NCBI GenBank assembly: GCA_902527765.1
Contig: CABZPW010000005.1
Span: 1 to 39,648 of the forward strand
Direction: 5' to 3'
DNA from: Rhodospirillaceae bacterium
Lineage (GTDB): Bacteria > Pseudomonadota > Alphaproteobacteria > TMED109
DNA: 39,648 bases
The notes under the pieces were generated by a model. It was not told the DNA's origin, searched no databases, and saw only the letters and a list, made by a program, of their open reading frames with translations. Shown in pieces: positions 1 to 39,648 of this stretch; the stretch's first letter is position 1, and each line of letters begins with the position of its first letter. The position numbers and the translations under genes were made by a program.

Positions 1-297
1 TCTACAGAAGTTGAAAATGCAATTTATCAATTAAAAAATGTTTTAGAATGTGCAGTTATTGGTATTCCTGACGAAAAATGGGGAGAGGCTGTTCATGCAA
101 TTATTAGATTAAAAGAAAATACGTCTATTGATGAAAAGGAAGTTATAGAACATTGCCATAAAAATATTGCTGGTTTTAAATGTCCAAAATCTGTTTCGTT
201 TAGAGAAGTCCCTATGCCTGTATCAGGAGCTGGAAAAATTTTAAAAACAGAATTAAGAAAACCATTTTGGAAAGACTCAGATAAACAAGTAAACTAA
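1..297 (+). CDS. Acyl-CoA synthetase / AMP-dependent ligase, C-terminal fragment (5' truncated by window)
   Basis: Frame 1 is open from base 1 to TAA at 295-297. The translation STEVENAIYQLKNVLECAVIGIPDEKWGEAVHAII...GKILKTELRKPFW matches the AMP-binding C-terminal domain, including the catalytic-Lys 'GKILKTELR' motif. Confidence 0.9.
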   Translation, partial: STEVENAIYQLKNVLECAVIGIPDEKWGEAVHAIIRLKENTSIDEKEVIEHCHKNIAGFKCPKSVSFREVPMPVSGAGKILKTELRKPFWKDSDKQVN

Positions 298-371
298 TTA
301 CTTTAATTATTTATTAGGCTAAAAACTTTTAACAATTTATAAGCTATAGTAATTATTGTAAAATTTTTTAG

Positions 372-1175
372 TTAATCATTAGTCAAATCGTGTCCTGCTG
401 ATGCAACTAAACCACCATCACATGTAATTGTTTCACCTACAGTATATTGTCCTGCTCTAGATGCTAAAAATATTGCAAGCCCTGCTATATCTTCAGGCAT
501 ACCCACTCTTCCACTTGGGTTTTTTTTAGAAATAATACTATAATCATGCTCAACAGCACTTCCTAACATTTTGCTAGGAAAAGGTCCAGGAGCAATAGCA
601 TTACATATAATGTTATCTTTAATTAATTTAGCAGCTAATACTGAAGTTAGCTTATGCACGGCTGACTTTGCTACGCTGTATGAGTAATTTTCATAGTATG
701 GCGTATTGATGCCATCGATTGAGCCTATATTAATAATTCTAGCCTGATTATCAGATGTTGTATTTTTTTTCAATAAATCTAAAAATTTTTGTACCATAAA
801 AAAAATAGATTTTACGTTTAAATCCATAACCTTATCCCAACCTTCTTCACTAAATTTATGTAAAGGTTCACCCCAAACTGCTCCAGCATTATTAATTAAT
901 ATATCTAAATTATCATTATATTTTTCAAAATTAGTATATAATTGATTAATGCCATTCAAGTCCGAAATGTCAGCTGGAATTGATATACATTCAGATTCAT
1001 ATTTTTCTGATAATTGCTGTGCTGTTGCATCACAGTCTTTAATTTTTCTTGAGCTAATATAAACTTTTGCACCATTTGCTAAGAATCCACTTGCCATCAT
1101 TTCTCCTATACCTCTTGATCCCCCAGTAATCAAAACAACTTTACCCTTAACACCAAATAAATTATTAATATTCAT
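372..1175 (-). CDS. SDR family oxidoreductase
   Basis: TGGSRGIG Rossmann motif, NNAG, and YSVAKSAVHKL (YxxxK). Confidence 0.93.
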   Translation of the reverse strand: MNINNLFGVKGKVVLITGGSRGIGEMMASGFLANGAKVYISSRKIKDCDATAQQLSEKYESECISIPADISDLNGINQLYTNFEKYNDNLDILINNAGAVWGEPLHKFSEEGWDKVMDLNVKSIFFMVQKFLDLLKKNTTSDNQARIINIGSIDGINTPYYENYSYSVAKSAVHKLTSVLAAKLIKDNIICNAIAPGPFPSKMLGSAVEHDYSIISKKNPSGRVGMPEDIAGLAIFLASRAGQYTVGETITCDGGLVASAGHDLTND

Positions 1176-1242
1176 AGTAATCTCCTATTAAATTATAATA
1201 TAGTTTATATAAAATACTATTAATAATAACTAATGAAAAAAA

Positions 1243-2238
1243 ATGTATTACAATAATTATATATGTCAAAAACTTGGTAAAATAGAAAACCTAAAGATCA
1301 AAAAAAATAAAAGTGCAGAATTAAAAAAAAATGAGGTGAAACTAAAAGTCTTAGCCATTGGTTTAAATTATGTAGATACATTAATGATTAAAGGAGACTA
1401 TCAACATAAAAATAAATTGCCATTCGTGCCTGGAACAGAAGCTTGTGGAATTATTATTGATGAAAATTGTAACGATAAAAAATTATTAAATAGAAAAGCT
1501 ATTATTTTTACTAAAAGCGGATGTTTTAGTGAGGAAATAATAATTAATATATCACAACTAATTTTATTAGAAAAACAATTTTCTAGTCTAGATGGAGCTT
1601 CTTTTTTTTCTTCAGCACTAACTGCCTACGTAGCTTTATTGGAAAAAGCTAAAATAAAAAAAAATAATTTTATATTAGTAACTGCTGCATCAGGAGGAGT
1701 AGGACAGGCTTGTGTAAAACTTGCTTTGCACTTAAAAGCAAAAGTAATTTGCATAGTAAGTAATAAAAAAAAAGCAGCTTTATTAAAGGAGTTAGGAGTA
1801 GATAAAATTATTTTCATCAATAATGACATTAAAAAAGAAGTAATGGAATTTACTAGCAATAAAGGAGCAGATATAATTATAGATATTAATGGACTATTAA
1901 AGGAAAAAAATATTTTAGGTAGTTTAAGTTGGAATGGTAAATATTTAATAGTTGGTTTTACTAATAACAATATAAGTACTATTAAAACTAATTATATATT
2001 AATTAAAAGCATTCAAATATTTGGAGTAAGAGCAGGTGAATTTTTAAGACGATGCTCAACCATAAAGAAAAAAAAAATTATAAAAAGTATATTTTCTTTA
2101 TATAAAAAAGGAGTTTTTAAAGTAGAAAGATATAGCATTAAACCTTTTAATAAATTAATTTATGAATTAATAAAAATTAGAGATCGTAAATCTATAGGGA
2201 AAATTATTATTAAAACCAAACATTTGGATAATGTATAA
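1243..2238 (+). CDS. Zinc-type alcohol dehydrogenase-like / NADPH:quinone oxidoreductase family (MDR)
   Basis: GLNYVDTLMIKGDY...PFVPGTEACGII and VTAASGGVGQACVKLALHLKAKVI are MDR/quinone-reductase motifs. Confidence 0.88.
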   Translation: MYYNNYICQKLGKIENLKIKKNKSAELKKNEVKLKVLAIGLNYVDTLMIKGDYQHKNKLPFVPGTEACGIIIDENCNDKKLLNRKAIIFTKSGCFSEEIIINISQLILLEKQFSSLDGASFFSSALTAYVALLEKAKIKKNNFILVTAASGGVGQACVKLALHLKAKVICIVSNKKKAALLKELGVDKIIFINNDIKKEVMEFTSNKGADIIIDINGLLKEKNILGSLSWNGKYLIVGFTNNNISTIKTNYILIKSIQIFGVRAGEFLRRCSTIKKKKIIKSIFSLYKKGVFKVERYSIKPFNKLIYELIKIRDRKSIGKIIIKTKHLDNV

Positions 2239-2932
2239 AATGGACAAAGTACTTTTAATGTTTTCAGGAGGTCAAGATAGTACAACTGTACTAGGATGGT
2301 GCTTAAATAAATTTAAGGAAATACATTTAATTACTTTTGATTATGGCCAAAAGCATCGAGTAGAAATTAGTTCAGCAAAATCAATTATAAAAAAATTAAA
2401 TAAAAGCTTTACTAAATGGAATAATAAAATTAAAAGCTCCTATGTCTATAAAATCAATAATATAAAAGATTTTAATGAGAATTCTCTAACATCCAATATT
2501 AAAATTAAAGAAGGGAAAGGGTTACCTAACACATTCGTACCAGGAAGAAATATTTTATTTTATACATTAAGTGCTGCCTATGCTTATGATAAGAAAATAA
2601 AACATATAGCCTCAGGTGTATGTCAAACTGACTATTCTGGTTATCCAGATTGTAGAAATAAAACTATTAAATCATTAGAAAAATCCATCAATTTAGGAAT
2701 GGAAAAAAGTTATAAGTTTCATACACCACTAATGTGGAAAGATAAATCTGATATTTGGAAAATGGCAAAACAAATAGGGGGAAAAGATTATTTAAATTTT
2801 ATTATTAAAAATACACATACCTGCTATAAAGGTGATAGAAAAACCTTTCATAAGTGGGGGTATGGATGTAATAAGTGCCCAGCATGCTTATTAAGATCTA
2901 AGGGTTGGAAGAAATTTGCAAAAGATGATTAA
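2231..2932 (+). CDS. queC: 7-cyano-7-deazaguanine synthase
   Basis: PP-loop SGGQDSTT, VPGRNILF, and C-terminal Zn motif CYKGD...CNKCPACLLRSKGW. It overlaps the upstream ORF by 8 nt and is followed by queE and queD. Confidence 0.95.
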   Translation: MYKMDKVLLMFSGGQDSTTVLGWCLNKFKEIHLITFDYGQKHRVEISSAKSIIKKLNKSFTKWNNKIKSSYVYKINNIKDFNENSLTSNIKIKEGKGLPNTFVPGRNILFYTLSAAYAYDKKIKHIASGVCQTDYSGYPDCRNKTIKSLEKSINLGMEKSYKFHTPLMWKDKSDIWKMAKQIGGKDYLNFIIKNTHTCYKGDRKTFHKWGYGCNKCPACLLRSKGWKKFAKDD

Positions 2933-3569
2933 AGCTAATAAAATTTACTCAGTTAAAGAAATATTTCTTACTTTACAAGGTGAAGGCTATAACACCGGAA
3001 CACCAGCTGTATTTTGCAGGTTTTCGGGATGTAACCTCTGGAATGGTATAGAAAGAGATAGAAAAAAAGCCGTTTGTTCATTTTGTGATACAGATTTCAA
3101 TGGGGTAGATGGAATTAATGGCGGTAAATATAAATTAGGTGATCTTGTAAAAATAATTAATTCATTATGGCCTAAAAGAAAAAAAAATAAGTTTGTAGTT
3201 TTTACTGGAGGAGAACCAATTTTACAATTAGATAGTAATCTAATAAAAAAAATTAAAAGCTACGGGTTTAAAGTAGCTGTTGAAACAAATGGAACACTTC
3301 CTTTACCTAAAGAGATAGATTGGGTATGTGTTAGTCCAAAGATTAAAAGCAAGCTAATAGTTAAAAAAGGTAATGAAATGAAAGTAGTATATCCTCAGAA
3401 AAATATAATTCTTTCAGAATATGAAAAATTAAATTTTCAACATTTTTACATACAGCCTTTAGAAAACAAAGATGTTGTTTTAAACACTAAAAAAAGCATA
3501 AACTATGTTTTAAAAAACCCTAAATGGAAATTAAGTGTACAATCTCATAAATTTTTAAAAATTAAATAA
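2916..3569 (+). CDS. queE: 7-carboxy-7-deazaguanine synthase (radical SAM)
   Basis: EIFLTLQGEGYNTGTPAVFCRFSGCNLW...CSFCDTDF gives the unusual C-x14-C-x2-C cluster motif of QueE. FTGGEPILQ is also present. Confidence 0.95.
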   Translation: MQKMIKANKIYSVKEIFLTLQGEGYNTGTPAVFCRFSGCNLWNGIERDRKKAVCSFCDTDFNGVDGINGGKYKLGDLVKIINSLWPKRKKNKFVVFTGGEPILQLDSNLIKKIKSYGFKVAVETNGTLPLPKEIDWVCVSPKIKSKLIVKKGNEMKVVYPQKNIILSEYEKLNFQHFYIQPLENKDVVLNTKKSINYVLKNPKWKLSVQSHKFLKIK

Positions 3570-3934
3570 TGAAAAAAATTATATCAAAAAGTTTTTACTT
3601 TGAAGCTGCTCATAAGCTTATTAATACTGAAAATGAGGAAAATAAAAATATTCATGGCCACTCTTATTTTGTTGAAATATTTATAATAGATAATGACGAC
3701 CAAGTCTCTAAAAAAGGTTTAATATTAGATTTTAGTATTTTTCAAGAAAAAATAAATATAATTAAAAAAGATTTAGATCATAAATACTTAAATGAAATTA
3801 ATGGACTAGAAAATCCTACATTAGAACATATAGGTTTATATATATATGGCGGACTTAAAGAATTAGATTTGCATTTGTATAAAATATTGGTTAAAAGAAA
3901 AAGTTGTGGAGAAACATTTATTCTTGAAGTTTGA
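3569..3934 (+). CDS. queD: 6-carboxy-tetrahydropterin synthase family protein
   Basis: FEAAHKL...IHGHSYFVEI...LDHKYLNE...ENPTLEHI PTPS/QueD motifs, third gene of a queC-queE-queD run. The catalytic Cys is not apparent (see finding). Confidence 0.88.
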   Translation: MKKIISKSFYFEAAHKLINTENEENKNIHGHSYFVEIFIIDNDDQVSKKGLILDFSIFQEKINIIKKDLDHKYLNEINGLENPTLEHIGLYIYGGLKELDLHLYKILVKRKSCGETFILEV

Positions 3935-4411
3935 TTATAGTCCTTCACATGACCTTGTTGGTTTACCAAAGAATTTAAGACAATAATCCTTTGAAACTTT
4001 TTGTCCTTGTAAGTCATTAATAATAAAATCTACGACTGCTTCAATTTGTCTCTTATTTAAAAAACTTTTAGCTTGTAGTGGTCTATTTTTATCATCACCT
4101 TCAAAATCAGAAAACTTCATACCAAAACATCTATCATCAACATAAGCTTTTTTATCAAAAAAAGGCATATTTGTGCCAGGTCTACCGCACTCTATTATAG
4201 TAATTAATTGTTCTTTATCAAGACCTGTCTCTCTTAAAGATAAAGCTGCTCCTCCATATCCTGGGCCACCATCACCATGCCATTTATGACATCCCATACA
4301 ATTACCTTTTTTATAAGTAGAAAGCCCGTAGTCAAATTTTGGTGGTTGAGAATAAGCATTATTGTACATTAGAACTAAGAATAGGACTTTTAATATTATA
4401 TTTATTTTCAT
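3935..4411 (-). CDS. Periplasmic mono-haem c-type cytochrome
   Basis: N-terminal signal-like segment and one CMGCH haem motif (codons at 4286-4300). A downstream Met-rich stretch (GTNMPFF, GMKF) could supply the axial Met. Located in the PQQ dehydrogenase cluster. Confidence 0.85.
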   Translation of the reverse strand: MKINIILKVLFLVLMYNNAYSQPPKFDYGLSTYKKGNCMGCHKWHGDGGPGYGGAALSLRETGLDKEQLITIIECGRPGTNMPFFDKKAYVDDRCFGMKFSDFEGDDKNRPLQAKSFLNKRQIEAVVDFIINDLQGQKVSKDYCLKFFGKPTRSCEGL

Positions 4412-4413
4412 GT

Positions 4414-5040
4414 TTATACTTTGTTATTTAATTTAATTTGCAAAAAGGATTTACTTACTAAGTTGTCTCTATTAGATTTATCTCCAACAAAGTAAAACTG
4501 AGACTGAATAGTTATTAATTTATTTTTTACCTGCTTTAGGCATGTGTTATTAACGTATTTTTTTCCTATCTTAATATGATTTTTTTCAGGCGTTCTATTT
4601 GAACATTCCCATCCTTGTGAGCCATATTTAGAATACACTCTAAGCCATAATAAATGAGATTGCTTTCTAAAATAAAATGGTGCTTTTGGATCTGTATTAA
4701 TATTAATTTCTTGCAATATACCGCTTTCATCTACTGCAACATTTATCAATACTGGATGACCTGAAACTTGTGTTCCTTCAAATTCTTCAGTCACTGCAAA
4801 TCTCTCATCATATTCAAATGATATGATATGAAAATCGTTAGAATTTTTTTTACAATTTTTAAAATTTTTCCATTTTAAAATTTCTGTTTTATCTTCACAT
4901 TTTAAATTTACATAACCTCTTTCAGGAATTTCCGTAATGCTTGAACCGACTTTGAAGTCTCTAAGATCTTCAGCATAAGCAGAATTAAAAGAAATGAAAA
5001 ATAAAAGTAAACTATACAGTATTGAAAATATTTTTATCAT
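4414..5040 (-). CDS. Hypothetical exported protein of the PQQ-dehydrogenase cluster
   Basis: Signal peptide MIKIFSILYSLLLFFISFNSAYA. Sits between the PQQ dehydrogenase and cytochrome genes on the same strand. The ORF track starts at TTG 5043; the adjacent ATG at 5040 is the more likely start. Confidence 0.75.
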   Translation of the reverse strand: MIKIFSILYSLLLFFISFNSAYAEDLRDFKVGSSITEIPERGYVNLKCEDKTEILKWKNFKNCKKNSNDFHIISFEYDERFAVTEEFEGTQVSGHPVLINVAVDESGILQEININTDPKAPFYFRKQSHLLWLRVYSKYGSQGWECSNRTPEKNHIKIGKKYVNNTCLKQVKNKLITIQSQFYFVGDKSNRDNLVSKSFLQIKLNNKV

Positions 5041-5049
5041 CAAAAAAAA

Positions 5050-5076
5050 TGGAACCTCTTTCTTAAAGAGGCTCCA
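5050..5076 (-). terminator. Intrinsic terminator/attenuator downstream of the PQQ dehydrogenase
   Basis: Minus strand TGGAGCCTCTTT-AAG-AAAGAGGTTCCA: 12-bp stem with one G-U, followed by T8 (A8 at 5042-5049). Confidence 0.85.
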
Positions 5077-5089
5077 TTAATTTTATTGT

Positions 5090-6841
5090 TTATAGACCAA
5101 ACACATAAAGAGTTTGACCAGGCTGAACTTTTTCTAAACCTGGGGTTGAACCTACAAACCATTTAGGCCAAGCTCCACCTAATCCTGCAAGAATAGCAAC
5201 GTATTGCTTACCACCTGCTTCAAAGGTAATTGGAGGAGCATTAACTCCTGTATTAGTTTCAAATGCCCATAACTCTTTTAGGTTATCAGAATCTAATGCT
5301 ACAATTGTTCCATCAGGATGAGATGAGAAAACCAAACCACCTTTAGTAGCTACTAAGCCACCTAATTGAGGATAATCCATATCATACTTAGCAACAACTT
5401 TACCAGAGTTTACATCCATAGCTGTAACACTACCAGTTATTTGTGGTCCCATTTTAGGCCCGCCACCTAACCAGAATTCTCTAGCAACCCATTCTTTTTC
5501 TTGAGGAACATTCACGTGCATAGCACAGCTCTCAATAACCGGAATGTAGTACATATTTCTGTCCGGATCGTATGCGGTTGGAGGCCAGTTCTTTCCTCCC
5601 ATGTTACCTGGACATGATGTTGCTTCTGGCTGCGCTCTAAATGCACTTGAAGAAGGAACATATCTTTGAACATCCTTGTTAGGATCATAATCTAAAGGTC
5701 TTCCTGTATACTTATCTAAGCCAGCTGTCCAGTCAAGTTTTTTAACAAAAGGTGTTCCCCATAAAAACTTTCCTGATTCTCTGTCAAGAGCATAAGCAAA
5801 ACCATTTCTATCCGCATGCAAAACAGCTTTGGTTTTCTTTCCAAAAATTTTTGCATCTACTAATGTTTGCTCATTTACTCCATCAAAATCATAAGGATCG
5901 TTTGGCGTATATTGGAAATACCATTTTATTTTTCCAGAATCTGCATCTAAAGCTAAGACACTATTACTGTAAAGATTATCACCTGGACGATATTCATTAT
6001 CCCAGTCAGGACCAGGGTTACCAACACCCCAATAAATAACATCTAAGTCAGGATCGTAGGAACCTACAACCCAAGTTGATCCACCACCGTGCATCCAAGC
6101 ATCCTTACTATGTGCTTCAGGACCTTGTTTCCATGTATCTCCTCCAGGCTCATCTGGTGCAGGAATAGTGTAGGTTCTCCAATTCTTAGAACCGTCAGCT
6201 AAATTAGTAGAATGTAACCATCCTCTAATTCCATACTCAGCTCCCGCTACTCCGGTAATAGCAGAGTTTTTTACAACTAATGGAGCAGCAGTTATAACTT
6301 CAGCAATACTTGCATCAGCTAATTGTACTTCTTGCTCAATTTCACCTGAGTCTTTATTTGTAACAATTAATCTTCCATCAAGAGTGTGTGAAACTACTTT
6401 GTTATCTATAAGAGCTACACCTCTATTATTAATTCCACAACAAGTTACAGCACCAGGAAAATCATGATCAGTATCTGGATTCATTTTCCAAACTAATTTT
6501 CCATTTTTAGTGGCATCAAACTTATAAACTGATCCCCAACCATCTGTAACATACATAAAACCATCTTCAACAATTGGTGTGCCTTCTAATCCAGCGTGAT
6601 CCCATATTCCACCGCCTTCAATTCCACCAATCATTGCAGTCCATGCAACTTTGAGCTTTTTGACGTTCTTTTTATTTATATCATCTAACCCCGAAAATCT
6701 ATGACCATCAAGTGAACCATGATGAGTCAACCAATTTTGAGGTGCTTTTTTTGCATTTAATATATCATCCCAGCTAGTATTAGCGAATGTGTTGAATGAA
6801 AATACTAAAGCAAAAATAGTAGTAATTATATACTTTATCAT
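5090..6841 (-). CDS. PQQ-dependent alcohol dehydrogenase (quinoprotein, probably lanthanide-dependent)
   Basis: Signal peptide, eight-bladed propeller W motifs, vicinal-disulfide TCCGINNRG (CC codons about 6437-6442), RPGDNLYSNSVLALDADSGKIKWYFQYTPNDPYDFDGVNE. Strong SD GGGAGG before ATG. Confidence 0.95.
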   Translation of the reverse strand: MIKYIITTIFALVFSFNTFANTSWDDILNAKKAPQNWLTHHGSLDGHRFSGLDDINKKNVKKLKVAWTAMIGGIEGGGIWDHAGLEGTPIVEDGFMYVTDGWGSVYKFDATKNGKLVWKMNPDTDHDFPGAVTCCGINNRGVALIDNKVVSHTLDGRLIVTNKDSGEIEQEVQLADASIAEVITAAPLVVKNSAITGVAGAEYGIRGWLHSTNLADGSKNWRTYTIPAPDEPGGDTWKQGPEAHSKDAWMHGGGSTWVVGSYDPDLDVIYWGVGNPGPDWDNEYRPGDNLYSNSVLALDADSGKIKWYFQYTPNDPYDFDGVNEQTLVDAKIFGKKTKAVLHADRNGFAYALDRESGKFLWGTPFVKKLDWTAGLDKYTGRPLDYDPNKDVQRYVPSSSAFRAQPEATSCPGNMGGKNWPPTAYDPDRNMYYIPVIESCAMHVNVPQEKEWVAREFWLGGGPKMGPQITGSVTAMDVNSGKVVAKYDMDYPQLGGLVATKGGLVFSSHPDGTIVALDSDNLKELWAFETNTGVNAPPITFEAGGKQYVAILAGLGGAWPKWFVGSTPGLEKVQPGQTLYVFGL

Positions 6842-6902
6842 TAAACCTCCCTTTAGTTATTAATAATAATAATAATATTAATAGGTTTAAACAATAGGTC
6901 AA

Positions 6903-6915
6903 GTCTATAATAGAC
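6903..6915. promoter_or_regulatory. Perfect palindrome GTCTAT-A-ATAGAC in a divergent promoter region
   Basis: Inverted repeat with two 6-nt arms about a central A, between the PQQ dehydrogenase (-) and the ExbB/ExbD-like cassette (+). Confidence 0.35.
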
Positions 6916-7008
6916 CAAACAGTATAAAAAATAATACTAATTATCAATTTTAATGTTTGTGCTATAAAAAAATACTTGTACTATATGCTTTAATAATGGG
7001 AGAAAATT

Positions 7009-7650
7009 TTGGAAAATAATGGCTTATCAAACGAAAATGACGTTGTATTTCGAGATGTAATACTATTAGCGTTAACAGGCTTTATTTCAATGGTGATTCT
7101 TTTAATACCTTTTGTTAACCCTCCCACAGAGGAAGAATCATCTTCTACTCCTCCAGGTAATGTTATAGTAGAGCTCTTTTGGGATGATAAAAGAGATGTG
7201 GATATAGACTTATGGGTGCAAGCTCCTGATGACATACCGGTAGGTTATTCAAATAAAGGTGGATTATTTTTCAACCTACTTAGGGATGATTTAGGTATTT
7301 ATAAAGATAATTCTCCTGTTAATTATGAGGTTTCATATTCTAGAGGAATTAGTGATGGAGTTTACATTGCAAATGTGCACCTTTATAGAGAAGATAAAGC
7401 TCCTTTTCAACCTATAATTGCAGAATTATTAGTTTCAGTTGTTGACCCTGATTCTAATAAAAGAAAGCAGATTCTCAGAACTTCAAAAAAGCTCGAAGAA
7501 ATAGGAAAGGAAATTACTGTTTTTCAATTTGAACTGGACAAGAAGGGAAAACTAAATAAAAACTCTATAAATAATAAATATGTGATGCTTAGATCAGGTA
7601 ATAAGGATTCTGTTGATTTAATAAACAATGACGAACTTTCAAATAATTAA
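7009..7650 (+). CDS. ExbD/TolR-like membrane protein with 'DIDLWV' periplasmic domain (paralog 1)
   Basis: TTG start with GGGAG SD at 6998-7002. Single N-terminal TM 'FRDVILLALTGFISMVILLIPF' recalls the ExbD/TolR Asp-containing TM. The C-terminal domain aligns throughout with ORF 8284-8895. Confidence 0.8.
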   Translation: MENNGLSNENDVVFRDVILLALTGFISMVILLIPFVNPPTEEESSSTPPGNVIVELFWDDKRDVDIDLWVQAPDDIPVGYSNKGGLFFNLLRDDLGIYKDNSPVNYEVSYSRGISDGVYIANVHLYREDKAPFQPIIAELLVSVVDPDSNKRKQILRTSKKLEEIGKEITVFQFELDKKGKLNKNSINNKYVMLRSGNKDSVDLINNDELSNN

Positions 7651-7665
7651 AATAAAGGAATAATA

Positions 7666-8283
7666 ATGCAATACAAATATCTATTAATATTAAGATACTC
7701 TCTGATAAATTTAGTAGGTTTGATTTTTTTGTTTGTCTTAATAACTCAGGGCTATGTCACTAAAGCAATAAAAGCTGATATAACCAATATGGTCATAGTA
7801 ATATTAACATTGTTTGCTGTAGGTTTTGTATTGGCGGCATATAGAACTTTTTGGCTTAGCAGAGAACTAAATTACACATTTTTTAAAATTTTACCTAATC
7901 ATTCTCTGGCAAAAGAGTTTTTGCAAAGCTCGAAAAAACTTGATGCAAGCTCAAGAAATAATTTAGCTGCTTCACTAAGAATTAAACTTAGCTCTAAAAT
8001 TAATTACATAAAGTTTATGGCCAACACTTTGGTAATATTAGGATTAATTGGCACTGTTATTGGATTTATTATCGCCCTATCCGGAGTTGATGGAAGTGTT
8101 TCTAGTAACCCTGAGGAAGTAAGCAAAATGGTATCAACTCTAATTCAAGGTATGTCAGTTGCTTTATATACTACTTTGGTAGGGTCAATCTGTAGTGTAT
8201 GGTTAAATATTTGCTATCAAATTATGTCAACAGGCGCTAATAACCTGTTATCTAAAATTATAGATCTAGGAGAAAAAAAATAA
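7666..8283 (+). CDS. MotA/TolQ/ExbB proton-channel family protein
   Basis: Multi-TM protein with ANTLVILGLIGTVIGFIIALSGVDG...MVSTLIQGMSVALYTTLVGSICSVWLN, matching the conserved MotA/TolQ/ExbB TM pair. Confidence 0.85.
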   Translation: MQYKYLLILRYSLINLVGLIFLFVLITQGYVTKAIKADITNMVIVILTLFAVGFVLAAYRTFWLSRELNYTFFKILPNHSLAKEFLQSSKKLDASSRNNLAASLRIKLSSKINYIKFMANTLVILGLIGTVIGFIIALSGVDGSVSSNPEEVSKMVSTLIQGMSVALYTTLVGSICSVWLNICYQIMSTGANNLLSKIIDLGEKK

Positions 8284-8895
8284 ATGCAAGATTCTTTTAA
8301 TGAATTAAAATCTATAGATGACGACCAATCTAATACCGTATTTAGAGACGTAACCTTGTTAGCTTTAAGTGGTTTTGTAGCTATAGTTTTGTTACTTTTA
8401 CCTTGGCTAAACCTGAAAACTAAACAAGAAACCATTAAAGAACCTGTTGGCAGTGTAATTATTGAATTATTTTGGCCAAACGATATCGATGCTGACTTAG
8501 ATTTATGGGTAAAAGGACCAAACGATGGACCCGTAGGATACTCCAAACCATCAGGAATGGTTTTTAATTTACTTCGAGATGATAGAGGATTAACAGGAGA
8601 CTACACTCCTCTAAATTATGAAATAAGTTTTACAAGAGGAATAACACCTGGAGAATATCAAGCCAATGTTCACTTATTTAAACATGATGCAAAAAGATCG
8701 AAAGTACAGGCTACAGTCTCAGCTAGTTTAGTTACACCTGATAGAGACTACAGAAAACAAATATTAGAAAAAAGAATTTATTTAACTAAAGAAGGAAAAG
8801 AAAAAACAGTTTTAAGATTTAAACTTGATAATAATTTTAAACTAGTTTCAGGCTCAGTTAATAGTTTAAGAAAAAGTTTAATAGGAGGATTATAA
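8284..8895 (+). CDS. ExbD/TolR-like membrane protein with 'DLDLWV' periplasmic domain (paralog 2)
   Basis: TM 'FRDVTLLALSGFVAIVLLLLPW', then VIIELFWPNDIDADLDLWVKGPNDGPVGYS...FNLLRDDRG, paralogous to 7009-7650. Start ATG abuts the upstream stop. Confidence 0.82.
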   Translation: MQDSFNELKSIDDDQSNTVFRDVTLLALSGFVAIVLLLLPWLNLKTKQETIKEPVGSVIIELFWPNDIDADLDLWVKGPNDGPVGYSKPSGMVFNLLRDDRGLTGDYTPLNYEISFTRGITPGEYQANVHLFKHDAKRSKVQATVSASLVTPDRDYRKQILEKRIYLTKEGKEKTVLRFKLDNNFKLVSGSVNSLRKSLIGGL

Positions 8896-9443
8896 TGGAC
8901 ATACTTAATTGGTTTTTTAGCCTTTTGACAATATTAATATCTTTTATTATTGCACTATCAATATGGTCCAGAAAAAAAGTAAGGTATAAAGTTTTATCTA
9001 TAACAATTGGTATTTTTGCTTATTTTATTAGCTATGCAACCTTATTAGAAATATTAAGCAGACCTAAGCCAAAAAATTTAGAATTACTGAATAAGTATGC
9101 TAATGAACTAACACTACTACATGTTAATTGGGTTGAAGGAGAAGCAATATATTTGTTAGTACAACTAGATGATATAATTGAGCCAAGACTCTATAAATTT
9201 CCCTGGAACGCATCTCAAGCTCAAGAATATGATGAAATGTTGGAAAAAGGAAGAGAGAATGGAGAAGAAGTAAAGATAGCTAACCCTTTTTATCCAACTA
9301 ATGCCGAAGAGAGAAAAACTATTATTTATACCGCACCAGCAAAACCATTACCTCCAAAAGAAGCACCTGAAACTGGTATTACCTCTTATGATCCTAATGT
9401 GGAAGAAAAGCTTTTAGATTACAGAGATAAAAGAGAAAATTAA
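8895..9443 (+). CDS. Hypothetical membrane protein of the ExbB/ExbD-like cassette
   Basis: Start ATG overlaps the upstream TAA by 1 nt. Two predicted TM helices, then a charged C-terminal domain (HVNWVEGEAIYLLVQLDDIIEPRLYKFPW). Confidence 0.75.
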   Translation: MDILNWFFSLLTILISFIIALSIWSRKKVRYKVLSITIGIFAYFISYATLLEILSRPKPKNLELLNKYANELTLLHVNWVEGEAIYLLVQLDDIIEPRLYKFPWNASQAQEYDEMLEKGRENGEEVKIANPFYPTNAEERKTIIYTAPAKPLPPKEAPETGITSYDPNVEEKLLDYRDKREN

Positions 9444-9478
9444 GAATAGTTTTGAATAAGTATTATATTGATTAGTGT

Positions 9479-10405
9479 ATGAAGAAAAATTTTATTCAAA
9501 TAAAAAAAGTAAGTAAAATTTATAAAAATAAGTTTGCGGCTTTAAAAAATGTTGATTTAAATATTCAAGAGGGAGAAATTTTTGCACTTTTGGGTCCAAA
9601 TGGAGCTGGAAAATCAACTTTAATAAATGTGTTATGTGGTATTACCTATCACTCAAAAGGAGATATATTTATAGATGGCATAGACCTTACTAAAAATAGA
9701 AAAAAAATAAAATCTCTAATAGGTTTGGTACCCCAAGAACTTCATCTTGAAGCATTTGAAACGGTTTTTGATAACGTAAACTATTCAAGGGGATTGTGGG
9801 GTAAAAAGAAAGATAATAATTACATCTTAAATTTACTTAAAAAACTAAATCTAGATGATAAAAAAAACAATTTATTAATGCAATTATCAGGAGGAATGAA
9901 GAGAAGAGTATTAATTGCAAAGGCACTTTCGCATAATCCAAGAATATTATTTTTAGATGAACCTTCAGCAGGTGTAGACATTGAATTAAGGAAAGAGATG
10001 TGGGATATAATTTATACACTAAAAAAAGAAGGAGTTACAATTATACTAACTACACATTATATAGAAGAAGCTGAAGAAATAGCAGATAGAGTGGCTTTTA
10101 TTAATAATGGTGAAATCATTTTAGTTGAAGACAAAAACGTATTATTGAATAAATTAGGGAATAATAAACTGGTATTTACTTTGGATAATAGCTTTAAAAA
10201 AGTTCCAGCTGTTCTAAATAAGTATTCGTACAAAATTAGTAAAAATAAAAGTTGTATTGAATTTTTTTTAAGCAAAGAAAAAAATGAAGTTAGTGATATC
10301 TTATTAAGTATAAAAAAAAGTAAAATGGATTATTTAGATTTTAATATAGAAAAAAGATCTTTAGAAAGTATTTTCGTGGATTTTATTAAAAAAGAAAAAA
10401 AATGA
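9479..10405 (+). CDS. ABC transporter ATP-binding protein (ABC-2 type exporter)
   Basis: Walker A GPNGAGKST, signature LSGGMKRR, Walker B ILFLDEPSAGVD, H-loop TTHYIEEAEE. Confidence 0.95.
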   Translation: MKKNFIQIKKVSKIYKNKFAALKNVDLNIQEGEIFALLGPNGAGKSTLINVLCGITYHSKGDIFIDGIDLTKNRKKIKSLIGLVPQELHLEAFETVFDNVNYSRGLWGKKKDNNYILNLLKKLNLDDKKNNLLMQLSGGMKRRVLIAKALSHNPRILFLDEPSAGVDIELRKEMWDIIYTLKKEGVTIILTTHYIEEAEEIADRVAFINNGEIILVEDKNVLLNKLGNNKLVFTLDNSFKKVPAVLNKYSYKISKNKSCIEFFLSKEKNEVSDILLSIKKSKMDYLDFNIEKRSLESIFVDFIKKEKK

Positions 10406-11166
10406 TTAATTTATTGGCAGTTAAAGCAATTTATTTTCATGAAATGAACAGAACTAGAAGAACTATTCTTCAAAGTATAATATCTCCCATTCTAAGTACT
10501 TCATTATATTTTATAATATTTGGCTCTGCTATTGGCTCAAGAATAAAAGAAATTGATGGTGTTACTTATGGAATGTTTATAGTTCCAGGTTTACTTATGT
10601 TAAACTTATTAACACAAAGTGTATCTAACGGTTCATTTAGTACCTATTTTCCTAAATTTAATGGTACTATTTTTGAATTACAAGCTGCTCCTATTAGTGG
10701 TGTAGAGATGATTATTGGTTTCGTAGGTGCCACTGCTACGAAATCTATTATATTAGGCCTATTAATTATCGCAACTGCTTCATTTTTTATTGACCTTAAT
10801 ATATTACATCCTTTTTTGATGGTATTTTTCTTATTAATGACAGCTATAACTTTTAGTTTATTTGGTTTTGTTATAGGTCTTTGGGCAGATAATTTTGAAA
10901 AATTGTCACTAATACCTTTAATTGTTATAACCCCGCTTGTATTCTTAGGAGGTAGTTTTTACTCTATAAACATGTTACCAGAAATTTGGCAAAAAATTTC
11001 TTTACTTAATCCAGTTTTGTATTTGGTAAGTGGTTTTAAATATAGTTTTTATGAAATTTCAGATGTAAGTATATGGACTAGTATTATTACAATTTTACTT
11101 ATTTTGTTAATTTTAATAGTGATTACTTTATTAATATTTAAAAAAGGCTACAATTTAAGAAATTAA
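10402..11166 (+). CDS. ABC-2 type transporter permease
   Basis: Six-TM ABC-2 protein, overlaps the ATPase gene by 4 nt. PGLLMLNLLTQSVSNGSF and PLVFLGGSFYSINMLP motifs. Confidence 0.93.
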   Translation: MINLLAVKAIYFHEMNRTRRTILQSIISPILSTSLYFIIFGSAIGSRIKEIDGVTYGMFIVPGLLMLNLLTQSVSNGSFSTYFPKFNGTIFELQAAPISGVEMIIGFVGATATKSIILGLLIIATASFFIDLNILHPFLMVFFLLMTAITFSLFGFVIGLWADNFEKLSLIPLIVITPLVFLGGSFYSINMLPEIWQKISLLNPVLYLVSGFKYSFYEISDVSIWTSIITILLILLILIVITLLIFKKGYNLRN

Positions 11167-11184
11167 AAGATAAAAAAATAATTT

Positions 11185-12732
11185 ATGTCCTGGCAAAAAG
11201 AAATAGATGAGCTTAACAAAAGAAAAAAACTAGCCCAAGAGTTAGGAGGTAAAGAAAAAGTAGAAAGACAGCATAAAGCTAATAGAAATACTATAAGAGA
11301 AAGAATAAATCTATTTTTTGACAAAGATAGTTTTCAAGAATTCGGAATACTTAGTGGGCAATCTAGTTATAAAGAAACAGGCGAATTAGAAAACTTTTTG
11401 CCTGCTAATTCAATAATAGGACATGGATTAGTAAATCAGCAGTCAATTGCTTTTTATGGAGATGATTTTACTGTTAGAGGTGGCGCTGCAGATGCTTCAA
11501 TTTGGGAGAAAATGGTAGCTGCTGAAAAATTAGCTAATGAATATGAAATTCCTTTAGTAAGGTTTATTGAAGGTACAGGCGGAGGAGGATCAGTTAAATC
11601 TTTAGAAAAGCAAGGATTTACCTATGTTCCTTTTAATCCAGGCTGGGATAAAGTTATAGAAAATCTATCTAAAATACCAGTTATATCACTAGCGCTTGGC
11701 CCTGTTGCTGGATTAGGCGCAGCAAGACTTGTAAGTAGCCATTATTCTATAATGGTTAGAAAGCTTAGCCAAATCTTTGTTGCTGGTCCTCCCTTAGTAG
11801 AAAAGATAGGTGAACAAATTACAAAAGAAGAATTAGGGGGCAGTGAGGTACATGGTAGTAATGGAGTTATAGATGATGTTGCTGAAAATGAAGCAGAAGC
11901 AATGGAAATGGCAAAAAAGTTTTTGTCATTTATGCCAAGTTCAATCAATTATCTTCCTAAAAAAGAAGTAACTAAAGACGACCCTTTGAGAAAAGATGAC
12001 TTTTTGTTAAGTATTATTCCTAAAAATAAAAGAGAAAGCTATGACATGCTTCCTATTATAGAAAGTGTAGTAGATAAATATTCTTTTTTTGAATTGGGTA
12101 AAAAATATGGATTATCTGTAATTACTGGGTTAGCAAGACTAGATGGTTATCCTATTATAGTTTTAGCTAATAATCCTCAAGTATATGGAGGTGGCTGGAC
12201 AACTAATTCATGCAAAAAAATTATTAAAATCATGGACCTAGCCCAAGTATTTCACTTTCCAGTATTAAACTTTATTGATAACCCTGGTTTTATAATTGGA
12301 AAAAATGCTGAAAAAGACGGAACAATAAAATATGGAGCTAAAGCTTTAGCTGCAATATATCAATTTAAAAACCCTATGTGTTCAATTATATTAAGAAAAG
12401 TTTTTGGAGTAGCTGGGGCTGCACATACTAATCATATGAATTTTAAATTTAGGTTTGCTTGGCCTTCTGCTGACACAGGATCGTTGCCATTTGAAGGTGG
12501 TATTGAGGCAGCTTATAAATCAGAAATTAGTCAATCAAAAGATCCTGAAAAATTTATCAAAGACAAGCACGTCAAACTAAATTCATTAACTTCTCCATTC
12601 AGAACTGCAGAAAAATTTTTATTAGAAAATGTAATAGATCCTAGAGACACTAGAAAAGAATCTTGTATATGGATAAAGCTTGCTTACAAAAAACTTAAAA
12701 CTGGATCAAGTTCATTTGGATATAGACCCTAG
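11185..12732 (+). CDS. Acyl-CoA carboxylase carboxyltransferase (beta) subunit
   Basis: Carboxyl_trans domain: RERINLFFDKDSFQEFG, RFIEGTGGGGSVKSLE, NPQVYGGGWTTNSCKKIIKIMDLAQVFHFPVLNFIDNPGFIIG. Confidence 0.93.
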   Translation: MSWQKEIDELNKRKKLAQELGGKEKVERQHKANRNTIRERINLFFDKDSFQEFGILSGQSSYKETGELENFLPANSIIGHGLVNQQSIAFYGDDFTVRGGAADASIWEKMVAAEKLANEYEIPLVRFIEGTGGGGSVKSLEKQGFTYVPFNPGWDKVIENLSKIPVISLALGPVAGLGAARLVSSHYSIMVRKLSQIFVAGPPLVEKIGEQITKEELGGSEVHGSNGVIDDVAENEAEAMEMAKKFLSFMPSSINYLPKKEVTKDDPLRKDDFLLSIIPKNKRESYDMLPIIESVVDKYSFFELGKKYGLSVITGLARLDGYPIIVLANNPQVYGGGWTTNSCKKIIKIMDLAQVFHFPVLNFIDNPGFIIGKNAEKDGTIKYGAKALAAIYQFKNPMCSIILRKVFGVAGAAHTNHMNFKFRFAWPSADTGSLPFEGGIEAAYKSEISQSKDPEKFIKDKHVKLNSLTSPFRTAEKFLLENVIDPRDTRKESCIWIKLAYKKLKTGSSSFGYRP

Positions 12733-13931
12733 TTTTCAATTTTTTCTCTAACTTTAAATCCTAATTTTTTAATTAAATTAATAATTTTATTTGCATGTTT
12801 TTTATCTTGCGTCTCTAAAGTTATATTCAATCTTGCAGCTCTGACAGAAAGATCTAAAGTAAACCTGCTATGCTCGACTGCTAATATATTTATTTTTTCA
12901 ATTGAACATAATTTAGATATTTCACTAAGCTGACCTGGCTTATCCTCCATATCTATAGAAAGAGTTAAAACCTGTTTTTTTCTTGCCAATTCTCTCATTA
13001 ATAATGATGAGAGAACCCTTGAGTCTAAATTACCTCCGCAAGCAATAACTCCTATATCTTCGCTTTTTTTTCTATCTATACTTTCTAATATAGCAGCTAA
13101 ACCCAGAGCACCTGCACCTTCTACTAAAGTTTTATCATTTAGTAAAAACATCGAGATAGCTTGCTCAATAGAACTCTCTTTAACTAATACAGTCTCATCA
13201 ACTAGTTCTTTGATAATTTTTAAATTTTTCTTCCCTATTTTATTAACAGCTACTCCCTCAGCTATAGTACTTTTTTCAAATGACTTTTTAGTTTTATAAA
13301 AACTGTTATATAAAGAAGGAAAGTTTTCAGTTTCCACTCCGATTATTTTTATATCTTTGTTTAAATTTTTAGCTACTATTGCGCAACCAGAAATTAAGCC
13401 CCCTCCTCCAACTGGTATATAAATTTTTTTAAGATTAGGATGCTTCTGTAAAAATTCTAACATCAATGTGCCTTGTCCATATATCACGTCATAATCATTA
13501 AATGGATGGATTTTTACGAAATCATATTTTTCAACTAACTTATTTACATGCTTTTCAGACTCTAAAACATTATTACCATGTATAATTACATTAGCTCCGT
13601 AGCCTATATTTTTTCTTATCTTCTCAAAAGGAGTATTGTTTGGCATTACAATGGTAGCTTTAATACCTAAATATTTACAGCCTAGTGAAATACCCTGGGC
13701 ATGATTCCCAGCTGACATAGCTATTACACCTTTTTTTTTTTGTATCTCAGTTAATGATAAAAGCTTATTTAGAGAACCTCTGAATTTAAAAGAGCCTGTG
13801 TGTTGTTTATTTTCATATTTAACAAAAATAGATCTTCCTGTTAATTCAGATAAGGCTTGAGATAAATCACTAGGAGTATTAATGATATATTGATTAATTA
13901 ATTTTTTTGCTTTAATTATTTTATTAAACAT
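12729..13931 (-). CDS. ilvA: Threonine ammonia-lyase with C-terminal ACT domain
   Basis: PLP motif KYENKQHTGSFKFRGSLNKL, SAGNHAQG, VGGGGLISG, and C-terminal ACT-like domain (LSIDMEDKPGQLSEISKL). Confidence 0.92.
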   Translation of the reverse strand: MFNKIIKAKKLINQYIINTPSDLSQALSELTGRSIFVKYENKQHTGSFKFRGSLNKLLSLTEIQKKKGVIAMSAGNHAQGISLGCKYLGIKATIVMPNNTPFEKIRKNIGYGANVIIHGNNVLESEKHVNKLVEKYDFVKIHPFNDYDVIYGQGTLMLEFLQKHPNLKKIYIPVGGGGLISGCAIVAKNLNKDIKIIGVETENFPSLYNSFYKTKKSFEKSTIAEGVAVNKIGKKNLKIIKELVDETVLVKESSIEQAISMFLLNDKTLVEGAGALGLAAILESIDRKKSEDIGVIACGGNLDSRVLSSLLMRELARKKQVLTLSIDMEDKPGQLSEISKLCSIEKINILAVEHSRFTLDLSVRAARLNITLETQDKKHANKIINLIKKLGFKVREKIEN

Positions 13932-13940
13932 AAACGTAAA

Positions 13941-14990
13941 ATGTTAGAAAAAAAAAATAATATACACCCTAGAATAAAATTTCTAAAGTACTTTCCTACT
14001 ATTGCTAAAAATGTGAGTATTTCATCATCAGCAAAAATTATTGGCAATTCTAATATTAAAAAAAATACAAAAATTTCTGATAATGTAATAATCAGGGGAG
14101 ACGGTGAAAAAATTGAGATTGGAGAAAATTGCCTATTTGAAAAAAGATCTACAGTTCATGTAGCTTCTGATTTATTAGGTACTAAAATTGGCAATAACTG
14201 TATAATTGAGCAATATTCTATTATACATGCTTGCTTAATAGGAAATAATGTAAAAGTAGGAGAAAATTCTGTCGTGATGGATGGAAGTACTATTGGAGAT
14301 TATTCTGTGATACTTCCAGACACTTTAATTCCTCCAGGTAAAAAGTTTGATAGATTTTCACTTATATCAGGATCACCAGCAAAACTAATAAGGAATATTG
14401 ATACTAATTACTATTATAAATTCAATAATTTAAAAAGTAAAACTAATTTAAGGTTTAATAAATATTTAAAAAAAATAAATCAAAATTTTCAATCAATTGA
14501 ATTAGACGTAGATAATACCTTTATTGCTCCAGATGCATTAATAGGTTGTAAAATTTTTACAAAACCTGGTTCAAGTATATGGTTCTCGACAGTACTTCAA
14601 AGTCCAGACAATAAAGGCTCTGTCTATTTAGGATCAGGCTCAAATATTCAAGATAACTCAATTTTTAATACAAAGGGAAAAGATATAGACATAGGCGATA
14701 GAGTAACAATTGGACATAATGTTATAATTGATGGTAAATGTAAAATATATAATGATGCAGTAATCGGAATGGGGTCTATTTTAGAAGAAAATTGTATAGT
14801 AGAAAAAAATGCCTTTGTAGGTGCTAATTCATATGTAAAAACAAATACTGTTGTCCCTGAAGGTAAAATATACGCAGGTAACCCAGCTAAATTTTTTAGA
14901 GAAGTTTCTCAACAAGAAAAAGAATTTTTTAGTTTAGGGCAAAAAATTTATGAAAAGCTTACACTAGAATATTTAAAAACACTCGGATGA
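13941..14990 (+). CDS. Tandem double left-handed beta-helix (hexapeptide repeat) protein, gamma-carbonic-anhydrase-like
   Basis: Two hexapeptide-repeat domains (about aa 22-152 and 187-320). Each ends in a gamma-CA-like SGSPAKLIRNI / AGNPAKFFREV. Domain 2 carries IWFSTVLQ...NIQDNS...TIGHNVIIDG...IGMGSI. Confidence 0.88.
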   Translation: MLEKKNNIHPRIKFLKYFPTIAKNVSISSSAKIIGNSNIKKNTKISDNVIIRGDGEKIEIGENCLFEKRSTVHVASDLLGTKIGNNCIIEQYSIIHACLIGNNVKVGENSVVMDGSTIGDYSVILPDTLIPPGKKFDRFSLISGSPAKLIRNIDTNYYYKFNNLKSKTNLRFNKYLKKINQNFQSIELDVDNTFIAPDALIGCKIFTKPGSSIWFSTVLQSPDNKGSVYLGSGSNIQDNSIFNTKGKDIDIGDRVTIGHNVIIDGKCKIYNDAVIGMGSILEENCIVEKNAFVGANSYVKTNTVVPEGKIYAGNPAKFFREVSQQEKEFFSLGQKIYEKLTLEYLKTLG

Positions 14991-15776
14991 TTAAAAATTA
15001 TAATTATCTGTTGCCGTATTCCACCAAGGCTGATCAGAGAATGCTCTAAAATCTATTTCATGTGTCCAGGCTGATCTGTGTTGTTTAGTTAAGTATAAAT
15101 AGCTCTCAGCTATTTTTTCTGGCAAAATAAGGCCATCTTTTTCTAATCCTACTTCTTTTCTTAATTTCTCATAAGCTTCTGGACCAAGCATTTTACCTAA
15201 GGTATCAGGGGCATCAACAGCACCGTCAATAATCGCATGTACTATATGAATTCCTTTGATCGAAAATTCATCGTTTAAAGTTTGACATAACATTCTTCTA
15301 GCCCCCATTGCTGCAGCATGAGAATGTTGGCCCCTATTACCTCTTACAGAAGCAGTTGATGAAGTGGCTATCAGAGTCCCTCCCCCTCTTTTTACCATAT
15401 AGGGAAATAAAATTTTAGATAATCTAAAAATACCTACCGTCCCCATTTTTAAACCTAAATCAAATTGTTTTAATGTTAAATCTTCTAATTTTTTATTTCC
15501 TATTTGTGCTCCTAGATTATAAACTACTACACTAATAGGGCCTAAGTCCTTCTCTACTTCATGAATTAAATCTTCAATAGTGTTATCTTTAATTGCATTC
15601 ATAAGCTTACCAGATGCTTTTCCTCCAGAAGCATTAATTGTATCAATCAGTTTTTTTAAACCACTTTCATCAGACCTTCTAGTTAAATAGACATGGTAAC
15701 CGTCGTTAGCAAACACTTTAGCTACATTACCTCCTACTCCAGCGCCTGCTCCTATTATTAGACAAATGTTTTGCAT
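14991..15776 (-). CDS. SDR family oxidoreductase
   Basis: IIGAGAGVGGNVAKVFA Rossmann motif with NLGAQIG and TSSTASVRG. The ORF track begins at 15815; MQNICLIIGAG at 15776 is the likely start. Confidence 0.85.
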   Translation of the reverse strand: MQNICLIIGAGAGVGGNVAKVFANDGYHVYLTRRSDESGLKKLIDTINASGGKASGKLMNAIKDNTIEDLIHEVEKDLGPISVVVYNLGAQIGNKKLEDLTLKQFDLGLKMGTVGIFRLSKILFPYMVKRGGGTLIATSSTASVRGNRGQHSHAAAMGARRMLCQTLNDEFSIKGIHIVHAIIDGAVDAPDTLGKMLGPEAYEKLRKEVGLEKDGLILPEKIAESYLYLTKQHRSAWTHEIDFRAFSDQPWWNTATDNYNF

Positions 15777-15829
15777 ATATATGAAAATAACATAAAATAA
15801 TATTTTTAAAAGCATCCATTAATATAAAT

Positions 15830-17545
15830 ATGATTTCTAATTTACATAACAAAGTAATTGACATAGTTGGTAAAAAAAATTTTTTAATAAATGAAAAGGA
15901 AAAAACACCTTATACATCAGGATGGAGAACAAAACCCGGAGAATGTGAGTTTGTAGTTTTACCTGACTCACTATCAAACATGTGGGCTGTATTAAAACTT
16001 TGTGTTGAGAATAATAAATATATTTTAATGCAGGCTGCTAACACAAGTCTAACAGGTGGCAGCACTCCTAACGGAAAATATGATCGAGGTTTAGTGATCA
16101 TAAATACTACAAAATTAAAGACTATTATTCCTATTAAGAAAGGCAATCAAGTATTAGCGTTTCCAGGATCTACTTTATACGACCTAGAAAAAAAAGTTAA
16201 ACCCTACAATAGAGCTCCTCATTCTGAAATTGGTTCCTCATGTATAGGCGCATCAGTAGTAGGAGGTGTTTGCAACAATTCTGGAGGCGCATTAATTAAG
16301 AGAGGGCCCGCTTACACAGAACTATCTCTTTTCGCTTCTGTTAATAGTGAAGGAAAAATAGAGCTTCATAATAAATTAGGTATAGAACTTGGCAAGTCTC
16401 CTGAAGAAATTTTAAAAAACTTAGACAACAATAATTTTAATGAAGGTAATATAAAGAATTCAAATTTTAAAGCTTCTTCAACTGATTATAAAAATATTAT
16501 AAAAGATACTAATGCTGATACACCTGCAAGATATAATGCAGATAAAAGGCGACTTTATGATGCATCTGGATGCTCTGGTAAATTAGCAGTATTTGCTGTT
16601 AGACTTGATACCTTTGAAAAGGAAAATGAAGAAAAAACTTTTTATTACAGCACGAATAGCGCAGAAGATTTAACAAGACTAAGAAAAAAAATAATTAATG
16701 AAATAGAAGAACTTCCAATTTATGCAGAGTATATGCATAATGATGCCTATAGTGTTTCGAAAAAATATGGAAAAGATGCTTTTTATTTGATTTATTATTT
16801 AGGAACCTCTTGTATGCCATTTTTTTATAAAACTAAATCCAAGTTAGAAAGCTTTTTTAAAAAATCTAAATTCTTCTCTAATAAAACCTTAGATTTAATT
16901 TTAAATGCATTTGTTTCAATTCTTCCAAACCAAATGCCAAAAGTATTTGATGAACTAAATAAAAAATTTAAACATCATTTGATATTAAAGTGTGATCAAA
17001 AAATTTTTGATGAAGTTTTAAAAGTTTCAAAAAATATTTTCAATGAAAATAACAAAAATAACTTATTAATATGCAGTACTAAAGAGAGTAAAAAATTAAC
17101 GTTAAATAGATTTGTATTTGCTGGAGCTACTGCAAGATGTGCTAATATTTCAAGAAATGCAAATCCTGATTTGTTACCTTTTGATGTTGCTTTGAAAAGA
17201 AATGATGATAACTGGTTTCATGATATTGCACTTGATGCAAAAAAGGATGTACTTAAAACTTTAACAGTAGGACATTTTTTTTGCTTGGTATTTCATAGAG
17301 AGTATGTAATTAAAAAAGGTATAAATAATAATATAGTTAAAGATAAAGTTTTAAAATGGTTCGATGAAATAGGTGCAAAGTATCCTGCTGAACACAATGT
17401 AGGGCACGTATATGAAGCTGATGATAACCTGAGAAAATTTTATAAAAAACTTGACCCTTGTAATATATTTAATCCGGGCATAGGAAAGACTAGTAAAACT
17501 ATTAATAAACCAGTTGGTAAAATAAAAGAAATTAATATAACTTAA
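15830..17545 (+). CDS. dld: Quinone-dependent D-lactate dehydrogenase
   Basis: Dld-type FAD-binding domain: SGWRTKPGECEFVVLPDSLSNMWAVLKLCV...ILMQAANTSLTGGSTPNG, and the C-terminal AEHNVGHVYEA...LDPCNIFNPGIGKTSK. Confidence 0.94.
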   Translation: MISNLHNKVIDIVGKKNFLINEKEKTPYTSGWRTKPGECEFVVLPDSLSNMWAVLKLCVENNKYILMQAANTSLTGGSTPNGKYDRGLVIINTTKLKTIIPIKKGNQVLAFPGSTLYDLEKKVKPYNRAPHSEIGSSCIGASVVGGVCNNSGGALIKRGPAYTELSLFASVNSEGKIELHNKLGIELGKSPEEILKNLDNNNFNEGNIKNSNFKASSTDYKNIIKDTNADTPARYNADKRRLYDASGCSGKLAVFAVRLDTFEKENEEKTFYYSTNSAEDLTRLRKKIINEIEELPIYAEYMHNDAYSVSKKYGKDAFYLIYYLGTSCMPFFYKTKSKLESFFKKSKFFSNKTLDLILNAFVSILPNQMPKVFDELNKKFKHHLILKCDQKIFDEVLKVSKNIFNENNKNNLLICSTKESKKLTLNRFVFAGATARCANISRNANPDLLPFDVALKRNDDNWFHDIALDAKKDVLKTLTVGHFFCLVFHREYVIKKGINNNIVKDKVLKWFDEIGAKYPAEHNVGHVYEADDNLRKFYKKLDPCNIFNPGIGKTSKTINKPVGKIKEINIT

Positions 17546-17550
17546 TTGAT

Positions 17551-18639
17551 ATGAAATATTTTTATACACATTTTTTTATATTTTTATTTTCAGTTAAATT
17601 TATATCTGCTCAACAAGTAAGCTTAGTAGAAGTTGATAAAGTAAAACTAGAAAAACCAAATCAAGAAATACCAATAATAGGAAGTTTAAGATCTAAAAAA
17701 ATAACAAATATTATGGCTCCGGTAGCAGGAAAAATTGATAATGTATATGTAGAAGAAGGAGATTTTGTAAAAAAAGGACAACTATTAGCAAAAATAGATA
17801 ATAAAAATTATAAATACCTTCTTGATATTGCTATATCCAATGAAATAAAAGCATTATCTAATTATGAAATAGCAAAACTCGAAACGTTTAATAATAAGCT
17901 TGATCTTGACAGAATGCTAGCCTTAAGAAATAGCTCGGCTTTCAATCAGTCAAAATATGATAAACTTAAAACTTTAAATGATATTCTTAAATCTAAGGAA
18001 CAAGTAGCATCTTCAGAACTAAATGTGAGCCAAAACCTCAAAAAAATTGCTACATTAAACTTAAATAAATCTAATACCAAAGCTTTATATAACGGTGTTA
18101 TTGAGGAAAAATACATCGAAATAGGGGAGTTTGTATCAGCTGGCAATAAAATGTTTCAATTAATTAGTAAAGATCAACTAGAAGTTGTTGCGGAAGTTCC
18201 CTCATTTAGAACTTTTAATTTATCTATTGGTAAAAATATTAAATTTTTTACCACCGATGGTTTAGAACTAAGTGGAATAGTTAGGGCTGTTGGAAAAAAG
18301 GAAAATGTAAAAACAAGAACAGTTAAGCTATTTTTAGATTTTGATAATAAAAAAAATAAATTAAAGAGAAATCTAATTATAGATGAAAACGTGAATATTT
18401 TAATCCCTATATTATCTAACGAAAGTTTTTTAACTATACATAAAGATGCAATTTTAAAAAGAGAGGGATTGTCATTAGCGTATATTGTAAAGGAAGAAAA
18501 AGTTGAGATTAGACCACTTAAACTAGGTGAAGCAGTTGGAAACAGGTTTATTGTCTTAAGTGGTATTAAAGAGAATGATATTACTGTGATAAAAGGTAAT
18601 GAAAGATTAAGACCTGGGCAAAGTGTAAGTATTAAATGA
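17551..18639 (+). CDS. RND efflux periplasmic adaptor (membrane fusion) subunit
   Basis: Signal peptide, lipoyl-like APVAGKIDNVYVEEGDFVKKGQLLAKID, immediately upstream of an RND pump. Confidence 0.93.
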   Translation: MKYFYTHFFIFLFSVKFISAQQVSLVEVDKVKLEKPNQEIPIIGSLRSKKITNIMAPVAGKIDNVYVEEGDFVKKGQLLAKIDNKNYKYLLDIAISNEIKALSNYEIAKLETFNNKLDLDRMLALRNSSAFNQSKYDKLKTLNDILKSKEQVASSELNVSQNLKKIATLNLNKSNTKALYNGVIEEKYIEIGEFVSAGNKMFQLISKDQLEVVAEVPSFRTFNLSIGKNIKFFTTDGLELSGIVRAVGKKENVKTRTVKLFLDFDNKKNKLKRNLIIDENVNILIPILSNESFLTIHKDAILKREGLSLAYIVKEEKVEIRPLKLGEAVGNRFIVLSGIKENDITVIKGNERLRPGQSVSIK

Positions 18640-18653
18640 ATAGAGAAATTTAA

Positions 18654-21600
18654 GTGAATATAATTAAAGCATCTTTAGAAAGACCAATTGCTATAGTTTC
18701 TGTAATAATTATGACTATTATTTTAGGTATAGTAGCCCTTGATAGAATTCCTATCCAAATAGCTCCAGATGTAAATAAGCCTGTAATAAGTGTAACCACC
18801 TATTGGTTTGGTGCATCTCCATATGAAATGGAGAGAGAAATAGTAAACAGACAAGAAGAGTCATTGCAAGGTTTAGAAGGTGTAAAAAAAATTACTGCTT
18901 CAACAAGAGAAGGTAGAGCAGTTATTGAATTAGAATTTGATTTAACAATGGATATGGACAGAGCCTTAATGCTAGTCTCTAATAGATTAAACCAAATAGA
19001 CGACTATCCTGATGATGCTGGTGAACCAACTCTTGACACCTCAGGTTTAGATGATAATGCTATCGCTTGGTTTATTTTAACTAAAACACCAGGCAATGAT
19101 ACCAATATTGCAGCATATGGAGACATTGTTGAAGATATTATACAAGATAGGATTGAGAGAGTTCCTGGTGTAGCAAGAACCAATGCTTATGGAAGTAGTG
19201 AAACTGAGTTAAGGATTACTATTAATCCCGAAAAAATGGCTTATTATGGTTTAACAGTTCCTAAAATTATAAATATTATTAGACAAGCCAATAGTTCTAT
19301 TTCAGCTGGCGATGTTAAAGAAGGAAAAAGAGAATATATAGTAAGAGCTGAAGGTGAAATTCAATCTGAAAAACAAGTTGCAGAAATTGTTTTAATTAGT
19401 GAACAAGATTTAAATGGTCGATTTGGAAGAGTTACTGTTAATGATATAGCAAATGTAGAATTTACTTATAAAGAACCTAGGGCCATCATTAGATATTTAG
19501 GAAACCAATCCATTGCAATTAATGCAATAAGACAAAGTGGGGCAAATGTAATAGATGTTATGAATGGTGTAAGAAAAACTTTAGATGATCTTAATAATAA
19601 TGTTTTACCTGAATTAGGCTTAAAAATAGAACAAGTTTATGATGAAACTATATACATTGATTCCGCAGTAGATTTAGTTCAACAAAATATATGGATAGGC
19701 GGTATACTAGCCATAATTATTTTATTAATATTTCTAAGGTCATGGCAATCTACAATAGTGATAGCAGTATCTATTCCAATATCTGTTGTGGCTGCATTTG
19801 TAGCCATGTCATTATTAGGTAAAACAATTAATGTGATATCATTAGCTGGTATTGCTTTTGCAGTTGGTATGGTAGTAGATGCAGCAATTGTTGTATTAGA
19901 AAATATTTTTAGATTGAAAGAAAAAGGTGAAAATATTAAATCTGCTGCTCTTAAAGGTACCAGTCAAGTTTGGCAAGCTGTAATGGTGTCAGCTTTAACA
20001 ACAGTTTTGGTATTTGTTCCTATTTTAATAATGCAATTAGAAGCAGGGCAATTATTGCAAGATATTGCTGTTGCTATATCTGTAGCAGTGTTGATGAGTC
20101 TTATAGTATCAGTAACTATTTTACCAGCATTAACAAGCTGGATACTATCAAGAGATAGAAATGGAGAAAAATTCAAATTACCTATACTAGATAGTTTTGG
20201 TAAATATGTTTCATCAAAAATAATTAATTATGTTAATTTTATATTAAAATCAAAAAAGTATTCTTTATATCTAGTAAGTTCTTTGGTTTTATTTACATTA
20301 AGTATTTCATATTTACTATTGCCAAAACTAGAGTATTTACCTGAAGGTAACAGAAATCTAATATTTGGAGTCATGATGCCACCTCCTGGCTATAATTTAG
20401 ACACACTTACTAATATTGCAGTATCAGTTGAGGATAAAGTAAAATATTTATGGTCAATTGAAAGTGGAGAGGAGTCTGTTAAAGGACAACCTCCAAAAAT
20501 TAAAAATTTCTTTTTCGTTGCCATTGCTGGAGGTAGAACATTATTTGGTGCTAGTGCTATAGAAGAAACTAGAGTAAAAGAACTTATACCAGTCATGACA
20601 AAATCTCTTTATGGAGAACCTGCAACCTACGGTTTTTTTTCTCAACCAGGTTTATTTGTTAGAGGTTATGGAGGCGGAAGGTCAATTGATTTAGATATCA
20701 TAGGTCCTGATTTAAATACAATAACAGCTACAGCACAAAAAGCAGCTGGCTTAGTTATGAAAGAATTTCCTCGCTCGGCTGGAAATCAAATGAGACCTAA
20801 ACCAGGATTAATTTTAGGAGCACCAGAAATTCAAATAGTTCCCAGTAGAATAAAGTTAGCTGATAATAATGTTACTGCATCCGAGTTATCTGCAGGCATT
20901 GACGCTTTCAATTCAGGTATTAGAATTGATGAAATTACAGTTGATTCAAAAAGGATGGACTTAACATTAATGGGCGAAGAAAACTCTATTAGTGAAACTC
21001 AAGGAATTGAAAATATTCCAATAGTTACAACTAGTGGAAAAATTATTCCTGTTTCCTCTTTATCTAATATCGTGTATACAACTGGGCCAACTCAAATAAG
21101 ACATATAGAAGGAGAAAGAGCTGTAACACTCCAAATTAAACCGGCTGATAATATTGCTTTAGAAGAAGCAATTAAGGTTGTAGAAGAAAAAATAATTCTG
21201 CCATTAAAAGATGCAGGCCTTCCGCCTGATATCAAACTTGATATATCTGGAACAGCTGATGAATTGACTACTACTTGGAAAGCAATGTCCATTAACTTAT
21301 TAGTCTCAATAATAATTGTCTATTTATTAATGACTATATTATTTGAAAGCTTTAAATATCCTTTTATTATAATGTTATCTGTTCCACCTGCAGCTGCTGG
21401 AGGGGTGATTGGCTTATCATTATTAAACCTTACTACCTTTCAACCTTTAGATATGCTTACAATGTTGGGGTTTGTAATTTTAAGTGGTATTGTAGTCAAT
21501 AATGCGATTTTACTAGTACATAGAACTTTACAAACTATAAAAAATAATAATTTAAGTGTTAATGATGCTATCTTAGATGCTACCAATAGTAGAATTAGAC

Positions 21601-21794
21601 CAATATTTATGTCAACTTTAACAAGTGTTTTTGGCATGTTGCCTTTAGTTTTATTTCCAGGAGCGGGTTCTGAACTTTATAAAGGATTGGGATCAGTTAT
21701 TCTTGGAGGTTTGAGTCTTTCTGCAGTATTAACATTATTGATTGTACCTCCTATGCTTAAATTATTTTTACAAGAAAAAGAATTAATTAAATAA
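18654..21794 (+). CDS. RND family efflux transporter permease (AcrB/MdtB-like)
   Basis: 1046 aa from a GTG start. PIAIVSVIIMTIILGIVALDRIPIQIAPDVNKPVISVTT, GIAFAVGMVVDAAIVVLENI, GIVVNNAILLV. Confidence 0.96.
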   Translation: MNIIKASLERPIAIVSVIIMTIILGIVALDRIPIQIAPDVNKPVISVTTYWFGASPYEMEREIVNRQEESLQGLEGVKKITASTREGRAVIELEFDLTMDMDRALMLVSNRLNQIDDYPDDAGEPTLDTSGLDDNAIAWFILTKTPGNDTNIAAYGDIVEDIIQDRIERVPGVARTNAYGSSETELRITINPEKMAYYGLTVPKIINIIRQANSSISAGDVKEGKREYIVRAEGEIQSEKQVAEIVLISEQDLNGRFGRVTVNDIANVEFTYKEPRAIIRYLGNQSIAINAIRQSGANVIDVMNGVRKTLDDLNNNVLPELGLKIEQVYDETIYIDSAVDLVQQNIWIGGILAIIILLIFLRSWQSTIVIAVSIPISVVAAFVAMSLLGKTINVISLAGIAFAVGMVVDAAIVVLENIFRLKEKGENIKSAALKGTSQVWQAVMVSALTTVLVFVPILIMQLEAGQLLQDIAVAISVAVLMSLIVSVTILPALTSWILSRDRNGEKFKLPILDSFGKYVSSKIINYVNFILKSKKYSLYLVSSLVLFTLSISYLLLPKLEYLPEGNRNLIFGVMMPPPGYNLDTLTNIAVSVEDKVKYLWSIESGEESVKGQPPKIKNFFFVAIAGGRTLFGASAIEETRVKELIPVMTKSLYGEPATYGFFSQPGLFVRGYGGGRSIDLDIIGPDLNTITATAQKAAGLVMKEFPRSAGNQMRPKPGLILGAPEIQIVPSRIKLADNNVTASELSAGIDAFNSGIRIDEITVDSKRMDLTLMGEENSISETQGIENIPIVTTSGKIIPVSSLSNIVYTTGPTQIRHIEGERAVTLQIKPADNIALEEAIKVVEEKIILPLKDAGLPPDIKLDISGTADELTTTWKAMSINLLVSIIIVYLLMTILFESFKYPFIIMLSVPPAAAGGVIGLSLLNLTTFQPLDMLTMLGFVILSGIVVNNAILLVHRTLQTIKNNNLSVNDAILDATNSRIRPIFMSTLTSVFGMLPLVLFPGAGSELYKGLGSVILGGLSLSAVLTLLIVPPMLKLFLQEKELIK

Positions 21795-21834
21795 ATTTTG
21801 TATTTTTTTTAAAAATTTGTAAGATAAGTAAATT

Positions 21835-22320
21835 ATGTTTAGGTATCATAATATTACCTATTTAATAACAGATATAACTTTAAAGTTATCTTTAGGTATT
21901 ATATTTTTTAACTATGGCTACGGCAAGCTAAATAAACTACTTAACCAAGAAGCAGATGGTTTGATTGGAATGGTAGCAAGTATCCCTTTTTTTGGTATAT
22001 TTCCTCTGTTCTCTTCTTGGATACTTGCTCTAACTGAGACCTTTGCAATATTTGCTTTTATTTATGGGTACACTAATTTTTCATTATCTAATTTTATATC
22101 TAGATTTACTGGTTTTCTGTGCTTAATAATATCAATTATAATAGTATATCTTCATATTTTTGCATGGGGTGATAACTTGTTTTCTCATGGCCCTTTTGAA
22201 AGTTTAAATATTGAAGAAGGTAAAAAAGCGATTTTTGGTCAGTTTTTATTTATTCCAATTTCAATATATATAATATTTAATAATAGATTAAATTTATCTG
22301 CTTTTAGTGAAACCAAATAG
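21835..22320 (+). CDS. DoxX-like integral membrane protein
   Basis: Four-TM protein with DITLKLSLGIIFFNYGYGKL and ALTETFAIFAFIYG, a DoxX-like pattern. Confidence 0.65.
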   Translation: MFRYHNITYLITDITLKLSLGIIFFNYGYGKLNKLLNQEADGLIGMVASIPFFGIFPLFSSWILALTETFAIFAFIYGYTNFSLSNFISRFTGFLCLIISIIIVYLHIFAWGDNLFSHGPFESLNIEEGKKAIFGQFLFIPISIYIIFNNRLNLSAFSETK

Positions 22321-22394
22321 ATTTATAAAATCTAAAAAACCTACCGTAGCGATCAGCAATTGAAATATATTGCATTTAGCTATAAGATGTTTAA

Positions 22395-23387
22395 ATGAGT
22401 GATTTAATTACTAATAAAATAAATAGAAGAAAACTAATAAAAATAATAGCTTTTTCAGCTATAGGATCAACTACGTATGGGATGTATAATCTATTTGGTA
22501 ATAATGAGTATATAAAATCAAAATGGACAGGTACTGTTTTAAATAATAATGTTAGTTTAGAAATTCATTCTAATGAAGGTAAAAATAATAGTTTGATTTA
22601 TAGCCAAATAAGTAGTTTTATAAAGCAAGCAGATGATATATTTAATTTACAAAATCTAGATTCAGAAATTGTTAGGCTAAACAAAAATAAAAAATTACAA
22701 AATCCTTCACCTTATTTAATAGAAGTAGTCAAAAAATCTCAAATATTATCAGAGCAAACAAATGGAAATTTTGATATAACAGTACAACCACTTTGGAATT
22801 ATTATTACAGTCATTTTGTATTAAATAGAAAAAGTAATTTTCCCGACGATAAAGCCTTAAAGGATATAAAAAAATCTATAAACTGGCAAAATGTAGTAAT
22901 AGAAAATAATACTATAATATTAAAAAATAACGCATCCATTACGCTAAATGGGATTGCTCAAGGATGGATAACTGATAAGGTAGTTGAAATTATTAATAAA
23001 AATAATATTAAAAATACACTAGTAGATTTTGGTGAAACATTTGCTTCAGGTAGTTATGAAAGTAAAAGACCATGGAATATTGAAATTCAAAGTTCAGAAG
23101 GTATTAGTACTGTTGTTAAATTAACAAATAAAGCCGTAGCTACTTCTAGTGCTGGTGGAACTATGTTTGAACCTACTAAAAAATATAATCATATTTTTAA
23201 TCCAAAAACTGGTTTAAGTACTGGTAACTTTAATACAGTAAGTGTTATTTCAAACAAAGCATGGCTATCTGATTGCCTAGCAACTAGTGCTTTATTACTG
23301 AGTACAAACAAACTAAAAGTTTTATGCGATAAATTAAATGCAAAAGCTTTTATTTCAGAAAAAAACTATTTTAAAGAACTAACATAA
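22395..23387 (+). CDS. apbE: FAD:protein FMN transferase (flavinyltransferase)
   Basis: SEIVRLNKNKKLQNPSPYLIEVVKKSQILSEQTNGNFDITVQPLWNYY, GIAQGWITDKVVEI, ATSSAGGTMF, NHIFNPKTGLSTGNFNTVSVIS: ApbE motifs. Confidence 0.93.
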   Translation: MSDLITNKINRRKLIKIIAFSAIGSTTYGMYNLFGNNEYIKSKWTGTVLNNNVSLEIHSNEGKNNSLIYSQISSFIKQADDIFNLQNLDSEIVRLNKNKKLQNPSPYLIEVVKKSQILSEQTNGNFDITVQPLWNYYYSHFVLNRKSNFPDDKALKDIKKSINWQNVVIENNTIILKNNASITLNGIAQGWITDKVVEIINKNNIKNTLVDFGETFASGSYESKRPWNIEIQSSEGISTVVKLTNKAVATSSAGGTMFEPTKKYNHIFNPKTGLSTGNFNTVSVISNKAWLSDCLATSALLLSTNKLKVLCDKLNAKAFISEKNYFKELT

Positions 23388-23394
23388 ATAATTA

Positions 23395-25623
23395 TTAAGC
23401 TTTTTTTCTTATAGCAACTAGTGGCGGGCATTTAGTATAATCATTATACATCACTTGACAGTCTAAGCAGCCTAAACACTCGTTCATATTGATTTTTCCT
23501 GAATTTAAAATAGCTCCAGTAGGACATACTTTGTTACAAGCTTTACATGGATTACCACATTCTTGCCTTCTTTTTAAAAAATTCATAATCCTAACATTTC
23601 CTAAAACCGCCAAGCCTGCACCTAGTGGACACAGATATCTACAGTAAGCTCTTTCAATAAACAAATTAATTATTAACAAAAACACTGCCCACATTACAAT
23701 ATTTATTGGTGCCATAAATCTTAATGTTATTGCTGTTTTGAAAGGTTCAATATTATAGAGATACTTAGTTAAGTTAGATTCTATAATGGTACCTATGATA
23801 ATAACTGCTAGTAAAAAATATTTTAAATATCTAATATTTTTATCTAAATAATTTGGTAAAGATATTTGACGTATTCCAATTTTCTTTGAAAGAACAGATA
23901 ATAATTCTTGTAACGCTCCAAAAGGACACAACCATCCACAAAATAATGCCCTGCCCCATATAAAAAAGGATATTATAGTAAAAATACCTACTAATAATAT
24001 CATTGGTTCCGCTAAAAAGGCAGAAAAGTTATTATTAGAACTAACAATTATTTCAAAAAAATTTATTAAATGAATAACACTTAACTGGCCACCAATTATC
24101 CAACCTAACCATACTAATATGCAAGTTAAAAAACAAATTCTAAAATATAAGAAAATATTTCTATTTTTAGTTAATACATTATTGAAGATTAAGGCTAAAG
24201 CTGCTATTGAAATTGTTAATAAAAGTAAAATAATATTCGTGATATTATTTGACCAAACAATATTGAAGCTATTATTAGCGTTAGAGGAATCTACATTATT
24301 TTCATTAAAACTTTTCAAATAATATTTTTCAGGTAGTTGGTATAACAAGTTAAAAGTAACTTTTTCATTTTGGCTATTATTAAATTTATATATAAGCTCA
24401 ACGGGTAATTGAGGATTAATTTTATATTTTGCACTTAAATATATTAGACCCTGTCCTTGAATGATTGGAGCTCCTTTTGCATGATTAAAAGGTAACTCTT
24501 TAAATAGATCTTTAGTAATTATTATTTCTTTATCATTTTGTTTTAATATTAAATTTTCTTTTTCTATAACTTTACTAATTCTATCTTCAAGGTTTCTCCA
24601 TATATCCCCTGTAAAAGCTATATAATATACTTGATCGTCAACATTACGACCTGCAGAAATATATTGATCAAACCATCTTCTACCTAAGATATTTGTTCCA
24701 ATACCTGCAGGAGAAACATTTGCTATTAAATAATCAGTAAATAGATCATTGTCTTTTTTAAACTTTATAGATCTTGGTGCTTCAATATTAGAGTTTTTAA
24801 AGGTCTCATTTAATAAACCAATATCTATTTTAAAGGTAGATAAACTTTTATCATCAATCAATGCATTCCATTTTTGAGGCTTATATTGCTCCAAATCTAC
24901 AAAGTTTCCAATATCATTACTATCTAAAATAATTGATTTCTGCCTTGCAATTTTTCTAGCACCTCTCATTATTGCGTCCATAAATAGTAAAGATGATGTT
25001 GTAGTTCTTGAAACACCATCAATTTGTGTTAAGTTGTCAACTTCACCAGCAGTTTCTCTCATGGCTATATTATCACCTTCAATATCTGCCCCAGTTAATT
25101 CTAATGTAAGTGATATACCTGACTTAAGGTCTATATCTTTATATTGCTTTAGATAATCAATAAAATCTTGATCAGTTCTACCTAGAATAGCTATTGGTTC
25201 AACGTGCTTGAGAAGCTTTACTCCTCTCAAAACTCCATTAAAGTCAACTCCTACAGCTAAATTAAATGGTCTCCTCGAATAACCCAAGCCCCTAGTTACA
25301 TCAAAGGTTTCAAATATAAAGCCTATTTCTTCACTTTCATTAAAAATAGGTATCGAAAGAGTTTTTTCATCAACTTCACCAAACCTAGTAGCTTCAGGAA
25401 AAATACTTTTTACTAATTCTAAATTTATATATTTTAAAATTACTAAATCTTTAATATCTACTTCTTTTGTAACTAAATCCTCTTCCCTTAATTTTTCTTT
25501 CTTATTAGATTTTTTTAAGAGTGTGGGGCCTTCATTACTCTCCACAGCTTTTACTGTAAAACAAATAAATAGAATTAAACCTAAAAGAAATTTACATAAA
25601 TAAGGAATATTAATTCTCAACAT
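23395..25623 (-). CDS. NosR/NirI-like membrane FMN-binding, 4Fe-4S protein (copy 1)
   Basis: Periplasmic FMN-binding domain with flavinylation-like DGVSRTTTSSLLF, FCGWLCPFGALQE and YCRYLCPLGAG, and C-terminal 2x4Fe-4S (CGNPCKACNKVCP; CLGCLDC). Confidence 0.9.
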   Translation of the reverse strand: MLRINIPYLCKFLLGLILFICFTVKAVESNEGPTLLKKSNKKEKLREEDLVTKEVDIKDLVILKYINLELVKSIFPEATRFGEVDEKTLSIPIFNESEEIGFIFETFDVTRGLGYSRRPFNLAVGVDFNGVLRGVKLLKHVEPIAILGRTDQDFIDYLKQYKDIDLKSGISLTLELTGADIEGDNIAMRETAGEVDNLTQIDGVSRTTTSSLLFMDAIMRGARKIARQKSIILDSNDIGNFVDLEQYKPQKWNALIDDKSLSTFKIDIGLLNETFKNSNIEAPRSIKFKKDNDLFTDYLIANVSPAGIGTNILGRRWFDQYISAGRNVDDQVYYIAFTGDIWRNLEDRISKVIEKENLILKQNDKEIIITKDLFKELPFNHAKGAPIIQGQGLIYLSAKYKINPQLPVELIYKFNNSQNEKVTFNLLYQLPEKYYLKSFNENNVDSSNANNSFNIVWSNNITNIILLLLTISIAALALIFNNVLTKNRNIFLYFRICFLTCILVWLGWIIGGQLSVIHLINFFEIIVSSNNNFSAFLAEPMILLVGIFTIISFFIWGRALFCGWLCPFGALQELLSVLSKKIGIRQISLPNYLDKNIRYLKYFLLAVIIIGTIIESNLTKYLYNIEPFKTAITLRFMAPINIVMWAVFLLIINLFIERAYCRYLCPLGAGLAVLGNVRIMNFLKRRQECGNPCKACNKVCPTGAILNSGKINMNECLGCLDCQVMYNDYTKCPPLVAIRKKA

Positions 25624-25630
25624 ATGAAAA

Positions 25631-25651
25631 CTCCCGTCTAATAGACGGGAG
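25631..25651 (-). terminator. Perfect intercistronic hairpin (terminator/attenuator or SD-sequestering element)
   Basis: CTCCCGTCT-AAT-AGACGGGAG, 9-bp perfect stem. On the minus strand it is followed by TTTTCAT-ATG of the NosR-like gene. Confidence 0.75.
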
Positions 25652-25664
25652 ATATAATAATTTA

Positions 25665-26222
25665 CTATTTAAATATAGTTAACTTTACTGGACCAAACTC
25701 ATGATTTGGAGGTGGAAGTCTACCAGGTAATTTACTCAAAGACACACCGTTCTCATCATATCCAACTTCATATTGAACAAAATTTAAACCTTGATATTTC
25801 TTTGGTAGGTTGTCCTTAGTATCTTTGTATTGAACTTTCACTTTAAATCTAAGTTGGTTCATACTCTTAGGTTCATCGGTTTTTAAACAAGCTGGTCCTT
25901 TACCATCCCATTTCTCTCCACCTTGAGTTACGCACCATTCAGGCTGAGGACTATAACTAGATGACTTTTTAAGTTTAAAAATAACAGCTTCTCCACCATG
26001 ATTTTTACTTGATTCGTCTATTTCTAATACTGCCCAATAATCCTTGTCTACCCAATTATCTTTAGTATCCTCAGGAATTCCACCTTGTAAATATAATATA
26101 TAACTAGGATACAATCCTGCGAAATATAACATAGACTTTTCAGCTTTAATAACATGGCCATCTGCAAAAGATTTTCCTAAGAAACTGAATAACAATACTG
26201 CAGTTAATATTAGCTTTTTCAT
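25665..26222 (-). CDS. Hypothetical exported protein adjacent to Tat amidohydrolase
   Basis: Signal peptide MKKLILTAVLLFSFLGKSFADG, 185 aa from ATG at 26222 with AAGGAG SD. The ORF track uses the adjacent TTG at 26225. Confidence 0.8.
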   Translation of the reverse strand: MKKLILTAVLLFSFLGKSFADGHVIKAEKSMLYFAGLYPSYILYLQGGIPEDTKDNWVDKDYWAVLEIDESSKNHGGEAVIFKLKKSSSYSPQPEWCVTQGGEKWDGKGPACLKTDEPKSMNQLRFKVKVQYKDTKDNLPKKYQGLNFVQYEVGYDENGVSLSKLPGRLPPPNHEFGPVKLTIFK

Positions 26223-26246
26223 CAAAATATCTCCTTAAAAATACTT

Positions 26247-26281
26247 AAAAAAAAGCCCCGAATATGCTTATTCGAGGCTTT
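26247..26281 (-). terminator. Intrinsic terminator downstream of the amidohydrolase
   Basis: Minus strand AAGCCTCGAATA-AGCA-TATTCGGGGCTT followed by T8. The only stem irregularity is a G-U on the minus strand, so orientation is minus. Confidence 0.88.
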
Positions 26282-26309
26282 ATAAATTAGAATATAATAA
26301 AAGCTCTAA

Positions 26310-27824
26310 TTAAGCCTTTCTAGTATATCCAAACCTTTTATTTGAAGGTCCGCCGCCTGCTTCACGGAATTTAGCAGCAAGACCGGCAATTTTATCTTCA
26401 GAGAAGTTTGGTAAATCAGGCATGTTAGTTGCCTCATTCATACTTAGACCATAAATTCTTGCTGAATTTAAACCAAATATTGCTTGCTTAGTCAAACTGT
26501 TAGCTCCACCTAATGCAGGAAGTTTGTACTTCTTTTGCATATCTTCAGGCACTTCAAGTCTTCTCATAGCTTCAATTTGCCATTGTGGCGAGCCATACCA
26601 TACAGTATCTGATCCCCATACTACATGATCAGCACCCATTCCACCTACTAATGTTCCAATGAAAGCTGCACAGAATCTTGGATGTGCTACTGCAGAGTTA
26701 GCAAAAGTTGAACCTAATTCAGCGTAAACGTTTGAAACACCGTGCTCTTGAGGAATTCTAGCTAAGTCAGAGGCCCACTTGATGTATCCACCACTCTCTT
26801 CAAACTCTTTCCAAGCCTGATCTGGTAATTCTAAGAATGGTCTTAGAGCAGCATGGTAGATAACAAAATTCATCTCAGGCCAGTCTTTAGCAGCCTTAGG
26901 AACATCATCCACTGTTGCATATTTCCAAACACCTTTAAAAGATGTTTCATAATCAGGTGGTAAAAGACCTTTGTGAATACAAATAGTGTTAATACCTGCT
27001 TTTAGTGACTTTTCATAAAAAGGATACATAACCTTTTCATCGTCTAGTCTCCAAGGATATTTTGATGGAGATAAAGGATCACCAATAGTGTAAGACTTCC
27101 AAGAGTTTGGCTTTAGTTCTGCCATTGCTCTTTCAGCTTCATCCATCCAACCATCTTGCTTAGGTGTGATAACTGAATGACCTAACATTCTAGTAGTACC
27201 AGCAAAATCATTGATCATGTCTCTAGCTGCTACTATTTGGTCATTTCCTAATAACCACCAAGTTGGATCGTCAAAAGGTGCACCTGATAATAATGCCATT
27301 TTGGTATCACTTCTATACCATAATTCAGCAATATAATTTTCAAACTTATATCTTGTTAAAGATAATCCTTCTTCCTTTAATTTAGGATTCCAGTGTTCTG
27401 CAGCGAATTCACCTAAACCAAGAATAGCGTCATGAGGAAAGTCATCTCTTAAAAAGTGTGTTTGATCATCAAAGATAAACTGTCCTGATAACTCATTAGT
27501 TCTAGCTAAAGTTAGCTCTGGATCTCTTGCTTCAGCTTTACTCACATTAAATACACCTCCGCCATAAATTTCATTCATAGCCAAGAATGCTGTAGCCATA
27601 CCGCAAGATGTTTGTAAAAACTGTCTTCTGGATAAACCTAGGTATTTAGCATTTTCATCTGCTAATTCAACCATTCTCTTCTCAACTTTCTTCTGAAGAT
27701 TTGATTGCTTAGGTGGTAAATACTCACCATTAGATACTATTTGTGTAGGTATAGGAAGATCTAAATTGTTCTTCTCTGCACCTTCAACAAGCATTTGTTC
27801 TCTATCGCTTAACCAACTGCTCAT
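26310..27824 (-). CDS. Amidohydrolase family protein (TIM-barrel metal-dependent hydrolase) with internal Tat-like motif
   Basis: SRRQFLQTSCGMATAFLAM Tat motif around aa 64. Amidohydro_2-like DQTHFLRDD, ICIHKGLLPP, VIYHAALRPF, VWGSDTVWYGSPQWQIEA. Strong GGGAGG SD. Confidence 0.88.
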   Translation of the reverse strand: MSSWLSDREQMLVEGAEKNNLDLPIPTQIVSNGEYLPPKQSNLQKKVEKRMVELADENAKYLGLSRRQFLQTSCGMATAFLAMNEIYGGGVFNVSKAEARDPELTLARTNELSGQFIFDDQTHFLRDDFPHDAILGLGEFAAEHWNPKLKEEGLSLTRYKFENYIAELWYRSDTKMALLSGAPFDDPTWWLLGNDQIVAARDMINDFAGTTRMLGHSVITPKQDGWMDEAERAMAELKPNSWKSYTIGDPLSPSKYPWRLDDEKVMYPFYEKSLKAGINTICIHKGLLPPDYETSFKGVWKYATVDDVPKAAKDWPEMNFVIYHAALRPFLELPDQAWKEFEESGGYIKWASDLARIPQEHGVSNVYAELGSTFANSAVAHPRFCAAFIGTLVGGMGADHVVWGSDTVWYGSPQWQIEAMRRLEVPEDMQKKYKLPALGGANSLTKQAIFGLNSARIYGLSMNEATNMPDLPNFSEDKIAGLAAKFREAGGGPSNKRFGYTRKA

Positions 27825-27963
27825 AGTCTCCTCCCTTTCTATAGTTATTAATGTCTTATTATATATTAACCATTCATTAAATAAAACTAAAAAATAAATA
27901 ATTTTAAATCATTATTAGTCTGTTATAGTAAAATTAAAGATACATTAGCTTTGGGGAGGGTTA

Positions 27964-30216
27964 ATGATTACAAGAATTCTAGTAACTTTAATTATTATAA
28001 TCGTTATTTTTGCGAATCCTTTCAATTTAAGTTCAAATGAAAGTATTGATGTAAAAGAAGAAAGTCTTACAAATAAATATATTAATAGCTTAAGAGAGGG
28101 TAAATGGGGGGCCTCAGATCCAAGTTGGGTAAAAAAAGAAGTAGCAAAGGAGTTTTTCCCAAAAGTAACGAAATTAGGGAGATTAGAGGGAGACCCTCCA
28201 ACAGTAAGCGTTTTTAGTAAAGGAGAATTAGTAGGTTACTTATTTGTTACTAAAGACATAACATCCTCTAAAGGTTATGCATCATTAACCTTTGATATGC
28301 TAGTAGGTTTAAGACTTGATGGTAAGTTAGCTGGAGCTAAAGTATTAGATCATCAAGAACCTATAATAGGTATGTACACACCAGATGGTCAATTAATATT
28401 ACCAAAATTTACTAGTCAATACAAAGATTTAGATATAAGAGTTCCTACCAAAGTTAATTTACTAAGGACTGAAGGTGAAGGGTCAATAGATGGAATTTCT
28501 TCAGCAACTGTCAGTGCTGTTTTATTTAATGGAGCTATTCTAAGAGCTGCAAGAATAGTAGCTTTATCTAAAGGTTTAAGATTAAATGATAAACCAGTAG
28601 TAGATATAGTAAATTTTGAAAAAAAAAAATTTTATGACTTAGTCTCAGATGGCTCTATTTCTCGTTTAACTTTAAAACTTGAAGATTTAAAAAACTTAGG
28701 TGTGACTAAGCCTAAGATCTCAAATCGTTCAGGAGTTGCTGATATTTATAGATACAAAGCTTTATTTAAAGGAGATACACCTGTAGCGGCAAAACAAAAA
28801 GAAGTAAAAAAAGGTTATAAAGATACTGATAGAAATTTAGCTATTGATTTATATGTTGCACCAGTTGTAACTCCTACTATTGGAAGAAATTTATTAGGTG
28901 ATAAGTGGTATGATATTTTTGTTGCAGGAAGAGATCCTGAAGAAATGTCTATTGTAATTACTACTTTAGGAAGATATGCCTTAGATGGCGAACCAGAAAT
29001 AGCTAGTGGAAACTTTAAAAGATTGGCCGTCATACAAAATAATCAAAGATATCCGATTAAAAAAAGTCAATTTAGAAACTTAGGTTTTTTACATGGAGAA
29101 GATAAACCATTTTTTGCAGAAGCAGGTCTTTACAGAATACCTGCTGGAAATATTAATCCTGTTGAACCATGGAAATTAGAACTTTTAATTGAAAGTGAAA
29201 TACCTAGTGAAAATAAAAAAATCTATCTGGATTATCATTTGAACAATAATTATATCATCCAACCTGATGGATTAAAGAAAATAGCTAATAAAGATGAACC
29301 TATTTGGTATGCTGCATGGGAGAGTCAGAGGAAAAATATTATTATTTTGAGTTTTTCATTATTAATTTTGTCTTTGGCTTTGATAAAAATGGAGAAATTA
29401 ACTTATAATAATAATTTTAGACAAATTTTTAGAAATATTTATTTAATTTGGGTGCTAATTTGGCTCGGGTGGGAAGCTGGAGGTCAAGTAACTGTATTAA
29501 GTATTTTAACTTGGGTAACAGCTCCAATATCTCAACCTTCTTGGAACACCTTACTATCTGATCCGTTATTAATAGTGTTAATGTCTTATGTTATAGTAAC
29601 ATTTTTTGTCTGGGGTAGAGGAGTTTTTTGTGGTTGGTTATGTCCATTTGGTGCCTTACAAGAACTTATTGCTAATATTGGAAAATTTTTAAAAATTAAA
29701 CAAATTAAAATTCCGGAAAAGTATAATAAAGCTAGTTTGAACATAAAGTACATTATTTTATTAACACTATTTGTTACGTGCTTTATTGCACCAAACCTTT
29801 TAAACCTTGGCTCAGAAATAGAGCCCTTCAAAACAGCAATTTCTATGAAGTTTAATAGAGAGTGGTACTATGTTATTTACGCAGTTTTATTACTTGCTAT
29901 AGGGCTATTCATAGAAAGGTTTTTTTGTAGATTTATTTGTCCTTTAGGTGCATTTATGGCTATTGGAGGAAAACTAAGAATATTTAATTCATTTTTAAAA
30001 AGAAGAAATGAGTGTGGTAGCCCTTGTAAATTATGCTCAAACGAATGCCCTATAGATGCAATAGAGAAAAATGGAAAAATAAATATGAATGAATGTTTTT
30101 ATTGCTTAGATTGTCAATCCTTATATTATAACGATCATAAATGTCCTCCTTTAGTAATAGTAAGGAAGAAAAGTGCAAAAATTACTATTGATCAACCAGA
30201 TACAATAAAGGCCTGA
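27964..30216 (+). CDS. NosR/NirI-like membrane FMN-binding, 4Fe-4S protein (copy 2)
   Basis: Paralog of 23395-25623: flavinylation-like DGISSATVSAVLF (28489-28527), FCGWLCPFGALQE, FCRFICPLGAF, CGSPCKLCSNECP, CFYCLDC. Confidence 0.9.
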   Translation: MITRILVTLIIIIVIFANPFNLSSNESIDVKEESLTNKYINSLREGKWGASDPSWVKKEVAKEFFPKVTKLGRLEGDPPTVSVFSKGELVGYLFVTKDITSSKGYASLTFDMLVGLRLDGKLAGAKVLDHQEPIIGMYTPDGQLILPKFTSQYKDLDIRVPTKVNLLRTEGEGSIDGISSATVSAVLFNGAILRAARIVALSKGLRLNDKPVVDIVNFEKKKFYDLVSDGSISRLTLKLEDLKNLGVTKPKISNRSGVADIYRYKALFKGDTPVAAKQKEVKKGYKDTDRNLAIDLYVAPVVTPTIGRNLLGDKWYDIFVAGRDPEEMSIVITTLGRYALDGEPEIASGNFKRLAVIQNNQRYPIKKSQFRNLGFLHGEDKPFFAEAGLYRIPAGNINPVEPWKLELLIESEIPSENKKIYLDYHLNNNYIIQPDGLKKIANKDEPIWYAAWESQRKNIIILSFSLLILSLALIKMEKLTYNNNFRQIFRNIYLIWVLIWLGWEAGGQVTVLSILTWVTAPISQPSWNTLLSDPLLIVLMSYVIVTFFVWGRGVFCGWLCPFGALQELIANIGKFLKIKQIKIPEKYNKASLNIKYIILLTLFVTCFIAPNLLNLGSEIEPFKTAISMKFNREWYYVIYAVLLLAIGLFIERFFCRFICPLGAFMAIGGKLRIFNSFLKRRNECGSPCKLCSNECPIDAIEKNGKINMNECFYCLDCQSLYYNDHKCPPLVIVRKKSAKITIDQPDTIKA

Positions 30217-30217
30217 A

Positions 30218-30433
30218 ATGCTAACTTGCGCATTAATAGTTTGGATATTACAACCAGTAAATTTTGACTATACTGAATTAAGAGAGACATTTTTAACAGA
30301 ACAAGAGTGTATATCAAATTTATCGAATAATTATAGTTGTATAAAGATAGACAAAAGATATGATTTGACAAAAAATGAATGGCAAAAAGATAATTGTAGT
30401 ATTAGTGAACACGAATGGCAGGGAGAAAAATAG
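30218..30433 (+). CDS. Small hypothetical protein, possibly exported, coupled to NosR-like gene
   Basis: Start ATG 1 nt after the NosR-like stop (TGAAATG). 71 aa, hydrophobic N-terminus and Cys residues. Confidence 0.55.
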   Translation: MLTCALIVWILQPVNFDYTELRETFLTEQECISNLSNNYSCIKIDKRYDLTKNEWQKDNCSISEHEWQGEK

Positions 30434-30498
30434 ACATTTAAGAATTTAAGAAATTGATTATTTTTAAAAAAATATTATTATAAAAGAAGGAGGTCGAA

Positions 30499-30717
30499 AT
30501 GGATAAAGAAAGTTTAAAAAAAGAATTATTTGAGCTCTATGAGAAACTAGAAAGAGATAAAGAGCTATACAAAGAGTTTATTGCTAATGAAGATAAATTC
30601 CTCCAAGACAGGGGATATGATCCTGTTGAAGTTAAAGAATTATTTCAGGGTATAACAAAAGAAAGAAATAATATTTTAAAAGGTGTTTTAGAAGATCAAG
30701 ATAAAATAATTCCTTAA
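30499..30717 (+). CDS. Small acidic hypothetical protein
   Basis: Strong SD AAGGAGGT before ATG. Helical, charged 72 aa: ELYEKLERDKELYKEFIANEDKFLQDRGYDPVEVKELF. Confidence 0.65.
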   Translation: MDKESLKKELFELYEKLERDKELYKEFIANEDKFLQDRGYDPVEVKELFQGITKERNNILKGVLEDQDKIIP

Positions 30718-30729
30718 TTAATTTATTAC

Positions 30730-31158
30730 TTAATATTTTTCCAGATCAATAGTGTAGCAACATTCAGTGTCTTTCCACTCTGTTGAACAAGTACCGTTTT
30801 TACAAACTACTCTTGCCCTAAACCTAGTTCCATTTGGCACTTTTCTTTTTTCCGTATCAACACCAATTTCTCCGGCAGCCCCGATCTTTGATACAGATCT
30901 GTAACAAGCTAAAAATCTTTCATACCCAAAGACATCATATGTTTCAATATTACTACTTAAATCTGTTTCACTTTCAACTAACTTAGCATTCCACTGAGAT
31001 AACATACAGCTAAACACAGGAGAAGAAGGATCCTTTACTCTATTATTTTGAGCAGACTTTATTGCTTTATCTAACATGCAAGGTTCATTTGAGCAATCAG
31101 CAGAAATACTTTGAGAAACAATAATATAACAAAATAAAATAAAAACAAATTTAGACAT
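30730..31158 (-). CDS. Hypothetical exported cysteine-rich protein
   Basis: Signal peptide MSKFVFILFCYIIVSQSISA, 142 aa with multiple Cys residues in the mature part. Confidence 0.7.
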   Translation of the reverse strand: MSKFVFILFCYIIVSQSISADCSNEPCMLDKAIKSAQNNRVKDPSSPVFSCMLSQWNAKLVESETDLSSNIETYDVFGYERFLACYRSVSKIGAAGEIGVDTEKRKVPNGTRFRARVVCKNGTCSTEWKDTECCYTIDLEKY

Positions 31159-31233
31159 TAAATATCTCCAGTAAACGTTTAATACTAAATAATAATATTT
31201 TAATTTAAACAGTAAATTAATATTAAATATTTA

Positions 31234-32679
31234 TTATAAAGATTTTAGGAACTTTTCTAATTTATCTAGATCATCTTTATAATTAGCTAGCAATAAAGCC
31301 AATGACTCCTTTGCTTCACCTGAATGCCACATTACTGCTTCAAGTATAGTTTTTGCTCTTCCATCATGAAGAAAAGTTGCTCTAGAGTTCACCTCTTTTG
31401 CATAACCTAAACCCCACAGCGGAGGTGTTTTCCATTCTTTATTTGTGATATTTCCATTTATATCTTTATCAGCTAATTCATCTCCCATATCATGTAAGAG
31501 TAAATCAGTGTAGGGCCAGATTAACTGATATTTTAAAAAATCATGCTTTGCATTCTTTGAGGTAACATATTTAGGTGTGTGGCATGAAGTACATTTAGAT
31601 TCATAAAATATTTTTTTTCCTAATAATACATCTTTTTCAGAAACATTTCTTCTCTTAGGAGGGGATAAACTAGATAAATAGAATACTATTTTAGTCATAA
31701 CCTCATCATTTACTTCGTATAAATCTTTTTTATTAATACCTGTAGAGAATTTAAAGCATTCATTTTGTTTTTTTGTACAATCACCGTAAGCATCAGTTCC
31801 TACAGAATTGGAGAGGCCCATGTCATGCATAAAAGCTACTCCAGTTTGAGTAAATAGATTTGGTGTTGAGGCTCTAATACCAAACCTTCCTATTGTTTTA
31901 TTACCCTTTTCATCATTAACAATTCTTACTACACCTGAAACACCATCATTATCTTCATCATTGATATCTTGCTTAGCTAAAATATCACTCTCTTCGATTG
32001 CTTCTAGCAATCCAACCCCTATTACTTGAGGAGAAATTCTCATCGATAAAGAAGTGTTTTTCTCTAATTTACCATATTTTAAATTGCTTAACTCATAACT
32101 AGGGTATTTTAAAAATGATTCCCTTAAAAAGTTTTTTCTAAAATTACTTTCTAAAAAATTTATATTCAAATTACCCTCTGAGAAAAGTCCAGGAATAGCA
32201 AAAAATTGAATTTGTTTACCATAAATTTTATTAGGAAATAAGCTTTTATTTTTATAATTTCCAACTTTCAATACAGCAGATAATGGTTTTTCGTCTTTAG
32301 GTAAGTGTCCTCTTCCATCTTTAATATGGCAAGATTGACATGCTCTAGCATTATACAAGGGACCTAATCCATCTGATGAAGTAGTAGAAGATGGTGAGGC
32401 TATCCAAACTTTTCTAAAAAATGCATTGCCTATTAAAAAATCCTGTCGTTGTTCAAATGATAAGTTTTTAAAGTGATGTGAAAAGGCATTTTTTCCAATT
32501 TTATTTACAGTTCCTGCTCCACCAGATAACGCTTCTGATCTCTCTGCTTTTGAAAAGTTAATAGTTAAAGAGGTAACTTTTTTAACTTTTTCCTTCTCAA
32601 TAACCGTTAAATCATCTCTGACAAAGCCACTCAGACTAAATAAAAAAAAAATGGCTGTGCTAAGTATTTTAATTAACAT
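31234..32679 (-). CDS. Di-haem oxidoreductase family protein (DUF1111, 'thiol oxidoreductase')
   Basis: Two haem motifs CQSCH and CTSCH; RACQSCHIKDGRGHLP and TPPLWGLGYAKEVNSRATFLHDGRAKTILEAVMWHSGEA are typical of the DUF1111/MauG-like family. Confidence 0.92.
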   Translation of the reverse strand: MLIKILSTAIFFLFSLSGFVRDDLTVIEKEKVKKVTSLTINFSKAERSEALSGGAGTVNKIGKNAFSHHFKNLSFEQRQDFLIGNAFFRKVWIASPSSTTSSDGLGPLYNARACQSCHIKDGRGHLPKDEKPLSAVLKVGNYKNKSLFPNKIYGKQIQFFAIPGLFSEGNLNINFLESNFRKNFLRESFLKYPSYELSNLKYGKLEKNTSLSMRISPQVIGVGLLEAIEESDILAKQDINDEDNDGVSGVVRIVNDEKGNKTIGRFGIRASTPNLFTQTGVAFMHDMGLSNSVGTDAYGDCTKKQNECFKFSTGINKKDLYEVNDEVMTKIVFYLSSLSPPKRRNVSEKDVLLGKKIFYESKCTSCHTPKYVTSKNAKHDFLKYQLIWPYTDLLLHDMGDELADKDINGNITNKEWKTPPLWGLGYAKEVNSRATFLHDGRAKTILEAVMWHSGEAKESLALLLANYKDDLDKLEKFLKSL

Positions 32680-32685
32680 TATATA

Positions 32686-33942
32686 TTAATTAAATACTGC
32701 ATCCGGATTGTCAAGTGAATCAGAACCTTCAATTTGTAAATCATTAATGTTTAATGCAGCTGCTGCTAACTCTATATTTTTACTTTGCTTGATTAATGAG
32801 TCAACAGCATTTTGTATTAACTTATTACCTTTTTCATTACCTTCTGCAATTAACATATCATAAGTAACACCTTTATTGGCTGATTTAACAATTTTTTTCA
32901 TACTTTTCAAAGTATTTTTAATGGATTTTTTTGTTTTTTTGTTTAAACCATAATCTACTTCACTTAATAATGAACTTATACTAGGACCAGTTACAACTTT
33001 TCCATCTAAGCTTTTATATTTGCCTAAAAAAACATTATTTATACCAACCACATTATAATAATGGGAATTATGCGTATTATCTGAAAAACAATCATGTTCT
33101 TCCTCTGGGTCATGTAGCATTAAGCCAAGTTTCATTCTTTCTCCTGCAAGTTCACCATAAGATAGACTTCCCATACCTATTAAAATCCTTTTTAATCCAT
33201 TTTTTTGATCATTTAATAAATCTTGCCTTGCTTTTCCTTTTGGCGACCAAACACTGTGAATATATTTTAAATCTTCTATCAATAACTGACTTGCAGCTAT
33301 TAAATATTCTCTTCTTCTATCGCAATTATCATTAGTGCAATTTTTCAAATCAAAATCAGTATAAGATCTATTACCACTTCCACTTTTAGTTCCATTAAGA
33401 TCTTGTCCCCATAATAGAAACTCTATAGCGTGATATCCAATTGCGACATTAGCCTCATTACCCCCAATCTCATGAAGTTTTGAACTAAGTAAATTTGTGT
33501 TAATTATAGAGGCATCGACAAACTCACCCTCTACCTTAAGTTTTTTATTGGCAATAACATTAAAATTTGAAAAATCATTTTCAGTAGGATAGTAATTAGT
33601 AGTGTCAACGTAATCTATGAGGCCTTCATCTAATGGCCAAGCATTTACTTTACCTTCCCAATCATCTACTATTGGATTTCCAAATCTAAATACTTCTGTT
33701 TGCTGATATACAGTTCTTGCTTCTAACCAGCTATCTTTTACTTCATTAAAATTGCTTTCATTGGGATCTTTCATAAATCGCTCAATACTTCTATGCATTT
33801 TTTTTGCTAAAGTTAAAGCATCTTTATATTTAGCCTCAGCAATATTAGAATAGTTTAATAAAATATTATTGTCTGCTTTAAGCTGATAAGTAATCAAAGT
33901 TATAAAAATAAAAGTAAAAATTATAATTTTTTTCATAAGCAT
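32686..33942 (-). CDS. Imelysin family (M75-like) periplasmic protein
   Basis: GYHAIEFLLWGQD (GxHxxE imelysin motif), signal peptide, FRFGNPIVDDWEGKVNAWPLDE. Upstream of the di-haem oxidoreductase. Confidence 0.92.
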   Translation of the reverse strand: MLMKKIIIFTFIFITLITYQLKADNNILLNYSNIAEAKYKDALTLAKKMHRSIERFMKDPNESNFNEVKDSWLEARTVYQQTEVFRFGNPIVDDWEGKVNAWPLDEGLIDYVDTTNYYPTENDFSNFNVIANKKLKVEGEFVDASIINTNLLSSKLHEIGGNEANVAIGYHAIEFLLWGQDLNGTKSGSGNRSYTDFDLKNCTNDNCDRRREYLIAASQLLIEDLKYIHSVWSPKGKARQDLLNDQKNGLKRILIGMGSLSYGELAGERMKLGLMLHDPEEEHDCFSDNTHNSHYYNVVGINNVFLGKYKSLDGKVVTGPSISSLLSEVDYGLNKKTKKSIKNTLKSMKKIVKSANKGVTYDMLIAEGNEKGNKLIQNAVDSLIKQSKNIELAAAALNINDLQIEGSDSLDNPDAVFN

Positions 33943-33952
33943 CCTTGTTGTT

Positions 33953-33971
33953 ATTGAGAACTATTCTCATT
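33953..33971 (-). promoter_or_regulatory. Putative Fur box upstream of the imelysin operon
   Basis: Minus strand AATGAGAATAGTTCTCAAT contains TGAGAAT-A-GTTCTCA, a 7-1-7 inverted repeat with one imperfect pair, just upstream of the imelysin start. Confidence 0.7.
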
Positions 33972-34010
33972 AATAATAGTTCAAATAAAACAGTTTTCAA
34001 GAAAAAAATA

Positions 34011-35150
34011 TTATTTTAATTTTTTAAAAAAACTTCTTATATCCTTAACTAATGTATTAGGCTCCTCTAAAGCAGCAAAATGACCCCCTGATGGATATTC
34101 ATTCCATTGAACTATGTTGAATAATCTATCAACGTAACTCTTAGGTGGCCAAGATAAAAGCTCTTTAGGATATAAGGCACATGCAGTAGGAACATTAACT
34201 TTGCCTCCATCGAAATTTATTATCCTTCCTCCCTCTTCTCTTCTACCAAAGTAAATCCAAGAGGCTGAATTAAACGAGTTAGTCAAAATATATAACATTA
34301 AGTTTGTGATTAAATCATCATATCCATAAACCTCTATTAAGGATTTTTTTCTCAAATCAGACCAGCCATAAAATTTTTCTAAAATCCAAGCTGCTACTCC
34401 CACAGGATTATCTGTCATCGCAAATGCTAAAGTCTGAGGCTTAGTGGCCTGCATAGTTCTGTATCCTTCTTCAAGACTTTGCTCATGCTTAAATCTTTTC
34501 TGCCACTCTTTCTCAGCTTCATCTTGAGGACCATTTTTATCTCTTACAATCATTATGTTTAAATGAATTCCTTTACAATTTTCATAATGATCGTAACCTA
34601 ACCAAGTAGAAATAGCCCCACCCCAATCTCCCCCTTGGGCGTAATACGTTTCATAATTTAATATTTCCGTCATTAATTTATCATAATAAGTTGCTATTTT
34701 TCTTGGCCCATATGGATACTTAGGGGCACTAGAAAAGACAAAACCTGGGATAGAAGGCATTACTAAATCAAAACAAATACTATCATCCAATCCATATTTT
34801 TTTGGATTAGTAAGCGGGCCAATAACTTTATTAAATTCTAGAAATGAGCCTGGCCACCCATGACTTATCAGTAGTGGTATTGCATTTGGAGATTTTCCTT
34901 TTTCATACACATAATGAATATTTAAATCATCTATATTTGAAATGAAGTGTTTGAAAGAATTTAATTTTTCTTGCTCTTTTTTCCAATTATACTTTGTAAC
35001 CCAATAGCTACAAATATCTCTTAAAACTTCTTTATTTATTCCTAGATCCCAATTATTGAAATCTGGTAACTTGTCCCAGTTAAACTTTAATATTTTTTCT
35101 TTAATTTCATTGATTATTTCTTCACTATAATTAATATCAAATTTTTTCAT
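34011..35150 (-). CDS. Epoxide hydrolase (alpha/beta hydrolase with EHN N-terminal domain)
   Basis: HGWPGSFLEFNKVIGPL, nucleophile GGDWGGAISTWLG, terminal SGGHFAALEEP, N-terminal EHN-like region. Confidence 0.92.
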   Translation of the reverse strand: MKKFDINYSEEIINEIKEKILKFNWDKLPDFNNWDLGINKEVLRDICSYWVTKYNWKKEQEKLNSFKHFISNIDDLNIHYVYEKGKSPNAIPLLISHGWPGSFLEFNKVIGPLTNPKKYGLDDSICFDLVMPSIPGFVFSSAPKYPYGPRKIATYYDKLMTEILNYETYYAQGGDWGGAISTWLGYDHYENCKGIHLNIMIVRDKNGPQDEAEKEWQKRFKHEQSLEEGYRTMQATKPQTLAFAMTDNPVGVAAWILEKFYGWSDLRKKSLIEVYGYDDLITNLMLYILTNSFNSASWIYFGRREEGGRIINFDGGKVNVPTACALYPKELLSWPPKSYVDRLFNIVQWNEYPSGGHFAALEEPNTLVKDIRSFFKKLK

Positions 35151-35179
35151 GCTTAATTATTTAAACCTTTTAAAGTATA

Positions 35180-36778
35180 TTATTTATCCAAGCTTTTTTT
35201 ATTCAAATCATTTATCAACGTTTTTAAAACATTGAACTGCTTATCAATTACTTCAATTTTTTTATTTAAGTCTTCAATTTTCTTATTTGTTAATTTTGTA
35301 CTTTTATCAAAATTCTTTACTTTTTTAATATTAGCACTTTTTCTTCTGGTTACCTCAAAAACTTTAATCTCTCTATTTATACCTTTCATTGTAACTGCGG
35401 GTTTTTCTTCAACTTCTATCATATCTTGTACATGAGCATATGTTTCATAACTCATCAAAATAGAACCTGCATTTCCTGCAGCCTCTAATCTTGCAGCTAC
35501 GTTTACTTCTCCACCAATTATAGTATACGTTAATCTTTGAGAACTACCAAAATTACCAACATTACAATATCCTGTATTTATACCTATTCTTATTTCAAAT
35601 GGAGAAAAAAAACCTTCATTTTTCCACTTTTTTCTTAGTTCTATCATTTTTTCTTGCATTTTAAGTGACATTTCTACACAAGCTCTTGCATCTTCCTTCT
35701 CTCCTTTACTATTAGGGTCCCCAAAGAAAAGCATAACAGCATCACCTATATATTTATCAATAGTTGCGCCATGATTTAATGCTATATCAGTCATTTCTGA
35801 AAAATACTCATTTAAATATTTAGTAAGATCTTCTGGCTGTAGTTTCTCAGAAGTATCAGTAAAATTTTTAATATCACTAAAAAAAATAGTTAATTTTTTT
35901 CTTTTAGTTTTGATTTCAGTATCATAAACACCCTTAAATAAGCCATCATGAATTTGTGGTGGTATATATTTTCCTATTTTTTTTGAAATATTTCTCATCT
36001 TCTTAGATTGCTCTAAAGCAATATTTTTTTGTTTTTGGGATTCATTCAAAACTGCTTTAAGAAAATCATCTTTTGCATTAGATGTAAATTTTAAATGATT
36101 TATAAATAAATCATCTTTGTTTTTTTTATATTTGAATTTAAATTCAAATACATTTTTTGATAAACCCTTTCTGAATTCAGATAGATTATGAATATAATTT
36201 GCTTCTATAAACCAATAATCACCGATGTGCTTTATAAAAAAATTTAGCAAGGAACCTCTATTAAACTCATGATGCTTTTCATAAACAGCATTTGTAATAG
36301 AAAAAATCAAAATATTTTCTTCTTTAAACCTATACGATGTAACTATCTTATCATTTTTTGCAATAATAGCTCCAGGAGTAGAATAAAGTTTACTTATTAT
36401 TTTAATAAGTCTTGCTCTAATAATTATTTGTTGTTGTTTTATGTTTTTCTTTTTATCAGTCTTATTAATTACTTTAAAGTTTTCTAAATTATATTTTTCT
36501 TTTTGTAAATTTTTCTTAAATACTTCTTGATTAGCAATATTATTAAACTGTTCTACACCTAAGTAATATAAAGCTTTTTCTCCATAATTATTTAATACAT
36601 TTTGATGAATATTTCCTCTTATAGCCCGAGGATAAAACTTTTCTTTGTCTACTTCCTTTAAGTTAAATTTTTTAAGTACCTCTTCTCCAATCGAACCTAG
36701 AAATTTTACTTGTTCAATAGTCGAAAGCAATATAGCTCCAATAATTATTGTGCCGTCTATTTTATTTAATTTTGCCAT
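35180..36778 (-). CDS. Class III adenylate/guanylate cyclase with soluble N-terminal domain
   Basis: LTIFFSDIKNFTDTSEKLQPEDL...DKYIGDAVMLFFGDP...IGINTGYCNVGNFGSSQRLTYTIIGGEVNVAARLE: metal-binding Asp pair, the Lys of DKYIGD, and the Arg of VNVAAR. Confidence 0.93.
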   Translation of the reverse strand: MAKLNKIDGTIIIGAILLSTIEQVKFLGSIGEEVLKKFNLKEVDKEKFYPRAIRGNIHQNVLNNYGEKALYYLGVEQFNNIANQEVFKKNLQKEKYNLENFKVINKTDKKKNIKQQQIIIRARLIKIISKLYSTPGAIIAKNDKIVTSYRFKEENILIFSITNAVYEKHHEFNRGSLLNFFIKHIGDYWFIEANYIHNLSEFRKGLSKNVFEFKFKYKKNKDDLFINHLKFTSNAKDDFLKAVLNESQKQKNIALEQSKKMRNISKKIGKYIPPQIHDGLFKGVYDTEIKTKRKKLTIFFSDIKNFTDTSEKLQPEDLTKYLNEYFSEMTDIALNHGATIDKYIGDAVMLFFGDPNSKGEKEDARACVEMSLKMQEKMIELRKKWKNEGFFSPFEIRIGINTGYCNVGNFGSSQRLTYTIIGGEVNVAARLEAAGNAGSILMSYETYAHVQDMIEVEEKPAVTMKGINREIKVFEVTRRKSANIKKVKNFDKSTKLTNKKIEDLNKKIEVIDKQFNVLKTLINDLNKKSLDK

Positions 36779-36857
36779 CTTAAAAAGTATTATGTAACTA
36801 TAGACTATAAATAAATTTATTGTAAGTTAGAGTATAAAAAAAATTAAAGGAATTTTT

Positions 36858-38153
36858 ATGGAAAATAATATTAAATCTGTTGCAGTTTTAGGTTCTGGAA
36901 CTATGGGTGCTGGTATAGCTGCATTGGCTGCAGATAATAATTGTAAGGTACTCTTATTAGATATATCTGAAGATGCCGTTAAAAAGGGTAAAGAAAGAAT
37001 AGTAAATGAAAAAAAACCACTGCTTTCTAATTTGAAAAATATAAACAATGTTGAAATAGGAACCTTTGAAAATGATTTCCATAAAATTAAAAATTATGAC
37101 TGGATATGTGAAGTAGTAGTAGAGGAAATTAATATTAAAAGAGATATTTTTAAAAAAATTGAAGAATACAGAAATACTCATTCAATAGTAAGTTCAAATA
37201 CATCTGGTATTCCTTTAAAAGATATTACAAAAGATATGACTGAAGAATTATTAAAAAATGTTTGTATTACACATTTTTTTAATCCAGTAGAGGTGATGAA
37301 ACTATGTGAATTAATTCCTGGTGAAAAAACCAATAAAGAAATTATAAATAAACTTAGTATATTCTTATCAAAAGTTTTTAATAAAGGAGTAGTATATGGA
37401 AAGGATACTGTAAACTTTATTGGAAATAGGATTGGCTGTTTTTTTATGTTAAAAGGCTTGCATGAGGGAAAAATTGCAAGATCAAAAGGTATTTCATTAG
37501 AAGAAATAGATTCATTACTCTCAAAACCTATTGGACTTCCTCCTACTGGTCTATATGGTTTAATAGATTTAATAGGTTTAGACGTTATGCACTCTGTTGG
37601 AAAAAACCTAGAAACTAACCTTCCAGATAATGATGCAGGGTTACCTTTCACTAAATTACCAAGTGAGGAACAAAATCTATTTAATAATAAACAATTGGGA
37701 AGAAAAACAGGAGGAGGTTTTTATAGAATAAAAAAATTGGATAGTGGTGAAAAGGTTAAAGAAACTTTTGATCTAGATAATGGTGAATGGAACACTTTTA
37801 AAAAAATTCAAAGTGAAAAAGATTTGAATATAATATTAGAAGATAATGAATTAGGAAATCTAGTATGGAATATAATGGGCTCTACATTATTATATGCAGC
37901 TGATCTTATTCCTGAAATAGCAGATGATATTTTAAATATTGATAGAGCTATGCGTTGGGGTTTTGCATGGCAAATGGGACCATTTGAAATTATTGATAAA
38001 CTAGGACCAAAAAATGTAATAAAGAAATGTTTAGATAAAAATCAAGAGATACCAAAAATGCTACAAGTACTGGAAAAGTCAGGTAATGAGTTTTTCTATA
38101 ATGAAAAAATGTATTTAGATTTAGATGGCAGTTACAAAGAAATTTCTAATTAG
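36858..38153 (+). CDS. 3-hydroxyacyl-CoA dehydrogenase
   Basis: SVAVLGSGTMGAGIAALAADNNCKVLLLDI, SSNTSGIPL, THFFNPVEVMKLCELI, TVNFIGNRIGCFF, GRKTGGGFYR. Confidence 0.93.
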   Translation: MENNIKSVAVLGSGTMGAGIAALAADNNCKVLLLDISEDAVKKGKERIVNEKKPLLSNLKNINNVEIGTFENDFHKIKNYDWICEVVVEEINIKRDIFKKIEEYRNTHSIVSSNTSGIPLKDITKDMTEELLKNVCITHFFNPVEVMKLCELIPGEKTNKEIINKLSIFLSKVFNKGVVYGKDTVNFIGNRIGCFFMLKGLHEGKIARSKGISLEEIDSLLSKPIGLPPTGLYGLIDLIGLDVMHSVGKNLETNLPDNDAGLPFTKLPSEEQNLFNNKQLGRKTGGGFYRIKKLDSGEKVKETFDLDNGEWNTFKKIQSEKDLNIILEDNELGNLVWNIMGSTLLYAADLIPEIADDILNIDRAMRWGFAWQMGPFEIIDKLGPKNVIKKCLDKNQEIPKMLQVLEKSGNEFFYNEKMYLDLDGSYKEISN

Positions 38154-38155
38154 CA

Positions 38156-39010
38156 ATGGATTATAATAAGCTATCAACTGATGAGTTAGAAAAAAATTTT
38201 AATCCAAGAGAAAGTGTAGAAAATTTCAATCATTACTTGGAATATAGCTTATTAAAATCAAAAGATGTGAAAAAGCAAACTAATATTTATGAAAATATAG
38301 CATATGGAAAAGGACCATTACAAAAATTAGATATATTTGGTAAAAATAATAAAGAGGATCTTAAACCTTTGCATATATTTATTCATGGCGGTTATTGGCG
38401 AGCATTAGATAAAGATTATCATGCTCATATGTCTGTTCCATTTAATAAAAATGATATCTTATTTTTTAATATCAATTATGACTTATGTCCAAAAGTGACT
38501 TTAAGCGAAATATGTGACCAAACTATAGAAGCGATTATATGGATTTTTAATAATTCTAAAAACTATGGAGGTAATAATAAAAAAATTTCCATCTCTGGAC
38601 ATTCTGCTGGAGCACACTTAGTTTCTTACCTGCTAAGTATAGATTGGAGCATGTATGATTTACCTAAAAATGTTTTTCAGGGCGCAGCACTAATTAGTGG
38701 CATATATAATTTAAAAATTGTACAAAAAATAAGTGTAAATAAAGAGTTAAATTTATCTAATAAAGAAGTTCAAGAAAAAACTACTTTAAATAAACTTCCT
38801 ACTTTTAAAATACCCTTATTTATATCTTATGGCGAAAATGAGCCAGAAGGTTGGAAACATCAAAGTATAAGTTATTGTGATTTTTTAACTAAAAACGATT
38901 ACAAATATAAAGTAATTCCAAGCAAGGGAGACAACCACTTTACTTTAATTGATACACTTGCAAATGAAAATAGCAATATCTGCAAAGAAATTATTAAGTT
39001 ATCTAAATAA
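38156..39010 (+). CDS. Alpha/beta hydrolase (kynurenine formamidase-like)
   Basis: FIHGGYWRALDKDYH and ISGHSAGAHLVSYLL motifs; C-terminal GDNHFTLID. Confidence 0.85.
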   Translation: MDYNKLSTDELEKNFNPRESVENFNHYLEYSLLKSKDVKKQTNIYENIAYGKGPLQKLDIFGKNNKEDLKPLHIFIHGGYWRALDKDYHAHMSVPFNKNDILFFNINYDLCPKVTLSEICDQTIEAIIWIFNNSKNYGGNNKKISISGHSAGAHLVSYLLSIDWSMYDLPKNVFQGAALISGIYNLKIVQKISVNKELNLSNKEVQEKTTLNKLPTFKIPLFISYGENEPEGWKHQSISYCDFLTKNDYKYKVIPSKGDNHFTLIDTLANENSNICKEIIKLSK

Positions 39011-39012
39011 CT

Positions 39013-39648
39013 ATGCTGTACGATGTAAAGACAACAAGAAAATTAGAAAAAAAAATTATAAGTCAAAATAATTCTGAACTTTCACTAATGTTCAAAGCTG
39101 GAACTGCTATATTTAATCACATAAAAGAATCGAAAAAGAAAGATATAATTATTCTTATTGGCCCGGGCAACAATGGAGGAGATGGATATGCTCTAGCCAT
39201 TCAAGCCTTTTTAAATAATTATAATATAAATTGCATAGAATTAATTGAAAGCAAAGGAATCTCAAAACAATTAAAGTTATTAGCAAAAAACCTTGGTATT
39301 AAAATAAAAAAAAAATTACCAGATAAAAAATTAGTAAGCAAAGGATCAATCATTATAGATTCAATTTTAGGTATAGGCTTATCAAGAGAACCTAAAGGTT
39401 CAATTTTAGAGGCAATCAAATGGACAAACAGCTTAAAAAATAAAGCATTTATTATATCAATAGATATTCCTTCAGGCTTAAATGCATCAAATGGAGAGAC
39501 CTTTAATAATGTAGTAAATGCTAACCAAACTATTATGTGTTTAACACAAAAACAAGGTTGTTTTACAGGGAAAGGACCAATGCATTGTGGTGATATTTTT
39601 TTTCAAGATCTTGGCTTTAAAAATACAGAAAAAATCTCTAAAGGAACT
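39013..39648 (+). CDS. NAD(P)H-hydrate epimerase domain protein, 3' truncated by window
   Basis: Open from ATG 39013 to window end (212 codons, so absent from the ORF track). IGPGNNGGDGYALAIQAF and ISIDIPSGLNASNGE are YjeF_N motifs. Confidence 0.9.
   Translation, partial: MLYDVKTTRKLEKKIISQNNSELSLMFKAGTAIFNHIKESKKKDIIILIGPGNNGGDGYALAIQAFLNNYNINCIELIESKGISKQLKLLAKNLGIKIKKKLPDKKLVSKGSIIIDSILGIGLSREPKGSILEAIKWTNSLKNKAFIISIDIPSGLNASNGETFNNVVNANQTIMCLTQKQGCFTGKGPMHCGDIFFQDLGFKNTEKISKGT

Follow-up and report, generated by a model that had tools for sequence, protein, structure and literature searches.

Gene organization of the locus

The window, i.e., the whole stretch of 39,648 nucleotides analysed here, carries a cassette of four genes on the forward strand (Table 1). 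The initial annotation had described one ExbB-like gene placed between two paralogs and followed by the gene of a further membrane protein, ORF4, and both this arrangement and the tight packing, with intergenic distances of 15, 0 and -1 nt, are borne out by the coordinates of the open reading frames. ORF1 starts with a TTG codon, preceded by GGGAGAAAATT. Relatives keep the four genes in collinear order, which excludes a chance arrangement, and purifying selection acts on each of them (pN/pS 0.13-0.17, compared with one congener). Co-conservation of the cassette genes, on which the first description had been made to depend, was thus found.

Table 1. Genes of the cassette and of its surroundings in the window.
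Feature	Position	Strand	Characteristics
Small c-type cytochrome	3935..4411	-	Likely electron acceptor of the dehydrogenase
209-aa signal-peptide protein	4414..5043	-	Recurs with PQQ-ADH and cytochrome c
PQQ-dependent alcohol dehydrogenase (PQQ-ADH; methanol/ethanol family)	5090..6841	-	Catalytic region YDFDG (Asp at +2)
ORF1 (D1), ExbD-like	7009..7650	+	One N-terminal TM with F-x-D; predicted beta-sandwich DLWV domain
ORF2 (B), ExbB/TolQ/MotA-like channel protein	7666..8283	+	Invariant Thr pair T130/T170 throughout the family
ORF3 (D2), ORF1 paralog	8284..8895	+	AlphaFold: helix 8-42, eight strands (pLDDT 85)
ORF4, third core component	8895..9443	+	C-terminal LPxK; predicted pair of TM helices with a small alpha/beta domain
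ABC-2 type exporter pair (ATPase, permease)	9479..11166	+	Conserved downstream only in near relatives; cassette membership uncertain
Large Fer4_5 protein, like NosR-type membrane proteins	23395..25623	-	Less than 3 kb from the next
Large Fer4_5 protein, like NosR-type membrane proteins	27964..30216	+	

The gene encoding the PQQ-ADH is oriented divergently from the cassette, 167 nt upstream of it, and its product scores 519.7 bits against TIGR03075 (cut-off 480.05). The statement that no tonB, tolA, tolB or ompA-like gene is adjacent was right for the immediate neighbours, but it overlooked this dehydrogenase. No gene for a TonB or TolA transducer was found among the neighbouring genes read, which sets the locus apart from ExbB-ExbD and TolQ-TolR systems. 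Members of the 209-aa periplasmic protein family also lie beside cytochrome c and PQQ-ADH genes in loci of other families (L135, L136 and L164).

The channel subunit and ORF4

ORF2 matches the Pfam family MotA_ExbB (PF01618; E=7.6e-12, 45.5 bits, gathering cut-off 22.9). T130 and T170, a TM2/TM3 threonine pair, are both invariant in 114 of 114 ORF2-family proteins, and the pair presumably corresponds to the ExbB threonines lining the ion path. Family match and threonines are shared with ExbB and TolQ and back the assignment of ORF2 as an ExbB-like channel protein. The closest profile match in the PDB was to MotA (8gqy, E=4.7e-6).

No family was found for ORF4 in Pfam and NCBIfam. The predicted model (pLDDT 87) has a pair of TM helices with a small domain. 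A fold search of the PDB gave no significant match for ORF4, which represents an extra subunit compared with ExbB-ExbD and TolQ-TolR. In one clade (G018 type; L041, L034, L137) two ORF4-like genes go with one D gene, whereas the window has two D genes and one ORF4.

Two ExbD-like partners with a predicted beta domain

ORF1 and ORF3 are about 46-49% identical and have the same layout, sharing F-x-D in the TM segment and the pattern W...DxDLWV...L.RDD.G...D....N.E....R....GEY.VN in the domain that follows. Across 135 unique homologs W64, D71, D73, L96, D99, G102, E113, G123 and N128 are invariant, and D100 and D106 (ORF3 numbering) also belong to the conserved acidic residues of the ectodomain. 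The single N-terminal TM segment with an ExbD-type aspartate, as initially described, holds for the family, since 128 of the 133 members in which this column is filled have the residue; in the other five natural D proteins Val or Ala replaces it. These five (L156, L157, L159, L160 and L135) retain the threonines of the ExbB-like partner, and in the first four a lysine is located a few residues past the lost aspartate; such members may use a different ion or belong to a dead motor.

The likeness to ExbD and TolR consists of the single TM segment, the F-x-D-V/L pattern and the register of the aspartate. Alignment of the D family with 20 canonical ExbD/TolR proteins of the same genomes by hhalign returned a sole match of 16 TM columns with Asp on Asp, a weak one without statistical weight (E 0.026, probability 1.9%). 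The Pfam ExbD profile (PF02472) gave no match at E<=1 for ORF1 and ORF3 and none at E<=0.1 for 27 family members, and both proteins are without a match in NCBIfam. Likewise, Pfam detected no OmpA-like peptidoglycan-binding domain in ORF1, ORF3 or the 27 members, in which the partner differs from MotB and ZorB. Neither ORF3 nor the family profile, used as queries against PDB sequences, yielded anything significant.

In the AlphaFold model of ORF3, built from 27 homologs, one helix is followed after only about 15 residues by an eight-stranded beta domain beginning at residue 57; the alpha/beta periplasmic domain of ExbD and TolR is absent from this all-beta model, a predicted beta-sandwich taking its place. 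The initial proposal of an all-beta periplasmic part unlike ExbD or OmpA agrees with the model and with the Pfam searches. Foldseek found weak beta-sandwich matches in the PDB, none significant, the best being a calcium-bound Bacteroidales protein and then DUF4425 (E 0.02). The suggested kinship with DUF2135/YfaP is weak: the DUF2135 profile (PF09906) weakly matched three of the 27 members (best E-value 0.033), none above the cut-off, and the likeness to this family and to the C-terminal (PPC-type) beta domains of subtilases amounts to the DxDL(W/Y)V..P motif and such weak profile matches. An ordinary ExbD/TolR identity of ORF1 and ORF3 is ruled out by Pfam, NCBIfam and the AlphaFold model. 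Judged from sequence and predicted fold, a D protein is an ExbD-like TM segment on an unrelated ectodomain.

Distribution, conserved core and duplication of the D gene

Of 386 genomes in our alphaproteobacterial sample, 61 carry the cassette family, four of these as weak or partial matches. Named carriers include Tistrella mobilis, Azospirillum halopraeferens, Geminicoccaceae and Kiloniellaceae, and the nearest named relatives of the window are the single-cell genomes AG-919-A04 and AG-422-C09, labelled Rhodospirillaceae. Cassettes also occur on metagenome-assembled contigs labelled Rhodobiaceae, Pseudomonadales and Myxococcota, labels that may be wrong. Genes for the ExbB-like protein, a D protein and ORF4 follow each other directly at 115 of the 132 ExbB-like genes read, gene calls in GC-rich loci being mechanical. 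Canonical ExbD/TolR is also encoded in 23 of 25 cassette genomes, so that the cassette would represent an additional motor; a role as stand-in for an absent canonical ExbD is thereby ruled out.

Most relatives have a single D gene, and the conserved core therefore comprises three genes. The two-ExbD arrangement emphasized in the initial annotation is real in the lineage of the window but does not belong to the core. Within the family of the window, D1 and D2 fall into distinct orthologous groups, and each of the 14 genomes with sufficient sequence has retained both, D1 being the slower-evolving of the two; in about half of these 14 it has been relocated 2.2-3.2 kb from ExbB-D2-ORF4. A locus outside this family (L067, 59% GC) shows the order D-B-D beside a PQQ-ADH, and in the tree one of its copies joins D2 (support 97/95) and the other D1 (90/79). 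The D duplication is thus probably older than the family of the window, which favours two non-redundant roles. With two ancient orthologous groups both retained, a heteromeric D1/D2 pair is plausible, a heterodimer being the simplest reading.

In genomes of the G006/G013 type, a stretch between D1 and the ExbB-like gene (L026, 7764-10141) encodes, by reading of the sequence only, a putative zinc metalloprotease (HELGH), a DsbA-like protein and a TPR protein in conserved order.

Recurrent linkage to PQQ-dependent alcohol dehydrogenases

Clustering of neighbour genes placed the PQQ-ADH in 59 of about 100 loci, some of them redundant. Its position varies: it is divergent and upstream of the cassette in the genus of the window, in G018/G021 and in G056, lies on the opposite strand and three genes downstream in the G006/G013 type, and is directly downstream and convergent in the Rhodobiaceae/Pseudomonadales group. 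Adjacency was observed in eight families (f1, f19, f28, f30, f48, f116, f130 and f151). Among 17 informative genomes, defined as those with exactly one TIGR03075 gene at E<=1e-60, this sole PQQ-ADH adjoins the cassette in 11 (G000, G003, G007, G010, G011, G013, G020, G045, G056, G307 and G396) and is not adjacent in six (G035, G061, where it is about 12 kb away, G158, G237, G277 and G347). A PQQ-ADH occurs in 38 of 61 cassette genomes vs. 66 of 325 others (Fisher p=1.9e-10, uncorrected for kinship), a contrast inflated by related genomes. When the PQQ-linked label is mapped onto a tree of 79 D proteins, it needs 5 changes, compared with about 21 for shuffled labels; at least three of the 5 are forced by well supported branches, and one depends on a dehydrogenase in L047 whose assignment is doubtful.

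Genes of the Ped-type PQQ-ADH systems (TIGR03075, 03861, 03863, 03864 and 03866) share further cassette loci in several families. TIGR03861, TIGR03863 and TIGR03866 all scored above cut-off at L164, which is without an adjacent dehydrogenase. The ABC genes of the window itself fall below the cut-off of TIGR03864. MoxJ-like and pseudoazurin-like neighbours in other families are both below NCBIfam cut-offs. ExbB, TolQ, MotA and proton channels all go unmentioned in a review of the ped cluster (PMC12997753), and our literature search, of incomplete coverage, found no paper linking ExbB-like motors with PQQ dehydrogenases.

At position +2 of the catalytic region the linked dehydrogenases carry Asp in the window type, which we take to be the lanthanide-type signature, and Thr in quinohemoproteins with a C-terminal CxxCH motif. 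By these signatures, the linked enzymes include lanthanide-type and calcium-type members, so that the link would be to quinoprotein alcohol oxidation and not to lanthanides. A lanthanide-specific function is ruled out, as linked dehydrogenases of the Rhodobiaceae/Pseudomonadales group carry DYT and not DxD.

Many GC-rich Alphaproteobacteria have the cassette without a PQQ gene nearby. In the cassette genome G028 (98% complete) neither a PQQ-ADH nor a membrane PQQ dehydrogenase (TIGR03074) nor pqqC was detected, and no PQQ gene lies within about 4 kb of an intact cassette of Azospirillum brasilense Sp7; PQQ-dependent oxidation can therefore not be the only client. On plasmid p1 of the latter strain (NZ_CP012915.1) tblastn finds two D-coding sites, of which the one read is a complete ExbB-D-ORF4 set; PLSDB holds no annotation for the Azospirillum copies.

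A putative ion-driven motor and its client

The products of the four genes apparently make up a membrane motor that is driven by ions, belongs to the ExbB-ExbD/MotA-MotB class and carries a novel kind of periplasmic arm. The DLWV partner, ORF4 and the link to PQQ dehydrogenases are absent from the curated families and papers searched, and we consider the cassette a new variant of this motor. In the proposed inner-membrane machine of the 5:2 class, ORF2 would form a pentameric channel ring around the aspartate-bearing TM helices of the D proteins, a D1/D2 pair in the lineage of the window and a homodimer in most relatives. By analogy with ExbBD and MotAB (PMC12905483), the D domains would be set in motion by ions flowing between ORF2 and the Asp helices. 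The beta-sandwich domains would be moved, together with ORF4, close to the inner membrane, since an arm on a linker of about 15 residues should not reach the outer membrane, where force is unlikely to be exerted without another part. The short linker and the linkage to a periplasmic enzyme system favour a client near the inner membrane. In the lineage of the window the likely client would be the periplasmic system for PQQ-dependent alcohol oxidation whose genes adjoin the cassette.

We give even chances to the proposal that a 5:2-type motor serves the quinoprotein system in this lineage. The step that we would prefer, ion-powered help in maturation of the quinoprotein by loading of PQQ and metal, or in its docking to the cytochrome, is the weakest part and must be called doubtful. 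Taken as a whole, an undescribed branch of 5:2 motors with a beta-sandwich arm, a quinoprotein client served by cofactor loading or docking, and a core pair that is obligately heteromeric in the lineage of the window is a tentative reading, somewhat less probable than the service to quinoproteins as such.

The characterised 5:2 motors that a 2026 review names (PMC12905483) power uptake across the outer membrane, upkeep of the envelope, rotation of flagella, gliding and defence against phages. Coupling of such a motor to a metabolic enzyme of the periplasm would, if confirmed, be a new use of ion-driven force, and the linkage to PQQ-dependent alcohol oxidation hints at what the motor works on. 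A motor of this kind would also be relevant to the way in which quinoproteins in the periplasm acquire PQQ and metal. The presence of the core in culturable Azospirillum and Tistrella makes the motor open to experiment.

The cassette might instead be a general envelope motor with a Tol-like role in the upkeep of peptidoglycan or of structures near the inner membrane, and proximity to the PQQ-ADH may then reflect history or shared regulation. The lone cassettes of many GC-rich Alphaproteobacteria, including the genome without any PQQ system, would fit such a role, but the linkage recurs in eight families, in differing orientations and often with the only PQQ-ADH of the genome, and we regard this reading as rather unlikely. 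Still less probable is TonB-like energising of the uptake of PQQ, metal ions or alcohol across the outer membrane. In genomes of the G006/G013 type, D1 has a TonB-dependent-receptor-like gene in its vicinity (L026, 12549-14390, by reading only), and PedC-like genes of lanthanide-type ABC transporters adjoin other cassettes (for the role of PedA1A2BC see PMC12997753). However, no TonB-like gene was seen among the neighbours, the linker is too short to cross the periplasm, canonical ExbD is encoded elsewhere in the genomes, and both Asp and Thr occur at the metal-type position of the linked dehydrogenases. Moreover, pqqC occurs in 20 of 25 cassette genomes, so that import of PQQ is mostly unneeded and was rejected as the main reason.

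A structural or sensing assembly on the ExbB/ExbD architecture, devoid of ion flow, could accommodate the five natural members in which the aspartate is lost and the threonines are kept, but it is improbable given an aspartate in nearly all D proteins and the threonines in every partner. A Zorya-like phage-defence motor can hardly be considered: ORF2 shows weak local matches to ZorA models, but the best reach 27.9 bits (PADLOC) and 25.3 vs. a cut-off of 100 (NCBIfam), ORF2 is short and without the long ZorA tail, no ZorB, ZorC or ZorD match was found, and the conserved neighbourhood is chromosomal and contains metabolic genes. With scores this far under the cut-offs, and with ZorA plus ZorB plus ZorC/D or ZorE not found together, a Zorya or defence identity was rejected.

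In three families without an adjacent PQQ-ADH (f9, f58 and f120; loci L037, L142, L143 and L152), a conserved DUF3108-like protein with a lipoprotein-like start in several copies is encoded after ORF4 and is a possible alternative client there.
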